Assembly: GCA_019931185.1 (NCBI GenBank)
Contig: JAINDK010000050.1
Location: 62,001-126,000, forward strand
Source of the DNA: Bryobacter sp. CoA8 C33
GTDB lineage: Bacteria; Acidobacteriota; Terriglobia; Bryobacterales; Bryobacteraceae
Direction of reading: 5' to 3'
DNA: 64,000 nt
In this document: positions 1 through 64,000 of the stretch, one piece after another
Layout of the letters: every line of letters begins with the position of its first letter
How positions within the stretch are numbered: position 1 is the first letter of the stretch
Program-made: the position numbers and the translations under genes
Notes under the pieces: generated by a model
What the model was told of the DNA's origin: nothing
Seen by the model: the letters and a program-made list of their open reading frames with translations, nothing else
Database searches by the model: none

Positions 1-2
1 TT

Positions 3-1016
3 CAGGGCATCGCCGTTGCGCTGGTATCGATGGCCATTTGCAGCTATCTGGTGCCGCAGCTGCTGTACCGGCGCGCGACGGGAGAGATACTGCTGCCGCT
101 GGTGCCCTTGTTGCGTGGCGCGGCGTTGCTGATGCGGCCCTTTGCCGCCCTGCTTGGTTTCATCGAGACGTTGGCGGAAATCAGCAAACCGTCCGAGAGC
201 CTGGAGGACGGCGCCAGTCCACAGGAGGAAATCGAAGCTCTCATCGCGGCTGGGGAAGAAGAGGGTCTGATCGAAGAGGGCGACAAGAAGCTGATTCAAT
301 CCGTCGTCGCCTTCGGCGATAAACGAGTGCGCGAGGTGATGACGCCGCGGCCGAACATCGTCGGCATCGACGGGGGGCGCACGCTTGAGGATTTGCGCCG
401 GCTCGTCATCCACGAGCAGTTCTCCCGCATTCCCATTTTTGAGGGCGATATTGACAAGATCACGGGATTCGTGCACGTACGGGATCTCTTCGAGGTCGAG
501 TACGGCCAGCGCCAGGGACTGAAGGCGCAGGATCTGCAGCGGCCCATCGCTTATGTCCCGGAAACAAAGCTGGTGACTGATCTGCTCAAGGAAATGCAGC
601 GGGACGGCAATCATATGGCGATCGTTGTCGATGAATACGGGTCCACGGCGGGGCTTGCCACCATGGAAGACCTTGTTGAGGAGGTGTTCGGTGAGATCCG
701 CGATGAGCATGAACCGGGCCACGACGTGGTGACCGAACCGGGCGGCGGCTTCGTCGTTGCGGGCAGCTTCGATGTGGATCATCTGAAGGATCTGGTTGAA
801 TTCAGCCCCAGTGAGGAGATCGAGGCCACGACGGTGGCTGGCCTGGCCACGGAGTGGTTCGGCCGGGTGCCACGCGCCGGCGAGGCCGTCGAGCGGGATG
901 GGATCCGCATTGAAATCCTTTCCAGCGACGAGCGCCGCGTTGAACGCGTCCGGCTCAGCCGCTGCGCTTCCCTGGGAGAAGAAAAAGATGCCGAGAAGAA
1001 CGAAGCGGAAAAATAA
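3..1016 (+). CDS. CorC/HlyC-type CBS-domain protein (5' end outside window)
   Basis: The reading frame is open to the first base, so the N-terminus, probably the membrane DUF21/CNNM part, lies upstream; a short hydrophobic stretch near the edge is its tail. Next come two CBS repeats (roughly residues 100-225 counted from the Met at 30), recognisable from REVMTPR, SRIPIFEGD and IVVDEYGSTAGL, and then a CorC/HlyC transporter-associated domain. The family is linked to Mg/Co homeostasis and membrane ion transport; calling it a haemolysin would be misleading. The stop lies 29 bases inside era, suggesting translational coupling. The family call is firm, the substrate is not known. Confidence 0.9.
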   Translation, partial: QGIAVALVSMAICSYLVPQLLYRRATGEILLPLVPLLRGAALLMRPFAALLGFIETLAEISKPSESLEDGASPQEEIEALIAAGEEEGLIEEGDKKLIQSVVAFGDKRVREVMTPRPNIVGIDGGRTLEDLRRLVIHEQFSRIPIFEGDIDKITGFVHVRDLFEVEYGQRQGLKAQDLQRPIAYVPETKLVTDLLKEMQRDGNHMAIVVDEYGSTAGLATMEDLVEEVFGEIRDEHEPGHDVVTEPGGGFVVAGSFDVDHLKDLVEFSPSEEIEATTVAGLATEWFGRVPRAGEAVERDGIRIEILSSDERRVERVRLSRCASLGEEKDAEKNEAEK

Positions 1017-1941
1017 AGGCAAGTTTGGCTACGTCGCCATTGCCGGGCGTCCTAACGCCGGCAAGAGCACTTTGCTGAACGCCCTGCTCGGCGCCAAACT
1101 GGCTATTGTTTCAGCCAAAGCGCAAACGACGCGCGGCAGCATCATGGGAGTGCTGACGGAGGAGGCGGGGCAGGCTGTGTTTCTCGACACTCCTGGCATT
1201 CACAAGAGCGACACACTGCTCAACCGCCGCATGATGCAAAGTGTGCGCGCTGCCCTCGAGGGCAAGGACCTGCTGCTTTATGTCGTGGATGCCCGGACCA
1301 TACCGGATAGCGGCGAAATTTGCGCCGAGGAAGGTCAAGCCCTCGATGCGCTGAGGCGGGCGCGGGAGGCTCATGCCTGCCCGGCCTTGCTCGTGCTGAA
1401 CAAGATCGACCTGATCGAGGACAAACGGCTGCTGCTGCCCCGGCTCGAGGCCCTGGCCAAGCTCTACAGCTTTGATGAGTTGATTCCGGTTTCCGCGCGG
1501 TCCGGGGACGGGCTAAGAGGCCTGCGCGAGGCGATTTTCGCCCGGCTGCCGGAGGGCGAAGCACGCTTTGAGGAGGACTTCCTCACCGATATGCCCGAGC
1601 GCCAGATCGTTGCAGAAATCATTCGCGAGCGAATTCTTCACCTCACCGGCGAGGAAGTACCGCACAGCGTGGCCGTGATGATCGATAAGTGGGAGGACAA
1701 AGGGAACCTGGCGCATGTGGCGGCTTCGATCCTCGTCGAGAAGGAGGGCCAAAAGGGGATTTTGATTGGGGCCGGCGGCGCCATGATCAAGCGCATTGGC
1801 TCGGAAGCCCGGCGCGAGATCGAGGAATTTCTCGGGCGCCGCTTCTTTCTGGAGCTATTTGTCAAAGTGAAACCAGGGTGGCGTGAAAATGAAGCCTTCT
1901 TGAACGAGTTGGGATGGCAAAATACCAGTGAGGTGATATGA
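988..1941 (+). CDS. era: GTPase Era
   Basis: Ribosome-assembly GTPase that binds the 3' end of 16S rRNA. Residues 20-28 give the P-loop GRPNAGKST, 67-70 DTPG and 138-141 NKID; the C-terminal KH domain contains GILIGAGGAMIKRIG. At 317 aa it has normal Era length. The ATG at 988 is chosen because GGGAGAAG lies about 9 bases upstream and the protein then starts just before the G domain; a longer in-frame reading from 796 has no homologous N-terminus. It overlaps the end of the upstream CBS gene by 29 bases and shares ATGA with the next gene. Confidence 0.97.
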   Translation: MPRRTKRKNKGKFGYVAIAGRPNAGKSTLLNALLGAKLAIVSAKAQTTRGSIMGVLTEEAGQAVFLDTPGIHKSDTLLNRRMMQSVRAALEGKDLLLYVVDARTIPDSGEICAEEGQALDALRRAREAHACPALLVLNKIDLIEDKRLLLPRLEALAKLYSFDELIPVSARSGDGLRGLREAIFARLPEGEARFEEDFLTDMPERQIVAEIIRERILHLTGEEVPHSVAVMIDKWEDKGNLAHVAASILVEKEGQKGILIGAGGAMIKRIGSEARREIEEFLGRRFFLELFVKVKPGWRENEAFLNELGWQNTSEVI

Positions 1942-2219
1942 AACAAATTGCGAGTATGGCCTTGGCCGCCGTTTTGCTGCTGCAGTCCGCCGTGGCCCAA
2001 AAACAGCCCGACGATGCCCGCATATACGACATGGTCAAAATGCGTCTGGCCAACGACGCCGACATCAAGGGCGGCAATCTCGAGGTGGAGGTCAACTCGG
2101 GGGTGGTTACCGTTCGCGGGCGTGTGGATAAGGAGCGAGCCCGCGCGAAAGTCGACCGGGTCGCCAAGAAGGTCAAGGGTGTGGTCTCCGTCGTCAACCA
2201 GGTGAAGGTAGAACCCTGA
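1938..2219 (+). CDS. Small secreted BON-domain protein
   Basis: A 93-residue protein with a signal peptide (hydrophobic residues about 5-20, cleavage after SAVA) and one BON domain covering most of the rest (ARIYDMVKMRL to VVNQVKVEP, with the typical GVVTVRGRV core). BON domains are thought to bind phospholipid or ligands in the periplasm, as in OsmY. The start ATG overlaps the era stop (ATGA), so it is probably translated from the same message. No specific role can be read from the sequence. Confidence 0.85.
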   Translation: MKQIASMALAAVLLLQSAVAQKQPDDARIYDMVKMRLANDADIKGGNLEVEVNSGVVTVRGRVDKERARAKVDRVAKKVKGVVSVVNQVKVEP

Positions 2220-2221
2220 GC

Positions 2222-3574
2222 ATGAAAGTGGCCGTCATCGGCACGGGCTACGTTGGCTTGACAACAGGTGTTTGTCTGAGCTTCGTCGGTCATAATGTGA
2301 CATGCCTCGATGTTGATGCCGAGAAAGTGGAGGCGCTGCGTGGGGGCCGCACTCCCATCTTCGAGCCGCACCTCGAGGAACTGATGCGGGAGTCGGTGGG
2401 CCGGCTTCACTTCACTACGGGCTATGAGGAAGCGATCGGCGGCGCGGAGGTAGTGTTCATTGCTGTCGGCACGCCGAGCCTGCCGGACGGGCAACCGGAT
2501 CTCAGGTTTCTGCGCTCGGCGAGCGAAAGCCTTGGCCGCCATCTCGATTCCCCATTCACGGTGATTGTGAACAAATCCACTGTGCCAATCGGCAGCGGCA
2601 ACTGGGTCGGCGCCTTGATCCGGGAGGCGCAGAAGGCGGCTGGCCGGTCCGCGGCTTTCGCCGTGGCGTCCAACCCGGAGTTTCTCCGCGAAGGTTCGGC
2701 GATCGCCGATTCGCTTTACCCCGATCGCATCGTCATTGGCGCCGATAGCGGCCGCGCGCTTGAATTGCTCTATTCGCTGTATCGTCCGGTCATTGACCAG
2801 AGCTTTGCCGCGCCCGCGTTCTGTCCCCGTACCGACGGTTTTGCGGCGGTGCCGCTGGTTTCGACCGATCTGGCGAGCGCGGAACTGATCAAATATGCCG
2901 CCAACGCTTTCCTGGCGGCGAAGATCAGCTTCATTAACGAAATCGGTCTGCTTGCGGGCCGGGTCGGCGCGGACATACAACATGTGGCGCGCGGTATAGG
3001 CCTGGATTCGCGAATTGGCAACCGTTTTCTCAGCGCGGGCCTTGGCTGGGGCGGCAGTTGCTTCGGCAAGGACACGGCTGCCTTGTCGGCGACGGCCCGT
3101 GACTATGGCTTGGAGATGGGTATCGTCGAGGCGGCCCGCAAAGTGAACTTCCAGATGCGCGAGCGGGCGATCGAGCGCCTGCTGGATTCGCTTAAGATCC
3201 TGCAAGGCCGCACGATCGCCATTCTCGGGCTGGCCTTCAAGCCCAACACCGATGATCTGCGCGACGCCCCGGCGATCGATATCATCCGCCGACTGATCGA
3301 GCGTGGCGTGATCGTTCGCGCGCATGACCCGGTGGCCATGGAGCGCTTCCGGGCCGAACATCCCGGCCTTGCGTCCATCCTCGTGCCGACGGCCGAAGCG
3401 GCGGTGGAGGACAGTGATGCCGTGGTGCTGGCTACCGAGTGGCAGCAGTACCGCGAACTCGATTGGGATCAACTCGCAAGCCGGGCGCGCCAGCGAGTGC
3501 TGCTCGACACGCGGCTTGCACTCGATAGTGAATCGCTGCGCCGCGCCGGATGGCGGACGCTGCGGCTGCCATGA
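2222..3574 (+). CDS. ugd: UDP-glucose 6-dehydrogenase
   Basis: Oxidises UDP-glucose to UDP-glucuronate with 2 NAD+, feeding surface polysaccharide synthesis. The N-terminal Rossmann motif GTGYVG is at residues 7-12, the middle-domain Lys is at 224 (ELIKYAANAF), and the catalytic Cys is C280 in GWGGSCFGKD, where most homologues have FPKD. The C-terminal UDP-binding domain contains GLAFKPNTDDLRDAP. At 450 aa it is full length. It begins 2 bases after the BON gene stop, and the GNAT gene starts 4 bases after it, so these are one transcription unit. Confidence 0.95.
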   Translation: MKVAVIGTGYVGLTTGVCLSFVGHNVTCLDVDAEKVEALRGGRTPIFEPHLEELMRESVGRLHFTTGYEEAIGGAEVVFIAVGTPSLPDGQPDLRFLRSASESLGRHLDSPFTVIVNKSTVPIGSGNWVGALIREAQKAAGRSAAFAVASNPEFLREGSAIADSLYPDRIVIGADSGRALELLYSLYRPVIDQSFAAPAFCPRTDGFAAVPLVSTDLASAELIKYAANAFLAAKISFINEIGLLAGRVGADIQHVARGIGLDSRIGNRFLSAGLGWGGSCFGKDTAALSATARDYGLEMGIVEAARKVNFQMRERAIERLLDSLKILQGRTIAILGLAFKPNTDDLRDAPAIDIIRRLIERGVIVRAHDPVAMERFRAEHPGLASILVPTAEAAVEDSDAVVLATEWQQYRELDWDQLASRARQRVLLDTRLALDSESLRRAGWRTLRLP

Positions 3575-3578
3575 GCTT

Positions 3579-4067
3579 ATGAGCCTGCTGCTCCGTCCCG
3601 CGGGAATCGAGGATTGCGCCGTCATTCTGGAGTTGATTGAAGCTCTGGCGGAATACGAGAAGCTGCGCGATCATTGCCATGCCACGACCGGCGCTCTTGC
3701 GGCTGAGCTGTTCGGCCCGCGGCCGCGCGCCGAGGTGGTGATTGCCGAGTGGGAGGGACGGGTTGCCGGCTTCGCGCTTTACTTTCACACCTTCTCCACT
3801 TTCCTGGCCAAGCCGGGTCTTTATCTCGAGGATCTTTTCGTGCTGCCAGAACATCGCGGCAAGGGGATCGGGAAAGCGCTGATGATTCACCTGGCAAGCC
3901 TGGTCGAGAGCCGGGGCTATGGGCGGCTCGAGTGGAGCGTGCTCGACTGGAATGAGCCGAGCATTGCTTTCTATGAAAGTCTTGGTGCGAAACGGCTGGA
4001 TCAGTGGCACAAGTTTCGTCTGGCCGGGGGGCAATTGGCGGCGTTGGCCGCCAGAAAACGGAATTGA
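3579..4067 (+). CDS. GNAT-family N-acetyltransferase, SSAT/thialysine acetyltransferase-like
   Basis: 162 residues with a single GNAT fold. The acetyl-CoA binding motif A is RGKGIGKAL, preceded by LYLEDLFVLPEH and followed by the motif B WNEPSIAFYESLGA. The overall pattern, including IELIEALAEYEKL near the N-terminus and EWSVLDWN, matches the diamine/thialysine acetyltransferase (SAT2-like) subgroup. The acceptor is unproven. The ATG at 3579 is chosen because it lies 4 bases after the ugd stop and starts directly at the fold; an in-frame extension upstream only reads through ugd. Confidence 0.88.
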   Translation: MSLLLRPAGIEDCAVILELIEALAEYEKLRDHCHATTGALAAELFGPRPRAEVVIAEWEGRVAGFALYFHTFSTFLAKPGLYLEDLFVLPEHRGKGIGKALMIHLASLVESRGYGRLEWSVLDWNEPSIAFYESLGAKRLDQWHKFRLAGGQLAALAARKRN

Positions 4068-4115
4068 AATTCGACCGTCATCAAAGCGCATCAATGCCTT
4101 GGTAGCGTTGGGCTC

Positions 4116-5147
4116 ATGACGAAGCTCAGCCTAGTGAACCTGCTGCATGCAAGCTTGTGCTTGTTTGCTCAATCACCCGCCGCCGGACCCGACCCGCAAT
4201 TATTGCAGACGCTGCTCAACCGCCACCGTCCTTCGCCGCAGCGTTTCGAGTTCGCCGCCATTGGCGACCAGCACTACGGGGCGACCGGCATCGCTAAATG
4301 GCCTGCTCTACAGGCTTCGATCAACCGCTCGGCGGCGACGCAATTCGTTGTGCACACTGGTGATATCAAGTCGGGCAGCACCGTATGTGACGACGCCATG
4401 TTCGCCAACCGTTTGCGCGATTTCAACAACTTCGAGATGCCGATGATTCTCACTCCGGGCGATAACGAGTGGACGGACTGTCACCGCGAGAACAACGGCA
4501 GCTACGACTCACTCGAGCGGCTTCGCTACCTTCGCTCCGTTTTTTATCCGAACAACCAAAGTCTCGGGCGCCGCAAACTGACCCTGAGCCAGCAGAGCGA
4601 AGACCGCCGCTATTCCACCTATGTCGAGAACGCGATGTGGAGTCAGGGCAACATCCTGTTTGCCACGGTTCACCTAGTGGGCAGCAACGACAATCTCGGG
4701 CGCAACGCAGTAAACGATGCGGAATGGGCCGAACGGACCGCAGCGAATTTTAACTGGCTGAAGACCATCTTCAGTGTGGCCCGGGACAATGAATTCGGCG
4801 GTGTCGTTCTCGTGATGCAAGTCAACCCTGGCTTCAGTGGACAGCGTGTTCGCGTCGCACAATTACTAGCCGGACTCCGCGATTCTTTCTTCGTGCTTGA
4901 GGATGAGGTGATCACCTTCGGCAGACCGGTTCTTGTGATCCATGGGGACTCACATGAATTTCACTTCGACAAGCCTCTGCTGGGCACGCGCTCGGGTCTT
5001 CCCATCGATAACCTGACGCGGGTTGAAGTCCCGGGCAGCGCCGATGTCCACTGGGTTCGGATCTTTGTGGACCCGGGGAAGACACAGCTTTTCGGCATCG
5101 AGCATGTCGACGTCGTGGAAAACTATTTTCCTCAAACGCGCCCCTGA
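4116..5147 (+). CDS. Secreted calcineurin-like phosphoesterase
   Basis: 343 residues with an N-terminal signal peptide (LLHASLCLFAQSPAAG). Metallophosphatase motifs appear in order: GDQHY (metal ligands Asp, His), HTGDIKSG, GDNEW and, near the C-terminus, GDSHEFH. These supply the dinuclear metal ligands of the superfamily. The protein should act in the periplasm or outside; the substrate cannot be deduced. It follows the GNAT gene by 48 bases on the same strand. Confidence 0.85.
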   Translation: MTKLSLVNLLHASLCLFAQSPAAGPDPQLLQTLLNRHRPSPQRFEFAAIGDQHYGATGIAKWPALQASINRSAATQFVVHTGDIKSGSTVCDDAMFANRLRDFNNFEMPMILTPGDNEWTDCHRENNGSYDSLERLRYLRSVFYPNNQSLGRRKLTLSQQSEDRRYSTYVENAMWSQGNILFATVHLVGSNDNLGRNAVNDAEWAERTAANFNWLKTIFSVARDNEFGGVVLVMQVNPGFSGQRVRVAQLLAGLRDSFFVLEDEVITFGRPVLVIHGDSHEFHFDKPLLGTRSGLPIDNLTRVEVPGSADVHWVRIFVDPGKTQLFGIEHVDVVENYFPQTRP

Positions 5148-5296
5148 ACCGGGGAAGCCACGCCGTTAGCCGAGGCGATCAAACTGTTGTATATTTGGGG
5201 AGCTCCCCGTTCTTCGAGTGCTGGCTGTATCCGCAGCTTCCGCTCGGCCCGCCTTTTCGCCCCGGCCCACCATAAACCACCACAACGGAGTCTTCT

Positions 5297-6445
5297 ATGT
5301 TGATTGATTTGCCGCAAATGAATGGCTATTCCCGGCGGCGCATGCTGCGCGCAGCCAGTCTTCTTTCCGCCGGAGCAGCGCTCCCCTTCTACAATGAATT
5401 CGCTCTGGCCCAGGACGCCGCCGAGCGCCCGCGCGGCATGCGCGCTCCGATGCCGCCCGATGCCGTGCGCATCGGCTCGAACGAGAATCCGCTGGGACCG
5501 TGCGCCGAAGCCTGTGAAGCGATCGCGAAGATTGCCCGCTACGGCGGGCGTTATTCTCCCTTTAACGAACAGGGCGACTTCATCAAGGCCGTCTCGGAGG
5601 TTGAAGGTGTCAAAGCCGAGTTCATCACTCCCTATGCTGGGTCGAGCGATCCGCTCCACCGTGCCGTGCTCGCCTTTACCGGCCCCGGCAAAGGCCTGGT
5701 GATGGGCGATCCCGGCTACGAATCTGGCGCCGGTACCGCCCGTTTCATGGGCATCAAGGTCACGCGCGTCCCGCTCACGGCGGGCGCCTACGCTCACGAC
5801 GTCAAGGCCATGCTCGCGGCCGACCCGAACGCCGGCGTCTACTATATTTGCAACCCCAACAACCCTACCGGCACCATCACCAAGCGCGCCGACATAGAGT
5901 GGCTGCTGGCCAACAAGAACAAGGATTCCATTCTGCTGCTCGACGAAGCCTACATTCATTTCTGTGAGGAAATGCCAGGCTCGGATCTCGTGGCCAAGGA
6001 AAAGGATGTCGTTGTACTGCGCACGTTCTCGAAGGCTTTTGGCATGGCCGGGATCCGTTGTGGCATGGCGATGGGCCGCCCTGACCTGCTGGCCAAGATG
6101 CGCCCCTACGGCTCCGGAATGTTACCTATTACGGGTCTGGTCGCCGGCACGGCGAGCTACCGGGCGAAAACGCTGGTGGCCGACCGCCGCGCCATCAACA
6201 CGCGCATCCGCGAGGACGTGTTCGAATTCCTCGAGAAGAAGAAGATCAAGTACATCCCTTCGGTCTCGAACAAGTTCATGATGGAGGCAGGGCGGCCCGG
6301 CGCGGAATTGACGAAGGCTCTGGCGGCGGAAAAGGTATTCATCGGACGGACGTGGCCCGTATGGCCGACGATGGTGCGCGTATCGATCGGCACGCAGGAG
6401 GAGATGAACAAGTTCAAGGCCGCCCTGAGCAAGGTTCTCAGCTAA
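5297..6445 (+). CDS. HisC-like class I/II aminotransferase with twin-arginine signal
   Basis: A 382-residue fold-type I PLP enzyme related to histidinol-phosphate aminotransferase: SNENPLGPC at 61-69, CNPNNPTGT at 185-193, LLDEAYIHF at 214-222, and the PLP lysine K246 in TFSKAFGMAGIRCG. The N-terminus is unusual: YSRRRMLRAASLLSAGAALP resembles a Tat signal, which would send this PLP enzyme out of the cytoplasm. Start ATG 5297 has GGAG 7 bases upstream. No his genes are nearby, so a biosynthetic HisC role is doubtful. The 149 bases upstream hold a perfect palindrome, GGGGAGCTCCCC (5197-5208), and no gene that I can see. Confidence 0.85.
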   Translation: MLIDLPQMNGYSRRRMLRAASLLSAGAALPFYNEFALAQDAAERPRGMRAPMPPDAVRIGSNENPLGPCAEACEAIAKIARYGGRYSPFNEQGDFIKAVSEVEGVKAEFITPYAGSSDPLHRAVLAFTGPGKGLVMGDPGYESGAGTARFMGIKVTRVPLTAGAYAHDVKAMLAADPNAGVYYICNPNNPTGTITKRADIEWLLANKNKDSILLLDEAYIHFCEEMPGSDLVAKEKDVVVLRTFSKAFGMAGIRCGMAMGRPDLLAKMRPYGSGMLPITGLVAGTASYRAKTLVADRRAINTRIREDVFEFLEKKKIKYIPSVSNKFMMEAGRPGAELTKALAAEKVFIGRTWPVWPTMVRVSIGTQEEMNKFKAALSKVLS

Positions 6446-6469
6446 AGCAATCTTCTGGCAAAAAGCAAG

Positions 6470-6495
6470 GGAGCCAGCCCCAAGGGGCTGGCTCC
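6470..6495. terminator. Hairpin terminator between convergent genes
   Basis: A 12-bp perfect inverted repeat (GGAGCCAGCCCC / GGGGCTGGCTCC) with a tight AA centre lies between the stop of the HisC-like gene (6445) and the stop of the opposed enolase gene (6524). On the + strand it is followed by TATTTTCTT, fitting a rho-independent terminator. The perfect symmetry may let it act on both strands. Confidence 0.8.
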
Positions 6496-6523
6496 TATTT
6501 TCTTGGCGATGACGACTGGCAGC

Positions 6524-7849
6524 TTACTGTTTGATGATCGTTCCGTCGCGCCGCCGGACCTCACCCCAGCCGCCGTTCAACTGCTTCTTTTCACCGGTCT
6601 CTCCGTAACCAAACGGATACTTCGCCGCTGCCTTGGCGTCGATTTCAATACCCCAGCCGGGCGCCTCGTTCACAAAAATGTAACCGTTGCGCAATTCCGG
6701 CACGCCGGTGAACACTTCGCGGATGCGCTCGTTGAAGGCCGAGTATTCCTGAACGCCAAAATTGGGCACCGTCAGGTCGAGGTGCGCATTCGCCGCATGG
6801 CCGATGGGGGAGACGTCACCCGGACCATGCCAAGCCGTACGCACATTGAAGGCTTCGCACAGCGTCGCCAGTTTCCGCGCCGGCGTCAGCCCGCCAATCA
6901 TCGAGATGTGAACGCGAATGAAGTCGATCAATCGCTCGCTCACGAGATCCATCCACTCGAGCGGATGTGTAAAAAGCTCGCCCATGGCGAGCGGCGTCGT
7001 CGTGTGCTGGCGAATGCGCCGAAACCACGCTACATCCTCTGGGCTGACCGGATCTTCCCAGAAGAAGAGCTTGAATTGCTCGATGTCCTTGCCCATTTGC
7101 AGGGCCTGGGTTGGGTGAATCCGCTCATGCGTATCGTGGAGGATCTCGATATCAAAACCGATTTCCTTACGGACGGCCTCAAACAACTGGATCGTTCTCT
7201 TGATATACGGCGCCGGCTCGTAGAAGGGTGCGTTCGTCAGCGTTGTCGCCCCGCGCGAGCCACTTCCCTGCCCCGCGCCATAAGCAGCCTGTCCTGGAGT
7301 GCCCACTTGCACGCGCACGTGCCGCTGGCCTTCCGACACGAGTTGCTTGGCCTGCTCGACACACTGGGCAATCTCCGCGCCCGAGGCATGACGGTAAGTG
7401 TCGACCGCCTCACGCACCTTGCCGCCGAGCAATTGGTAAACAGGCATCCCGGCCTGGCGGCCCTTGATGTCCCAGAGGGCCTGATCGACGCCGGAGATGG
7501 CGTTGTTCAATACGGGCGAGTTCCGCCAGTAGCTCGAGTTGTAACAGGCCTGCCAGATGTCGTCGATGCGATCGGCGGGCTTGCCAACCAGAAAGGGCTT
7601 CAGATAGCGGTTGACCGCCTCCACGACGAGGTCGGCGCGCTGGGTGTAGGTACCGCAGCCATAGCCGTAGAGGCCGTCCTGATCGGTGAGAATTTTCACC
7701 ACCACTAGCCGGAGTCCGGCTGGGGCGGTAGCGATTACCTGGACATCCTTGATCTTCGGGCTGGGCAAACCCTTGCGCGCCTGCCAGGCAAGCGCTTCGG
7801 CTGGCACATAGGAGGCCAGGGCCAGTTTCAAAAGTTCTCGTCGATGCAT
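6524..7849 (-). CDS. Enolase-superfamily dehydratase, D-mannonate dehydratase (ManD/RspA)-like
   Basis: 441 residues with an MR/MLE N-terminal cap and a TIM barrel. Metal ligands can be placed at D239 (in LHDTHE, with H241), E265 (FFWEDP) and E291 (MGELF); H341 and D345 in WHGPGD match the ManD pattern, so sugar-acid dehydration is the best guess, with substrate open. The N-terminus MHRRELLKLALASYVPAEA looks like a short Tat or Sec signal, as in many Bryobacterales sugar enzymes. It starts 4 bases after ccmD and so may be read from the ccm message, though the functions look unrelated. Confidence 0.85.
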   Translation of the reverse strand: MHRRELLKLALASYVPAEALAWQARKGLPSPKIKDVQVIATAPAGLRLVVVKILTDQDGLYGYGCGTYTQRADLVVEAVNRYLKPFLVGKPADRIDDIWQACYNSSYWRNSPVLNNAISGVDQALWDIKGRQAGMPVYQLLGGKVREAVDTYRHASGAEIAQCVEQAKQLVSEGQRHVRVQVGTPGQAAYGAGQGSGSRGATTLTNAPFYEPAPYIKRTIQLFEAVRKEIGFDIEILHDTHERIHPTQALQMGKDIEQFKLFFWEDPVSPEDVAWFRRIRQHTTTPLAMGELFTHPLEWMDLVSERLIDFIRVHISMIGGLTPARKLATLCEAFNVRTAWHGPGDVSPIGHAANAHLDLTVPNFGVQEYSAFNERIREVFTGVPELRNGYIFVNEAPGWGIEIDAKAAAKYPFGYGETGEKKQLNGGWGEVRRRDGTIIKQ

Positions 7850-7853
7850 GGGC

Positions 7854-8006
7854 TTATGCTTTCTCCTGCTTGATTGTGCGCTTCAAGGTCTCCACCTGCT
7901 CGCTCAGCTTGCGTCCTCGCGCCACCAGGCTCACCACGTAGAGCGCGAGTATGAGCCACGCCGCCGCGAAGCCATAAAACATGTAAGTAAAATTGCGTTG
8001 ATCCAT
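7854..8006 (-). CDS. ccmD: CcmD, small heme-exporter accessory protein
   Basis: A 50-residue ORF, easily missed because of its size. It starts MDQRNFTYMFYGFAAAW, continues through one hydrophobic segment (about 9-28) and ends in a basic amphipathic tail rich in Lys and Arg. That is the usual CcmD plan: one membrane span, Tyr/Phe-rich start, charged C-terminus. CcmD helps release holo-CcmE from the CcmABC complex. Position directly after ccmC, 37 bases downstream, supports the call. Confidence 0.88.
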   Translation of the reverse strand: MDQRNFTYMFYGFAAAWLILALYVVSLVARGRKLSEQVETLKRTIKQEKA

Positions 8007-8043
8007 GACAGTCTCCCGACGGGCTTTTTTAAGCTAACACAGC

Positions 8044-8730
8044 TCAGCCGGCATAGACGGCGCGCCGCAAGCCCTCGATTTCCCGCCGGCTTTCCTCCAT
8101 CCGGAAGCGCACGGCCACGAGCACCACCGTCAATAAAAGCAGCGCGAACCAGTTCTGGTAGATCATCGCTTCCATGGCCGGATCGGTGTTTCCGCCTCCG
8201 GTGCGAAAACTGAGGATCGCCCCGGGGTGTTGGGTGCGCCACCAATCAATCGCTTTATAGGTAATCACGACGCTGGTGAAGGCGAAAATGCTGAGCACCC
8301 CGGTGACGCGCATCCTCTCTCCCGGATCGTCGATCATGCTGCGCATCATCAGATAGCCGGCATAGATCAAGGCCGTGATAAACGCCCAAGTCAGGCGCGC
8401 ATCCCAGGTCCACCAGATCCCCCAAATGATCTTGGCCCAGATCATACCCGTAGCCAGACCGATGGCGGTGAAGGCCAAGCCCACCTCGGTTGCCGCGACG
8501 GCGAGGGAATCTCCGCGGAAATTCTTTTTCCAGATGGCATAACCGCTCGCCAGGCCGCTCGCGAAGAAACAGGTGAAGCAACTGAACCAGCTGGGAATGT
8601 GAAAGTACATGATCCGGTAGATCGCCCCTTGCGCGGCCTCATCGGGCAGCACCATGAACATCTGATAGAGATTGCGCACGAGAAACGCCGCGCTCGCCAA
8701 GCCTACCGTCAACAGAATTTTGTCACTCAT
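8044..8730 (-). CDS. ccmC: CcmC, heme exporter/CcmE heme-loading protein
   Basis: 228 residues with about six membrane spans and the tryptophan-rich WWD motif WGIWWTWDARLTW, flanked by conserved His residues (MYFHIPSWF and the His late in the protein). CcmC presents heme to CcmE in the periplasm. The ATG at 8730 (MSDKILL) is chosen; an extension of 36 residues upstream reads the 3' end of ccmB in another frame. It lies 26 bases after ccmB. Confidence 0.95.
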   Translation of the reverse strand: MSDKILLTVGLASAAFLVRNLYQMFMVLPDEAAQGAIYRIMYFHIPSWFSCFTCFFASGLASGYAIWKKNFRGDSLAVAATEVGLAFTAIGLATGMIWAKIIWGIWWTWDARLTWAFITALIYAGYLMMRSMIDDPGERMRVTGVLSIFAFTSVVITYKAIDWWRTQHPGAILSFRTGGGNTDPAMEAMIYQNWFALLLLTVVLVAVRFRMEESRREIEGLRRAVYAG

Positions 8731-8756
8731 ACACTCGTTCCTCAGTCTACTAGGCC

Positions 8757-9431
8757 CTAGTCGACCAAAATCGTATCCATCAACCCCAGCGCCAGCGCCG
8801 TGAAGATAATGTCGAAGCCCACCAGCAGCCGCACCCAAATCAGATCATCACCCTCGGGCGGCTTGCCTAGCGCCACGACGTTGGTCAACTGCATGGCCCC
8901 CGCAAGAGCGGGAATGATCATCGGATAAACGATCACGGGCAGCATCAGCTCGCGCAACCGAAGATTGACCGTCATCGCCGCAAACACGGTTCCCAGGAGC
9001 GAGATCGCCCAGCTCGTCAGCAGACAAACCAACAACAACCATTGCGGCAGCAGGAATAAGTTGATGTTGTACAGCAGGCTGAACACAGGCAGACACACGG
9101 CTTCCACCGTCAGGATGAACACGAGGTTCGCCATCGCCTTGCCCAGCAGCAGTGCCGAGGCGGGTACGCGGCTCGCGATCAGGATATCGAGACAGTCGTT
9201 AGACTGCTCGCGGGCAAAACTCCGGTTGACCAGCAGCACGCCGGAAAAGGCAAACAGAATCCACAGCAGTCCGCCGGTGATTTCACGAATCTGCTCGCTC
9301 GTTGGATCAAAAGCAAAGCTGAACAGAATCAGAACCACGAGGGCGAAGGCCAGCGCCGCGTTCAACGCTTCTTTGCCGCGAAACTCCATCCGCACGTCCT
9401 TGACGCACACCAACCAAGCTTGCCGCAGCAT
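8757..9431 (-). CDS. ccmB: CcmB, ABC transporter permease of heme-exporter complex
   Basis: 224 residues, nearly all hydrophobic, with about six spans; FRGKEALNAALAFALVVL and SFAREQSNDCLDIL are typical CcmB sequences. It forms the membrane part of CcmAB, whose ATP hydrolysis releases heme-loaded CcmE from CcmC. The start is taken as the ATG at 9431, which forms a TGATG overlap with the ccmA stop. A longer start at 9464 would add 11 residues translated from within ccmA. Confidence 0.95.
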   Translation of the reverse strand: MLRQAWLVCVKDVRMEFRGKEALNAALAFALVVLILFSFAFDPTSEQIREITGGLLWILFAFSGVLLVNRSFAREQSNDCLDILIASRVPASALLLGKAMANLVFILTVEAVCLPVFSLLYNINLFLLPQWLLLVCLLTSWAISLLGTVFAAMTVNLRLRELMLPVIVYPMIIPALAGAMQLTNVVALGKPPEGDDLIWVRLLVGFDIIFTALALGLMDTILVD

Positions 9432-10093
9432 CAATTCGCTACCCCATAGGTGCGATAAATCCACTTGCTGTCCCCCAGCATCTCCTCCGGCCGCGGCCCG
9501 TTGTAGGCGAGTTTGCCTTTCTCAAGAAACAAGATGTGAGTCGCCAACTGCATCGCCTCGGGAATTTGATGCGTCGACAGGACAATTGTCGCCCCCCGGC
9601 CCAGCGCCTCAGCCAGCAGCCACTGCAAGAGGGCCACGGCTTTATCGTCGAGCGAGGTGAAGGGCTCATCGAGCAGGAGCAAATCCGGCTCTCCCATGAA
9701 GGTGCGCGCGAGCGCGAGCCGCTGCCTCATGCCGCGGGAGTATTCGCGCAACGGCGCCTCGGCTACTTCCTTCAGCCGCACCTTCTCGAGCCAGGCGTCC
9801 ACGTCCCCACCGCGGGGGTGCAGCGACGCGAAAAAGTTCAGATTTTCGCGGGCGCTCAATTCGTCGTAAACGCCGATGCCATGCCCAAGTAAACTCACCC
9901 GACCACCAATGGTCAGCGTGCCCTCGGTCGGCCGGCTCAGCCCTGCCATCATTTCGAGTAGAGTCGTCTTGCCTGCTCCGTTTCGCCCCAACAGCGCCAC
10001 GCAGGATCCTGGCTCAAAGGAAAAGCTCAAATTCCGCAGCGCCGGAAAGTGGCCGAAGAATTTCGAAATCCGCTCAGCCTTGAGCACGCTCAT
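9431..10093 (-). CDS. ccmA: CcmA, ATP-binding subunit of heme-exporter complex
   Basis: 220-residue ABC ATPase: Walker A GRNGAGKTT, signature YSRGMRQRLALAR (the RG variant of LSGGQ common in CcmA), Walker B LLLLDEPF and switch His in STHQ. The start ATG 10093 lies 20 bases inside the end of the upstream gene; a longer 10123 start is possible but adds nothing homologous. It partners with CcmB through the TGATG overlap. Confidence 0.94.
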   Translation of the reverse strand: MSVLKAERISKFFGHFPALRNLSFSFEPGSCVALLGRNGAGKTTLLEMMAGLSRPTEGTLTIGGRVSLLGHGIGVYDELSARENLNFFASLHPRGGDVDAWLEKVRLKEVAEAPLREYSRGMRQRLALARTFMGEPDLLLLDEPFTSLDDKAVALLQWLLAEALGRGATIVLSTHQIPEAMQLATHILFLEKGKLAYNGPRPEEMLGDSKWIYRTYGVAN

Positions 10094-11051
10094 GGCTTGT
10101 GCCTTTGCCCCACAGGTAGACAAACCCGATTGCCAACGCCAGCATCGTCAGGCCGACAATCCACCATTGCCGTTCGCTCAGCTTGGCGGGGATTGCCTGC
10201 GGCTCGGGCATTGCTGCCTCGTCGGCCTCGAGTGCCCGCAGGGAACCGGTACCGGTGACATCCAGATCGAAATCAGCTTTGGTCAGCGCGTAGACTTCCG
10301 CCTGGGTTTGTGGCTCGGCGCCGAGATCCTCAAGCCCCGCTCCTGTCAACTTCACGCCGCTGGGGGTGACCAGCCGCGTCTGCCCTTCCTTGTCGTTGAT
10401 CGGGTGCAGGATCCGGCCCTTGAACTTGCCGGGCGAGGTAAATGGCAGACTATATTGCAGATCAAACCGCGTTTCGCCTGGCCGGATGGCGAAATCAATC
10501 TTATAGACATTGGCGGGACCGGCGGGCTCAGCCTCCTTCTTCAGGGGCATGTTGCTCGGTCCGCTTACCCGAACCGACAGGCTTTCCTTGGCTTCCGGCG
10601 CCAGATAAAAACGATACGTACCATTGACCGGATCGAGATAACTCGTCTTGCCGCCATTGCGGAAGATGATACTCTCGTTAATCGCCAGCTTGCCGTCCCC
10701 TGGCTCCACCAGCATCATGTGCTGGACGATTTTGGTGTCGCCCGGTTGGCGCGAAGTGTCGAAAACCTCGATCTCGACGCCTTTGCCGGTCTCCCCCGGA
10801 CGCAGCATCTTGTTGTAAGTCACGCCGCCGGAGACGGCTTGCAGCAGAAGCGGCCCATCGACTCCTTGCGCAAACTCAAACTTCCCATCCGCTCCCGATC
10901 GCGCATTACCGGCCGGCATCATGCCGCCATCGCCCAGCCGCATCAACAGCAGCGGAACATCCGCCGCGGGCTTGCCGGTCGTGCGGTTGACCACGGTGCC
11001 GTCGATCGCCGCGAGTGTCGTCGCGCAAGCCAACCACAACAGAATTCTCAT
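10074..11051 (-). CDS. Ccm-cluster protein with carboxypeptidase-regulatory-like domain and C-terminal membrane anchor
   Basis: 325 residues: a signal peptide (MRILLWLACATTLAA), then a CarboxypepD_reg-like beta domain (about 17-95: DGTVVNRTTGKPAADVPL ... GKFEFAQG), a long periplasmic beta-rich region (about 100-260), and one C-terminal span near 288-307 (WWIVGLTMLALAIGFVYLW) followed by a short basic tail. It lies between the short ccmI and ccmA and overlaps both, so it is built into the operon. It has no counterpart in the proteobacterial ccm operon. A periplasmic scaffold or apocytochrome-handling role is only inference. Confidence 0.75.
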   Translation of the reverse strand: MRILLWLACATTLAAIDGTVVNRTTGKPAADVPLLLMRLGDGGMMPAGNARSGADGKFEFAQGVDGPLLLQAVSGGVTYNKMLRPGETGKGVEIEVFDTSRQPGDTKIVQHMMLVEPGDGKLAINESIIFRNGGKTSYLDPVNGTYRFYLAPEAKESLSVRVSGPSNMPLKKEAEPAGPANVYKIDFAIRPGETRFDLQYSLPFTSPGKFKGRILHPINDKEGQTRLVTPSGVKLTGAGLEDLGAEPQTQAEVYALTKADFDLDVTGTGSLRALEADEAAMPEPQAIPAKLSERQWWIVGLTMLALAIGFVYLWGKGTSHERAQG

Positions 11052-11332
11052 TTCGCCTTCCCCAACGATGCTTTCAGCGCATCGATATCGGCCAGCACCA
11101 GCGCCAACTCCCCCTGCAGGTTCTGCTTGGCCTTGGCGTAATCCTCGTCGCTCAACTTGCCCAGGCGCAGTTCAAACTGTAAATCCCGCAAGTTTTCATA
11201 AATTCGCGCCTTGCGTTCATCGTGCACCTGAAAGGGGTTTTCCGGGGGCTGGGGCAACAAATCGCTGTCGCGTATGGACAGCGCCAGCATCACTACCACA
11301 ATGGTGAGCCCAATGGCGATTGCGATAATCAT
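11048..11332 (-). CDS. Short CcmI-like protein
   Basis: 94 residues: an N-terminal membrane span (about 2-19) and a helical coiled region ERKARIYENLRDLQFELRLG followed by KLSDEDY. This is the region following the first span of CcmI/CycH, where the family has a similar E-x-L-x-D-L-x-x-D-x-x-x-G-K-L-s pattern. The large TPR part of CcmI is absent, so this would be an abbreviated CcmI. It overlaps the next gene by ATGA and sits 8 bases after ccmH. Confidence 0.72.
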   Translation of the reverse strand: MIIAIAIGLTIVVVMLALSIRDSDLLPQPPENPFQVHDERKARIYENLRDLQFELRLGKLSDEDYAKAKQNLQGELALVLADIDALKASLGKAK

Positions 11333-11340
11333 GGCGCTCT

Positions 11341-11820
11341 CTAGGAGTCCATCCGTTCGAGTTCGCGGGCTGCCGTGCTTTCATAAGCCGCCAGTTGTTC
11401 GGGAGCCAAGAGTTTATCTTCAGCCGCCGCGGCAGGGTTTTGAAACCGCTTCACATACACCAGCAGTGCGATCAGCCCCAGCGCCATGGCAAAGCCTGGC
11501 ATCAGCCAGCCCAGCAACCCAAAGCCCTCGGCCTCCGGTTCCGCCAGAGCTTTTTTGCCTTGCTCTTTCACAAAGCGGCCCACGATATTCTGGTCGCTTG
11601 CTCCCATCGTCTGCAATTGCTTGATCTTTTGCCGCGCCGGAAAGGCGTAGCCGCAAGCGAGCATCGAACAGTCTCCCACTGAATTGCGGCAACTGCCGCA
11701 CAAGCAGGCCAGCTTCATCCCGACGCGCTTGATCTCGGGGGACATGAAGTCCATCGGATTTTGCGCAATCGAGATCGCCGCGAGCACGCTGGTCAGCAGG
11801 AGCAGCTTAACTCTTGGCAT
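11341..11820 (-). CDS. ccmH: CcmH-type cytochrome c maturation protein
   Basis: 159 residues with a signal peptide, a Cys-rich periplasmic domain and a C-terminal span (about 105-124, FGLLGWLMPGFAMALGLIA). The motif LACLCGSCRNSVGDC (C39, C41, C44, C51) plus C56 replaces the LRCxxCQ of proteobacterial CcmH; the CGSC pair is the likely redox site for reducing apocytochrome thiols. Its end overlaps nothing; its start lies 14 bases inside the end of ccmF. Confidence 0.85.
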   Translation of the reverse strand: MPRVKLLLLTSVLAAISIAQNPMDFMSPEIKRVGMKLACLCGSCRNSVGDCSMLACGYAFPARQKIKQLQTMGASDQNIVGRFVKEQGKKALAEPEAEGFGLLGWLMPGFAMALGLIALLVYVKRFQNPAAAAEDKLLAPEQLAAYESTAARELERMDS

Positions 11821-13831
11821 GGGCCTCCACGGCGCGGCGGCCGGTAACGGCGCCGACTACTTCGGTCCGCGCGTAGCTGTACTTGATCTTGGAGGGGACC
11901 AAGCAGATGATGGTACCAAAGAGCACCACCCAGAAGCCCACCCAGATCCAGCTCACGAGGGGAAACACATAGGCTTGGATCACCGCGCCCTGACCCTGCG
12001 TCGCCATCGCGGCGAAGTTCAGAAACAAGTCTTCATTCAATCGCCGCCGGATGGCAACTTCGCTTGCCGGCTGGCGGCTTGCCTTGTAGATGCGCCTCTC
12101 CGGCTCAAGCGTGTCGATCTTGCTGCCGTCGACATAGACGTCGATAGCTGCCTTCATCCAGGCATAGTTATCGTTTTCGCCGTCTTTGATGTCGCTGATC
12201 TTCAGGTCATAGCGGCCAATGCGGAAGCTCTGCCCCATCGAAGCCTCGTGGACGCTGTCCTTGTTGAAGGCCGCGCCGGTGAAGCCGATAAACATCACCA
12301 CCACGCCCATGTGCACCAGATAGCCGCCGTAGCGCCGGGTGTTGCGATGAGTCAATTCCACGGTGGCCCGCAGGAAATTCATCTTGTCTTTCTCGGCAAT
12401 CGCTGCCGCGCCTTTGAAGAACTCGGTGCCAATCGTTACCGCCACGAACAGACAGAGGCCAAAGCTCAACAGGGCATATTCATTGCGGATGCCGGCGCCG
12501 AACAGTCCGGCCATGAGCACGGCCATGGAGACGAGCGGCCAGAGGAAGTTGCGCTTCAGGCTGTCGGCCGAGCTCCGCCGCCAGGCCACCAAGGGGCCGA
12601 CGCCGGTCAGAAAGAGCAAAAAGAGTCCAATTGGAATGTTGACACGATTGAAGAATGGCGCGTCCACGCTGATCTTCTCCCCGGTCACGGCCTCGCTGAT
12701 AACGGGAAACAGAGTCCCCCACAAGACGGCAAAACAGCTTGCCAGCAGCACGAGGTTGTTGAACAGAAAACTGGATTCACGGCTGACCACGCTTTCCAGG
12801 TGCGACTCGCTTTTCAGGAATTCGAGCCGGTCGAGAATCAGCCACACTGTCGCCGCGATGCCGATCGCCAGGAACGTGGCGAAGTAGTTGCCGATCGAGG
12901 AAACGCCGAAGGCATGCACGCTTTGCACCAGGCCGCTGCGCGTCAGCATCGTGCCGAAGATGCACAGGAAGAACGTGGCGGAGACCAGTACCATGTTCCA
13001 CACCTTCATCATTCCCTTCTTTTCCTGCATCATCACGCTGTGCAGAAACGCCGTCGCCGTAATCCAGGGCAGCACGCTCGCGTTCTCCACCGGATCCCAG
13101 GCCCAATAACCGCCCCAGCCGAGCACATAGTAAGCCCAGCCCATGCCCAGGACGATCCCCACGGTCTGGAACAACCAGGTCACCAGCGTCCAACGCCGCG
13201 TCGTATGGATCCATTCATCTCCTGGCTGCCGGGTGATCAGGGAGGCGATGGCGAAGGCGAAGGGCACGATGAAGCCGACATAGCCGAGATAGAGCATGGG
13301 CGGATGGATCGCCATCGAGGGGGTTTGCAGCAGCGGGTTCAAGCCCTGCCCATCGGGCATGGCGATGATGCCGCGTCCAATCGCCCATACACGGAACGGC
13401 GGCACGACGAAGTTGTTCAGGATCAGAAAGAAAACCTGCGTCGACATCAGCACCCCGATCACCCAGGGCAGCATTGTTTTGTATTGCTTACGATTCGTGA
13501 ACACGACCACGGCGCCGTAGCAGGCCAGGATCCAACTCCAGAACAGCAAGGACCCCTCTTGCCCGCCCCACCATGCCGTGATCTTGTAAAGCAGCGGCAT
13601 CGCCTTGTTGGCGTGCATCGCTACATATTGCAGCCGGTAGTCCCCTTCGATCAGGCCGTAGAGCAAGATTCCACTGGCCGTCGTGATCAACAACCAGACC
13701 AGGTAGACACCGCGCCGTGCCGCCGCCACCAGAAACATGTTTTTTTTCCATGCCCCGGCGATCGAACTGAACAACGCAAAAAGCGCTACACAAAAGGCCA
13801 GTAATAGCGAAAGAGCGCCAACGTTTTCCAT
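11807..13831 (-). CDS. ccmF: CcmF, heme lyase core subunit
   Basis: 674 residues with about 15 spans. The WWD-type motif GWGGYWAWDPVENASVLPW is present, as are FWSWILACYGAVVVFTN near the N-terminus and TMLTRSGLVQSVHAFG, all typical of CcmF. It takes heme from holo-CcmE and attaches it to CxxCH apocytochromes together with CcmH and CcmI. Slightly longer than the usual 630-660. It lies 24 bases downstream of ccmE. Confidence 0.95.
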   Translation of the reverse strand: MENVGALSLLLAFCVALFALFSSIAGAWKKNMFLVAAARRGVYLVWLLITTASGILLYGLIEGDYRLQYVAMHANKAMPLLYKITAWWGGQEGSLLFWSWILACYGAVVVFTNRKQYKTMLPWVIGVLMSTQVFFLILNNFVVPPFRVWAIGRGIIAMPDGQGLNPLLQTPSMAIHPPMLYLGYVGFIVPFAFAIASLITRQPGDEWIHTTRRWTLVTWLFQTVGIVLGMGWAYYVLGWGGYWAWDPVENASVLPWITATAFLHSVMMQEKKGMMKVWNMVLVSATFFLCIFGTMLTRSGLVQSVHAFGVSSIGNYFATFLAIGIAATVWLILDRLEFLKSESHLESVVSRESSFLFNNLVLLASCFAVLWGTLFPVISEAVTGEKISVDAPFFNRVNIPIGLFLLFLTGVGPLVAWRRSSADSLKRNFLWPLVSMAVLMAGLFGAGIRNEYALLSFGLCLFVAVTIGTEFFKGAAAIAEKDKMNFLRATVELTHRNTRRYGGYLVHMGVVVMFIGFTGAAFNKDSVHEASMGQSFRIGRYDLKISDIKDGENDNYAWMKAAIDVYVDGSKIDTLEPERRIYKASRQPASEVAIRRRLNEDLFLNFAAMATQGQGAVIQAYVFPLVSWIWVGFWVVLFGTIICLVPSKIKYSYARTEVVGAVTGRRAVEAHAKS

Positions 13832-13855
13832 GGCTTGATACTTCTCCAGTGGCCG

Positions 13856-14317
13856 CTAGCTGCGGCTCGGCTTCGGATTATTGTAGGCCGGCTCGGTTCC
13901 CGGCTTCACTTGGCCCGGTTTCGCTTCGTACTTCGAAGCACACTTGGCTTGGATCTTGTTCGCGTTGAAGGTGCCATCGGCGCTCATGTGCCCGTCGGCC
14001 AGAGCCTGCGCGTCATCGCGGAAGGTATCCGGCAGCGGATCCATACCCGTATAGGTCACCTTCAGCATCTGTCCTTTACTCTGCCCGTCCTGCTGCATCA
14101 GGTGGAAGCTGACCTCGCGGCCATTACGATGGATCGAACCCTTCACCACATCCCCGCCGACACGCAGTCTCTTACCCTGCGCCTTAGCGCCCATCTCCTG
14201 CAATTCCGCCACAGTCTTGTAGTAGGTTTTCGTCTCATTGACGCCGCCGACAGCAAGCCAGGCAAGAGTGACCACAACAATGCCGATTACGAGGCCGAAT
14301 TTCATGTAGGGCTTCAT
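13856..14317 (-). CDS. ccmE: CcmE heme chaperone, CxxxY variant
   Basis: 153 residues: N-terminal anchor (about 6-25), then the OB-fold CcmE domain (VGGDVVKGSIHRNG ... VTYTGMDPLPDTFRDD). At the heme-attachment site the sequence is QAKCASKYE, i.e. C126-x3-Y130, where the classical protein has HxxxY. Cys-type CcmE is known from a variant System I in archaea and some sulfate reducers. The ATG at 14317 is chosen because AGGAG lies 6 bases upstream; a longer reading to 14389 lacks a ribosome site. First gene of the ccm cluster. Confidence 0.93.
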   Translation of the reverse strand: MKPYMKFGLVIGIVVVTLAWLAVGGVNETKTYYKTVAELQEMGAKAQGKRLRVGGDVVKGSIHRNGREVSFHLMQQDGQSKGQMLKVTYTGMDPLPDTFRDDAQALADGHMSADGTFNANKIQAKCASKYEAKPGQVKPGTEPAYNNPKPSRS

Positions 14318-14414
14318 CACCATCTCCTCTTGCCACAATGATATCGCCAAACGAGAATGATTGCGGTCAGACAGTAAACGAATTTTCATTTACCGTTGGG
14401 GGCCGCCCGGCGAG

Positions 14415-15803
14415 CTATGGCTGCACGGGCAGAAGGAGAGTCTGGGCGATCGCCTGTCCGCCCTGCAGCACTTCGAGCGGCAAATCCCCAGCAGTCACAT
14501 CGGGCGGCACGACGATATTGAACTGATACAAGCCGACGAAGCCGGGCGCGAGGCCCTGGAAAAGGACGCGGGCATCGATTCCGCCGATGCGCACCGTCAC
14601 CGGATTAGACAGCGTCGTCAAGCGATTGCCGTCGGCGGGGGCGATTTGGCCTGCGATCGGAATACTAAACGGACTTACGCCCCCAAAGCCGAGTCCGTAT
14701 AAAGTCAAGACCTGATTTGGCCGCGCCGCATTTGGAGTCAGGCCACTGACGCCAGCCGGAATGATGACATTAGCCGGCGCCACCGCGTCCGTTGCATAAA
14801 CAAATTGACGCCCGCCGACGAGGAACTGCGCCGGTGCAAGCAGCCCACCCCAATTGGGGCGCACGGCAATCGACACGGCCTGGCTCGTCTGTCCGCGGAA
14901 GGTCAAGACGACCGGCAGCGACGGGGCGAAAGAGACGGTAGCCGGCACCTGCACATTGACCTGCGTCGGGGAAACAAAAGTTACAAATGCCCGCTGCCCG
15001 CCTACCGTCACGCTCACCCCGGCTAGGGAAGTCGGCGCCACGCCATTGACAAAATCATCTCCCCAGCCGCGCGTCTCCTCGGACAGATTCGAGCCGTAGA
15101 TCTCCAGATAGGCTCCCGGCGCTGCCGTCCGGAATCCACCAAAGGCCCCCGCGGTCTGCACCCCCCCCTCACTGATGGCCGGCGCCGGAACGGTCGTCAG
15201 TTGCGTGATCGATTGCACCACGATCAAATTCGACGCCTGCACGGTGCCGCCCGCAAAGTTTTGCAAGGGAATCTCGTTGAAGGGGGCGGGGAGCGGCCCG
15301 GGACTTGGCACGGGAACGGCGGCGATGCGGTCCATCACGGCGAGGCTCGCTGCATCGGCCACCCGTCCGAACACGGTAAAGCCGCCGTTCTGGTTGTTGA
15401 GATTTCCCGAATTGTCACCCAGGTTGAAGAACCATTGGTTTGTCGCGCTATTCGGGTTGTCGCCCAGCTTGGCCATGGCGATCGTCCCGCGCAAATTCGA
15501 TTCCCGGTACTCGTTCACGACCGGTGGGTCGGCTGGAATCGCTGGCAGATTGGGGAGATTGGCCTGGAATCCGCCGCCCTGCACGATGAAGTTGCGCACG
15601 GAGCGGTGAAAGACGGAATTGTCATAGGCCTTGCGGTTCACATACTTCAAAAAGTTCTCTACCGTCCGAGGCGCCGAACCCGGCAGCAGGACCACATCAA
15701 TGTTGCCGAGGTTGGTTTGAAAACGGACCGTGGGGCCCGGAGTGGATTGAGCAAAGGCGAGGGCCGCCAACAGGGCGGTCGAAAGAAGCATTCGGGAAAA
15801 CAT
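14415..15803 (-). CDS. Secreted cyclophilin-type peptidyl-prolyl isomerase fused to TIGR03437-like domain
   Basis: 462 residues. Signal peptide 1-18 (LLSTALLAALAFA), then a cyclophilin domain about 24-200 (VFHRSVRNFIVQGGGF, TNQWFFNLGDN, FTVFGRV; the catalytic Arg lies in FHRSVRNF). After a Pro-rich linker, residues about 215-462 form the two-part beta domain typical of Solibacter: AAPGAYLEIYGSNL, VSPTQVNVQVPATV, VLTLYGLGFGG and PGFVGLYQFNIVVPPDVTAGD. The second part matches the TIGR03437 pattern. Periplasmic or surface folding of secreted proteins is plausible. It lies 4 bases after the small gene upstream. Confidence 0.88.
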   Translation of the reverse strand: MFSRMLLSTALLAALAFAQSTPGPTVRFQTNLGNIDVVLLPGSAPRTVENFLKYVNRKAYDNSVFHRSVRNFIVQGGGFQANLPNLPAIPADPPVVNEYRESNLRGTIAMAKLGDNPNSATNQWFFNLGDNSGNLNNQNGGFTVFGRVADAASLAVMDRIAAVPVPSPGPLPAPFNEIPLQNFAGGTVQASNLIVVQSITQLTTVPAPAISEGGVQTAGAFGGFRTAAPGAYLEIYGSNLSEETRGWGDDFVNGVAPTSLAGVSVTVGGQRAFVTFVSPTQVNVQVPATVSFAPSLPVVLTFRGQTSQAVSIAVRPNWGGLLAPAQFLVGGRQFVYATDAVAPANVIIPAGVSGLTPNAARPNQVLTLYGLGFGGVSPFSIPIAGQIAPADGNRLTTLSNPVTVRIGGIDARVLFQGLAPGFVGLYQFNIVVPPDVTAGDLPLEVLQGGQAIAQTLLLPVQP

Positions 15804-15807
15804 GAAA

Positions 15808-16188
15808 CTATCTGGAGTCTAGCGCAACCGCCGAAACCGCCTCGGCAAACAGACATGCGTCAAATTGCGGTACAGGTTCACCCCGCCCCCAGCGGTTCAC
15901 TTTCCAACTCGCACGCAGGTACTTCACGTCTGGATACGCCCCCAAATCGAGCCGCAAGACCGAGGCACCCTCGTAGAATTTCTGGGGAAACTCGATGAGC
16001 CCCCTTTCCCCCCAGGTCTGACCGTCTTGGCTCCCCTCGATTTTCACGGCGAGCGATTGCTGCTCGATCACCCGCTCGATGACGAGCGTCAGCTCAATCC
16101 ATTTTCCGTGCGCCTCGCGCAAATCCAATACCGGCCCCACGCCGTTGGCCGTAATCCTTCCCCGCGGAATCAGAAACTGGGCCCACAT
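15808..16188 (-). CDS. Hypothetical protein, beta-rich, 126 aa
   Basis: I do not recognise a family. The ATG at 16188 (MWAQFLIPRGRI) is chosen because it falls 7 bases after the upstream aminotransferase stop; a longer reading to 16380 overlaps that gene. The sequence alternates charged and hydrophobic residues in a beta-sandwich manner, with SQDGQTW, LDLGAYPDVKYLRASW and no signal peptide, membrane span or catalytic motif. The SQDGQTW and YLRASW elements recall galactose-binding/discoidin-like folds, but this is weak. Spacing of 7 and 4 bases ties it to an aminotransferase-cyclophilin operon. Confidence 0.65.
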   Translation of the reverse strand: MWAQFLIPRGRITANGVGPVLDLREAHGKWIELTLVIERVIEQQSLAVKIEGSQDGQTWGERGLIEFPQKFYEGASVLRLDLGAYPDVKYLRASWKVNRWGRGEPVPQFDACLFAEAVSAVALDSR

Positions 16189-16195
16189 CCCCACG

Positions 16196-17410
16196 CTAAC
16201 CCCGCAGTGCCCGCAGCCGTTGGCGGGCGGCCTCGAGGGTCTCGACTTTCTTGCAGAAACAGAAGCGGATCCATTGCTCTCCCACCCCAGGCGTCTCGAA
16301 GAAGCTCGAACCCGGAACCGCCGCCACGCCGACCTTCTCCACCAAATGGCGGGCGAAGTCACGGTCATTGGCGAAGCCAAACGCCGAGATGTCGGCCATC
16401 ACATAATAGGCGCCTTGCGGCTTCAAGGGCTTGAATCCGGCCTCGGTGAGGATCTCGAGGATCAGGTCCCGCCGCTCGGCATAATGCGCGGAAAGCTCCC
16501 GGTAATAGCTGTCCTCGCTCGCCAACGCATGCACCCCCGCCTGCTGCATTGGCGTCGCTGCCCCGACCGTGAGAAAATCATGCACCTTGCGAATCGAAGC
16601 GCTCAGATCGGGCGCGGCCAGCGTCCAACCGACGCGCCAACCGGTTACCGAATAAGTCTTCGACATCGAATTGATCAACACCGTCCGGTCGCGCATCCCC
16701 TCGATCGCCATGATCGGCACATGCTCGAGCCCGTCGTAGAGGATGTGCTCATAGATCTCATCGGTAATTGCCAGTGCGTTGTACTCCTGGCAAAGCGCGG
16801 CGATGAACTCCAATTCCTCCCGCCGGAATACCCGCCCGGTTGGATTGTTCGGCGTATTCAGAATGATTGCCTTTGTCCGCGGCCCAAAGGCCCGCCGCAA
16901 CTCCTCCCGGTCGAAACTCCACTCGGGCGGATGGAGCGTCACCAGCTTCCGCACCGCTCCGCACATTTGGGTATCGGGAAAATAGTTTTCATAGAAAGGC
17001 TCGAAGACGATCACTTCATCGCCGGGGTTCATCGTCGCCAGCAGGGTGGCAATCATGGCCTCGGTTGAGCCACAGGTCACCGTGATCTCCCGTTCCGGGT
17101 CGAAGTCGAGTCCATAGGTCCGGCGGTACTTTTCGGCAATCGCTTGCCGGAAGGGCTTCGTTCCCCAGGTGATCGGGTACTGGTTGTGGTCAGCCGCGAT
17201 CGCCTCGATGGCGGCCTGCTTGATGCTAGCCGGGGCCGGGAAATCCGGGAAGCCTTGAGCCAGGTTGACGGCGCCGTGCAAATGGGCCAGCCGCGTCATC
17301 TCGCGGATCACGCTTTCGACGAATTGGGCCGTGCGGGTAGCGGAAAACCGTTGCCGCCTCTCGCCCTGCTCACTTGTCATTAGGCTGGACACCGATGCTC
17401 GATTCACCAT
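16196..17410 (-). CDS. Class I/II PLP aminotransferase (kynurenine/aspartate aminotransferase-like)
   Basis: 404 residues, fold-type I. Motifs: NLAQGFPDFPAP at 49-60, NTPNNPTGRVF at 185-195, ITDEIYEHILYDG, and the PLP lysine K251 in NSMSKTYSVTGWRVGW. The N-terminal Gly-Phe-Pro-Asp-Phe motif and length fit the kynurenine/glutamine transaminase-like branch, though substrate cannot be set from sequence. The start overlaps the 3' end of the lytic transglycosylase gene by 41 bases; Met-11 (17380) is an alternative start with a shorter overlap. Confidence 0.9.
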   Translation of the reverse strand: MVNRASVSSLMTSEQGERRQRFSATRTAQFVESVIREMTRLAHLHGAVNLAQGFPDFPAPASIKQAAIEAIAADHNQYPITWGTKPFRQAIAEKYRRTYGLDFDPEREITVTCGSTEAMIATLLATMNPGDEVIVFEPFYENYFPDTQMCGAVRKLVTLHPPEWSFDREELRRAFGPRTKAIILNTPNNPTGRVFRREELEFIAALCQEYNALAITDEIYEHILYDGLEHVPIMAIEGMRDRTVLINSMSKTYSVTGWRVGWTLAAPDLSASIRKVHDFLTVGAATPMQQAGVHALASEDSYYRELSAHYAERRDLILEILTEAGFKPLKPQGAYYVMADISAFGFANDRDFARHLVEKVGVAAVPGSSFFETPGVGEQWIRFCFCKKVETLEAARQRLRALRG

Positions 17411-19610
17411 TTCCCGATGTTAAACCGGGCGTCGCCCGAATGGTGGACTCCCCATACAAGCGCCGGTAAATACCCGCGTTGCGCATCACGCTTTGCACAT
17501 AACCGCGAGTCTCATGAAAAGGTATTGATTCGACAAACTCAGCCGTATCGCGGTACTGGCCCCGCTCGAGCCACTGCGTCACGCGGCCCTTGCCGGCGTT
17601 GTAGCTTGCCAGGGCCTGATCGAGCCGGCCGCCGAGGCTGCTCACCAGATTGCGCAAATAGTACGCACCCATGCGCACATTCACATTCGGATCGAAGAGC
17701 ATCCGCTGGCTATAGCCCTTGATGCCCAGCCGCCGGGCCAGATCGCGTCCCGTCGCCGGCATGATCTGCGCCAGCCCGTGCGCGTTGGCCCGCGAGACGA
17801 CCCTGGGGCTGAATTCGCTCTCCTGCCGGATCAAGCCCGCCAGCACATAGGGATCAATCTCGTGCTGGGCGGCGTAGGTCCACAACGGATCCTTGAACGG
17901 CATGGGATAAGCCAGCTTCAGCAGCGGCATGGTCGCCGGCGTAACAGGCAGATTCACATAGCCAGGAAAAATGCTTTTCACATAACGGATCCCCTGCTCG
18001 GGCGCTCCCCGTCGCGTGGCCATGCGCGCCGCCGCCATCGCCAGCAGATGGGGCTGCCCGGCCTGCCTTGCTTCGTGGCGCAATTCGAGTTCGGCGAAGT
18101 CATAGAGTGCCCCGCGGGCCAGCAATTCGGCCCGGGCCATGCGCCGCCGCGTGGCTTCATTGGGCTCAAAGCTCAAGAAGGGCGCCCCCGGAGGAAACGC
18201 GATCGCCTTGAGCCGAGCCACGACAGCCGGGGCCGCCACTTGCGCCTGCAAGCCTGCTTCGAGCAAGCGCTCGCGGCTCAGTTCAGCATAGAAGTGGTTG
18301 GGGAAAAGCTCGATCACCTTCTGAAAAAAGGCTTTTGCCGCTGCCCGGTCGCGCCGCAGCTCGGCGGCCCGTCCGAGAAAATAGAGCGCACCGGAGGCGT
18401 GTTCGCCCGCGGGCTCAGCCTCGAGATAGGCCTCGAGCTTGCGCTCGGCCTCGCCCCGGCCCAGGATAAACGATTGAACCGCAACCTTCCAGGCACAGTC
18501 CCGTCCCTCGGGCCTTTGAGCGAATTCGACCGCGCAGGTCTCATACAACGGCAGGCTTCGCGCATGGTCGCCAAGCACCCAATACTGGCTGGCTGCATTA
18601 GCCAAGGCTTCCAGCCGGTAATGCGACTGCGGGTGACGCTCGCTCAACTCCCGCATCGCCACCGCCATCGAATCATAAGCGCCCGCCCGTCGCGCCGCCA
18701 GTAAGGCATAAAAAAGCCGTTCGGCATCGGCCTCGGCATTCTCCACCCGCGCTTGGCTCAAGGCGGCATGCGCGGTCGGCTTGCGCAGCCGGTAATCACA
18801 GATGCCGATCTTCACTCGTGCCTGCTCCGTCTCGGCCCCACTCAATAACGGCAACAGTTGCGTGAACTCTCCGCGTGCCCCGGCCGCATCCCCCTGATCG
18901 AGCAGCCGGGTCGCCCGCGCGAGGCGCTCGGCCGGCCGAAGATTTTCAAGGGGCAACATGTTCCGCGCCTCTGCCGCCTCGGCCGTCCTCGGCCAATTCA
19001 CCAATACACTCGCCAAGGCCGCCCGCGCCGCGTCGAGATCGCCGCGGCGCTCGGCAAGGATGCCCTTCCAGTAGGCTGCCTGCGCGGCCGTCATGGCCTG
19101 CTGGTGGCGTTCCAGCAAAGTCTGCGCCAGGGTCAACTCACCTGCTTCCACCCCACACTGCACGGCCAGAAGAGCAGCCCGCCCCTCGAGAGGCGTCCGT
19201 GGCACTTCGAGCACGCGCACACTGTCGGTAAGCGCCGCCGTGCAGTTCTTTGCCGCCTGTGCGGTGCTGGCCGCCATCCAGTCGACGTAATCGCGTATTT
19301 CCCCTAAAGGACCCCGGGCCGCGCGCAATCTTTCGATGGCCCCCGCGCTTGTGTCGCCATGAAACAGCACGAGGCGGGCTAGCGCGCCCTCGGCGTCCTT
19401 GGGGTGCTTCAGTAAGAAGCGCTCGAGGGGGGAGCGCGTCAGAGGACCCGGCTTCTCCCGAAAGGCCTTCGCCAGTGTTTCCAGAGTCTGTCCGGGCAAG
19501 CCCGGTGAGAGAGCCGCGGCTAGCAGAAGACTACGCGACCAGCGGGCCCGGATAATCCGGCCCCATGAGCTGCGGATTATCAATCGCCAAAGTTTCCACA
19601 AGCTCACCAT
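17370..19610 (-). CDS. Soluble lytic murein transglycosylase, Slt70-like
   Basis: 746 residues. A basic hydrophobic N-terminus (RSLLLAAALSPGLPG) suggests export. Residues about 45-560 are a long alpha-superhelix of TPR-like repeats. The C-terminal SLT domain (about 580-720) has the catalytic Glu in RQESEFSP, then GLAQIMPATG, NVRMGAYYLR and ALASYNAGKGRV. It cleaves peptidoglycan to 1,6-anhydro products. The start is uncertain: 19610 overlaps the upstream gene by 80 bases, and only weak alternatives (TTG codons) come before the signal peptide. Confidence 0.88.
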   Translation of the reverse strand: MVSLWKLWRLIIRSSWGRIIRARWSRSLLLAAALSPGLPGQTLETLAKAFREKPGPLTRSPLERFLLKHPKDAEGALARLVLFHGDTSAGAIERLRAARGPLGEIRDYVDWMAASTAQAAKNCTAALTDSVRVLEVPRTPLEGRAALLAVQCGVEAGELTLAQTLLERHQQAMTAAQAAYWKGILAERRGDLDAARAALASVLVNWPRTAEAAEARNMLPLENLRPAERLARATRLLDQGDAAGARGEFTQLLPLLSGAETEQARVKIGICDYRLRKPTAHAALSQARVENAEADAERLFYALLAARRAGAYDSMAVAMRELSERHPQSHYRLEALANAASQYWVLGDHARSLPLYETCAVEFAQRPEGRDCAWKVAVQSFILGRGEAERKLEAYLEAEPAGEHASGALYFLGRAAELRRDRAAAKAFFQKVIELFPNHFYAELSRERLLEAGLQAQVAAPAVVARLKAIAFPPGAPFLSFEPNEATRRRMARAELLARGALYDFAELELRHEARQAGQPHLLAMAAARMATRRGAPEQGIRYVKSIFPGYVNLPVTPATMPLLKLAYPMPFKDPLWTYAAQHEIDPYVLAGLIRQESEFSPRVVSRANAHGLAQIMPATGRDLARRLGIKGYSQRMLFDPNVNVRMGAYYLRNLVSSLGGRLDQALASYNAGKGRVTQWLERGQYRDTAEFVESIPFHETRGYVQSVMRNAGIYRRLYGESTIRATPGLTSGNGESSIGVQPNDK

Positions 19611-21123
19611 GCAAATAGTCTCTCATGTGATTCTGACCCTCGAGGAACTGCATCTGGTAGCGCAGCCGCGCCTCATCAATTTCCTGCTGCAGCCGGGTGT
19701 AGAGGTTCGCGTCTCTGCGCCCAGCCCTTACCGCCTCATCCTTGTAGAGCCGCATCTCGGCCACCTGCACCCGGGCGAAGCGCTGCGCTCTCATGTGCAA
19801 GTCCCGCTGCTCGTGGGACAAGTCATCCCAGTTGAAGCTTCGCTCCGGTATCAGGGCGGTCTGATTTGCTTGGACTGGACCACCCACTGCTCCGGCCGGC
19901 ACCGCCAGAAGCGCTTCGACCGTGGCCCCGGCCTCGTCGACCGGGTTGATTGCACTTGCGATGTTGACCAGACTCGATGTCTGCAGCGCCCGCGCGGCGC
20001 GCATTCCGCCCAAGGCCAGTCCCGCCGCAATCACAAGCGTTTCCACGGCTCCCACCTGGAGCGGCTGCTCTCCTGGCTCAAGGTACAGCAGAGCAGCGAC
20101 TACATCCTGCACCAGGACCGGGAAAAGAAAACACTTACCGGGCGCCGCATCCGGCCTGAGGCTCATGACGTAAGGCGATACTTCTGAATCGCTTCGTACC
20201 GCGACAACCACATCCTTGGATTCGAGCGAATTTTGAAAAGCCGCCGCTTCTTCAAATTCCAATTCAAAGCCAGTCTCGAGTTCCCCGGCCATTCCTCTCA
20301 CGCCTTCGAGACTGAAACGATCTTTCGTTACCAGGAACAATGCGCACAAGGAACAATAAGGCTGGACGGCATCGAGGAACACTTCCTTCCACTCATTGCC
20401 ATCGGTTGCCTGCCGGAACACGCGTAATCCCTGACTTAACTGCAGTCCCAATTCTCGCCGCGCCGCTTCCCTTGTGTTTTCCGCTGTTTCAAGGCGCGTC
20501 TCTTCCCGCACACGGTCCACCATCGGCATAAATTCTTCGTCCCACGAAGCACGTTCACGGGCCAGCCTCTCGGGAATCTCGACGCGCAACCGCTCCGCGA
20601 CCGTCTCCTCGACCCGTGCTGGAAGGAGGACATTTAGTCTTTCCTGTACTTCCTGTTCCACTTTTAGGGGTAACTGCTCCTCAATCCGGGACGCCAATTC
20701 CGTTTCGAGCCGGGCGGTGACTTCCGCATCCACTCTCTCCCGCACAGTCTCCTCTAGGCGTCCGGCCAACTCCGCTGCTACGCGATCCTGGATACGAGCG
20801 CGGAGTTCCTGTTCGACTCGCCGTTCAAATTCCGCATCGAGTGCTTGTTGCTGGTGCTCCGCAAGCCGTGCATGCCACTCCCCGTTCAGCCGCTCCCTCA
20901 AGTCCGATTCGACGCGATGGGCGAGGTATTGCTCATTTGCCTCCGTAAGCTCATCTTTCAAGCACTGGAAGCGCTGTTCGACCACACGGGCAATGTTTTC
21001 TCTCCAGCCGGTTTCCAGTGTCTCGGCGACACGGTCCACATGCAGCTTCCAGGCTGCTTCAAACTGTTCGCCCGCCTGCCGCCGGGCTTCATCAAATAAG
21101 GTGTTCCAATCCGCCATAGCCAT
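19531..21123 (-). CDS. Coiled-coil protein with central GAF-like domain, unknown function
   Basis: 530 residues. About 1-240 is a highly charged helical region with a repeating 'xxLExRVxxELxxR' style heptad pattern, rich in Glu, Arg and Ala. About 245-405 is a beta/alpha region resembling a GAF domain (EVFLDAVQPYCSLCALFLV, CFLFPVLVQDVVAALLYLE, VETLVIAAGLALGG). The tail (about 440-530) is helical again. No signal peptide, span or enzyme motif. It lies between rpoD (109 bases away) and the lytic transglycosylase. A cytoplasmic scaffold or sensor is the most that can be inferred. Confidence 0.78.
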   Translation of the reverse strand: MAMADWNTLFDEARRQAGEQFEAAWKLHVDRVAETLETGWRENIARVVEQRFQCLKDELTEANEQYLAHRVESDLRERLNGEWHARLAEHQQQALDAEFERRVEQELRARIQDRVAAELAGRLEETVRERVDAEVTARLETELASRIEEQLPLKVEQEVQERLNVLLPARVEETVAERLRVEIPERLARERASWDEEFMPMVDRVREETRLETAENTREAARRELGLQLSQGLRVFRQATDGNEWKEVFLDAVQPYCSLCALFLVTKDRFSLEGVRGMAGELETGFELEFEEAAAFQNSLESKDVVVAVRSDSEVSPYVMSLRPDAAPGKCFLFPVLVQDVVAALLYLEPGEQPLQVGAVETLVIAAGLALGGMRAARALQTSSLVNIASAINPVDEAGATVEALLAVPAGAVGGPVQANQTALIPERSFNWDDLSHEQRDLHMRAQRFARVQVAEMRLYKDEAVRAGRRDANLYTRLQQEIDEARLRYQMQFLEGQNHMRDYLHGELVETLAIDNPQLMGPDYPGPLVA

Positions 21124-21232
21124 TCCTTCATGGATTCGATCGCCGGGAAGCCTCCTGCTCAGGATGAATTAAAGACCTGAGAACGCCCTAGGTAAGGTAC
21201 TAAGAAAACCGCTTAAGGCTTGTAGCACCCGG

Positions 21233-22894
21233 TTATTCCTTGTTCTGTTCCTCCAAAAATGTCTTTAGCCGGTAGCTTCTGCTCGGGTGGCGCAGCTTGC
21301 GCAATGCCTTGGCTTCGATTTGCCGGATCCGCTCCCGTGTCACCGCGAAGTACTGTCCGACTTCCTCGAGGGTGTGCTCGCTGCCATCCTGCAGGCCAAA
21401 GCGCATCTTCACGATTTTCTCTTCCCGAGGGCTGAGCGTCTTCAAAACCTCGGCAGTCTGCTCGCGGAGGTTCAGATTGATGAGGGCATGGGAGGGTGAG
21501 CCGATCCGCTTATCCACGAGAAAGTCTCCGAGATGCGACTCATCCTCTTCGCCCACCGGCGTCTCAAGCGAAATTGGCTCCTGAGCAATTCGCATCACCT
21601 TGCGCACCTTGTGCATCGGCAACTCGAGGCGGCGGGCGAGTTCTTCCGTGGACGGTTCCCGGCCCAGTTCCTGCTGCATGATCCGCTGTGTCCGCACGAG
21701 CTTGTTAATCGTTTCGATCATGTGCACGGGAACACGAATTGTCCGCGCCTGATCGGCGATCGCCCGAGTAATCGCCTGCCTTACCCACCAAGTTGCATAA
21801 GTGGAAAACTTGAATCCGCGCCGGTGATCAAACTTCTCGACGGCTCGCATCAAGCCGATATTGCCTTCCTGGATGAGATCGAGAAACTGAAGGCCGCGGT
21901 TGGTGTAGCGCTTGGCGATGGAGACGACGAGACGCAAATTTGCTTCGATCAAATGTTTTTTGGCGACCATCGCCTCGGCCTCGCTGCGCTCGACCACCTG
22001 CAGGGTGCGCTTTAGTTCAGTCGTCGTCGCTCCGGCTTCCTCCTCGATTTGCTGCACGCGCGAAGTTACCTGCTTTAATTCCTTGCGCAAGTCGAGACGC
22101 TGATCGCCTTTTGCGGTGCCCTCCTCGGTCCGCCGCTGGAGACGCGAGATCTCCCATTCGAGCGACTTCAATTGGTCGACGGTTTTGCGCAAGCGCGTCA
22201 CGAACCGGTTCAACAACCATGAACTCAGACTATGTTTGCGGAGTTCATGGGAGGCCTCGATGATCGTCCGCGCGAGCGCGAAACGCAGTTTGCGGTGTTC
22301 CTTCGGCTTCATTCCACGGGAAATGGAGCTCAATTTCTGACGGGTCTGCTGGGCTTTGCGAGCGAGGCGGGAAATCTCTCCGACGCTTTTCAAGAACTCT
22401 TCCTGCTCCGGGCGCGCGGCGTCCTCTTCGATCTCTTCGATCTCTTCCTCGGTAATGTCTCCGTCTGGGCCTCCGCTATCGTTGAGGCTGAGCAAATCGT
22501 AAATCGAGATTTCACCCTGTTCGAGTTCGGCCCCCAACAGGATCACCTCGTTGACGACAAGCGGGGAGCGCGACAGGACCTGAAGCACCGCTTTTTGACC
22601 GCGCTCGATTTTCCGGGCCAGACTAATTTCCCCTTCGCGCGTCAACAGCGGCACGGTGCCCATTTCGCGCAAATACATTCGCACGGGATCGTTAGTCTTC
22701 TCGATCAACTCGAGCGGCTCATCGGCATCGTCCAACTCAGCCGCCGTCTCATCGATAGCCGCTTCTTCGATGCCCAATTCCTGGCCGGGGAAGCCATCCA
22801 CTGTCCCGAGAGAGTCCATCTCATCGAAGCGCCGTATGGCCTCCTCCGCCACCCGCTCAGTCATTTCATCGCCGCTTCTGAAATCCTCTTGCAT
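21233..22894 (-). CDS. rpoD: Primary sigma factor RpoD
   Basis: 553 residues. Region 1.2 [22 protein letters not shown]; region 2 [20 protein letters not shown] with [13 protein letters not shown] (-10 recognition and melting); region 3 [15 protein letters not shown]; region 4.2 [23 protein letters not shown] (-35 helix-turn-helix). An acidic insert (about 150-165, [19 protein letters not shown]) lies between regions 1.2 and 2. This is the housekeeping sigma. It follows dnaG by 79 bases, the conserved primase-sigma arrangement. Confidence 0.97.
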
Positions 22895-22973
22895 AGCTGA
22901 TCCCCCCGAAGAACGCCTGTTTTCGCTCCTTGATTCGCCACTCTAGCAGAAAAGCGCGCCTCGCATGCGAAGC

Positions 22974-24749
22974 CTAGAATACTTGCGTTGCCGCCAGTCG
23001 AGCCAGTTCTTTCTCCCTTTCCATTAGTTTCAGTGCTTCCGCCAAATCTCCCCGCATTTCGGCCTCGCGCACCAACTGCCGCAGTTGCTTGCGCTGCCGC
23101 TGCTGTTGATCCCGTTCGAGTTTGCCGAGACAAGCCCGCAGTTGGGCAGCCGGATCGTCGTGCGTACGTTCAACATCTTCTGTATCGGATGCAAATAGGG
23201 CTGACAATAGGTGTGCATCGGATTCCGTCAGGCTGGCCTGCAATTGCGTGAAGTCAAGTCGCCCTTGCTGCTCGATCTGGCGCAGGGCCGCCGCGAGGAT
23301 CCCGTGGCTTGCCAATTCCGCAAACGAATCCAGGTCCAGAATCGTGTCGGCGTAGTCGGCAACAATCCCCGGATGATGCACGACCAACCGGATCAGCACC
23401 CTTTCGAGATCGGGCAAGGCCTGGTCGATCTTCACGTCAAGGGCGCGCGGTGGCGTCCGGTCGGCCGCGGCCCGGCGGAACTGATCGAGCATCTCGCCCG
23501 GCTCCACGCGCAGATAGCTCGCCATGTCATTGACCACGGCCAGCCGCTCGAGCTTGTCGGGCAGCTTTTGTATGGCCGGCAGGAGAAATCGAAACGCCTC
23601 CATCCTTCCCTCGGCCGACCGCATGTCGAAGCGGCCGCGCGCCCGCTCGGCCAGCCAGTGAAAATAGCCTGGCCCCCGCTCCAACTCCATCCGGTAAGCC
23701 TCGGCTCCATTCGTCTTTACAAATTCATCCGGATCGAGGCCTCCGGGCAGTGAACACACCCGGATTTGCAGGCTCTCCTCCAGCAGAATCTGGATACTCC
23801 TCTCGGCTGCATTCGCTCCCGCCTGGTCCGGATCGAAGTTGACCACAACGCGGTCGGCATGCCGTTTGATTGCGCGCACCTGCTGGTTCGTCAACGCCGT
23901 CCCGCAACTGGCCACCACCTCCTTGACGCCAGCCGCATGTGCGCCCAGCACATCCATGTAGCCCTCCACCAGCACCATTCGCCCGCTTTTGCGGGCTCCC
24001 TCGCGCGCCCGGTGCAGGTTGTACAGCACATGGCTCTTGCGATAGATCGGGGTCTCCGGCGAATTCAAGTACTTCGGCTGATCTTCTGCAAGAGTCCGGC
24101 CGCCAAAGGCAATCACTTTGCCGCTCTCATTCCAAATGGGAAACATCAGCCGGTTGCGAAACCGGTCAAAGTAGCCTGGTCCCTCGGTCCGCCTGAGACA
24201 AAGCCCGGATTCCTCCAGCAGCGGTTCCTCCACGCCCTGCTTCTGGAACAGCCGCACCAGCCCGCCGCCAGGCTCGCTGAATCCGAGCCCAAACTCCTCG
24301 GCCAACTTCCGGCCCACGCCGCGCTGCTTGAGATACTCCCGCGCTGGCTCCCCCCGTGGCCCGAATAATGATTCCTGGAACAGCCGCGCCGCCATTTCGT
24401 GCAAATCCTGCAGGGAAGCTTTCTTGCGGCTCGCCGGATCAAAATCGGGCTTCGGGGCCGGCATCGGAATTCCATTCTTCTCCGCCAGCAGTTTCATGGC
24501 CTCAAAGAAACCCAGACCTTCGATCTCCATGACGAAGGAAAAAACATCTCCGCCTTTGGCGCAGCCAAAGCATTTGAAGAACTGCCGGTCCGCATGCACG
24601 TAAAAACTGGGAGTCTTTTCGTTGTGAAAAGGACACAAGCCCCGGTAGCGGGCGCTTCCGCCCAGCTTCTGCAGGCGCACGTAGTCCCCGATCACGCGCA
24701 CGATGTCGACCGAGTTCTTCAGTGTCTCCTTGAAATCGAAACTGCTCAC
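22974..24749 (-). CDS. dnaG: DNA primase DnaG
   Basis: 591 residues. CHC2 zinc finger about 39-66 (CPFHNEKTPSF ... FKCFGCAKGGD), catalytic core with RFRNRLMFPIWNESGKVIAFGGR, Toprim domain with VLVEGYMD and the metal-binding NFDPDQAG, then a C-terminal helicase-binding region ending in charged helices. It makes RNA primers for replication. Start is GTG at 24749, in a GTGA overlap with the peptidase stop. The C-terminus is short on recognisable DnaB-binding motifs, as is common outside proteobacteria. Confidence 0.95.
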   Translation of the reverse strand: MSSFDFKETLKNSVDIVRVIGDYVRLQKLGGSARYRGLCPFHNEKTPSFYVHADRQFFKCFGCAKGGDVFSFVMEIEGLGFFEAMKLLAEKNGIPMPAPKPDFDPASRKKASLQDLHEMAARLFQESLFGPRGEPAREYLKQRGVGRKLAEEFGLGFSEPGGGLVRLFQKQGVEEPLLEESGLCLRRTEGPGYFDRFRNRLMFPIWNESGKVIAFGGRTLAEDQPKYLNSPETPIYRKSHVLYNLHRAREGARKSGRMVLVEGYMDVLGAHAAGVKEVVASCGTALTNQQVRAIKRHADRVVVNFDPDQAGANAAERSIQILLEESLQIRVCSLPGGLDPDEFVKTNGAEAYRMELERGPGYFHWLAERARGRFDMRSAEGRMEAFRFLLPAIQKLPDKLERLAVVNDMASYLRVEPGEMLDQFRRAAADRTPPRALDVKIDQALPDLERVLIRLVVHHPGIVADYADTILDLDSFAELASHGILAAALRQIEQQGRLDFTQLQASLTESDAHLLSALFASDTEDVERTHDDPAAQLRACLGKLERDQQQRQRKQLRQLVREAEMRGDLAEALKLMEREKELARLAATQVF

Positions 24750-26083
24750 AGCGCACCCAACCGCTCGAAGTAGCGGGCAATGGCTTCGATGCCGCGCGCC
24801 ACGTTCGGCAAATACACCTTCTCGTTGGGGGCATGCAGATTGTCATCCGGCAACCCAAAGCCGCACAGCACGGCGCCGACGCCCAAATGCTTCTGAAACA
24901 AGCCGACGATTGGAATCGAGCCTCCGCTACGGGTGAAGACCGTTGCGACGCCAAATACTTCTTGCATGGCGGCGGCGGCCTCGCGCACCAAGGCATTCCG
25001 GGGGTCAATCACGCTAGCAGCCGCCATGTGCAGGACGCGGAACTCGGAGCGCGCCCCCAACGGCGCCGCGGCCGCGATCGCCCCGGCCAGCAGGCGCGCT
25101 GCCCGCGCCGGATCCTGACCCGCCGCCAATCGCGCGCTCAGCTTCACCACCGCCTCGCAGGGAATCACCGTCTTGGCCCCCTGGCCGGTAAAGCCTCCGC
25201 CAATGCCATGGACCTCGAGCGCCGGCCGGGCCCAGATCCGCGCAAAAAGGCTCTGATTGGGGTCTCCCACGAGGGCAAAAACTTTTGCCTCCGCGCCGCG
25301 GTAATTTTCCTCATCGAACGGCAGCCTCCGCCAGCTCGCCTGCTCTTCGGCTGAAGGGGGCTCCACATCGGCATCGAAGCCATCAATGGCGATCCGGCCC
25401 TGTTCATCCTTCAATCGCGCGAGGATCCGCGCGGCGGCCTCGACCGCATTGGCCACCGTGCCTCCATACACGCCGGAATGCAGGTCTGTCTCCCCCGTTC
25501 TCACGATCAATTCCCCGTACACGATCCCCCGCAGCCCGACGCAGATAGTCGGTAACTCGGGCGCGAACATTTCCGTATCGCAAATGAGGGCCGCATCGCA
25601 GCGCAGACTCGCAGCCTCTTCGGCCACATAGAGCGACACATGGTCGCCCCCCGATTCCTCTTCCCCTTCGATCAGGAATTTAACGTTGACCGGCAGCGGT
25701 TTTCCGGCGCGCAGATAGCGTTCGACGGCCTTGATCAAAATGATCGCCAAGCCCTTGTCGTCGGCCGCCCCCCGAGCATATAAGTTTCCGCCGATCAGGG
25801 TCGGCTCGAAGGGAGGTGTCCGCCACAGCTCAAGCGGTTCGGCCGGTTGCACATCATAATGCCCGTAGCAGAGCAGAGTCGGCTTGCCTTCGGCGTGCAG
25901 CCAATCGCCGACGACGAGGGGATGCCCCGGGCCTTCCACCAGCCTCACATTGTCGAGCCCGGCCTTCTCGAGCAGCCCCGCGCAAAACTCCGCACCGCGC
26001 CGCACCTCAGCGGCCGCATTCGGATCGCTGCTCACGCTCGGAATCCGAAGCCAGTCCCGCAAGTCAGCTAGGAACTCTTCCAT
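24746..26083 (-). CDS. M20-family metallopeptidase (dipeptidase)
   Basis: 445 residues. Zinc ligands and catalytic residues are visible in order: CYGHYDVQP (His, catalytic Asp), RGAADDKG (bridging Asp), EGEEESGG (catalytic Glu and Glu ligand), CDTEMF (Asp), and a C-terminal LHAPNEKVY (His). Domain order fits the M20A/CPG2-like dipeptidase group with a lid dimerisation domain about 200-310. The ATG at 26083 is chosen because GGAGG lies about 5 bases upstream; the reading from 26116 adds 11 residues overlapping the IscU-like gene. The stop overlaps the dnaG GTG. Confidence 0.92.
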   Translation of the reverse strand: MEEFLADLRDWLRIPSVSSDPNAAAEVRRGAEFCAGLLEKAGLDNVRLVEGPGHPLVVGDWLHAEGKPTLLCYGHYDVQPAEPLELWRTPPFEPTLIGGNLYARGAADDKGLAIILIKAVERYLRAGKPLPVNVKFLIEGEEESGGDHVSLYVAEEAASLRCDAALICDTEMFAPELPTICVGLRGIVYGELIVRTGETDLHSGVYGGTVANAVEAAARILARLKDEQGRIAIDGFDADVEPPSAEEQASWRRLPFDEENYRGAEAKVFALVGDPNQSLFARIWARPALEVHGIGGGFTGQGAKTVIPCEAVVKLSARLAAGQDPARAARLLAGAIAAAAPLGARSEFRVLHMAAASVIDPRNALVREAAAAMQEVFGVATVFTRSGGSIPIVGLFQKHLGVGAVLCGFGLPDDNLHAPNEKVYLPNVARGIEAIARYFERLGAL

Positions 26084-26442
26084 GCCGCCTCCAACTGCCG
26101 AACCACATCGGCGCACAAGACCGCCGCATGCTTCGATTCGGCAATCAAACCACCCACGGCTTCCTCCACTTCCGCGGCCCGGATCATCTTCAAATCCTCA
26201 AGGGTCCGGCCCTCGACCAAGACCGTCAGTGCACTCGCGCAGGCAATGGACGCCGTACAGCCCCGGGCGAGAAATCCAACGCGCCGGATCCGGCCTTGCT
26301 CACAGGCCACGGTCAGGCGCACCTGGTCTCCGCACACCGGGTTTTCGCACGCAATCCGGTAAGTCGGGCTTTCGAGTTCGCCCGCATTGCGTGGACGGGA
26401 AAAATGATCGATTAACTTCTCGCTGTACAAGATCAATCTCAT
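26068..26442 (-). CDS. IscU/NifU-N-like iron-sulfur cluster scaffold
   Basis: 124 residues with the U-type scaffold pattern: FSRPRNAGEL near the N-terminus, first Cys in ENPVCGD, second in GCTASIACAS, third in VLCADVV. These three cysteines and the Asp bind a transient 2Fe-2S cluster. No IscS/SufS, HscA or SufBCD gene lies nearby, so partner genes must be elsewhere. Its 3' end overlaps the M20 peptidase start by 16 bases. It is divergent from mutT, with 41 bases between. Confidence 0.86.
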   Translation of the reverse strand: MRLILYSEKLIDHFSRPRNAGELESPTYRIACENPVCGDQVRLTVACEQGRIRRVGFLARGCTASIACASALTVLVEGRTLEDLKMIRAAEVEEAVGGLIAESKHAAVLCADVVRQLEAAWKSS

Positions 26443-26483
26443 TCTCCCCCATTCCCCGCCTTTCGAGATAAGCTATCCGTTTC

Positions 26484-26882
26484 ATGGCGAAAGTGGTTTC
26501 CGTGGTTGCCGGCGTGCTCACACATGGTGGAAAAATCCTGATTGGCCAGCGCAAACGCAACGATTGGCATGGTCTCAAATGGGAGTTTCCCGGCGGCAAA
26601 ATCGAACCCGGTGAAGAACCTGAGCAGGCGCTGGCCCGCGAGCTTCGCGAGGAATTGGGCATCGAGGCGATTGTTGGTGGTCTGCTCCAGCGCTACCAGT
26701 TTCAATACAACGAGCGCCCGCCGGTGGAACTGGTCTTCTACAGCATCACGCAATTCTCCGGCGTCCCGGTCAATTATGAGTTCGAACAGATTCTCTGGGA
26801 GGAAGCGCACCGGCTCCCGGATTATGATTTTCTTGACGGCGACCGCGAGTTTATCGCCTGGCTGGCCCGCCATTTCTCCTAG
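26484..26882 (+). CDS. mutT: NUDIX hydrolase, MutT-like (8-oxo-dGTP diphosphatase)
   Basis: 132 residues, one NUDIX fold. The NUDIX box begins GKIEPGEEPEQALARELREE and continues LGI, a full GX5EX7REUXEEXGU match. The small size, WHGLKWEFPGGK and the C-terminal LPDYDFLDGD fit MutT/NudG-type nucleotide sanitising enzymes. It converges with the next gene, overlapping by 4 bases. Confidence 0.9.
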   Translation: MAKVVSVVAGVLTHGGKILIGQRKRNDWHGLKWEFPGGKIEPGEEPEQALARELREELGIEAIVGGLLQRYQFQYNERPPVELVFYSITQFSGVPVNYEFEQILWEEAHRLPDYDFLDGDREFIAWLARHFS

Positions 26883-27856
26883 CTTCCCGCCCCGCCTGTA
26901 GCCTGCCGCATCATCCAGTTCAGCGCCACTTCCTCGGCCCAGAATCGCGGCCCCCGCCGGGCCAGGAACCCCACATGGCCTCCGTGCCGGGTCAGCAGGA
27001 GCCGCAAATTCGGGTTCTTTTCCGGGTCTGCTTTTTCATACACACGCAAGGGAATCAGCGGATCATCCGCGGCATGCAAAAGCAATCCCGGCACCGCGAT
27101 GGCGGCGAGGAAATTCTGGCTCGATTGGGTTCCGTAATACCCTTCCGCATCCCCAAAGCCGAACGCTTTCGATGTGAACTTGTCATCGAACTCGAGCACG
27201 CTCTTTACTGCGTCGAGCCCTGTCAGCGGAAACAAAGTGGGAAACTGCGCGGCCCGCCCGCGGTAGCGCGCCTTCAATCGTTCGATAAACTTCGTGGAAT
27301 AGACAAAGTTCCGCTTCTCCTGCATCCGCAGACAACATGCCATCAGATCGAGCGGCGTCGAGACGCTGACAACACCGGCAATGCCGAGGTTCCGCGCCGT
27401 TTGCCCCAATTCACCCGCCAACTTCAGCACGACATTGCCCCCGAGGGAATATCCCGCCAAGAATACGGGCCCCCGCCCCTGCTGTTTCATCCGGCTCACG
27501 ATCGAGAGCAAATCACTCGTCAGCCCCGCGTGATAGAGTGTCGGAGCCAGACCCTCGGTTCCCCCGCAAGTCCGCATGTTCAGCCGGTGCACGCGCAGGC
27601 CTCGCAGGAGCCCTGCTTGCGCCATGGATTTCATGTAACCGCTTTGGTGCGAGCCTTCCAGCCCGTGCAGCACGATCAACTCTCCCTTGACGGCCCCCTC
27701 CGGCTCATGGCGCATGGCCAAGACCTGAACCTGCTGCTCGGTCTGGTGCAGTTCTTTGATACCCGGATAGCGGTTTTCGTCGAGATTACGCGGCCAGAAA
27801 TTTGCCGCGATCGTCGCCAGATCACCCTGTCGAAATAGTGGCTCGAAAGACTCCAA
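26879..27856 (-). CDS. YheT-like alpha/beta hydrolase
   Basis: 325 residues. The AB-hydrolase 4 family pattern is clear: LHGLEGSHQSGYMKS (oxyanion region), HRLNMRTCGGTEG, nucleophile elbow GYSLGGNV, DDPLIP (Asp) and RHGGHVGF (His). This family (YheT, ABHD1/2/3) includes esterases with uncertain physiological substrates. No signal peptide. Located after the GAF-ANTAR gene, 20 bases downstream on the same strand. Confidence 0.88.
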   Translation of the reverse strand: MESFEPLFRQGDLATIAANFWPRNLDENRYPGIKELHQTEQQVQVLAMRHEPEGAVKGELIVLHGLEGSHQSGYMKSMAQAGLLRGLRVHRLNMRTCGGTEGLAPTLYHAGLTSDLLSIVSRMKQQGRGPVFLAGYSLGGNVVLKLAGELGQTARNLGIAGVVSVSTPLDLMACCLRMQEKRNFVYSTKFIERLKARYRGRAAQFPTLFPLTGLDAVKSVLEFDDKFTSKAFGFGDAEGYYGTQSSQNFLAAIAVPGLLLHAADDPLIPLRVYEKADPEKNPNLRLLLTRHGGHVGFLARRGPRFWAEEVALNWMMRQATGGAGS

Positions 27857-27876
27857 TTCTTACAGGCTAAACCCTG

Positions 27877-28626
27877 TCAGGCCTTTTCGTCATCTCCGTC
27901 GTCGCTCTTGCGAGCCAGTTCCTCAGCCAAAATGATGGCCTCGGCCAATTCCTTCATTGGCTTGCGATGCCGGCGGCTCTCGTTACGCAGCCGCAGATAG
28001 GCCTCTTCCTCCGTCAGCTTGTAGCGCGATTGCAGAATCCCCTTTGCCCGCTCGACGAGCTTGCGCGTCTCCAGTTGCCGCTTCATTTCCTCGGTCTCGC
28101 TCTGAAGCCGCTGATTTTCCTCGGCGAGAACTTCCTTGGCGATGGCAATTCCCATCTGTTCCCCGACGAAGGTCAACAGCGAGATTTCCTCGGCCGTGTG
28201 CGGATGGGGATCCCGGTGGTGCACGTTGATCACGCCGATAATCTCTCCCTGATTGATCAGCGGCACGGACAGGAATGCCTCATAGGTGTCCTCGACGAGC
28301 CCTTGGAAGCGCTTGAAGCGGTGGTCCATCGCGGAATTGGCACCCAGCGCCACCACGGACTTATGCTCGGCCACCCATCCCGTCACGCCTTCCCCAATCT
28401 TCATTCGCAACAGATTCAAATCCTGGGCGTGCGGCACCTGCGAGGCTCGCAATACAATCTCATTCGCCTCCTTCTCAATCAGGTACACGAGCGCGGCGTC
28501 ACAATTTGTAACCTGTACGGTAAGGCCGATAATCTCGCCGAGCATTTCATCGAGCGAACGCTGCGAACTGACAATGCTTGAGATGCGGTGCAGAAGTGCT
28601 ACTTGTGAAGTTTGCGGTTCGGTCAT
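27877..28626 (-). CDS. GAF-ANTAR RNA-binding regulator
   Basis: 249 residues from Met at 28626 (MTEPQTSQVALLHRISS). GAF domain about 15-165 (LVYLIEKEANEIV, MKIGEGVTGWVAEH, SVPLINQGEIIGVINVHH), then a short coiled coil and an ANTAR domain about 185-235 (LVERAKGILQSRYKLTEEEAYLRLRN is the core; shown here only as a locator). ANTAR proteins bind paired hairpins in nascent RNA and prevent termination. In-frame starts at 28650 and 28746 are possible. No obvious target hairpin pair is seen close by. Divergent from the peptidase gene with almost no space between. Confidence 0.88.
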   Translation of the reverse strand: MTEPQTSQVALLHRISSIVSSQRSLDEMLGEIIGLTVQVTNCDAALVYLIEKEANEIVLRASQVPHAQDLNLLRMKIGEGVTGWVAEHKSVVALGANSAMDHRFKRFQGLVEDTYEAFLSVPLINQGEIIGVINVHHRDPHPHTAEEISLLTFVGEQMGIAIAKEVLAEENQRLQSETEEMKRQLETRKLVERAKGILQSRYKLTEEEAYLRLRNESRRHRKPMKELAEAIILAEELARKSDDGDDEKA

Positions 28627-28627
28627 G

Positions 28628-29731
28628 ATGCTGAAATCCCTTCTTGACATGCTAGGCAATCGGCCTGAGCAACACAATTCAATCTTTTTATTGGCTCGAT
28701 GGACTTTTGTCGTTGCTTTCGCTGCAACACTTTGCCCGGCTGCCACGGCTCTGCGCTCTACTCACTTCGCGCTCTACTCGGGCGGGTTAACGGCCAAACA
28801 GGCGGAATCAAGCTTGAGCCGGCTCGAGTTGCTTCGTGCGGCTCTCATCGAGTTGCACGGTGATTCGTGGGTGCCGTCGGCCCCCGTGACAATCTTTGTT
28901 CCCGCGAGTGAGAAACAGTGGCATCGCCTTGCCGGTAATTCCGCTGAACAAGGGTACTTCCGGAGCGGCAGCCGGCGCCACTGGATCGTCGTCAACCCGA
29001 TGGCGCCCTTTTTCGACGACGTACTGAGTCATGAGTACGTGCACGCGGTACTCCACCAGGCACTTCCGAATCTTCCCACTTGGTTCGAGGAAGGGATTTG
29101 TGAATACTACTCCACACTGGAGCTTGAGCACAAGTCCGGCAAGAGCGAACTTCTGCTCGGGCGTCCCCCCACGCGCCGCCTGCGTCAGTTGAGGGGAGTT
29201 ATGCAAATCGAACTCGCCGCCTTGTCGAGAGCCCGTCTCGACGTCGATTCCTATGCGCTCGCCTGGGCCGCGACCTACGTCCTTTGGCCCTCCTGGCAGC
29301 CGGGGCAAGACTTCCCCGCCCGGATCCCCGTTGGCCCCTTCCCGCTCCGGCGCCGCCCATCCCTGCTCTCTCCCCGCACGACGGAACTGCACGCCCTGCC
29401 CGCTGTCGCCGTTAGGGAAATCGAAGCCGCCCTTGCGGCAAGCTTTCCTTTACTCGCCCTGCCGGCAGCCGATAATGCCGAACAGGAGTTCCTTTCCGGC
29501 TCGCGCCTGCTCGATTCCGGTCAACCCGCCGCGGCCCTGGCTCTGCTTGAGTCCGCCTGCCGCCAGCGCCCTTCTCAAAGCACCTGGTGGCTCACCCTCG
29601 CTTTCGCCTACCGTGAGCTCGGCCGATTATCCGATGCCCGCCAAACCATAGAGCGAGCCCGGAGCACCGCTGTCAACCAAACCGAGCGCGACGCCGCCGG
29701 CGCTTTAGCCAACAGTCTCGGCCCTCCCTAA
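28628..29731 (+). CDS. Secreted gluzincin-type peptidase with C-terminal TPR
   Basis: 367 residues from ATG 28628 (28649 is equally possible). Signal peptide about 19-42 (FLLARWTFVVAFAATLCPAATA), then a peptidase MA-like domain with the zinc motif SHEYVHAVLHQ and downstream WFEEGICEYY, whose Glu gives HExxH...E. The C-terminal 80 residues form a pair of TPR helices (ALALLESACRQRP ... ELGRLSDARQTIERA). Similar proteins are common in Acidobacteriota as secreted or anchored metallopeptidases. It converges with the next gene, overlapping by 4 bases. Confidence 0.82.
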   Translation: MLKSLLDMLGNRPEQHNSIFLLARWTFVVAFAATLCPAATALRSTHFALYSGGLTAKQAESSLSRLELLRAALIELHGDSWVPSAPVTIFVPASEKQWHRLAGNSAEQGYFRSGSRRHWIVVNPMAPFFDDVLSHEYVHAVLHQALPNLPTWFEEGICEYYSTLELEHKSGKSELLLGRPPTRRLRQLRGVMQIELAALSRARLDVDSYALAWAATYVLWPSWQPGQDFPARIPVGPFPLRRRPSLLSPRTTELHALPAVAVREIEAALAASFPLLALPAADNAEQEFLSGSRLLDSGQPAAALALLESACRQRPSQSTWWLTLAFAYRELGRLSDARQTIERARSTAVNQTERDAAGALANSLGPP

Positions 29732-30513
29732 TATTTCCTCGTCATAGTCATGTCCTGCAACCATTCCCCAAACCTGACAAACCAATCCCGCGCCACTAGG
29801 CTGGCTGCCCCCGGCTTGATTCCAAACCCATGCCCCCCGCGGGCATAAACATGTAACTCCACTGGCACCCCCGCCTTGCGCAGCGGCTCGAATACACTGC
29901 CGATCGCTGCAGCGGGGATCGGGTCATCGGCCGCCCACAGCAGGAAAGCTGGTGGCGCATTTGGCGGATACACAATCCCTTCGAGCATCCCCGGATAAAT
30001 CAAGATCTGCAGATCCGGCCGGGTTGCCGCATCCTCGAAGCGCGCCGCCGCCAGCGCGGCCAATTGTCCTCCAGCGGAAAAGCCCATCACGGCCACCTTG
30101 CCCCCAATCGACCGTTGCCTTACTAGGCGAATCGCCTGCTGCAAATCCGCCAGAGCATGCTTTTCCACGCTGTATGGGGAATTCTCCGCCCGGGCCAAGC
30201 GGTACTTCAGCACGTAAGCATTAACATTCATGCCTTCGAACATCCGCGCCACGTTGCGCCCCTCGTGCTCCACAGCGAGATGCCGGTGTCCGCCACCCGG
30301 GCAAATCACGATGCTGAAAGCACCCCCACGCTTGGCAGGATACAGAGTTAGGGTTGGATTGTGCACATTCGTCACCCGCTCGTAATCCCCCGCCCCGGTC
30401 TTCTTTTCGGGCTCATTGCGCCGCCCCTCGGAGCCCGGTGCGCCCTCCGGCCACACGGCAATCACTTCTTGACCCAGTAGCGGCAAAGCGATCCAGAGAA
30501 GCTCGGCAATCAT
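29728..30513 (-). CDS. Secreted esterase, BD-FAE/acetyl-xylan-esterase-like alpha/beta hydrolase
   Basis: 261 residues with a short signal peptide (MIAELLWIALPLLGQ). The opening AVWPEGAPGSEG and IVICPGGGHRHLAVEHEG, nucleophile GFSAGGQLA, Asp in WAADDPIP and His in GGHGFG are characteristic of secreted carboxylesterases often tied to polysaccharide deacetylation. No carbohydrate-degrading genes lie adjacent. Two hydrolases of the same superfamily sit within 4 kb but belong to different families. Confidence 0.86.
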   Translation of the reverse strand: MIAELLWIALPLLGQEVIAVWPEGAPGSEGRRNEPEKKTGAGDYERVTNVHNPTLTLYPAKRGGAFSIVICPGGGHRHLAVEHEGRNVARMFEGMNVNAYVLKYRLARAENSPYSVEKHALADLQQAIRLVRQRSIGGKVAVMGFSAGGQLAALAAARFEDAATRPDLQILIYPGMLEGIVYPPNAPPAFLLWAADDPIPAAAIGSVFEPLRKAGVPVELHVYARGGHGFGIKPGAASLVARDWFVRFGEWLQDMTMTRKY

Positions 30514-30533
30514 GATTGCCCTAATTTATCTCT

Positions 30534-32015
30534 TTAGCGGCTCAGCATGCTAATCGCGTACAAGCCGGCACTGAACAGCGCAGCTCCCAAGAACACCGTC
30601 ACCGGCAGCGTGAGAACCCAGGCAAGCAACATCGAGCGAACCGTGGCGACCTGCACCCCACTTCGGTTGGCCGCCATCGTCCCCGCGACGCCGCTTGTCA
30701 AGACATGAGTCGTGCTAACCGGTAAGCCCAGTTTGTCGGCCGCGAAAATCGTGCACATCGCCACCAACTCCGCGCTGGCCCCTTGCGCATAAGTCAGGTG
30801 ATCCTTTCCGATCTTCTCCCCCACCGTCACGACAATACGCTTCCAGCCAATCGTAGTCCCAATGCCGAGCGCCAAAGCGACAGCCACCTTGACCCAGAAA
30901 GGAATAAACCGGGTATTATCATCCAATTCCTTGCGGTAGATTCGCAATGCCTCACGTGCATCCGCGTCGGGAATCCGTCCCTGCTTGGCGAGCTTACCCA
31001 GGCTTTCATCCAGCAGATAAAGGTCACTGCGCAGCCGCGGCCGCTCCGCCCTCGGCACCTCGGACAGCCGTTTCAGATTGCCGAGCCGCCCGGCAACGTC
31101 CCGGTTTAACACCAGCACGGCCGTGCCAGTCTGCCGCGTCGGCGAAACGTTGGGCTTCAAGTAGTTCGACAACTCCACCGAGGCATCTCTCACACTCATG
31201 CCATTGCGGTCATATCGCTGTTCGAGATAGGCCGTTAGCTCGGAGGAATGGTGGAGCAAGGAGTTAAGATCCGCTGGCGTCGCCCCCTCGTTCAAGGCGA
31301 AACTCGCCGGCAGAATCCCGATCAGGATGAGCATCATCAACCCCATCCCTTTTTGGCCGTCGTTCGACCCGTGCGCGAAGCTGACCCCCGTACAGGTAAA
31401 GATCAGGATTGCCCGAACCCACGGCGGTGGTGGTTGGTCCTTCTCGGGGGCAGCATACAACTCCGGGTTGCGGATCACCGCTTTAGCCAGCAACAGCAGC
31501 AAGGCCGCGCAACCGAAGCCAATCAGCGGGGATACCATCAGGCTCGCGAAAACTTCCTGTGCCTTCGCCCAGTTCACCCCCTGCCCGTACACTTCCGAGT
31601 TCATCAGCGAGTGAGCCAATCCCACACCCAAAATCGACCCAATCAGCGTATGCGAACTCGACGCCGGCAGCCCCAAATACCAAGTTCCCACATTCCACAA
31701 AATCGCTGATACCAAAAGCGCGAAGACCATGGCCATCCCCGCCGCCGACCCCACATTGAGCACCAATTCGACCGGCAAAAGCGATACCACTCCAAAGGCA
31801 ACCGCGCCGCTCGAGAACAGTACGCCAAGAAAGTTCCACAAGCCGGACCATACAACAGCCACCGTCGGCTTCAGTGAATTCGTGTAAATCACGGTGGCTA
31901 CGGCGTTCGCCGTATCATGAAATCCGTTCACTACCTCAAAGCCAAGGGCAAAGACCAGGGCCATTAGCAGGAGTATTGCGGTCGATAGAGCTACCGGCTC
32001 GCCAAATAGTTCCAC
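30534..32015 (-). CDS. Inorganic phosphate transporter, Pit family
   Basis: 493 residues with about ten spans in two halves. Each half carries the family signature: GFEVVNGFHDTANAVATV near the N-terminus and SFAHGSNDGQKGMG in the middle, with a large hydrophilic loop (about 255-370) between. It moves metal-phosphate with protons. No pho-type genes or PhoU-like protein are next to it. The 114 bases upstream face the TonB-type gene on the other strand and probably hold both promoters. Confidence 0.93.
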   Translation of the reverse strand: MELFGEPVALSTAILLLMALVFALGFEVVNGFHDTANAVATVIYTNSLKPTVAVVWSGLWNFLGVLFSSGAVAFGVVSLLPVELVLNVGSAAGMAMVFALLVSAILWNVGTWYLGLPASSSHTLIGSILGVGLAHSLMNSEVYGQGVNWAKAQEVFASLMVSPLIGFGCAALLLLLAKAVIRNPELYAAPEKDQPPPPWVRAILIFTCTGVSFAHGSNDGQKGMGLMMLILIGILPASFALNEGATPADLNSLLHHSSELTAYLEQRYDRNGMSVRDASVELSNYLKPNVSPTRQTGTAVLVLNRDVAGRLGNLKRLSEVPRAERPRLRSDLYLLDESLGKLAKQGRIPDADAREALRIYRKELDDNTRFIPFWVKVAVALALGIGTTIGWKRIVVTVGEKIGKDHLTYAQGASAELVAMCTIFAADKLGLPVSTTHVLTSGVAGTMAANRSGVQVATVRSMLLAWVLTLPVTVFLGAALFSAGLYAISMLSR

Positions 32016-32129
32016 GTTGAGCTACCTCTAGCAGTTGACCAAATCTCGGGCGCCTGTAGCAATGTATTCATCAAAGATTCACAGAAGCTTGACGACGCTG
32101 TGCCACCATATCAGCATCCATTTTTTTGT

Positions 32130-35100
32130 ATGCCAATCACCCGCAACATGACAACCCTATTACTTGCAGCGATTTGCGCGATGGCCCAATTCGATTCGGC
32201 CGCCGTTCTCGGCTCCGTTCGCGATGAAAAAGGGGGTGCTATCGCCGCCGCCAAGGTTGTACTTCGCAACAACGATACGGGCATCGTTTTGACCACTGCT
32301 TCGTCCGAATCGGGAGACTACATTTTTCCCACCGTCCGTATCGGCAACTACAAAGTCTCCGCGGAAAAGCAGGGTTTCACGACCGCGGTCGCCGACAATG
32401 TCCTGCTCACCGTCAGCGCCCGCCAGCGGGTCGATCTTACGTTAAAGGTCGGCCAAGTGGCTGAAATCGTGACCGTCGAAGCAACCACGGCTCTGCTTGA
32501 GTCTGACAACTCATCGAAGGGCCAGGTCATTGCCGCCAAACAGGTGGTCGAACTCCCGCTGCAGGGCCGCTCGTACGCCAATCTGGCCCTGCTCGCTCCC
32601 GGGGTCCGCCAATCCCTATCCGGTAGTACGGGCTCTATCGCCTTCCGCCGCGAGGGCTCCTACAATGTCAATGGCCTCCGCTCGGTTTGGAATAATTTCC
32701 TGCTCGATGGTATCGACAATAATTTTTACGGCACCACTAATCAGGGCTTCTCGAACCAATCCATCCAACCCTCGCCGGACTCCGTCGCCGAGTTCCGTCT
32801 GATTGTGAATGCTTATTCGGCGGAGTTTGGCCGCTCCGGCGGCGCCGTGATGAATGTCGCCTCCAAGTCCGGCACCAACGCCCTCCATGGCGCCCTCTGG
32901 CACTTCCTGCAAAATGAAAAACTCAACGCCACCGGCTTCTTCAAGCCGACGCTCAACCAAAAACCGGTCAACAAGCGCAATCAATTCGGCGCCGCCGCCG
33001 GAGGGCCCATCCGCAAAGACCGGACCTTTTTCTTTGCCGACTATGAAGGCTCCCGCTGGGTCATCGCTCCCTTCTCGCTGCTCTCGGTTCCTTCCGAAGA
33101 CATGCGCCGCGGCGTTCTCCCGCTCGATGTCCGCGCCCCCATCGCTTTCACCGATTCCACCGGGCGGTCCATTGCCGCTGGTACCGTCTTCCCCGCGGGC
33201 AGCGCCATCCCCATGACCCGCTTTGCCCGCCGCGTGCTTGACGAACTTCCCCTGCCTAACCGCACTGGCACGGGAGCCCTCGCCATCGGCGCCAACTTTG
33301 GGGCCTTTGACCAGAACCGCCTCTTCGACGACAAAGGCGCCATCAAGGTCGACCACAACCTCTCTGAACGCATCAATACCTTCCTCCGCTATGCGCACCG
33401 GCGCCAGAATACTTTCGCTCCCGGTCTCATCACTGGCTTTTCCGGCGGCAATAACCTCGGCTTTCTCGACACCTTCAACCAGCAGGGCATCGCTGGGCTC
33501 ACGTGGTCGAAATCCGCCACCGAAGTCCTCGAATACCGCTTCGCCGTAACCCGCCTCGGCATGGACCGCCTCCCCGCCTCCGTCGGCGGCCCCTCCATGC
33601 GCGAACTCTTCGGCATCAGCGGCCTGCCCGAAGGCCCCCGCATCCAGGGCGGCATCACCCCCCAGGACATCCAGGGCTTCCCGCGCATCGGCCGCCAGTC
33701 CACCAACCCCCAAGCCCAATTCCCCACGACAATCAACTCCCGGCTCAACCTCTCAAAAAATATCAACCGCCACAACCTCAAGACCGGTTACGAACTACTG
33801 ATGATGCGCATCCTGGTCGATGACACCAATCCCCTATACGGGATTGATGGCTTCGGCGGCCTCTATTCGCGGCTGCCCGGCCAGAACCTTGGCGCCCTCG
33901 CCGGGGGCAGCGCCAACACGGTCCACTCGCTCGCCGATTTCTACTTTGGCGCCCGTGCATCCTACCAGCTCGCCACCCAGATCCAGGCCAATGTTCGCCA
34001 GCAGGCTCATTGGTTTTACCTGCAGGATGACTGGCGCGTCAACAACAAGCTCACGCTCAACCTTGGCCTGCGCTACGAAATGACGACCCCCGCCTACGAC
34101 GCCAACAACCGCCTTGCCAACTTCGACCCCAAGCAAAACCGGCTCGTCACCGCCTCCAGCGGCTCGATTGAAAACCGCACCCTACAGCGCCAAAGCTGGA
34201 ACAATTTCGCCCCCCGCTTCGGCGCCGCCTACCAACTGAACCCCAAAAGCGTTCTCCGCGGCGGTTATGGCTTCGGCTACAACTACTGGAACCGCATGGC
34301 TTCGGCCGAATACCTGGGAACCAACGCTCCCTTTGTCGTGCGCTTCTCCGCTCAAAACAGCCCCGCACAACTCAATAACCCCTGCGCCGGCAACAACTTC
34401 GCCAATTGCTTCCGCAGCCGCGAGCAGGGCTATCCCGTCAATCCGCCCTCGAATGTCATCCTCTACATGGATCGCAACACCCCCTGGGGTCATGTGCAAA
34501 ATTGGCACTTCACCCTACAGCGCACTCTGAACAAGAATACGCTGCTCGACGTTGCCTATGTCGGCAACCGTGCCGGCCATCTGCCGGTGCTCGGGGATTA
34601 TAATCAGGCCCGCCCCATCACCCAGGGAGAACTCAATCAGGGCCTCACGCCCATCGGCACCCTGCTGGCCCGCCGCCCCATCCAAGGCTTCGGCAACATC
34701 ACCGCCGTCATCCCCGATGGCTTCTCAAATTACAACTCCCTTCAGGTGAAGTTCGAACACCGCGGCGACTGGCTCACTGTGCTCAACTCCTTCACATACG
34801 GCAAGGCCATTGACACCGTCGGTCAGGTTCTCGAAGGCACGGTGGGCGGCAGCCCCAACCCCCAGGACATTCGCAATGTCCGCAACGACAAAGGCGTCTC
34901 CAGTTTTGATCAGCGCTTCAACAACACCACCAGCTTCGTCGCCGAAGTTCCCTTCGGCAAAGGGCGCAAATACGGCCGGGACCTGAATTCCGGCCTCGAC
35001 GCCATCCTCGGCGGCTGGCAGTTCAGCGCCATCGTTAACTCGCAGAGCGGTCTGCCGCTCAATCTCCGCTACCCCGACGCCTCCGGCCTCGTCTCCGACG

Positions 35101-35495
35101 GCCAGCCCGACTTTCTCGGCAATGTCGCGTTGCGCCCCAACATTCTCAATGGCTCCGCTGGCGTCCTCGCCCCTGCTGGGGAACGCACGTTCACTAATTA
35201 CTTCAACCGCGGCAACCTCGCGATTCCCCCGGTCACCAACCCCTTCGGCAATATCGGCCGCAACGTCGCCTACGGCTTCCCCCTTTACACCACCGACCTC
35301 GTCCTCAGCAAGAGCTTCGCCCTCCGCTTTCTCAACGAGGGCGCACGGCTCCAGTTCCGGGGTGAATTCTATAACTTCTTCAACAGGACGAACTTCAACG
35401 CCCCCGACACCAATCTAGCCAGCGCCAACTTCGGCCGCGTGACCAGCACCTTCGACCCTCGCTTTGTGCAGTTCGCCCTCAAGCTCCAGTTTTGA
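32130..35495 (+). CDS. Oar-like TonB-dependent outer-membrane protein with carboxypeptidase-regulatory domain
   Basis: 1121 residues from ATG 32130. Signal sequence ending near AICAMA; CarboxypepD_reg-like domain about 12-100 (SVRDEKGGAIAAAKVVL, GNYKVSAEKQGF); plug domain about 115-235 (VELPLQGRSYANLALLAPG, VNGLRSVWNNFLLDG); then a beta-barrel ending in an aromatic C-terminal strand (FVQFALKLQF). This architecture is the large paralogous family of Acidobacteriota, presumed to import glycans or other nutrients. No SusD or glycosidase gene adjoins it. The + strand is strongly C-rich here. Confidence 0.92.
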   Translation: MPITRNMTTLLLAAICAMAQFDSAAVLGSVRDEKGGAIAAAKVVLRNNDTGIVLTTASSESGDYIFPTVRIGNYKVSAEKQGFTTAVADNVLLTVSARQRVDLTLKVGQVAEIVTVEATTALLESDNSSKGQVIAAKQVVELPLQGRSYANLALLAPGVRQSLSGSTGSIAFRREGSYNVNGLRSVWNNFLLDGIDNNFYGTTNQGFSNQSIQPSPDSVAEFRLIVNAYSAEFGRSGGAVMNVASKSGTNALHGALWHFLQNEKLNATGFFKPTLNQKPVNKRNQFGAAAGGPIRKDRTFFFADYEGSRWVIAPFSLLSVPSEDMRRGVLPLDVRAPIAFTDSTGRSIAAGTVFPAGSAIPMTRFARRVLDELPLPNRTGTGALAIGANFGAFDQNRLFDDKGAIKVDHNLSERINTFLRYAHRRQNTFAPGLITGFSGGNNLGFLDTFNQQGIAGLTWSKSATEVLEYRFAVTRLGMDRLPASVGGPSMRELFGISGLPEGPRIQGGITPQDIQGFPRIGRQSTNPQAQFPTTINSRLNLSKNINRHNLKTGYELLMMRILVDDTNPLYGIDGFGGLYSRLPGQNLGALAGGSANTVHSLADFYFGARASYQLATQIQANVRQQAHWFYLQDDWRVNNKLTLNLGLRYEMTTPAYDANNRLANFDPKQNRLVTASSGSIENRTLQRQSWNNFAPRFGAAYQLNPKSVLRGGYGFGYNYWNRMASAEYLGTNAPFVVRFSAQNSPAQLNNPCAGNNFANCFRSREQGYPVNPPSNVILYMDRNTPWGHVQNWHFTLQRTLNKNTLLDVAYVGNRAGHLPVLGDYNQARPITQGELNQGLTPIGTLLARRPIQGFGNITAVIPDGFSNYNSLQVKFEHRGDWLTVLNSFTYGKAIDTVGQVLEGTVGGSPNPQDIRNVRNDKGVSSFDQRFNNTTSFVAEVPFGKGRKYGRDLNSGLDAILGGWQFSAIVNSQSGLPLNLRYPDASGLVSDGQPDFLGNVALRPNILNGSAGVLAPAGERTFTNYFNRGNLAIPPVTNPFGNIGRNVAYGFPLYTTDLVLSKSFALRFLNEGARLQFRGEFYNFFNRTNFNAPDTNLASANFGRVTSTFDPRFVQFALKLQF

Positions 35496-35500
35496 GCCGA

Positions 35501-35707
35501 ATGGCCGCCCTGAAACTCCCCATCCATCAGGCACAGCGGCAGCCTGGGCGGGGGAGATCGCCCTCAAGACCGTACTCTGGCAAAAATGAATGCGGAAATC
35601 GCAGCCGAACCAGCCGCGGACACAAACCGCATCACGATCGCGCCCTCGACCGCAACAAAGTCGTCGCCGCCCGGCTAAGAGTCGGCGGCGCCGGCATCTC
35701 CCTTTGA
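35501..35707 (+). pseudogene. Decayed gene fragment after the TonB-type gene
   Basis: A 68-codon reading frame starting 6 bases after the receptor stop. Its beginning (MAALKLPIHQAQ) and end (RNKVVAARLRVGGAGISL) keep the C-rich third positions of the neighbourhood, while the middle does not, and a second frame there (AAWAGEIALKTVLW) looks more coding. I read this as frameshifted remnants of one or two genes. No family is recognised. Confidence 0.35.
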
Positions 35708-35755
35708 CTTATTCCGCGATCGCCCTCCGCAATCGGCCTTACAAGTCCCGGAAGC

Positions 35756-36577
35756 ATGGCGTGCTTGTTGCTGCTGTCCCTTGCCGCTCTCCATGCCACA
35801 TCCAGCGAAGAGAAAGAAAGCGAAAGAAAGGCCCGCGAAACCGGGCAGTGCTTCGAGCAATTGCGCGGATTCTCTCTAAGCTGCTGGAGCACCAAGGCAG
35901 AATCTGGCAGCCCCGTCCGGATTGTCCTGTCCGGCAAAGAAAAACAGTAAGTTCCCATCCTCCCCCAAGAAGAAACGAACCGTTACTGGCGCGACATTGA
36001 GTGCGATTGGACTATAACCACCGGCTATCTCTCCGGCTGGGAATGAAACGTCTGCCACGAACATACCCATCTCATGGTCCGCCAAGCCGGCACATCAGCC
36101 TGTCGCTCTGGCTCAACGAAGGCCGCGCGGCGCAAGATCCAGATTGGCGATCTCAACCCCAGCCACTTCCAGGCAGTCCACACCGGCCGGATGCCCCCGC
36201 CCTCCCTCTTGGCCGTCCAACACGATTCCCTGGAATACAACGGCAAGCATACCGAGCAGTTCCACAACCAGTCCCGGGGCCGAACCCACATGCGGATGCT
36301 CGGGCGGGCAAACCGCAAAGCCCGTGCCTCCCTGCTGCCGCAGTTGGTCCGCGGCGCGCCCCGCGAAGGCTCCTTCGTCCATATGAATTGCTCCGGCGCC
36401 TCCCCGATCCTCCGCTTCGCTTCCGAGAAGGGCCTCGAAATCGAAATGCGTACCCCCAAGAAGATCAACTTCGCAAAAGCCCTCCGCGGCGAACGACTCA
36501 AACTCCTTGACCTCCTCGGCAGCCACCAAAACCGTAAAGTCAAACTCGATTGCGCCAAAGCCTGCGCCGGTCGGTAA
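35756..36577 (+). pseudogene. Disrupted secreted-protein gene with two in-frame stops
   Basis: One continuous frame of 274 codons broken only by TAA at 35948-35950 and TGA at 36044-36046. It begins with a good signal peptide (MACLLLLSLAALHA). High C/G at third positions persists across both stops, e.g. the stretch coding YWRDIECDWTITTGYLSGW. The last third (EGSFVHMNCSGASPILRF, EIEMRTPKKINF, RKVKLDC) resembles the small C-terminal domain that ends many Bryobacterales TPR proteins; that resemblance is from memory and modest. A recently inactivated gene is the simplest reading. Confidence 0.6.
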
Positions 36578-36690
36578 CGCGGCCAATTGCGCGCTACCCA
36601 ATCAGTCGATTGAAAGCCCGGCACTCCCCAAAGCCGCTGCGTGGTTGCCTCCCGCCCATCACTCCCCACCGGCGATAACGTTAAGGCGAA

Positions 36691-37227
36691 ATGGATACCC
36701 GCGCCGCCAAGATTCAATTGCTTCACGAAATCCGCGCCCTCCAAAGCGAACTCAAAGCCAGTTTCGGCAACGCGCACACCGGCAGCGCTGAACACCGCCG
36801 CAGCCTGGCCGCCTAACTCCGCGACTCCCGCCCGCTCGTCCTACTCACGGTTCCGATCAGTTATGGCTGCCTTTTTCCCTTCCTACTGCTCGATGGGAGC
36901 CTACGCCTCTACTAAGCCATCTGCTTCCCCCTCTACGGCATCCCCAAGGTCAAACACAGCCAGTACCTAAACTTCGACCGCGGCCAGTTGCCCTACCTCA
37001 ACCCCATCGAAAAAATCCATTGTTTCTACTGCGCCTATGTGAATGGACTCTGCGCTTACGTCACCGAAATCGTCGCCCGCACCGAACAGCATTGGTGCCC
37101 CATCGAGCATCATCTCCCCATCCGCGCCCCCCACTCGCGCTACGAAAAATTCCTCCCCTACGGCGATGCCGCCGCCTACGCCGAACGCGTCGAACAGGTG
37201 CGCCGCGATTTCGCTGATTTGAAATGA
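36691..37227 (+). pseudogene. Conserved membrane-protein family gene interrupted by two ochre codons
   Basis: A single frame of 179 codons from ATG 36691 to the stop at 37227, broken by TAA at 36814-36816 and 36913-36915, with no frameshift. It contains a hydrophobic stretch (PISYGCLFPFLLLDG), then CFPLYGIPKVKHSQYLNFD, EKIHCFYCAYVNG and EIVARTEQHWCPI, which I recognise as a widespread conserved hypothetical family with paired cysteines. In relatives the second TAA position usually reads Gln after Leu-Tyr, so a CAA to TAA change is likely. Confidence 0.75.
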
Positions 37228-37504
37228 ACTCGATGGCTGCTCTGGGCTGACTTCGCTCCGGGCTACACGGCCCGTTTCTGTGCCGGCCTAGCTTGCCAAG
37301 CTTCCCAGACCAGCACACCACGAACGCCGCAGGAATGTGAATTGGTAATGAGGGTTATTTGGAAATTGTTTAGCGTGCCATCCGCTTTGAAAAATCCAAG
37401 CAGGGAGTTCAGGGCAAGGGCAGCGCAGGTTGCGCCACTACGGTGAAGCGGGATATCGTTCCCGTGCCTTGAAGATATGGCGACGGTTTGGGGACTGTTG
37501 GCCC
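37228..37504. other. Intergenic stretch with change of strand composition
   Basis: 277 bases without a supported gene. It contains a locally AT-rich part (about 37330-37400). Left of it the + strand is C-rich, right of it G-rich, whatever the gene direction. I looked for TTATNCACA-type DnaA boxes here and saw none. Confidence 0.5.
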
Positions 37505-38824
37505 CTACGGTTTCGCCGAAGCCTCGGGCGGCGAGGAGAGTGGAATCGGAATGATACCGCCTTGCTCGGAGCCGTCGAGTTCAAGTACTTCGCGGAAGGA
37601 CTGTTCAATGGTGAGCACGGCGTAGCTCAATTGGTGGAGCCAGCCGGCCCAGAACTGCGGGATAGGCGGCACTTGGCGGGTCTCGCGAATTTCGCGAAGG
37701 ATGTCCTTTTTGTGCGAGGCCATGTCGAAGCCACGGAGCATGGCGACACCAATTTCGGTCAGGTTGATGCGGTCGTTGACGTCAAAGCGGGCGATATCAC
37801 GGCGGATGTTGCGCTCGGTTCCGCTCTTGGTGGTGATGGTGATGGACTCCTGGAACGTGAGGGCGCCGGAGACGATGGCGGCGTCGGCGGTGAGATTGAG
37901 CAGCGTAGTGGCCATGGGGGGATTACGAACCGCGACGGGAGGGGCGGCGTGGTGGAGGCGGATGCGAGCGGGGCCGGAGATACCGGCCCAGACGCCGGTG
38001 TTCAGTTGTGTCATCGAGAAGAACTTGGAGACGATGGACTCCATCTCGCGGTCTTCGAGTTTTTCGATTTCTTTTTCGGTGAGGCGCTTGGATTCTTCGG
38101 CGCGTTTGTTGAACTCGTCGCGAAAGCTGGTGGCTTCATGGAGGCGGTTGAGAATGGCCTCGGTCCAGTTCGGGGTGGGGTAGTTCCAGGCGACGGGTAC
38201 GATCTGGGCGCCAAGACGGCTGAGAGCAACCATGACAGCGTAGATGCGCTTCTTGTCGGTGCTTTCGATATAGACGCGGCCCTCGTGGAAGTCGAGCAGC
38301 ACGGGGACCTGAGTGCGGGTGATCGCAGTGAAGTCTTCGGCCCTTTCGTCGACGGTGCGTTTGTCGGTGGGTTGGAGGAATTTGTAGGGCCGCTCGAGCA
38401 GGACGTAGGAATTTTGCTCTTTGATGGAGGGGAGGTCGCTCGTGCTCTTCCACTCGTTGGCGACGGCCCAGAGGCCGAACCAGGGGATGGTGGAGTGAAT
38501 TTGGAAGGCTTCGAGAGAGTGGCCGAAGCCGGGGCCGGCGGAGATGTCGGGGGAAAGGATTTCTTCGGCGCCGTCTAGGGAGTCGGCGACATGGTGGCGG
38601 GCCAATTCGATTTGCTGCGCCTCGTCGAGTTGGCGGGATTCGTCGAGGCGTGGGCCGCTATAGGGATTGAGGCCCATTGAATCGGTCTTGAAGATCCGGG
38701 CTGCGGCGCCAGCGGCGAGTTGTGATGCCGCGGCCATACGCGCTGGATCGGCGAGGCAAATCGAGAAGTCCTTGAGAGATTCCGGGAGGAGACCGGCGAC
38801 GGCCCAATTACCGCGACCGAACAT
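37505..38824 (-). CDS. Unrecognised 439-residue protein
   Basis: No family recognised. The start has AGGA about 7 bases upstream. No signal peptide or membrane span. The middle (about 150-235) is a plausible alpha/beta core (VPVLLDFHEGRVYIESTDKK, VMVALSRLGAQIVPVAWNYP), followed by a charged helix (about 225-262, rich in Glu and Lys: RAEESKRLTEKEIEKLEDRE). The C-terminal third has a helical region (ILREIRETRQVPPIP) and a Pro/Ser tail. Third positions look normal for the genome. It sits directly beyond the distal tRNA-fragment repeat, so it may belong to a wider mobile region. Confidence 0.75.
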   Translation of the reverse strand: MFGRGNWAVAGLLPESLKDFSICLADPARMAAASQLAAGAAARIFKTDSMGLNPYSGPRLDESRQLDEAQQIELARHHVADSLDGAEEILSPDISAGPGFGHSLEAFQIHSTIPWFGLWAVANEWKSTSDLPSIKEQNSYVLLERPYKFLQPTDKRTVDERAEDFTAITRTQVPVLLDFHEGRVYIESTDKKRIYAVMVALSRLGAQIVPVAWNYPTPNWTEAILNRLHEATSFRDEFNKRAEESKRLTEKEIEKLEDREMESIVSKFFSMTQLNTGVWAGISGPARIRLHHAAPPVAVRNPPMATTLLNLTADAAIVSGALTFQESITITTKSGTERNIRRDIARFDVNDRINLTEIGVAMLRGFDMASHKKDILREIRETRQVPPIPQFWAGWLHQLSYAVLTIEQSFREVLELDGSEQGGIIPIPLSSPPEASAKP

Positions 38825-38927
38825 TTTGGATTCCTGAATTTGAAAGGGTCATGGCTAGGATGAAAGAAGGAATTTTCGACAGTGGAAGAAAACTTGCAAA
38901 CGAGGGGGTCAAAGAAGGGAGGGGGAG

Positions 38928-38971
38928 TGGCTCCCCGGGTAGGATTCGAACCCCTTCGGTTAACAGCCGAA
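38928..38971 (-). repeat. Partial tRNA-Asn copy (att-like repeat)
   Basis: The + strand matches the complement of tRNA-Asn from the CCA end through the T-arm and anticodon arm to the anticodon-stem 5' side, but lacks the 6 bases TACAAC present in the intact copy at 42311. Similarity stops after CAGCCGAA. With the T-stem broken and no D-arm or 5' half it cannot be a functional tRNA. Confidence 0.85.
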
Positions 38972-39020
38972 CCGGACTCAGGCTGCACAGTTGTCATCAA
39001 TTTAGCACGAACTCGAATGA

Positions 39021-39390
39021 TCAGCGCTGGCCATAGCGCACGGCCTGTTGGATCGCACCCCGGCGAGGATCCTCCGAACGAGGGGAAATGGACGACGACT
39101 CGCGTATCACCAGACGCGGCGTGAAAACCTCGCTCCGAACCGGAAGACTGGGTCCCGATTGCACACGTTCGAAAAGAAGTTCTGCGGCACGACGGCCCAT
39201 CTCCTGTTTGGGCTGGTCAACCGTCGTCAGTGGCACCGGGAGATGTTCCACCAAGCGGAGGTTATCGAATCCCACGACCGAAAACTGCTCGGGAACCCGG
39301 ACCTTCAAGGCAGCCAGACTCTTTAGGAGCAGCAGGGCAACGTGATCGTTTCCTGCCAAACAAGCCGTAGGGGCAGGAGTCTGCGGCATC
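39021..39390 (-). pseudogene. C-terminal fragment of a LacI-family regulator
   Basis: About 120 residues of the LacI effector domain: PTACLAGNDHVALLLLKSL, RVPEQFSVVGFDNLRLVEH and TTVDQPKQEMGRRAAELL are typical of the last third of LacI/PurR proteins. The helix-turn-helix and the first ligand-binding half are missing; family similarity stops at about 39385-39390, exactly where the opposed FAD fragment begins. It probably has no regulatory activity. Confidence 0.8.
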
Positions 39391-40206
39391 AGCGCGCAGC
39401 TCGGCAACGGCAACATGTATCTGCCGAGCATTGTTACGGTGGCTCAAATCCCATATGGAGCGATGCTACCTCAGCGCGTCGAGGGGCTGATCGTTGCCGC
39501 CGCCATTTCCGCCACCCATGTAGCTCAGTCCGTTGCCCGGCAGGATCCGATGTGGGTGGTAACAGGGCAGGCGGCCGGAATCGCTGCGGCGATGAGCGTA
39601 CAACGGGGAGTCTCTCCGCGGCAATTGGCGGTCGGCGATTTGCAACAGGAACTGCTCAAGCAGAAATGCAAACTGGTTCACTACTACGACGTCCCCGCGG
39701 ATCACGCGGAATTCGGAATCATCCAGCGGATGAGCATCCGTGGCGTAGTCCAGGGAGACGATGATCGAAACTTCCGTCCGGATTCACCGCTCACCCGTGC
39801 CGAGGCAGCGGCATTGCTTGTGAAGGCATTCAATATCTGGCCTAGTGTTACTCACTCCCACTTCGACGACGTTGCCTACAAGCATTGGGCCTTCCGATAC
39901 ATCGAAACCCTCTGCGACAACAACCTGCTCGCCGCTTTCGGTTTCGAGGCGAAATGGCGTAGCCGAGGCCGATTCGTTGCTGAGCGCGACGCCGGATACC
40001 AGTCGCTTCACTCCTACGGCAACTTCGAGCCTGACAAGCCCGTGACCGCTGAAGAACTCGCGGCGGCGATACGCGCGATCAAAGAGCGCGGGGTGACCTC
40101 TCCCGGCAAGCAGGAATACATCAAGGTGCCCGTGTCTCTGCCCGATCCGCCCCAAGGAACGGTGACTCGAGCTACCGCGCTGAGATACGTCGAGAGTTGT
40201 CTATGA
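39391..40206 (+). pseudogene. C-terminal fragment of FAD-dependent oxidoreductase with SLH domain
   Basis: The first part (GNGNMYLPSIVTVAQIP, AMLPQRVEGLIVAAAIS, VTGQAAGIAAAMS) is the end of an FAD_oxidored (PF12831-type) protein; the FAD-binding N-terminus is absent. The rest (about residues 95-260) contains S-layer-homology repeats: GDDDRNFRPDSPLTRAEAA, FDDVAYKHWAFRYIETL, GNFEPDKPVTAEELAAAI. The whole would be a surface-attached oxidoreductase. The first ATG is 39415, but similarity begins before it, so this is a 5'-truncated gene. Confidence 0.78.
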
Positions 40207-40560
40207 ACAGCCGCTCCCATTCAGATTCTGAGGTACGGCCTATTAGATCTCTAGACAGGCTCTCCGGAAGGTGACTCCTCAACATAAAGCAAGGAAATCG
40301 GTTCTCTCGGCGCTGGTTCAATTCTCAAAGGAGAATGCCTCGTGGCGCAGACTGCTGCACAGGCGCTGGGCAACCGAAGCGGTAAGGAAGTGGCCAAGGC
40401 TTTTGCCCCTCGCATCCCAGGAATCTGTCCGGATCACCGCTGCGGTTCTCCCCGTTGACGCTGTTGTGGCAACCGCCACAAGCTGACATCGCGAGATCTG
40501 GTCCCGCCATCGTGGATAAAAGATTCGGATACTTCGTATAATGTCCGTGAGGTCTATCCA
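40207..40560. other. Intergenic region upstream of abiEi
   Basis: 354 bases with no supported gene; short reading frames here have no family resemblance. The right end holds the probable promoter and leader of the AbiE operon. No long inverted or direct repeat that might serve as an AbiEi operator was noticed by eye. Confidence 0.5.
40537..40552 (+). promoter_or_regulatory. Candidate -10 box and ribosome site of abiEi
   Basis: A consensus TATAAT at 40537-40542 is followed by TGAGG at 40548-40552, 8 bases before the GTG start at 40561. The -35 region (around 40514) does not match TTGACA, so the promoter would be weak or need an activator. AbiEi proteins usually repress their own promoter, which would place an operator here. 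Confidence 0.4.
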
Positions 40561-41175
40561 GTGCGCATCAGCCAAGCCGGATTCGTAAAGGCACGCCAAT
40601 TGTTCGCCATGCACCAGGGAATGCTGCGTACAAGCGAAGCGATCCGCCTGGGAATTCACCCTCGTACGCTTTACGCCCTCCGGGACAGCGGCGAACTGGA
40701 ACAGGTTTCCCGCGGCTTCTACCGCCTAGCTGCAAAGCCCGCGCTAACCAACCCCGATCTCGTTGCTGTCGCTCTGCGGATCCCGCGAGCCGTCATCTGC
40801 CTGATCTCGGCTCTCTCGTACCACCGCCTCACGAATGAGATTCCACACAGTGTGGATGTGGCGATTCCGAGTCATTCTCAGATTCCGAAACTCGGCGGCA
40901 TCCCGCTCCGGGCATTTTGGTACTCAGAGCCATCTTTTGGCGCGGGCATCCAAACCGTGTCGATCGACGGTATCGCAGTCAGGATCTACTCCCCGGAGAA
41001 GTCCATTGCAGATTGCTTCAAATACCGAAACAAGATCGGCCTCGATGTGGCTGTCCAGGCACTCCGAACCTATCGCGAGCGAGCGAGACAGTCGGACCTG
41101 AATCGGATCTCCAAGTTCGCTGCCCTGAACCGGGTTGAAAAGGTGATGCGCCCCTATCTGGAGGCAGTGCTGTGA
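40561..41175 (+). CDS. abiEi: AbiEi antitoxin of type IV toxin-antitoxin system
   Basis: 204 residues. N-terminal winged-helix part about 15-58 (GMLRTSEAIRLGIHPRTLY, GELEQVSRGFYRLA) and a C-terminal antitoxin domain with ALSYHRLTNEIP and SPEKSIADCFKYRNKIGLDV, the usual AbiEi signature. It represses the operon and counteracts AbiEii without binding it. The first codon is GTG 40561; Met at 40609 is an alternative but would cut into the wing. The stop overlaps the toxin start as GTGA. Confidence 0.9.
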   Translation: MRISQAGFVKARQLFAMHQGMLRTSEAIRLGIHPRTLYALRDSGELEQVSRGFYRLAAKPALTNPDLVAVALRIPRAVICLISALSYHRLTNEIPHSVDVAIPSHSQIPKLGGIPLRAFWYSEPSFGAGIQTVSIDGIAVRIYSPEKSIADCFKYRNKIGLDVAVQALRTYRERARQSDLNRISKFAALNRVEKVMRPYLEAVL

Positions 41176-42074
41176 GTGGCCGCAACATCGGCGCATCGGT
41201 CCGACAACGACTGCTCAACAGCGCCCGGGCAGAAGGCAGGCCATTTCAAGAATTGCTGCAGTATTTCGCCATGGAGAGATTCCTTTACCGCCTAGCGAAG
41301 TCTGCGTTCGTCGACCAATTCGTTCTGAAGGGAGCTCTCCTGCTGACGGCTTGGAAAGCGCCGGTCACACGGCCAACGATGGATATCGACTTGGCCAGCA
41401 GGACCAGCAACGAGTTGGAACAAATCCGTTCGGTTATCGCAGAACTTTGCGAGTCAACGACCGAACAAGACGGGCTGGAATTCGATCCGGCGTCTATCGA
41501 GGTCCAGCGCATCAAGGAAGATGCGGAGTACGAAGGAGTGAGGGTCCGATTCCACGGGACGCTCGCCAAAGCCAGAATCCCCATGCAGATCGACATCGGC
41601 TTCGGCGACGTAATTGTGCCGAAGCCCTTCGAGGTTGAGTATCCCGCCATGCTGGAATTTCCACCTCCCGTTCTTCTTGCCTATCCCAAAGAGACTGTCG
41701 TCGCCGAAAAACTGGAAGCACTAACGGCGCTTGGGATGCTGAACAGCCGGGTCAAGGATTACTATGACCTGGTATTGCTGGCGCGGCTGTATCCATTCGA
41801 TGGAGCCCTTTTGGTCGAAGCTGTTCATTCAACATTCCGTCACCGCCGTACCAGTGTGGAAGCAAAGCCCATCGGACTTTCGGAAGCCTTCACGTCCGAC
41901 CCGGCGCGGGCGGCACAATGGCGCGCATTTGTTCGTCGAAGCAGACTTGACGCGGGCTGGCAATTGGAAAAGATCGTGGAGCAAGTGAATCTCTTCGTAG
42001 AGGGGCCGCTGGCCGCTGTCGCCGACAATCGTCCTTTCGTTCTCCAATGGCGGCCAGGTGGTCCATGGGAGTAG
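41172..42074 (+). CDS. abiEii: AbiEii nucleotidyltransferase toxin
   Basis: 300 residues. The nucleotidyltransferase fold is seen from FVLKGALLLTAW (motif I) and RPTMDIDLAS (motif II, with the Asp-x-Asp pair), then MQIDIGFGDVI (third acidic strand) and YPKETVVAEKLEAL, the conserved Lys motif. All active-site features expected for a working AbiEii are present. AbiE systems give phage abortive infection or plasmid/island stabilisation. Starts with GTG inside the antitoxin stop, so the pair is translationally coupled. Confidence 0.9.
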   Translation: MSGRNIGASVRQRLLNSARAEGRPFQELLQYFAMERFLYRLAKSAFVDQFVLKGALLLTAWKAPVTRPTMDIDLASRTSNELEQIRSVIAELCESTTEQDGLEFDPASIEVQRIKEDAEYEGVRVRFHGTLAKARIPMQIDIGFGDVIVPKPFEVEYPAMLEFPPPVLLAYPKETVVAEKLEALTALGMLNSRVKDYYDLVLLARLYPFDGALLVEAVHSTFRHRRTSVEAKPIGLSEAFTSDPARAAQWRAFVRRSRLDAGWQLEKIVEQVNLFVEGPLAAVADNRPFVLQWRPGGPWE

Positions 42075-42181
42075 AGCGTTTGGAGAACTGGCGTAAACAG
42101 CGAGCAGCCGGCAATTCTCACCGCTAGACCAAGCCTCACTGCATTGGGCCAGGCGGGACCCGTTCGAAGCCGCCAACAAGC

Positions 42182-42212
42182 ACAAACGGATCCACCAGGT
42201 GGATCCGTTTGT
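42182..42212. repeat. 15-bp perfect inverted repeat
   Basis: ACAAACGGATCCACC and its exact complement flank a single A at 42197. There is no T-tract on either side, so it is not a standard terminator, although it lies 107 bases after abiEii and could still fold in its transcript. It sits in the tRNA-proximal end of the island, where att-site arms or an integrase would be expected. Confidence 0.7.
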
Positions 42213-42229
42213 ACTCGTTAAGAATGGTT

Positions 42230-42250
42230 GTCCCTACAAAAGTCCCTACA
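42230..42250. repeat. Short direct repeat, GTCCCTACA twice
   Basis: The 9-mer GTCCCTACA occurs at 42230-42238 and 42242-42250, 12 bases apart centre to centre, between the inverted repeat and the tRNA. Spacing near one helical turn would suit an integrase arm site, but the repeat is short and could be chance. Confidence 0.4.
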
Positions 42251-42310
42251 GTCGCTAGTTTTTGAGGGAGGAGGGAAAGGAGTTTGGAGGTATAAACCCT
42301 TTAGAATCTT

Positions 42311-42385
<75 letters not shown>

Positions 42386-42414
42386 ACGCTGACTTTTTGA
42401 TTAGAGCAAACTCG

Positions 42415-43701
42415 TCAGTTGCCTGTCAACAAGGAGAGACCAAGACGAGTTTCGCGCATACGGCGGGCTTTCATGTCGCCGAGACCGAGTTCGCGATGGC
42501 GGCGGTTGAGGTCAACTTCGGCGTAGGCGAGGGAAGCGTTGACGGGGGCGACGCTAAGGCGTTCGCCGTTGGGGTCCTGGATATAGGTGGGGTGGTTGTA
42601 GCCGCTGGCGACGAGGGTGAAGCGGCCCTCGATGGAGCGGGCGCGGGCGAGGATTTCGTTACCGCCCCAGATGGGCATGGCGACGACTTCGGCGCCCTGC
42701 ATGGCGAGGGACTTGGCGGGTTCGCTGAAGAAGACGTCGTAGCAGATCATGATGCCGAGTTTGCCGAAATCGGTATCGAAAACGGAGAGGTGGTCGCCGG
42801 GGGAAAGGCCGCGCTCGATTTCCTCGCGGGGGAGCATGACTTTGCGGTATTTACCGGCGAGTTTGCCCTGACGATCGAGGAGGATGGCGGTGTTGTAGAT
42901 GAAATCGCCATCGCGCTCGTAGATGCCGGCGACGATCCAGGAGTTTTTCTCGCGGGCGAGAGCGCCGAGGATGCGAGCGGTGTAGCCATTGGCGGGTTCG
43001 GCGACGTCGGCATAGGATTTGCCGCTGCCGACGACGGTGACGCCTTCGCCGAAGACGATGAGGTCGGCGGGTTTGGTGAGAGCCTGACGGGTGAAGGCGG
43101 CGAGACCTTCGACGTTGGAGGAGCCACCGGCGCCTTTTTCGGGGCGGTAGTTGACGCTGACAAGGCGGGCGAGGCGCGGTTCAGGGGTAGAGGTGAGTTC
43201 GACGGCGGGATTGCGGAATACGACGGCGCCTTTGCCGGCGTCATAGAGCCATAGCTGGAGTTCGGCGAAGGCGGCGCCGGGAGGGGCCTCGACTTCTTCC
43301 CAGAGGCGGGTCCAAGGGCCGGATTTTTCCTCGCGCCAGGCGTATTCGGGTTCGCCGAGGCGCTCCCACTTTGAATTTTTCCATTCGAGGCGGACGAGGA
43401 CCTGGGTGCGGGGGTTGCTGAGGCCTTCGACCTGGTATTCGGCCTCGAAGCGGAACCAGAGGCCGGGCTGGATGCCTTTGACGGATTTGACCCAGCCGCC
43501 GAAGGCGGCGGGGGCGGCCGAGGCAGTAAGGATGAGGCTGCCGTCGTTCAATTTGATGCCAGCGGGCCGCTGTTCGAGCCGGGGGCTCCAAATCCGCCAC
43601 TCTTCGCGGTTGCCATTCTCCTCATGCCAGCCGATAAGGGGAGCAGAAGTGATCAAAGTGATCGAAAGAATCCATAGCGGCGCTGTCCGTCGTTTCCCCA
43701 T
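42415..43701 (-). CDS. Secreted nitrilase-superfamily carbon-nitrogen hydrolase
   Basis: 428 residues from ATG 43701, preceded by GGAGGAG. N-terminal signal peptide (RRTAPLWILSITLITSAP); about 35-170 a beta-rich carbohydrate-binding-like domain (FRFEAEYQVEG, LQLWLYDAGKGAVVFRNP); then the CN-hydrolase domain with catalytic Glu (IVFGEGVTV), Lys (KYRKVMLPREE) and Cys (MICYDVFF). Location outside the cytoplasm is unusual for the superfamily, apart from apolipoprotein N-acyltransferase, which this is not. Substrate is unknown. It lies 29 bases beyond the tRNA-Asn 5' end. Confidence 0.86.
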   Translation of the reverse strand: MGKRRTAPLWILSITLITSAPLIGWHEENGNREEWRIWSPRLEQRPAGIKLNDGSLILTASAAPAAFGGWVKSVKGIQPGLWFRFEAEYQVEGLSNPRTQVLVRLEWKNSKWERLGEPEYAWREEKSGPWTRLWEEVEAPPGAAFAELQLWLYDAGKGAVVFRNPAVELTSTPEPRLARLVSVNYRPEKGAGGSSNVEGLAAFTRQALTKPADLIVFGEGVTVVGSGKSYADVAEPANGYTARILGALAREKNSWIVAGIYERDGDFIYNTAILLDRQGKLAGKYRKVMLPREEIERGLSPGDHLSVFDTDFGKLGIMICYDVFFSEPAKSLAMQGAEVVAMPIWGGNEILARARSIEGRFTLVASGYNHPTYIQDPNGERLSVAPVNASLAYAEVDLNRRHRELGLGDMKARRMRETRLGLSLLTGN

Positions 43702-43746
43702 ACTCTCCTCCAACAAGTTAAATTAAAGATTAGATACCCCTCAGCA

Positions 43747-46443
<2,697 letters not shown>

Positions 46444-47790
46444 TTTTCTTCTTGTTTTTTCGGCATTCGGAGAAGAACGTGCGCTCGACCGTTACGTGAA
46501 GCTTCCGGATCCTTCGTATCAATGGAGCGCCGCTGGTTCAAAGGTAATCAGCGGCGTTTCTGTTTCCATACTCGAGATGACCAGCCAGACCTGGCGGAGC
46601 GAGAAGGAAGTGGACAAGCCGGTTTGGAAGCATTTTCTGCAGGTGTATAAGCCGGCAAACGCGAAGCCCGGCATCGCGCTGCTGTTTATCTCGGGCGGCA
46701 ACAATCGGGGGAACAAGCCCAACCCGGACCCGCTGATGCTGACGGTGGCGAAGGACAGCGGGGTGATTTGCGCCGAATTGCGGCAGATTCCGAGTGAGCC
46801 GCTGCGGTTCACAGGCGAGAACAAGGAACGCTCGGAGGACGGGATCATTGCCTACACCTGGGACAAGTTCTTGCGAGGGGGCGACGAGACGTGGCCGCTG
46901 CATTTGCCGATGGCGAAGGCGGGAGTGAGAGCGATGGACACGGTGACGGCGTTCTTGAAGACAAAGGAAGGCGGGGAGATACAAGTGGACCGCTTTATCG
47001 TCGCCGGGGGATCGAAGCGGGGCTGGACAACGTGGATGGTGGCGGCAGCGGATCCGCGGGTGGTGGCGATCGCGCCGATGGTGATCGATTTGTTGAACAT
47101 GCGTCCGAGCTTCGTGCACCACTACAAGGCTTATGGGTTCTGGTCGCCGGCGATCAAGGACTACACGGATCTGAACATCATGGGCTGGCTGAAGACGAAG
47201 CGGATGTCGGAGTTGCTGAAAGTCACCGAGCCGTTTGAGTACCGGGAGCGTTTCACGATGGCGAAGCTGATAATCAATTCGGCGGGAGACGACTTTTTCT
47301 TGCCGGACAGTTCGCAATTCTATTTCGACAAGCTGCCAGGGGAGAAGTACCTGCGCTACGTACCCAATACACGGCATAATTTGGGGGACCAGAGCGTGGC
47401 GCACGGGTTATCGGCATTCATGGCGGCGGTTGCCGACAACCGGCCGCGGCCGAGCTTCAGCTGGAAGGCGAACAAGAAAGCGGGGACGATCGAAGTACGT
47501 GCACCCGAGGCGCCGCGCGAGGTGAAGGTGTGGAAGATCACGAACCCGAAATCACGTGATTTTCGCCAGACCGAGACGAATAAGCTGAATACGAAGTGGA
47601 CAGCGGAAAGAGTATCGCTGACGAATGGAAAATATGTGGCGCGCGTGCCGAAACCGGCCGAGGGCTTCACGGCCTTCTTTGTCGAGCTGACCTATGATTC
47701 GGGCTCGAAGCACCCACACACGTTCACGACCGAAGTGATGGTGACGCCAAACGTGTATCCGCACTCTCTACCGGAACTGAAACCGTCGAA

Positions 47791-48285
47791 TTAAGGCCGG
47801 AGCGAGCCACGGTCGGCGACGATGCGAGCACTTTTCTGTGCATCACCGTTGATAAGAGTGACGGATACTTCGGCGGTGCGGGGGAAGAGCCTGGTGACGC
47901 CGAAGCGGATTTCACCGGAGAGGGCTTTCACGCAAGAGACGCCATAGTGGGCATGAACGTCGGCGTGCTGGCCTTCGCGGTGGAGATCCACTTCCTTGGG
48001 GATGAGTTTGCAGGCGGAAGCGGCAGGGAGTTGGACGAGTTCCCCGCCCCGCTCGCGCAGGCGAGTGAGAGCGTCCTCGACTATCTTCTTTTGAGCGGGA
48101 GTCTTGGGGGCGGACTCAAAGCCAACGATGCCTTCGGCGGGAGCCTCAAATTCGATTTCGCCTTTCAGGCCATCCATGGCGATGCGGATTTCGGCGGCGC
48201 CGTGTACGTGTGCTTTCTGGGCCTTGGCTTGGGGAAAGACCAGCGGGGCGGCGGCAAGGAAAAACAGGAGAATCCTCATAGTCAT
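47791..48285 (-). CDS. ZrgA-like (DUF2796) periplasmic zinc-related protein
   Basis: 164 residues: a signal peptide (MRILLFFLAAAPLVFPQAKA), then AHVHGAAEIRIAMDG and FEAPAEGIVGFESAPKT, matching the ZrgA/DUF2796 pattern, and further His residues in HREGQHADVHAHYG. ZrgA proteins help zinc acquisition. Two cysteines (SACKL, GVSCVK) are also present. No Znu transporter lies adjacent; the czc efflux operon is 4 kb away and works in the opposite direction. Confidence 0.8.
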   Translation of the reverse strand: MTMRILLFFLAAAPLVFPQAKAQKAHVHGAAEIRIAMDGLKGEIEFEAPAEGIVGFESAPKTPAQKKIVEDALTRLRERGGELVQLPAASACKLIPKEVDLHREGQHADVHAHYGVSCVKALSGEIRFGVTRLFPRTAEVSVTLINGDAQKSARIVADRGSLRP

Positions 48286-48314
48286 TTCCTATCCTATGCA
48301 AAAGCGGGCAGAGG

Positions 48315-49598
48315 CTAGCAGGGGGCCTGCCAGACAATCTCACCCGAGACGATGGTAGTAACGGCGCGGCCTTTGAAGGCATAACCATCGAAAGGAGAGT
48401 TTCGGGACTTGGAGGGGGACTTATTGACGTCGTAGGTCCAGAGGGAGTTCAAGTCGAGGATCGTGACGTCGCCGGGCAAACCCGGGGTGAGCGAGCCACG
48501 ATTGAGATTGAGGATGGCGGCCGGACCGGTGGTGAAGAGCTCGATCATGCGCTTGAGATCGATGTGGCCGGGGAAGACGAGGCGCTCAAGACTGATGGAG
48601 ATGGCAGTTTCGAGACCGAGGATGCCGAAGGGACAGCGTTCGAACTCCTGCATTTTGTCGGTGACGCTGTGGGGGGCGTGATCGGTAGCAATGGCATCGA
48701 CGACACCGGCTTTGATGCCGGCGATGAGAGCCTCAACATCGTGGTTGCAGCGAATCGGCGGCTTCATCTTGTAGTTGGAGTCGAAGGGGAGGATCTGATG
48801 GTCGTGGATGGCGAAATGATGGGGAGTGACTTCACAGGTGACACGGAGGCCGCGCCGCTTGGCTTCGGCGACCATGGCGATGGCGTTTCGCGTGGAAAGA
48901 TGAGCCACGTGATAGCGTGCGCCGGTGACTTCGGCGAGGAGGAGATCGCGGGCCACCATGACGTCTTCGGAACAGGAGGGAATGCCGCGCAGGCCATATT
49001 TGAGAGAGACGGCGCCTTCGTGCATGTCGCCACCGGCGGAGAGGTTGAGATCCTCACAGTGGTCAATAACGGGAAGATCGAAACTGGCGGCGATCTCCAT
49101 GGCGCGGCGCATGACACGGGAGTTCATGACGGGGCGGCCGTCATCGGAGATGGCAACGGCACCGGCGGCTTTCATGGCGCCGATGCTGGCGAGTTCCTCG
49201 CCGGCGCTGGCCTTGGTGATGGCGCCAATGGGGAAGACATTGACTTTGGCGGCTGCTTTGGCGCGTTCGATGATGTAGCGGGTGAGGTGGGCGGTATCAT
49301 TGACGGGGTTCGTATTCGGCATGCAGCAGACGGTGGTGAAGCCTCCGGCGGCAGCACAGCGGGAGCCGGTCTCGATGGTTTCGGAGTTCTCAAAACCGGG
49401 CTCACGGAGGTGCACGTGCATATCGATGAAGCCGGGGGCGACGATCCGGCCGGAGGCGTCGAACTCTTCGGCGCCGCGAGCTGGGAGTTTGTCGCCGACG
49501 GCGCGCACGATTCCATTGGCAAGCAGGACATCGGTGACGCGATCCAGGCTGTTAGCGGGGTCGATGACGCGGCCATTACGGATGAGCAATTTCGGCAT
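48315..49598 (-). CDS. pyrC: Dihydroorotase
   Basis: 427 residues, the type I (long) dihydroorotase. Zinc motif DMHVHLREPG near residue 60, CCMPNTNPV, the His ligand DHCEDLN, and catalytic Asp in IATDHAPH. These active residues are intact, so it should be a working enzyme and not the inactive PyrC' partner. Third step of pyrimidine synthesis. It overlaps the pyrB stop by TAATG. Confidence 0.95.
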   Translation of the reverse strand: MPKLLIRNGRVIDPANSLDRVTDVLLANGIVRAVGDKLPARGAEEFDASGRIVAPGFIDMHVHLREPGFENSETIETGSRCAAAGGFTTVCCMPNTNPVNDTAHLTRYIIERAKAAAKVNVFPIGAITKASAGEELASIGAMKAAGAVAISDDGRPVMNSRVMRRAMEIAASFDLPVIDHCEDLNLSAGGDMHEGAVSLKYGLRGIPSCSEDVMVARDLLLAEVTGARYHVAHLSTRNAIAMVAEAKRRGLRVTCEVTPHHFAIHDHQILPFDSNYKMKPPIRCNHDVEALIAGIKAGVVDAIATDHAPHSVTDKMQEFERCPFGILGLETAISISLERLVFPGHIDLKRMIELFTTGPAAILNLNRGSLTPGLPGDVTILDLNSLWTYDVNKSPSKSRNSPFDGYAFKGRAVTTIVSGEIVWQAPC

Positions 49599-50506
49599 TA
49601 TTGGAGTACCTTCTCGAGGACGGCCATCCTCACGGCGATGCCGTTCTCGACTTGGCTGAGGATGACGGAGCGGGAGCTATCGGCGACTTCGGTGGAAATC
49701 TCGCGGCCGCGGTTCATGGGGCCAGGGTGCATGACGATGGCATCGGGCTTGGCGAGGGCGAGATTTTCGGCGCGCAAACCATAGAATCGGGAGTATTCCC
49801 CGGCGGGGAAGTTGGTTTCATTCTGGCGCTCGAGTTGGACGCGCAACATCATGATGATGTCGGTTTCGCGGAGGGCTTCGCGGATGTCGTAAGTGATGGA
49901 GACTCCGGGGGCGAGGCCGGTGAGTTCCTGGGGTACGAGCGGCGCGGGGCCGCAGAGGACGATGTCGACGCCGAACTTAGCGAGCAGATGGATGTTGGAG
50001 CGGGCGACGCGGCTGTGGAGGATATCGCCGATGATAGCGACACGCAAGCCTTCGAGAGAGGAGCGGTTGTCGAGGATCGTGCGGGCATCGAGCAGAGCCT
50101 GGGTGGGGTGTTCGTGTTGGCCATCGCCGGCATTGATGATGGGGATCGGGAGGTGGCGGGCGAGGAAATGAGGGGCGCCGGAGGCGGCATGGCGCATGAC
50201 GATAGCATCGGGGCGCATGGCGCTCAGCGTGCTGACAGTGTCGAGGAGAGTTTCGCCCTTGGAGACGCTTGAGCCTTGGGAGCTGATGGAAATGGCGTCG
50301 GCGCCGAGGCGCTTGGCGGCGATCTCAAAGCTGATGCGAGTGCGGGTGGAGGCCTCGAAAAAGAGGTTTACGACGAGGCGGCCGCCAAGGAGGTCGAGCC
50401 GCTTTTCCTTCCTTTGTTGGAGGGGCTGGAAGTCGCGGGCGCGGTCGAGCAGGGCTTCGATTTCCGGCCGGCCGAGCGCCTCGATATCAAGCAGGCCTTT
50501 ATTCAT
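49598..50506 (-). CDS. pyrB: Aspartate carbamoyltransferase catalytic subunit
   Basis: 302 residues. Carbamoyl-phosphate motif FFEASTRTRISFE, then MRHAASG, the HPTQALLDA motif and MHPGPMNRG near the C-terminus, all typical. It condenses carbamoyl phosphate and aspartate. No pyrI regulatory subunit is present, consistent with the pyrR-controlled type. It starts 4 bases after pyrR. Confidence 0.96.
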   Translation of the reverse strand: MNKGLLDIEALGRPEIEALLDRARDFQPLQQRKEKRLDLLGGRLVVNLFFEASTRTRISFEIAAKRLGADAISISSQGSSVSKGETLLDTVSTLSAMRPDAIVMRHAASGAPHFLARHLPIPIINAGDGQHEHPTQALLDARTILDNRSSLEGLRVAIIGDILHSRVARSNIHLLAKFGVDIVLCGPAPLVPQELTGLAPGVSITYDIREALRETDIIMMLRVQLERQNETNFPAGEYSRFYGLRAENLALAKPDAIVMHPGPMNRGREISTEVADSSRSVILSQVENGIAVRMAVLEKVLQ

Positions 50507-50509
50507 GAG

Positions 50510-51058
50510 CTATACCTTCTCAACGAGGAGGATCCTTTCAGCGCCGTCGATTTCCTGGAGCTTGACCTCGATGATCTCGTTGGCGGTGGTGGGAACTTTG
50601 CGGCCAACGTAGCGGGCCTCGATGGGCAGTTCGCGGTGGCCACGGTCGATGAGACAGAGGAGTTGGACGCGAGCGGGGCGGCCTTGATCGAAGAGTGCAT
50701 CGAGGGCGGCGCGGATGGTACGGCCCGTGTAGAGGACGTCATCGGTCAGGATGATGTCGAGGCCATTGATATCGAAGGGAACCTCGGTAGCGTTGATGAC
50801 GGGCTTGGCGCCGACCGTGGTCAGGTCGTCGCGGTAGAGATTGATGTCGAGGATGCCGACAGGGATGTGGCGTTTTTCGAGATCGGAAATCTTGCGCGCC
50901 AAGCGCTGGGCGATGGGCACGCCGCGGCGGCGGATGCCGATGAAGGCGAGCTTGGTGAGGTCATCTGATTTTTCGAGAATCTCATGGGCCAGGCGCACGA
51001 GGGTGCGATCCATTTCCGAGGCCGACATGAGTTGTGCTTTTTCGCGAGTCTCGCTCAT
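50510..51058 (-). CDS. pyrR: PyrR, pyrimidine operon regulator / uracil phosphoribosyltransferase
   Basis: 182 residues from ATG 51058. Phosphoribosyltransferase fold with the PRPP loop LTDDVLYTGRT and the PyrR-type elements LAFIGIRRRGVPIA and LIDRGHRELPI. It binds RNA of pyr leaders in Gram-positive bacteria; here the leader is at most 30 bases to the divergent gene, too short for a typical attenuator. First gene of pyrRBC. A reading extended to 51475 runs through the divergent gene and is rejected. Confidence 0.95.
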   Translation of the reverse strand: MSETREKAQLMSASEMDRTLVRLAHEILEKSDDLTKLAFIGIRRRGVPIAQRLARKISDLEKRHIPVGILDINLYRDDLTTVGAKPVINATEVPFDINGLDIILTDDVLYTGRTIRAALDALFDQGRPARVQLLCLIDRGHRELPIEARYVGRKVPTTANEIIEVKLQEIDGAERILLVEKV

Positions 51059-51088
51059 GATTTTCTTCAAGCTAGCATAGAGAAAACC

Positions 51089-52522
51089 ATGATGATCAGT
51101 TTGATCTTGGCCGTGGTGATGGCCGCGCCACAACCGGACGTAAAAGCTCACGCGGAGGCGGCGCTGCGAGCATGGTCGGTACCGGGGATAGCGGTGGCGG
51201 TGGTGGAGCCGGAACGGGTGCTGCACATGGGGGGCTATGGGGTGCGCGAGACCGGCAAGGCGGAACCGGTGACGGAGCACAGCACGTTTCAGATAGCCTC
51301 GACGACGAAGGCGTTTACGGCGGCGGCCGTGGCGATGCTCGCCGATGAGGGGAAGATGTCGTTTGACGATCCGGTGCGCAAGCATCTTGATTTCTTCCGG
51401 CTGGCGGATCCGCACGCGGATGCGCTGGTGACGATCCGGGATCTGTTGACGCATCGGACAGGGCTGCCGCGGCATGATGTGCTTTGGGTCAGAACGGGGC
51501 TGACGCGGGAGGAATTGATCCGGCGGATCGGGCTGGCGCGGCCAACGGCCTCATTTCGGAACCAGTATCAATACCAGAATCTGATGTTCACTTCGGCGGC
51601 GGAGGCAGTGGGGCGGGCCAGCGGGCTGGGATGGGATGGGTTTCTGGCGCAGCGAATTTTCGCGCCGCTCGGGATGAAAGACAGCAGTTCTCTGTACGCG
51701 GAGATGGTGCGTCACGGAGATATGGCGATGCCGCATGTGAAGGACAAGGCGCAGCCTTGGGGCAACTACGACAACATCGGGGGAGCGGGATCGATTGCAT
51801 CGAGCGTTCACGATCTGGCGCGGTGGGTGAGGATGCAGTTGGGAGGGGGCGTGTTCGAGGGGCGGCGTCTGATCAGTGAAGTTTCGCTGGGAGAAACACA
51901 CTCGCCGCAGATGGTGAACCGGCTCGTGTCGCCGACGCGGGAGTTGCAACCCGATTTCAGCCAAACAACATATGGAATGGGTTGGACGATCAATCACTAC
52001 CGGGGCGAAATGCTGATCATGCATGCCGGGGTGCTGAACGGCTTTCGCGCGCTGATCACGATGGCGGCGCGGCGCAAGCTGGGACTGATTGTGCTGGCGA
52101 ACCAGAACGGGACAAACCTGCCGGAAGCGCTCACAAACACGCTGCTGGATGAATATCTGGGATTAGAAAAGAAGCGGGACTGGAACGCGCATATGCTGGC
52201 TGTAACCCGGACAAACGAGAAGAAGACGGAGCGGGAGAAGCGGGAACGGGAAGCGGCGCGCAAGCAGAATACGAAGCCAAGTCTGGAGCTTGAGGCGTAC
52301 GCGGGTGTTTATCGCGAGCCAGCTTATGGGGAGGCGCGCTTGAGGCTGGTGGATGGAGTGCTGCAGCTGGAATGGCTGAGGCTGAAGACGGAGCTGAAGC
52401 ACTGGCACCATGACACGTTTCTGGTGAAGGCAAACGAGCAACTGGTCCAATTTCGGCTGAATGAAAAGGGTTCGCCGGTGGAGCTCAAGCTGTTTGATCA
52501 AGTGTTTGTTCGTCAGCCTTGA
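51089..52522 (+). CDS. Serine beta-lactamase-like hydrolase (class C/EstB fold)
   Basis: 477 residues from ATG 51089. Short signal peptide (MMISLILAVVMAAPQ). Motif SxxK: STTKAFTAAA; Tyr-x-Asn motif within YQYQNLM; HxG in MHAGVLNGFR. After the enzyme domain a linker very rich in Lys, Arg and Glu (TEREKREREAARK) leads to a C-terminal beta domain of the DUF3471 kind (LEAYAGVYREPAYGE). Such proteins are mostly peptidases or esterases, so antibiotic resistance should not be assumed. It converges with czcA, overlapping by 38 bases. Confidence 0.88.
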   Translation: MMISLILAVVMAAPQPDVKAHAEAALRAWSVPGIAVAVVEPERVLHMGGYGVRETGKAEPVTEHSTFQIASTTKAFTAAAVAMLADEGKMSFDDPVRKHLDFFRLADPHADALVTIRDLLTHRTGLPRHDVLWVRTGLTREELIRRIGLARPTASFRNQYQYQNLMFTSAAEAVGRASGLGWDGFLAQRIFAPLGMKDSSSLYAEMVRHGDMAMPHVKDKAQPWGNYDNIGGAGSIASSVHDLARWVRMQLGGGVFEGRRLISEVSLGETHSPQMVNRLVSPTRELQPDFSQTTYGMGWTINHYRGEMLIMHAGVLNGFRALITMAARRKLGLIVLANQNGTNLPEALTNTLLDEYLGLEKKRDWNAHMLAVTRTNEKKTEREKREREAARKQNTKPSLELEAYAGVYREPAYGEARLRLVDGVLQLEWLRLKTELKHWHHDTFLVKANEQLVQFRLNEKGSPVELKLFDQVFVRQP

Positions 52523-55500
52523 GGGTGTGGCCGGAGAAGAAAGGGTAAAGAACCGGAAGAACGAAAAGGGTAAGCAGAGTGGCGCTGGCCAAGCCGCCGA
52601 CGACGACGCTGGCGAGGGGGCGCTGGACCTCGGAGCCGGGCGTGGTGGAAAAGGACATGGGGAGAAAACCGAAGGCGGCGACAAGTGCGGTCATCAGTAC
52701 GGGGCGAAGGCGCTGGACGCAGGCCTCCTCGATGCTCTTCAACTGATTGATGGTGGAGACGAGGACGATGCCGTTGAGCACGGCCACGCCGAAGAGGGCG
52801 ATGAAGCCGATCGAAGCGGAAAGATTGAGGTTCATGCCGCGCAGCCAGAGCATGGCGATGCCGCCGATGGCGGAAAAGGGGACGGCGCAAAGGATAAGAA
52901 GGCTCTGGCGGAGAGAGTGGAATGTGGCGTAAAGCAAGGAGAGGATGAGGAGGATCGAGAGGGGAAGAACCAGGGCGAGACGCTGCGTGGCGCGAGCCTG
53001 ATTTTCGAACTGGCCACCCCAATCGGTCCAGTAGCCGGAGGGAAGAGTGAGGGTTTTTTTTAGGCGGGCCTGAGCGTCGGCGACAACGCTGCCGAGATCG
53101 CGGCCACGGACGTTGAACTGAACGACAATGCGCTTCATGCCGTTTTCGCGCTGGATGACTTCGGCGCCGCGGCCGGTTTCGATGCGGGCCAGTTCACTGA
53201 GGCGGACCAGTTGGCCAGCCGGGGCCTGAACGAGCACTTCGCGGAGACGGTTGAGGTCGCCACGGTAGGTCTCGGGGTAGCGGACGACGATGGGGAAGCG
53301 GCGCTGGCCTTCGACGAATTCCGAGACGGGCAAGCCGCCGCTGGAGGCGTCAATGGCTTGCTGGACATCCTCGATCGTCAGGCCGAAGCGGGCGAGAGCA
53401 GCACGGTCAGGCTCAACTCGAATTTCGGCAACGCCGGTGATGATTTCAGTCTGAAGATCGGCGACACCGGGTAGGCCTGTGAGGGCACGCTCGGCGACTT
53501 CGGCAAGTTTTTCGAGGGTGGCGGTGTCTTCACCAAAGATCTTGAGCGCGACGTCGGCCTTGACGCCGGAGATGGTTTCATCGAGCCGCATGGCCATGGG
53601 CATGGTGAAGTTAAACTCCATGCCGGGCATGGATTCGAGGGCCTTGGCGATGCGATTGACGAGGGCCTCTTTTTGATCGGGAGGCATCCACTTGCTGTCT
53701 TCCTTCAGGTTGAGATAGATGTCGGCTTCGTAGACGCCCATGGCCTCGGTGGCCACATCGGGGCGGCCGAGTTTGGTGACAACGCTGGCGACCTCGGGGA
53801 AAGTGAGCAGAATTTTTTCGACCTGCCGGCTGGCCTCGACGGAAAGCGGCACGTTGATGCCGGGCAGCTTCTTGGTCTGAATGACGATCATGCCTTCATC
53901 GAGGCGGGGCATGAATTCCGTACCGATCAGGGCGAGACTGCCGATGGTGGCGGCGAGGGCGGCGCAGGCCAAGCCGAGCGTCGCCCAGCGATAGTGGAGG
54001 GCTTGGCGAAGGAGCCGCCGGTAAAATTGCTGGACAGCATGGAACCATCGTGATTCCTTCTCCTCGACATGACGCCGGAGGAGGAGGCTGGCGAGGACGG
54101 GCACGGCGAAGAGGGCGAGCAGGAGCGAACCGGAGAGGGCGGAAACGACGGAGATCGCCATGGGGCGGAACATGCGGCCTTCCAGGTCTTCAAGAAAGAG
54201 AATGGGAAGGTAGACCGCGATGATGATGAGCACGCCAAAGGTGATGGGGCGGGCTACTTCGCGGGTGGATTCGAGAATCAACTGCATTCGATTGCCGCGG
54301 CCGCCATCGAGGTGGAGGCGGCGGATGATGTTTTCCATCATGACGACGGCGCCATCGACGATCATGCCGAAATCGATCGCGCCGAGGCTCATGAGATTGG
54401 CGCTGATTCCAAAGAAGGCCATGCCCATGAAGCCGAAAAGCATGGAAAAAGGTATGACGGCAGCAACAATGAGGGCGGCGCGGAACTCACCGAGGAAGAC
54501 GAAGAGAATGACGGCGACGAGCAAGCCGGCTTCGAGGAGGTTCTTGCGGACGGTATTGAGGGTGACGTCGATGACTTCGCTCTGGTCATAGAAGGGGATG
54601 ATTTTGACACCTTCGGGCAGTTGGACGTTGGACAGGCGCCGTTTGACGCGGTCGATGGTTTGGAGCGAATTCTCACCGCGCAGCATAATGGCCATGCCGC
54701 AGACGGTCTCCGTGGTGTTGCGGAGAATGGCGCCCTGGCGGAGCGCGCCTTCAATCCTGACTCTGCCGACATCGCCGACCTTGACGGCGACGCCGCCGCG
54801 CTCGAGCAGAACGACTTTTTCGATGTCGGAGGAAGTGTTGAATCGGCCGAGGCCGAGGACGTTGTATTGCTCGGCCTGATGCTCGACAAAGCCGCCGCCG
54901 AAGTTGGTGTTGCTGGTGGCAAGCCGCCCCATGACGTCGTGCAGTGTGAGCCCGTGGCGGGCGATGAGTTGGGGGTCGATCTCGACGGTGTATTGACGGG
55001 AGAAGCCGCCCCAGGAGTTGACTTCGTTGATGCCGGGGACGGTGCGCAACTGAGGGCGAATGACCCAATCCTGGAGAGTCTTGCGGTCGAGCAGGGAGAG
55101 GGTGCCGCCCTCGATAGTGAACTGGTAAATCTCGCCGAAGGCCGTGGCGACGGGCCCGAGGACAGGTTCCAGACCGTTGGGGAGGCGGGAGCGGACTTCG
55201 CGCAATCGCTCGTTGAGAAGCTGGCGAGCGAAGTAACGGTCGACACCGTCTTCCATGACGACGGTGACAAGGGAGAGGCCCAACTTCGAGATGGAGCGCA
55301 GTTGGGTCATGCGCGGCACGCCCATGAGAGCGGTTTCGATTGGGTAGGTGACAAGGCGTTCTACTTCGTCGGGAGCCATGGGGCCGCACTCGGTAATGAC
55401 AGTGACCTGGTTGTTGGTCAGGTCGGGGAAAGCATCGATCTGGAGATGGGAGGCGGTGTAGACGCCGGCTCCGGTGAGGATGGCCAGCAGCACGAGGATG

Positions 55501-55532
55501 AGCCAGCGATTGGCGAAGGCGGCGCCGAACAT
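52485..55532 (-). CDS. czcA: CzcA/CusA-type heavy-metal RND efflux pump
   Basis: 1015 residues with 12 spans and two large periplasmic loops. The metal-relay motif in the fourth span is DFGMIVDGAVVMMEN, the arrangement of the divalent-metal (HME1, Co/Zn/Cd) subgroup; a Cu/Ag pump would lack it in this form. YPIETALMGVP near the N-terminus is also typical. Together with czcB and czcC it spans both membranes. Specific metal is unproven. The stop overlaps the end of the beta-lactamase-like gene. Confidence 0.94.
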   Translation of the reverse strand: MFGAAFANRWLILVLLAILTGAGVYTASHLQIDAFPDLTNNQVTVITECGPMAPDEVERLVTYPIETALMGVPRMTQLRSISKLGLSLVTVVMEDGVDRYFARQLLNERLREVRSRLPNGLEPVLGPVATAFGEIYQFTIEGGTLSLLDRKTLQDWVIRPQLRTVPGINEVNSWGGFSRQYTVEIDPQLIARHGLTLHDVMGRLATSNTNFGGGFVEHQAEQYNVLGLGRFNTSSDIEKVVLLERGGVAVKVGDVGRVRIEGALRQGAILRNTTETVCGMAIMLRGENSLQTIDRVKRRLSNVQLPEGVKIIPFYDQSEVIDVTLNTVRKNLLEAGLLVAVILFVFLGEFRAALIVAAVIPFSMLFGFMGMAFFGISANLMSLGAIDFGMIVDGAVVMMENIIRRLHLDGGRGNRMQLILESTREVARPITFGVLIIIAVYLPILFLEDLEGRMFRPMAISVVSALSGSLLLALFAVPVLASLLLRRHVEEKESRWFHAVQQFYRRLLRQALHYRWATLGLACAALAATIGSLALIGTEFMPRLDEGMIVIQTKKLPGINVPLSVEASRQVEKILLTFPEVASVVTKLGRPDVATEAMGVYEADIYLNLKEDSKWMPPDQKEALVNRIAKALESMPGMEFNFTMPMAMRLDETISGVKADVALKIFGEDTATLEKLAEVAERALTGLPGVADLQTEIITGVAEIRVEPDRAALARFGLTIEDVQQAIDASSGGLPVSEFVEGQRRFPIVVRYPETYRGDLNRLREVLVQAPAGQLVRLSELARIETGRGAEVIQRENGMKRIVVQFNVRGRDLGSVVADAQARLKKTLTLPSGYWTDWGGQFENQARATQRLALVLPLSILLILSLLYATFHSLRQSLLILCAVPFSAIGGIAMLWLRGMNLNLSASIGFIALFGVAVLNGIVLVSTINQLKSIEEACVQRLRPVLMTALVAAFGFLPMSFSTTPGSEVQRPLASVVVGGLASATLLTLFVLPVLYPFFSGHTLKADEQTLDQTA

Positions 55533-55535
55533 GCT

Positions 55536-56708
55536 TTACTGGCCTGCCTCGCGCAGGAGTTGGCCTTTGAGGAAATAAGAGCCATTAGAGGCGACGCGCT
55601 CGCCTTCGAGCAGACCACTGAGCACCATCGCCTGGCCATTGCGGACATGCGCTTCGACGGGGCGGGGCTTGAAGTTGCCCGGGGAGACTTCGAGAAACAC
55701 GATGGATTTGCCATCGACAACCTGCAGGGCTGACTCGGGGATTACGAGCGAGGGGGTGGCGGGGAGGCGGAGACGGATGGTTGCGAGCATCTCGGGTTTG
55801 AGCAGGCCAAGCGATGGCAACTCGGCGCGGACCATGAGAGTCCGTGTATTGGGATCGATGGTTTCACCAAGACGGGTGATGCGGCCGGAGAAGGTGCGAC
55901 CGGGGAAGGCGCGGACATCGATTTCAACGGGGACACCGGTGCGGATTCGGCTGAGGGCGGCTTCGGGGAAATGCGCAATGCACCAGAGGGAAGTGGGATC
56001 GGTGACGGTAAATGCTTCCTGGCCGATGGTGACAACGGTGCCGGGAGAAATTTTCCGGTCGATGACGATACCCTTGGCGGTGGATTTGACGGGAACCAGT
56101 TCCTCGGTTTCGTCATGCTTGTGCTGGGGAGATTCGTCATCGTCGGCACTGATTTCGAGGAACTCTTCGAGGTGCTGGACTTCCTTGTCGACGTCGGCAT
56201 TGGCGCGGCGGAGGAGAGCCTCGGCGGTTTTGCGGTCGAGTACAGCCTGTTCGAGTTGAGCCTCGGCGATGGCCTTGAGTTCGAAGAGGCGTTTCATGCG
56301 GGCTTCAGTGCGGCGGGCCTGTTCGAGGGCGCTGGTAGCGCGATCCCGCTCGGCGCGGGCTTGGCGCAGAAGCGCCTTCGTGTCGTGGACGTCGTGAGTG
56401 TGCATGCGGGCAAGCATCTGCTTTGGCTCGACGGTATCGCCGACTTTGGCATAAACGTGGATGACTTTCCCGGTGGCGACGACGCCAATCGAGACCGTGC
56501 GGTCTTCATTCCAGACGAGCTTGCCGGGAGCTTCCAGGGTTTGATCGAGAGTCTCACGGCGGACGGGGACGACATCAATGCTGGCATTTTTGGCGGCTTC
56601 CGATGAGATGGCGAGATTGATTGATTTTTCAGCGGGAGCCACGGGACTGATTTCCTGTTTTTGGCAGGATACGAGCAGGAGTAGGACGGCGGACAGGATC
56701 CATTTCAT
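55536..56708 (-). CDS. czcB: CzcB-type membrane-fusion adaptor lipoprotein
   Basis: 390 residues. Lipobox LLVSCQ puts the mature N-terminus at Cys-15. Adaptor architecture: beta-barrel and lipoyl parts about 60-120 and 200-300, and a helical hairpin about 115-185 (DTKALLRQARAERDRATSAL). A His/Asp-rich insert, SADDDESPQHKHDETEEL, sits after the hairpin and may bind metal. Starts with ATGA overlap with czcC and ends 3 bases before czcA. Confidence 0.92.
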   Translation of the reverse strand: MKWILSAVLLLLVSCQKQEISPVAPAEKSINLAISSEAAKNASIDVVPVRRETLDQTLEAPGKLVWNEDRTVSIGVVATGKVIHVYAKVGDTVEPKQMLARMHTHDVHDTKALLRQARAERDRATSALEQARRTEARMKRLFELKAIAEAQLEQAVLDRKTAEALLRRANADVDKEVQHLEEFLEISADDDESPQHKHDETEELVPVKSTAKGIVIDRKISPGTVVTIGQEAFTVTDPTSLWCIAHFPEAALSRIRTGVPVEIDVRAFPGRTFSGRITRLGETIDPNTRTLMVRAELPSLGLLKPEMLATIRLRLPATPSLVIPESALQVVDGKSIVFLEVSPGNFKPRPVEAHVRNGQAMVLSGLLEGERVASNGSYFLKGQLLREAGQ

Positions 56709-57913
56709 GGCAGAGCTCCCAGAGCGGATTGAACCGATGCCTCAGCCTGGCGCAAGGCTAGTTGGGCCTCGATGTAGAGCAGCTCGGTGTCGAGCAGATT
56801 GCGGAGCGCATCGAGGAGACGGAGGAGATCCGCGCCGCCCAAGCGATAAGCCTCACGGGCGAGGCGGTTGAGTTCGAGGGCGCGGGCGCGGAGGGGCAAG
56901 ACGGAGCGGCGCAATTGTTGCTCGCGGAGTTGGAGTTCGCGAGCGGCGCCAGCATACTCGCTGCGAATCAGGGCCTCAGTGGAGACGAGGGCGTTACGGG
57001 CGAGGCGCTCTTCGGCGCTAGCGCTGGCGATGTTGCCCTCGTTGCGATTGAAGATAGGCAACTGGGTCTGGACGCCCCAGAGCATGGTGTCGAAGTTTTT
57101 CGAGCGTTTGTAGCCGGCGACGCCGTCGATATTGGGCGTGGCAAGGGCTGACTCGAGTTGGAGCTGGGCTCCGGCGACGAGGATGATTTGCCGGGCGAGT
57201 TGGGCCTCGGCCCGTTGCTCGAGAGCGGCTTCGGGGTTGGCGGGGGTAAAGCCAGGAGAGGCGGTATCGATTGGCAAGTCGAGTGTAATCGGCTCGATGC
57301 CGGCCCGGCCCATTTCCCGCTGCAGACGAATCTGAGCGCGCTGGACATCGACCGCAGCGGCATTGGCGAGCAGGAGGATTTTCTGTTCTTCCAACTCAAC
57401 ACGAAGCAAGTCGGCCTCGGCCATCGCCCCCTCGCGAACCTGGACGCGATGGTATTCGGTGACGGCATCGAGGTTGCGGTAGGCCTCGCGGAGCATGGAC
57501 TCGCGGGCGACAGCGCCGGCGGCATCCCAATATGCCACGCGCACACGTGCGGCGATGGTTTGCTTTTGGAGCGTCAGTTCGATTGTGGCGCGACGTTGAT
57601 TGGCCTGCGCCAGATCGATGCGGCGCGAGCGCTTGGAAGCTGTCTCGAATGTTTGTTGCAAGTAGAAGAAGTGATCGGCATCCTGCCAGAAACGATGCGC
57701 CGGACTTTGCCAGGTGCGGAAATCCTCGGACTGGTAGATGAAGAGAGGATTGGGCCGCAAACCGGCTTGTTGCAACTTACCTGTATTAGATTCGATTCGG
57801 GATTGAGAGACGGCGAGAAGAGGGTGGTTTCGGAGAGCTTCTTGCAGTGCCTGTTCGAGCGTAATCGCTGGGAGCGCGGACGCAAGCACAAGCAGCTTCA
57901 GACAAAGCTGCAT
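56705..57913 (-). CDS. czcC: CzcC-type TolC-family outer-membrane channel
   Basis: 402 residues. Signal peptide (LKLLVLASALPAITLEQ); helical coiled regions repeated twice as in TolC/OEP proteins; NPLFIYQSEDFRTW is a strand region. NHPLLAVSQSRIE and the EQALQEAL start are typical of CzcC. First gene of czcCBA by gene order; czcB overlaps it by 4 bases. 41 bases separate it from the DUF2490-like gene, so the transcript may start further upstream. Confidence 0.9.
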   Translation of the reverse strand: MQLCLKLLVLASALPAITLEQALQEALRNHPLLAVSQSRIESNTGKLQQAGLRPNPLFIYQSEDFRTWQSPAHRFWQDADHFFYLQQTFETASKRSRRIDLAQANQRRATIELTLQKQTIAARVRVAYWDAAGAVARESMLREAYRNLDAVTEYHRVQVREGAMAEADLLRVELEEQKILLLANAAAVDVQRAQIRLQREMGRAGIEPITLDLPIDTASPGFTPANPEAALEQRAEAQLARQIILVAGAQLQLESALATPNIDGVAGYKRSKNFDTMLWGVQTQLPIFNRNEGNIASASAEERLARNALVSTEALIRSEYAGAARELQLREQQLRRSVLPLRARALELNRLAREAYRLGGADLLRLLDALRNLLDTELLYIEAQLALRQAEASVQSALGALP

Positions 57914-57954
57914 AGGGTTTAGGTTATCGCACTCGCGGCTGAATCGGCGGAAAG

Positions 57955-58605
57955 TTAGCGAGTTTTGTTGAGAGGCCCGAAGACGGTGATGCGCGTGTTG
58001 AAGACAAGACGGCTGCCACCGGTGCGCTGGGGCCGGCCTTCATAAAAAACGCTGGGTTGAAACTGGAGGGTCTTGTTGATGTTGAATACGAGGCCGGACT
58101 CGGTGCGATTGGCTTGCACGCCCAACTGATCGTAGAAAACTTCGTTCTGGAGGAAGAGAGTGCGTTTGAGGGGGAATTCGAAGCGGACGCGAGCGCGTCC
58201 GCGGGCGGAGTCGGCGGTGGCAAGAGCTTTGAAATATTCAAAGAGATGGCGGGTTTCAAAACCGACTTTACCGACGGAGCGGCCATATTCGACGCCGCCA
58301 AAAGGACGGTGGGCGCCTTTCATTTCCGGGTCGCGGGAAGAACCACGGAATTCCTGAAAGTAGTAGCCGGCGATGAGATTCCATCGTTTGGTTGCTTGCC
58401 ATTCGAGAATGGGGCCGCCCTGGGAGCGTAAGAAAGCGGGGACATGAGGTTGGCTGCGAAACTGCGCGACACCGCGAATGCGGAATTTGCCGGTATCAAG
58501 GGCCTCCCAGAAATACCAGTTCCACAATTCCTTGTTTGAGGTGGAGTTGCTCTGGGCCGGCAGCATCGAAGCGAAGAGCAGCAAGAGAATCCAAACAAGA
58601 ATCAC
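57955..58605 (-). CDS. DUF2490-like outer-membrane beta-barrel protein
   Basis: 216 residues with a signal peptide ([19 protein letters not shown]). The rest is alternating aromatic/polar strands: [61 protein letters not shown]. This follows the DUF2490 pattern, presumed to be a small outer-membrane barrel. It overlaps the GMC oxidoreductase by 4 bases, suggesting coupling, and precedes czcC. Confidence 0.75.
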
Positions 58606-60260
58606 AGGTTTTGTTTTTTCATCTCGGCGGCCAGATAGTCGGTGGCGCGCCAGGCGAGGGCCAGGATAGTGAGCGTGGGGTTCTTTTCGCTGGCGGTGGT
58701 GAAGCTGGAGCCATCGACGACGAAGAGGTTGTTGACTTCGTGGGATTGATTGAACTGATTGAGGGCGCTGCGTTTAGGGTCGGCGCCCATGCGGCAGGTG
58801 CCGTGCTCGTGGATGGCGGAACCGAGCCGGTCGATCCAACCGCGCTGATAGGGGAGGATCTCGGCCTTGGCGGCAGTCATCAACTCGAGGGCGGTGTCGT
58901 ACATGTCCTCGATCATGGCGCGTTCGTTGTCCTTGATCTTGTAATCGATGACGGGAAGGGGGATGCCCCATTTGTCGTTCTTCTTAGGATCGAGAGTGAT
59001 GCGGTTGTCAGCGTAAGGCAGAACTTCGCCATAGGGATGCATGGCGACGAGGGCGGGAAAATGGCGGCGGACGTTCTCCTTGAAGCCAGCGCCGAAGCCG
59101 GGCAGTTGCTTGGCGTAGCTGACGCCGGGCTGAGCGCCCGTATTCCAGAACTGGCTGCCGTAGCCACGGAGGTACTTGCGCGACTTCGATTGACCGCGCC
59201 AGCGGGGCATGTAGATGTGCTCACCGCCGATGCCATCATCGTTCTGAGTCTTTTTGCCCATGAGCTCAGGGACGAAGCCATAGAGGTGGAAGCGAACCTG
59301 CTCGCAGAGGTAACGGCCAATGACGTCGTTGGAATTGGCGATGCCGTTGGGGAAGCGCGAGGAGCGGCTGTTGAGGAGGATGCGAGTTGAGTCGACACAA
59401 CTAGCGGCCATGACAACGATGCGGGCCTTGACCTCCTCGGATTGGCCGGTGATGCGGTCGAAGAAGTGTACGCCGTCAGCGCGGCCCTTGCCGTCGACGG
59501 AGACATGAGAGACGACGGAGTTGTCGCGAATGGTCAGCCGGCCGGTTAGGGCGGCGGGTTCGAGCAGGTAATCGGTGGAGTTGAAGAAGGCGCCGATGTC
59601 ACAGCCGCGGCCGCAGGCGCCGCAGTAGTGACAGGGGGCTTTGCCGTTGTGTTCGCGAGTGAGGACGGCGCGGCGGCCGTGGGTGATGTGAATGCCGATG
59701 GCGCGGCCGGCTTTACGCAGAAGCTGCTCGCCGCAGCGAGGGGCGGGCGGGGGTAAGTGGTGTTGGGAGCCCGGCAGGAATTCACTGTCATCCGGGCCGC
59801 CACAGATGCCGATGAGTTGCTCGACCTGGTCATAGTAGGGAGCGATATCGGAGTAATGGATGGGCCAAGGAATTTCATGGCCGTCGGTGGCCGGCTCCTG
59901 CAGATTCGCTTCGGCGTAGCGCAGGCTGACGCGGCCCCAGATGTTGGTTTTGCCACCGCGGCCCCAGACGCGCCAGAGATCGAAATCCTGGCCATTGGGG
60001 GTGAGGTAGGGTTGCTCCTGCTGGGTGAGGAGGAACTGGGGCGGGCGTTGGCCCTTGCGCTGGCGGGCGCGAGCCTCCCACGGCCTGACGTGGGACCAGA
60101 AGCTGGCGCGATTGAACTTTGTACCCGCATCGAGCACGAGCACGTCCACCCCTTGGCGAGTGAGGTTCCAAGCGGCCATGCCGCCGGCCGCACCGGAGCC
60201 AACGATGACGACGTCATGGCGCTGGGGAGTTTTCTTGATCTGGGAAGCTTGCATTGGCAC
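58602..60260 (-). CDS. GMC-family FAD dehydrogenase (gluconate 2-dehydrogenase-like large subunit)
   Basis: 552 residues. FAD motif [14 protein letters not shown] at the N-terminus; a Cys cluster [17 protein letters not shown] (about residue 210), seen in the iron-sulfur-containing gluconate-dehydrogenase-like branch; [11 protein letters not shown] and LFVVDGSSF near the C-terminus. A twin-arginine signal is absent; export would rely on the subunit-3 partner, whose gene at 61094 has one. Substrate is unknown, probably a sugar or sugar acid. It is separated from its partner by an opposed gene. Confidence 0.88.
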
Positions 60261-60296
60261 AATACGACGCTTGACTATATCAAAAGGAGCCGCTGT

Positions 60297-61097
60297 TTGA
60301 GATTCGTTATCACGTTGATGGCACTGACCAGTTTGCCGGCGCCGGCACAGGATTTTGACCGGTTGCTGAGGGAGTTGAACCGGGGCCGTTACGATAGGGC
60401 GCTCGAGGAGTTATTTCCGGCGCAGCGCCTGATTCGGGACAAGACGGCGGGCAAGGTAGCGCAACTCGATGCCGGGCAGATGGCGCAGATGCGGGAGATG
60501 CGCAACCCGGCGGCCATCACCTCGACAGTGGCGCTGTTACGATTGCAGATGGAGCGTGAGGATTTTGAGTCCGCTCTGGTTTCGGCGATGATGGCGGGGC
60601 TGGGACTGGCGGGGCTGTGGACGGAAGTTCCTGCTTACCGCAAGCTCGATTACGCACGGGAAGATCTGGCGGAAGCCCCGGCGGGACGGCGTGCTTTCCA
60701 TGAGCGCCAGATGGGGTTCGCAGCCGTGGAAGCCAAGGAATACGGACTGGCGGCGGCAATGGCGAAAGATCTGCTGGCGAAGGCGGATTCGGCTTATGCG
60801 CGGCACTCGGCGCTCACGCTGAAGGGGCTTGCCGAGTTGGGAGGAGGGCAGGTGGAGACGGCCGAAGCGGTGTTGCTCGATTCGTTGCGGGGGACAGGGG
60901 ATCTGTTGTTACGAGACCTGGGGCCGGACTTTCGTTTGGCGCGAGCGCTGGTAGAGCGGGGTAGAACAGCGGCAGTGGGAGAGTTTCTCAAGCTGGCGGA
61001 AAAAACGGTTTGGAAACAGGCTGCCCGGGCAGCAGCTTTGCGGCGGCAGATCGAGACGGGAGAGCCGCCGGACTGGCCGCCAGCGCCCAAGTTCTAA
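60297..61097 (+). CDS. Secreted TPR-like helical protein, TTG start
   Basis: 266 residues. No upstream ATG in frame fits; TTG at 60297 is chosen because AGGAG (60285-60289) lies 7 bases upstream and the N-terminus becomes a proper signal peptide ending TSLPAPAQ. The remainder is alpha-helical with TPR-like repeats ([52 protein letters not shown]). No catalytic motif. It lies between two minus-strand dehydrogenase genes and overlaps the second by 4 bases. Confidence 0.75.
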
Positions 61098-61612
61098 ACC
61101 TGGTGTTCGGGATGAGTGCAGCCTTTGAACTCTGGCATGGGCTTGGCGGCATCCCAGCCGAGTTCGACCATGAGGCCTTCGCGAGTGGAATAGTAGGCAT
61201 CGACCGTCGCATCCTTGAGCACCTGGAAGAAAGGGCTCCTGTTCGACAACTCGACCATGACGGCGGTTTGCGAGGCGGGCTCGAGGGCGGCGTAAGCAGC
61301 TTTGTGGAGGCGGCGGGCCAGGGAGTTGACCTCGCTGAGCCCTTTGCGCCAAGTCTTGATCTGTCCGCGGCGGGCAGCGAGGTTCTCATCGATGATCTCG
61401 TGGACACGGGCTTCGAGAGCGCCCGGAGTTTTGGTGCGGGGCAAAATGGTCTCAACGAGAGCGCCCAAGGTAATCATTTCAGCTGGGGTGAAGACTTGAG
61501 GCTGGTAGGCGGCGCTGGCGGGGGGAGCAGACTGGGCCTCATGATCGTGAACGTGGGCGGCGACAGGGACAGCGGTGAGGGTGACCAGGATTTCGCGGCG
61601 TGAGTTGGGCAT
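61094..61612 (-). CDS. Gluconate 2-dehydrogenase subunit 3-like protein with Tat signal
   Basis: 172 residues. N-terminal Tat-like signal NSRREILVTLTAVPVAAH, a His/Asp-rich spacer, then the subunit-3 domain: FTPAEMITLGALVETILPR, TKTPGALEARVHEII, DAYYSTREGLMVELGWD and a C-terminal EFKGCTHPEH. These small partners carry the FAD subunit out through Tat in related enzymes. The FAD subunit's gene lies 0.8 kb downstream on the same strand, behind an opposed gene. Confidence 0.88.
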   Translation of the reverse strand: MPNSRREILVTLTAVPVAAHVHDHEAQSAPPASAAYQPQVFTPAEMITLGALVETILPRTKTPGALEARVHEIIDENLAARRGQIKTWRKGLSEVNSLARRLHKAAYAALEPASQTAVMVELSNRSPFFQVLKDATVDAYYSTREGLMVELGWDAAKPMPEFKGCTHPEHQV

Positions 61613-61627
61613 GCGAGCGCGATTGTA

Positions 61628-62647
61628 TCAGGCGCTGTGGCTGGCCTGCTGGAGGGCCACGAGTTTCTGTTTCGCCGCACCAGAGGTGATAGCGGAAAAG
61701 GCCTGACTGACGCCATCGCGAAGACTGGGAGCGAGGCCGGCGGCATATAGGGCGGCAGCGGCGTTCACCATGACGATGTCCATCTTGGGGCCGAGTTCGG
61801 CATTGAGAATGGCGGTGATATCGCGGGCCGAATCCTCGCCGGTGGCGGCATGGAGATCGTCAACCGTAGCAGGCGGAACGCCGAAATCATCCGGCTTGAG
61901 GGCGCGACGGGTAATGGAGGAACCGGAGACCTCGTAGACCATGCTGCGCCCGGTAGTGGTGATCTCATCGAGGCCATCCTCGCCGTGAGCAATGATTGAT
62001 TTGGTGGTGCCGAGCAGACTGAGGGCCTGGGCCATGATCCGGGCGGCCTCGAAGTTGGGGGCGCCGATCAACTGGTGTTGGGCGCCAGCGGGATTGGAAA
62101 GGGGACCGAGGAGATTGAAGACGGTGCGCATTTTGAGAGCGCGGCGGGCCTCGGCGGCATGGCGCATGGCGGGATGCACGGCAGGGGCAAAAAGGAAGGC
62201 GATGCCGGCGCGGGCCAGACACGTTGACATCTGTTCCGCGGTAAGATCCACTTTGACGCCGAGTAATTCGAGAACATCAGCGCTACCTGTGTGAGAGGAA
62301 AAAGCGCGGTTACCGTGCTTGGCGACATGGACGCCGCAGGCGGCGACAACGATCGCGACGGCAGTGGAGATGTTGAAGGTAGACAAGCCATCGCCACCAG
62401 TGCCGCAGGTATCGAGGACAAGTGCGCCGGCGGGTGGAGTGACAGGCGTCATATGAGCTCGCATGGCTTCGGCAAAGCCAGTGACCTCTTCGACGCCATC
62501 TCCCAGGACCTTATTGGCAGCGAGAAAAGCAGCAATCAGAGGGGTGGACACCTCACCGGAGAGGATGGCCTCCATGGCCTCGCGGGCTTCGTGGCGGGGG
62601 AGTCCTTTGCGGGCGCAGACTTTATGGAAGTGGTCTAAAAACGGCAT
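61628..62647 (-). CDS. trpD: Anthranilate phosphoribosyltransferase
   Basis: 339 residues from ATG 62647 (MPFLDHFHKV). PRPP site DTCGTGGDGLSTFNIST, then VAKHGNRAFSSHTGSAD and NLLGPLSNPA. Second step of tryptophan synthesis. No other trp gene is present in the window. A longer start at 62692 would overlap sucC's own start and is rejected. 44 bases separate it from divergent sucC. Confidence 0.95.
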   Translation of the reverse strand: MPFLDHFHKVCARKGLPRHEAREAMEAILSGEVSTPLIAAFLAANKVLGDGVEEVTGFAEAMRAHMTPVTPPAGALVLDTCGTGGDGLSTFNISTAVAIVVAACGVHVAKHGNRAFSSHTGSADVLELLGVKVDLTAEQMSTCLARAGIAFLFAPAVHPAMRHAAEARRALKMRTVFNLLGPLSNPAGAQHQLIGAPNFEAARIMAQALSLLGTTKSIIAHGEDGLDEITTTGRSMVYEVSGSSITRRALKPDDFGVPPATVDDLHAATGEDSARDITAILNAELGPKMDIVMVNAAAALYAAGLAPSLRDGVSQAFSAITSGAAKQKLVALQQASHSA

Positions 62648-62691
62648 GATATCCTGAAAATTCCAACAGTCCCCAGCATAGGACAGATCCA

Positions 62692-63849
62692 ATGAAAATC
62701 CATGAACATCAGGCCAAGGAAATCTTGGCCCAATACGGAGTCCCTGTGCCGAGAGGCATCGTGGCCTACACAGTCGAGGAAGCCGTCGCGGCTGCCGAGA
62801 AGCTAGGCGGGGGTGTCGTCGTCAAGGCACAGATTCACGCCGGCGGGCGCGGGAAGGGGGGCGGCGTGAAGTTGGCCGCCAATCCCGAGGAGTGCCGCGC
62901 GAAAGCCTCACAGATTTTGGGCATGACGCTTGTCACGCACCAGACGGGCCCTGAGGGCCGACTGGTCAAGCGGCTCCTGATCGAAGAGCAGCTGCCAATC
63001 GACCGGGAGTATTATGCGGGCATCGTGCTCGACCGGGCAATCGGGAAGCTGGTCTTCATGGCCTCGAGCGAAGGGGGCATGGACATCGAAGAGGTGGCGG
63101 AAAAGCACCCCGATAAGATCCTGAAAGAGACGATCGAACCAGGAATGGGGCTGCAGGCGTATCAGGCGCGCAATCTGGCGTTTGGCATGGGCATTCCAAC
63201 GGGTAGCATCAACGCGGCGGTGCAGGCGATGATGGCGCTGGCCAAGGCTTATGAAGCGATCGACGCGTCGCTGGCGGAGATCAATCCGCTGCTGCTGACC
63301 AAAGATGGGCGCATCGTGGCGCTCGACGCCAAGATCGCGATCGACGACAACGCGATGTTCCGGCACAAGGATTTGGCGGGCTTCCGGGATCTGAATGAAG
63401 AAGATCCGCTCGAGGTGGAAGCCTCGAAATTCGGCTTGAACTATATCAAGCTGGATGGAACCGTGGCCTGCATGGTGAACGGAGCGGGTCTGGCGATGGC
63501 GACGATGGACATCATCAAATACGCGGGCGGAGCACCGGCGAATTTTCTTGATGTAGGCGGCGGCGCCAATCAGGAACAGATTCGCAATGCTTTCCGGATC
63601 CTGCTGAGCGACGCTTCGGTCAAGGCGATTTTGATCAATATTTTTGGCGGTATCCTGCGTTGCGACACGCTGGCGAACGGGGTGGTGACGGCTGCGCGGG
63701 AGTTGAACGTGCAGGTGCCGATTGTGGTGCGGATGGAGGGGACGAACGTTGAACTGGGCAAGCAGATCCTGCGGGATTCGGGCTTGAATTTCGGACTCGC
63801 CGACGGCATGAAGGACGCCGCGGAGAAAGTGGTGGCACTCGCAAAATGA
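62692..63849 (+). CDS. sucC: Succinyl-CoA ligase (ADP-forming) beta subunit
   Basis: 385 residues. N-terminal ATP-grasp domain starting [18 protein letters not shown], with [14 protein letters not shown]-terminal CoA-ligase domain with [13 protein letters not shown] and [10 protein letters not shown]. It binds ATP and shares the active site with SucD. Followed by sucD in an ATGA overlap, the conserved TCA-cycle pair. Confidence 0.97.
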
Positions 63850-64000
63850 GCGTACTGGTAGACAAGAACACGCGGCTGATTGTACAGGGGTTCACCGGCA
63901 AGGAAGGTACATTCCATGCCGAACAGGCCATCGCCTACGGGACGAACGTGGTCGGCGGGGTGACACCGGGCAAGGGTGGATCGAAGCATCTCGACCGGCC
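63846..64000 (+). CDS. sucD: Succinyl-CoA ligase alpha subunit (3' end outside window)
   Basis: Only the first 51 codons are visible: [44 protein letters not shown]. This is the CoA-binding Rossmann start of SucD. It overlaps the sucC stop by 4 bases and is cut at the window edge; the phosphorylated His is not yet reached. Confidence 0.95.

Follow-up and report, generated by a model that had tools for sequence, protein, structure and literature searches.

A five-cysteine CcmH homologue accompanies a cysteine-type CcmE in the System I operon of Bryobacter sp. CoA8 C33

The window analysed here is a stretch of 64,000 nucleotides from Bryobacter sp. CoA8 C33 (contig JAINDK010000050.1). Its minus strand carries, from 7854 to 14317, a single cluster of genes in the order ccmE-F-H-X-Y-A-B-C followed by a ccmD-like frame, which we take as an operon; all coordinates below refer to this strand. 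The ccmE gene (13856..14317) encodes a heme chaperone that matches PF03100 at 89.1 bits (cut-off 24.6). Its start at 14317 is preceded by AGGAG, and an upstream in-frame ATG is located at 14389. The product of ccmF (11807..13831), a cytochrome c synthase with the WWD-type stretch WGGYWAWDPVENASVLPW, matches PF16327 (215.6 bits) and PF01578 (131.1 bits). At the other end of the cluster are ccmA (9431..10123), an ATPase gene scoring 134.5 bits to TIGR01189, above the cut-off of 131.6; ccmB (8757..9464; PF03379, 123.9 bits); and ccmC (8044..8838; start codon uncertain), which scores 89.4 bits to PF01578 and 119.8 bits to TIGR01191, below the cut-off of 186. Behind ccmC, a frame for a small membrane protein of 50 residues (7854..8006) lies in a position like that of the annotated CcmD of a Metabacillus plasmid; it is shorter than the size limit of the open reading frame list and was assigned by its place, not by family search.

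CcmE, CcmF and CcmC are thus present together with CcmA and CcmB, the set by which System I is recognized. No CcmG was found among the eight operon genes scanned by Pfam profiles. A genome search for ResB of System II gave no match, so that there is no sign of System II in the genome, and System II was rejected as the true maturation route. One DsbD/CcdA-type protein was matched in the genome.

The CcmE product consists of 153 residues and contains the motif QAKCASKYE, in which Cys126 occupies the heme-binding histidine position (codon 13940..13942) and is followed by Tyr130. The sequence-only reading of this DNA had placed a cysteine rather than a histidine there, and both the translation and the PF03100 match bear this out. 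The canonical HxxxY is replaced by CASKY, and the system is therefore not a canonical System I; CcmE carries instead the CxxxY motif, with Cys for His, that marks System I*. The Cys126 column is Cys in 29 of 29 aligned CcmE rows, which were chosen as Cys types. By analogy with described CcmE proteins, Cys126 is the putative site of covalent heme attachment. CcmE has a single match in the genome, which spans 5.05 Mb in 138 contigs and is 97.66% complete. A second CcmE of the HxxxY type, which the earlier reading had named as the finding that would overturn it, was not matched in this 97.66% complete genome, nor was a second CcmE of any type. The closest named relatives of CcmE come mostly from assemblies of Bryobacterales and other Acidobacteriota.

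The start of ccmH (11341..11820) overlaps the end of ccmF. Its product matches PF03918 at 43.9 bits (cut-off 25) and is the single CcmH match in the genome. PF03918 is also matched by all 81 aligned relatives (E up to 0.01), and a profile of the family matches the solved CcmH domains 2hl7 (E 1.5e-9) and 2kw0 (E 2.4e-9). An AlphaFold model of the protein (pLDDT 87.9) aligns with 2hl7 at Z 8.0 and with 2kw0 at Z 7.5, the next row being at 3.7; Foldseek matches of the model to the same two domains are weak alone (E 0.036-0.039). A Z score near 8 may reflect a common arrangement in helical proteins, and the fold match was therefore counted together with the profile match. By profile and fold, the protein is a CcmH homologue. 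The doubt raised beforehand that it might be something else is thereby removed, and misannotation was ruled out.

An alternative is that the protein is a paralogue of the NrfF type, a CcmH-like product that serves one special cytochrome instead of acting as general CcmH. It has no match to NCBIfam models, and for two five-cysteine relatives (L042 and L072) the best NCBIfam model is that of NrfF (TIGR03147), far below its cut-off, which agrees with such an assignment. We consider it quite unlikely, however, given that the gene is the sole PF03918 match of the genome and lies beside the sole ccmE, and that in 15 loci its relatives form a fusion with CcmF.

CcmH has exactly five cysteines, at positions 39, 41, 44, 51 and 56, with CGSC spanning 41-44. 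The CGSC site with three further cysteines next to ccmF had been noticed from the letters alone, and that observation stands. Conservation among relatives delimits a site, C39xC41GSC44-x6-C51-x4-C56 (11653..11706). The protein has LACLCGSC for the canonical LRCxxC and was accordingly classed as a CcmH homologue whose active site is of another type. Its CxCG(x)C...C...C stands where canonical CcmH has LRCxxCQ...ADS, and the ADS serine is replaced by the fourth cysteine when the profile is aligned with 2hl7. Across the 81 relatives C44 and C51 do not vary, nor do C39 and C41, which the selection fixes, and conservation of C56 is at least 90%. The third, fourth and fifth cysteines are found in 116, 117 and 116 of 117 CcmH rows, a set that was selected for CxC[GSPK], which fixes the first two cysteines, and in which a few loci occur in more than one copy. 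In the first locus set, CxC was present in all 44 CcmH proteins sharing a locus with a Cys CcmE. The mean column identity of five-cysteine CcmH is 29%, indicating an otherwise fast-changing protein.

The simplest reading of the five-cysteine site is a thiol site in modified form, which may include a second pair. A reading with less to recommend it, though not a negligible one, is that zinc or another metal is held in a structural role by all five cysteines or by four, and that CcmH of this same operon and branch binds and presents the apocytochrome without thiol chemistry. The spacing of CxCG(x)C...C...C resembles that of metal knuckles, and in the predicted model short extended segments occur near the motif (DSSP E at 37-38 and 47), which would suit a metal site. 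Against this, the literature treats canonical CcmH as a thiol protein (PMC12285233 and PMC10663686, excerpts).

Two further genes separate ccmH from ccmA. X (11048..11332) encodes a membrane protein of 94 residues with a weak resemblance to the CcmI N-terminus (E 0.0096 to TIGR03142, which is below cut-off); a Bacillota homologue of X gives E 0.00016, also below cut-off. With 94 residues, X has no room for the TPR domain of CcmI. Y (10074..11051), between X and ccmA, is recognized by its conservation in the operon and encodes a protein of 325 residues with beta domains and a C-terminal helix that is probably a membrane anchor. It matches no Pfam family at cut-off. Its AF2 model (pLDDT 90.9) retrieved distant beta-domain matches alone, among the matches listed (M1 aminopeptidases among them, with query-based TM scores of roughly 0.25-0.36).

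The wider occurrence of this arrangement was followed in 128 loci with ccmE, ccmF and ccmA, of which 121 have Cys and 7 have His in CcmE; many of the 121 were retrieved by likeness to Cys CcmE. The usual order in the Cys branch is E-F-H-X-Y-A-B-C. CcmH, or a CcmF-CcmH fusion, is present together with X in 99 of the 121 Cys loci, and 84 of those have Y too. X itself occurs in 110 of the Cys clusters, Bacillota included. In the seven His loci A-B(-C) precede E-F-H, and Y is found in none. In 15 loci (L063-L065, L067-L070, L073, L074 and L077-L082, from families f15, f24, f29 and f46) a single reading frame of 821-975 residues encodes CcmF with CcmH joined to its C-terminus. The fusion has a single origin on the CcmF tree and is good evidence that five-cysteine CcmH acts with CcmF.

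The sequence-only reading had proposed a survey of the CcmE motif against CcmH across Acidobacteriota. CcmE was matched in 186 of the 297 genomes of the phylum and CcmH in 146 of the 297. The CcmE residue was typed in 146 of the 186 CcmE genomes, leaving out 40; genomes were taken in the order of the 30 best-scoring loci, a spread over families, 20 genomes without a CcmH match and genomes with CcmH apart from ccmE, and with this non-random choice the counts are not frequencies. CcmH domain matches below 15 bits to our own profile were dropped from the pairing counts. Within the 146 typed genomes the pairing is strict. All 20 genomes with a His-CcmE have a canonical LRCxxCQ CcmH, and such a CcmH was found in none of the 126 with a Cys-CcmE. 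The suspicion that a Cys-rich CcmH goes with a Cys CcmE therefore holds as a pattern. Among the 126 Cys-CcmE genomes, whose motifs are mostly CPSKY (88 genomes) and CASKY (33), five-cysteine CcmH is present in 84. Two of these 84 also have an APCC..H protein, two an SP[FY]C protein and two an unclassed protein. A further 16 genomes have the APCC..H form only and 2 the SP[FY]C form only. PF03918 matched no CcmH in the remaining 24 of the 126, and some of these may be misses, since PF03918 can overlook five-cysteine CcmH: in G289 our own profile found it beside ccmE and ccmF, and the PF03918 search had counted an unlinked protein only.

Nine typed genomes have a second CcmH match that stands outside these counts (G008, G010, G019, G128, G153, G169, G191, G215 and G242). 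A CcmE residue is absent from the table for G031, G156 and G290, which have no CcmE match, and for G217, which is represented by its CcmH region alone. The second CcmH of G017 (L275) and the CcmH of G031 (L276) share a hybrid site, LYCPVCPNTPLDVCETLAC, which is a CxxC with two further cysteines. G017, having a five-cysteine CcmH and this CxxC-bearing second CcmH, is a partial exception to the pairing. Five Acidobacteriota genomes have two CcmE matches each (G069, G110, G148, G254 and G286).

The other two CcmH-like forms differ in their motifs. The APCC..H type, with APCCWxxxLxxHxS or a similar motif, was read at L084, L086, L102, L104, L106, L108, L110, L112, L215 and L232-L235. In the Acidobacteriota loci read it is separate from the ccm operon, and the genome often has a Cys-CcmE but no five-cysteine CcmH; these proteins may stand in for five-cysteine CcmH. 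Within 8-kb stretches, our own profiles found no ccm genes near seven of eight such Acidobacteriota loci, and a CcmA-like ATPase near the eighth (L112). Pfam identified no ccm families in eight frames near L084, L104 and L110, three of the eight being nameless. The SP[FY]CxGxxLxxC form has two cysteines about six residues apart and no CxxC (L218-L220, L222, L252, L253, L267, L268 and L273).

On a CcmF tree of 88 rows, the His/Cys label of CcmE needs one change (SH-aLRT 83), and a mixture-model tree of 51 of those rows also needs one (SH-aLRT 76). Split support in these trees is moderate and long branches are present; read without a root, the trees give no direction of the change. The two His lineages of Acidobacteriota (families f21 and f25/f40/f47) group on the Pseudomonadota side. 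With a single split, the pairing is not countable as many independent events and may reflect block inheritance. As judged from these trees, the match between CcmE residue and CcmH type is one deep event and not a set of independent repeats.

The CcmF tree bears on the suggestion that the system mixes both types. One route to such a mixture would be horizontal transfer that put a Cys-CcmE into an operon from a classical, CcmH-bearing system, and its appeal lies in the older rule that a Cys-CcmE lacks CcmH (title of Allen 2006, cited in PMC9084895, excerpt). However, the CcmF rows closest to the CcmF of the window are those of the same family, and CcmF, CcmH type and gene order all belong to the Cys branch. 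The operon is therefore no mixture, that part of the sequence-only reading falls, and a transfer of this kind is very improbable. The operon is an ordinary member of a widespread, little-described Cys-CcmE branch.

Inside the Cys branch, CcmH appears to have been lost or replaced several times. On the CcmF tree the presence of five-cysteine CcmH needs at least 10 changes and the presence of any CcmH at least 5, counts that may be inflated by incomplete genomes, and CcmE remains Cys throughout. This repeated apparent loss or replacement next to a constant Cys-CcmE suggests that Cys-CcmE probably does not need five-cysteine CcmH. The same observation weighs on the proposal of a functional coupling, in which resolution or transfer of the thioether between Cys126 and heme requires five-cysteine CcmH, which would attack the heme vinyl or hold Cys126 in its reduced state. 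Two observations suit it: the strict pairing in the typed genomes, and cysteines that are nearly invariant in a protein that otherwise changes fast. Yet the pairing is a single split on the CcmF trees, CcmH comes and goes by the above counts with Cys-CcmE unchanged, and a Cys-CcmE operon from Desulfovibrio supports cytochrome c production in E. coli with CcmH and CcmG absent (PMC3601427, excerpt). We regard the coupling as unlikely; it would be an addition to the explanation favored below, not its opposite. Breakage of the stable heme-cysteine bond on CcmE has been called not obvious (PMC3601427, excerpt). A direct role of CcmH in breaking the bond between heme and Cys126 is possible, and CcmH may be adapted to a Cys-linked heme, as was supposed from the start; its apparent losses argue against an essential role in that breakage.

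Sampling beyond Acidobacteriota is thin. In a set of 80 related CcmE loci, which are Cys by search pattern and mostly from Acidobacteriota, CcmH was in reach at 64 and was of the five-cysteine type in all 64; at the other 16, several at contig ends, no CcmH was found in the DNA covered. A plasmid search with five-cysteine CcmH matched two Bacillota records only, Cytobacillus firmus NZ_CP107028 and Metabacillus NZ_CP088246. Both have a Cys-CcmE (KCPSKY) and the order E-F-H-X-Y-A-B-C, and their CcmH, PPGCTDSMTADYC, has just two cysteines in the motif region. A TlpA-like gene lies behind the cluster on these plasmids (L216, Cytobacillus, and L217, Metabacillus), and quinol oxidase genes are near L216. 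CcmE was matched in 22 plasmid records; six Pseudomonadota stretches were typed and have His in all six, with CcmH in five, each LRCxxCQ. In the phylum of G298, whose contigs are titled Krumholzibacteriia and Latescibacterota, CcmH was found in 7 of 80 genomes (three five-cysteine, four SP[FY]C), and in the phylum of G300 in 5 of 7, all PCC..H. CcmE is Cys in all nine genomes searched in these two phyla. Four CcmE loci came from viral contigs and are Cys by search pattern; CcmH was found in none of them. A deep Cys-CcmE group (L118 and L120-L126), mostly with KCPSKYQ, has A, B and C before E-F. No CcmH, X or Y was found in these loci, which resemble the described CcmH-less System I*.

The explanation that we favor, and consider probable, is that this is a System I operon of the Cys branch, that its CcmH is a thiol partner of CcmF, and that its parts were fixed at one old split. 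We infer all of the chemistry in it. By analogy with characterised Ccm systems, CcmABCD would load heme onto Cys126 of CcmE; holo-CcmE would then be bound by CcmF, which would reduce the heme and attach it to the apocytochrome. CcmH would assist CcmF through its different active site, most likely as a thiol-disulfide partner that reduces the apocytochrome CXXCH or presents it to CcmF. The extra cysteines of CcmH may form a second redox pair or, alternatively, a structural metal site. The CcmE residue, the CcmH type and the gene order would have been fixed together at the split, and the operon of the Cys branch would thereafter have been passed on mostly as one unit, by inheritance or by transfer. 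A bolder version is that there are two old forms of System I in which the carrier residue and the thiol site of its partner were exchanged together, and that a five-thiol CcmH may make or break the heme-Cys bond. We view that version as rather doubtful.

A five-cysteine CcmH that is retained, nearly fixed and sometimes fused to CcmF offers a natural system for testing whether the thiols of CcmH are of help, with sister lineages apparently without CcmH as a control for the role of these thiols. The analysis further shows that Cys-CcmE and CcmH can occur together, contrary to the idea of mutual exclusion, and it brings to notice X and Y, two operon partners without assigned function.

Cys-CcmE was first described in Desulfobacterota and archaea. 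CPSKY is found in most Cys-CcmE (25 of 36), and CcmH occurs in roughly a third of Cys-CcmE bacteria (PMC3601427, a 2011 review, excerpts). Cys-CcmE bacteria that keep CcmH are thus already known from that source, and the rule that a CxxxY CcmE goes with absent CcmH, on which the sequence-only reading had relied, was given up there. In Methanosarcina the cysteine of CcmE is required, and archaea are described as having no CcmD, CcmH or CcmI (PMC9084895, 2022, excerpt), Ferroglobus being one archaeon with CcmH homologues (PMC4429474, 2015, excerpt). LRCXXC is the conserved motif of CcmH (PMC12285233, 2025, excerpt). Among the matches listed in a search of the open-licence literature, five-cysteine CcmH, its pairing with Cys-CcmE and the CcmF-CcmH fusion are unmentioned, and the excerpts of PMC3601427, PMC3884852, PMC9084895, PMC10663686, PMC3769277, PMC12285233 and PMC4429474 mention neither five-cysteine CcmH nor this pairing nor the fusion. 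Queries joining Acidobacteria with CcmE or CcmH, or with cytochrome c maturation or ccm genes, returned nothing from the open-licence literature searched. In that literature we encountered no account of the strict pairing, of the CxCG(x)C…C…C site, of the fusion or of the two conserved operon partners.

Compared with known systems, the operon is like System I* of Desulfovibrio and archaea in its Cys-CcmE (Allen 2006 and Goddard 2010, as cited in PMC3601427 and PMC9084895, excerpts), and CcmA, B, C, E and F with a CcmD-like frame are all in the window. It differs from System I* in adding a five-cysteine CcmH homologue, X and Y. The 2006 definition of System I* included the absence of CcmH, whereas a CcmH homologue is encoded here; that absence is no longer held characteristic of System I* (PMC3601427, excerpt). 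With the canonical System I of E. coli and Rhodobacter the operon shares CcmA-F and a protein of CcmH fold behind CcmF. The canonical System I of Pseudomonadota differs in having His-CcmE, an LRCxxCQ CcmH, CcmG and a TPR-bearing CcmI, and its genes run A-B-C-D-E-F-G-H-I on three Pseudomonadota plasmids. The solved PF03918 domains 2hl7 and 2kw0 have a helical fold similar to that of the modelled CcmH of the window, in which a long C-terminal helix is predicted as a probable membrane anchor, and the place behind ccmF is shared with the family; the active sites differ, being LRCxxC...S in canonical members and CxCG(x)C...C...C here. The ccm operons of the Bacillota plasmids have the same gene order as the Bryobacter operon, and their CcmH differs in having two cysteines instead of five in the motif region.
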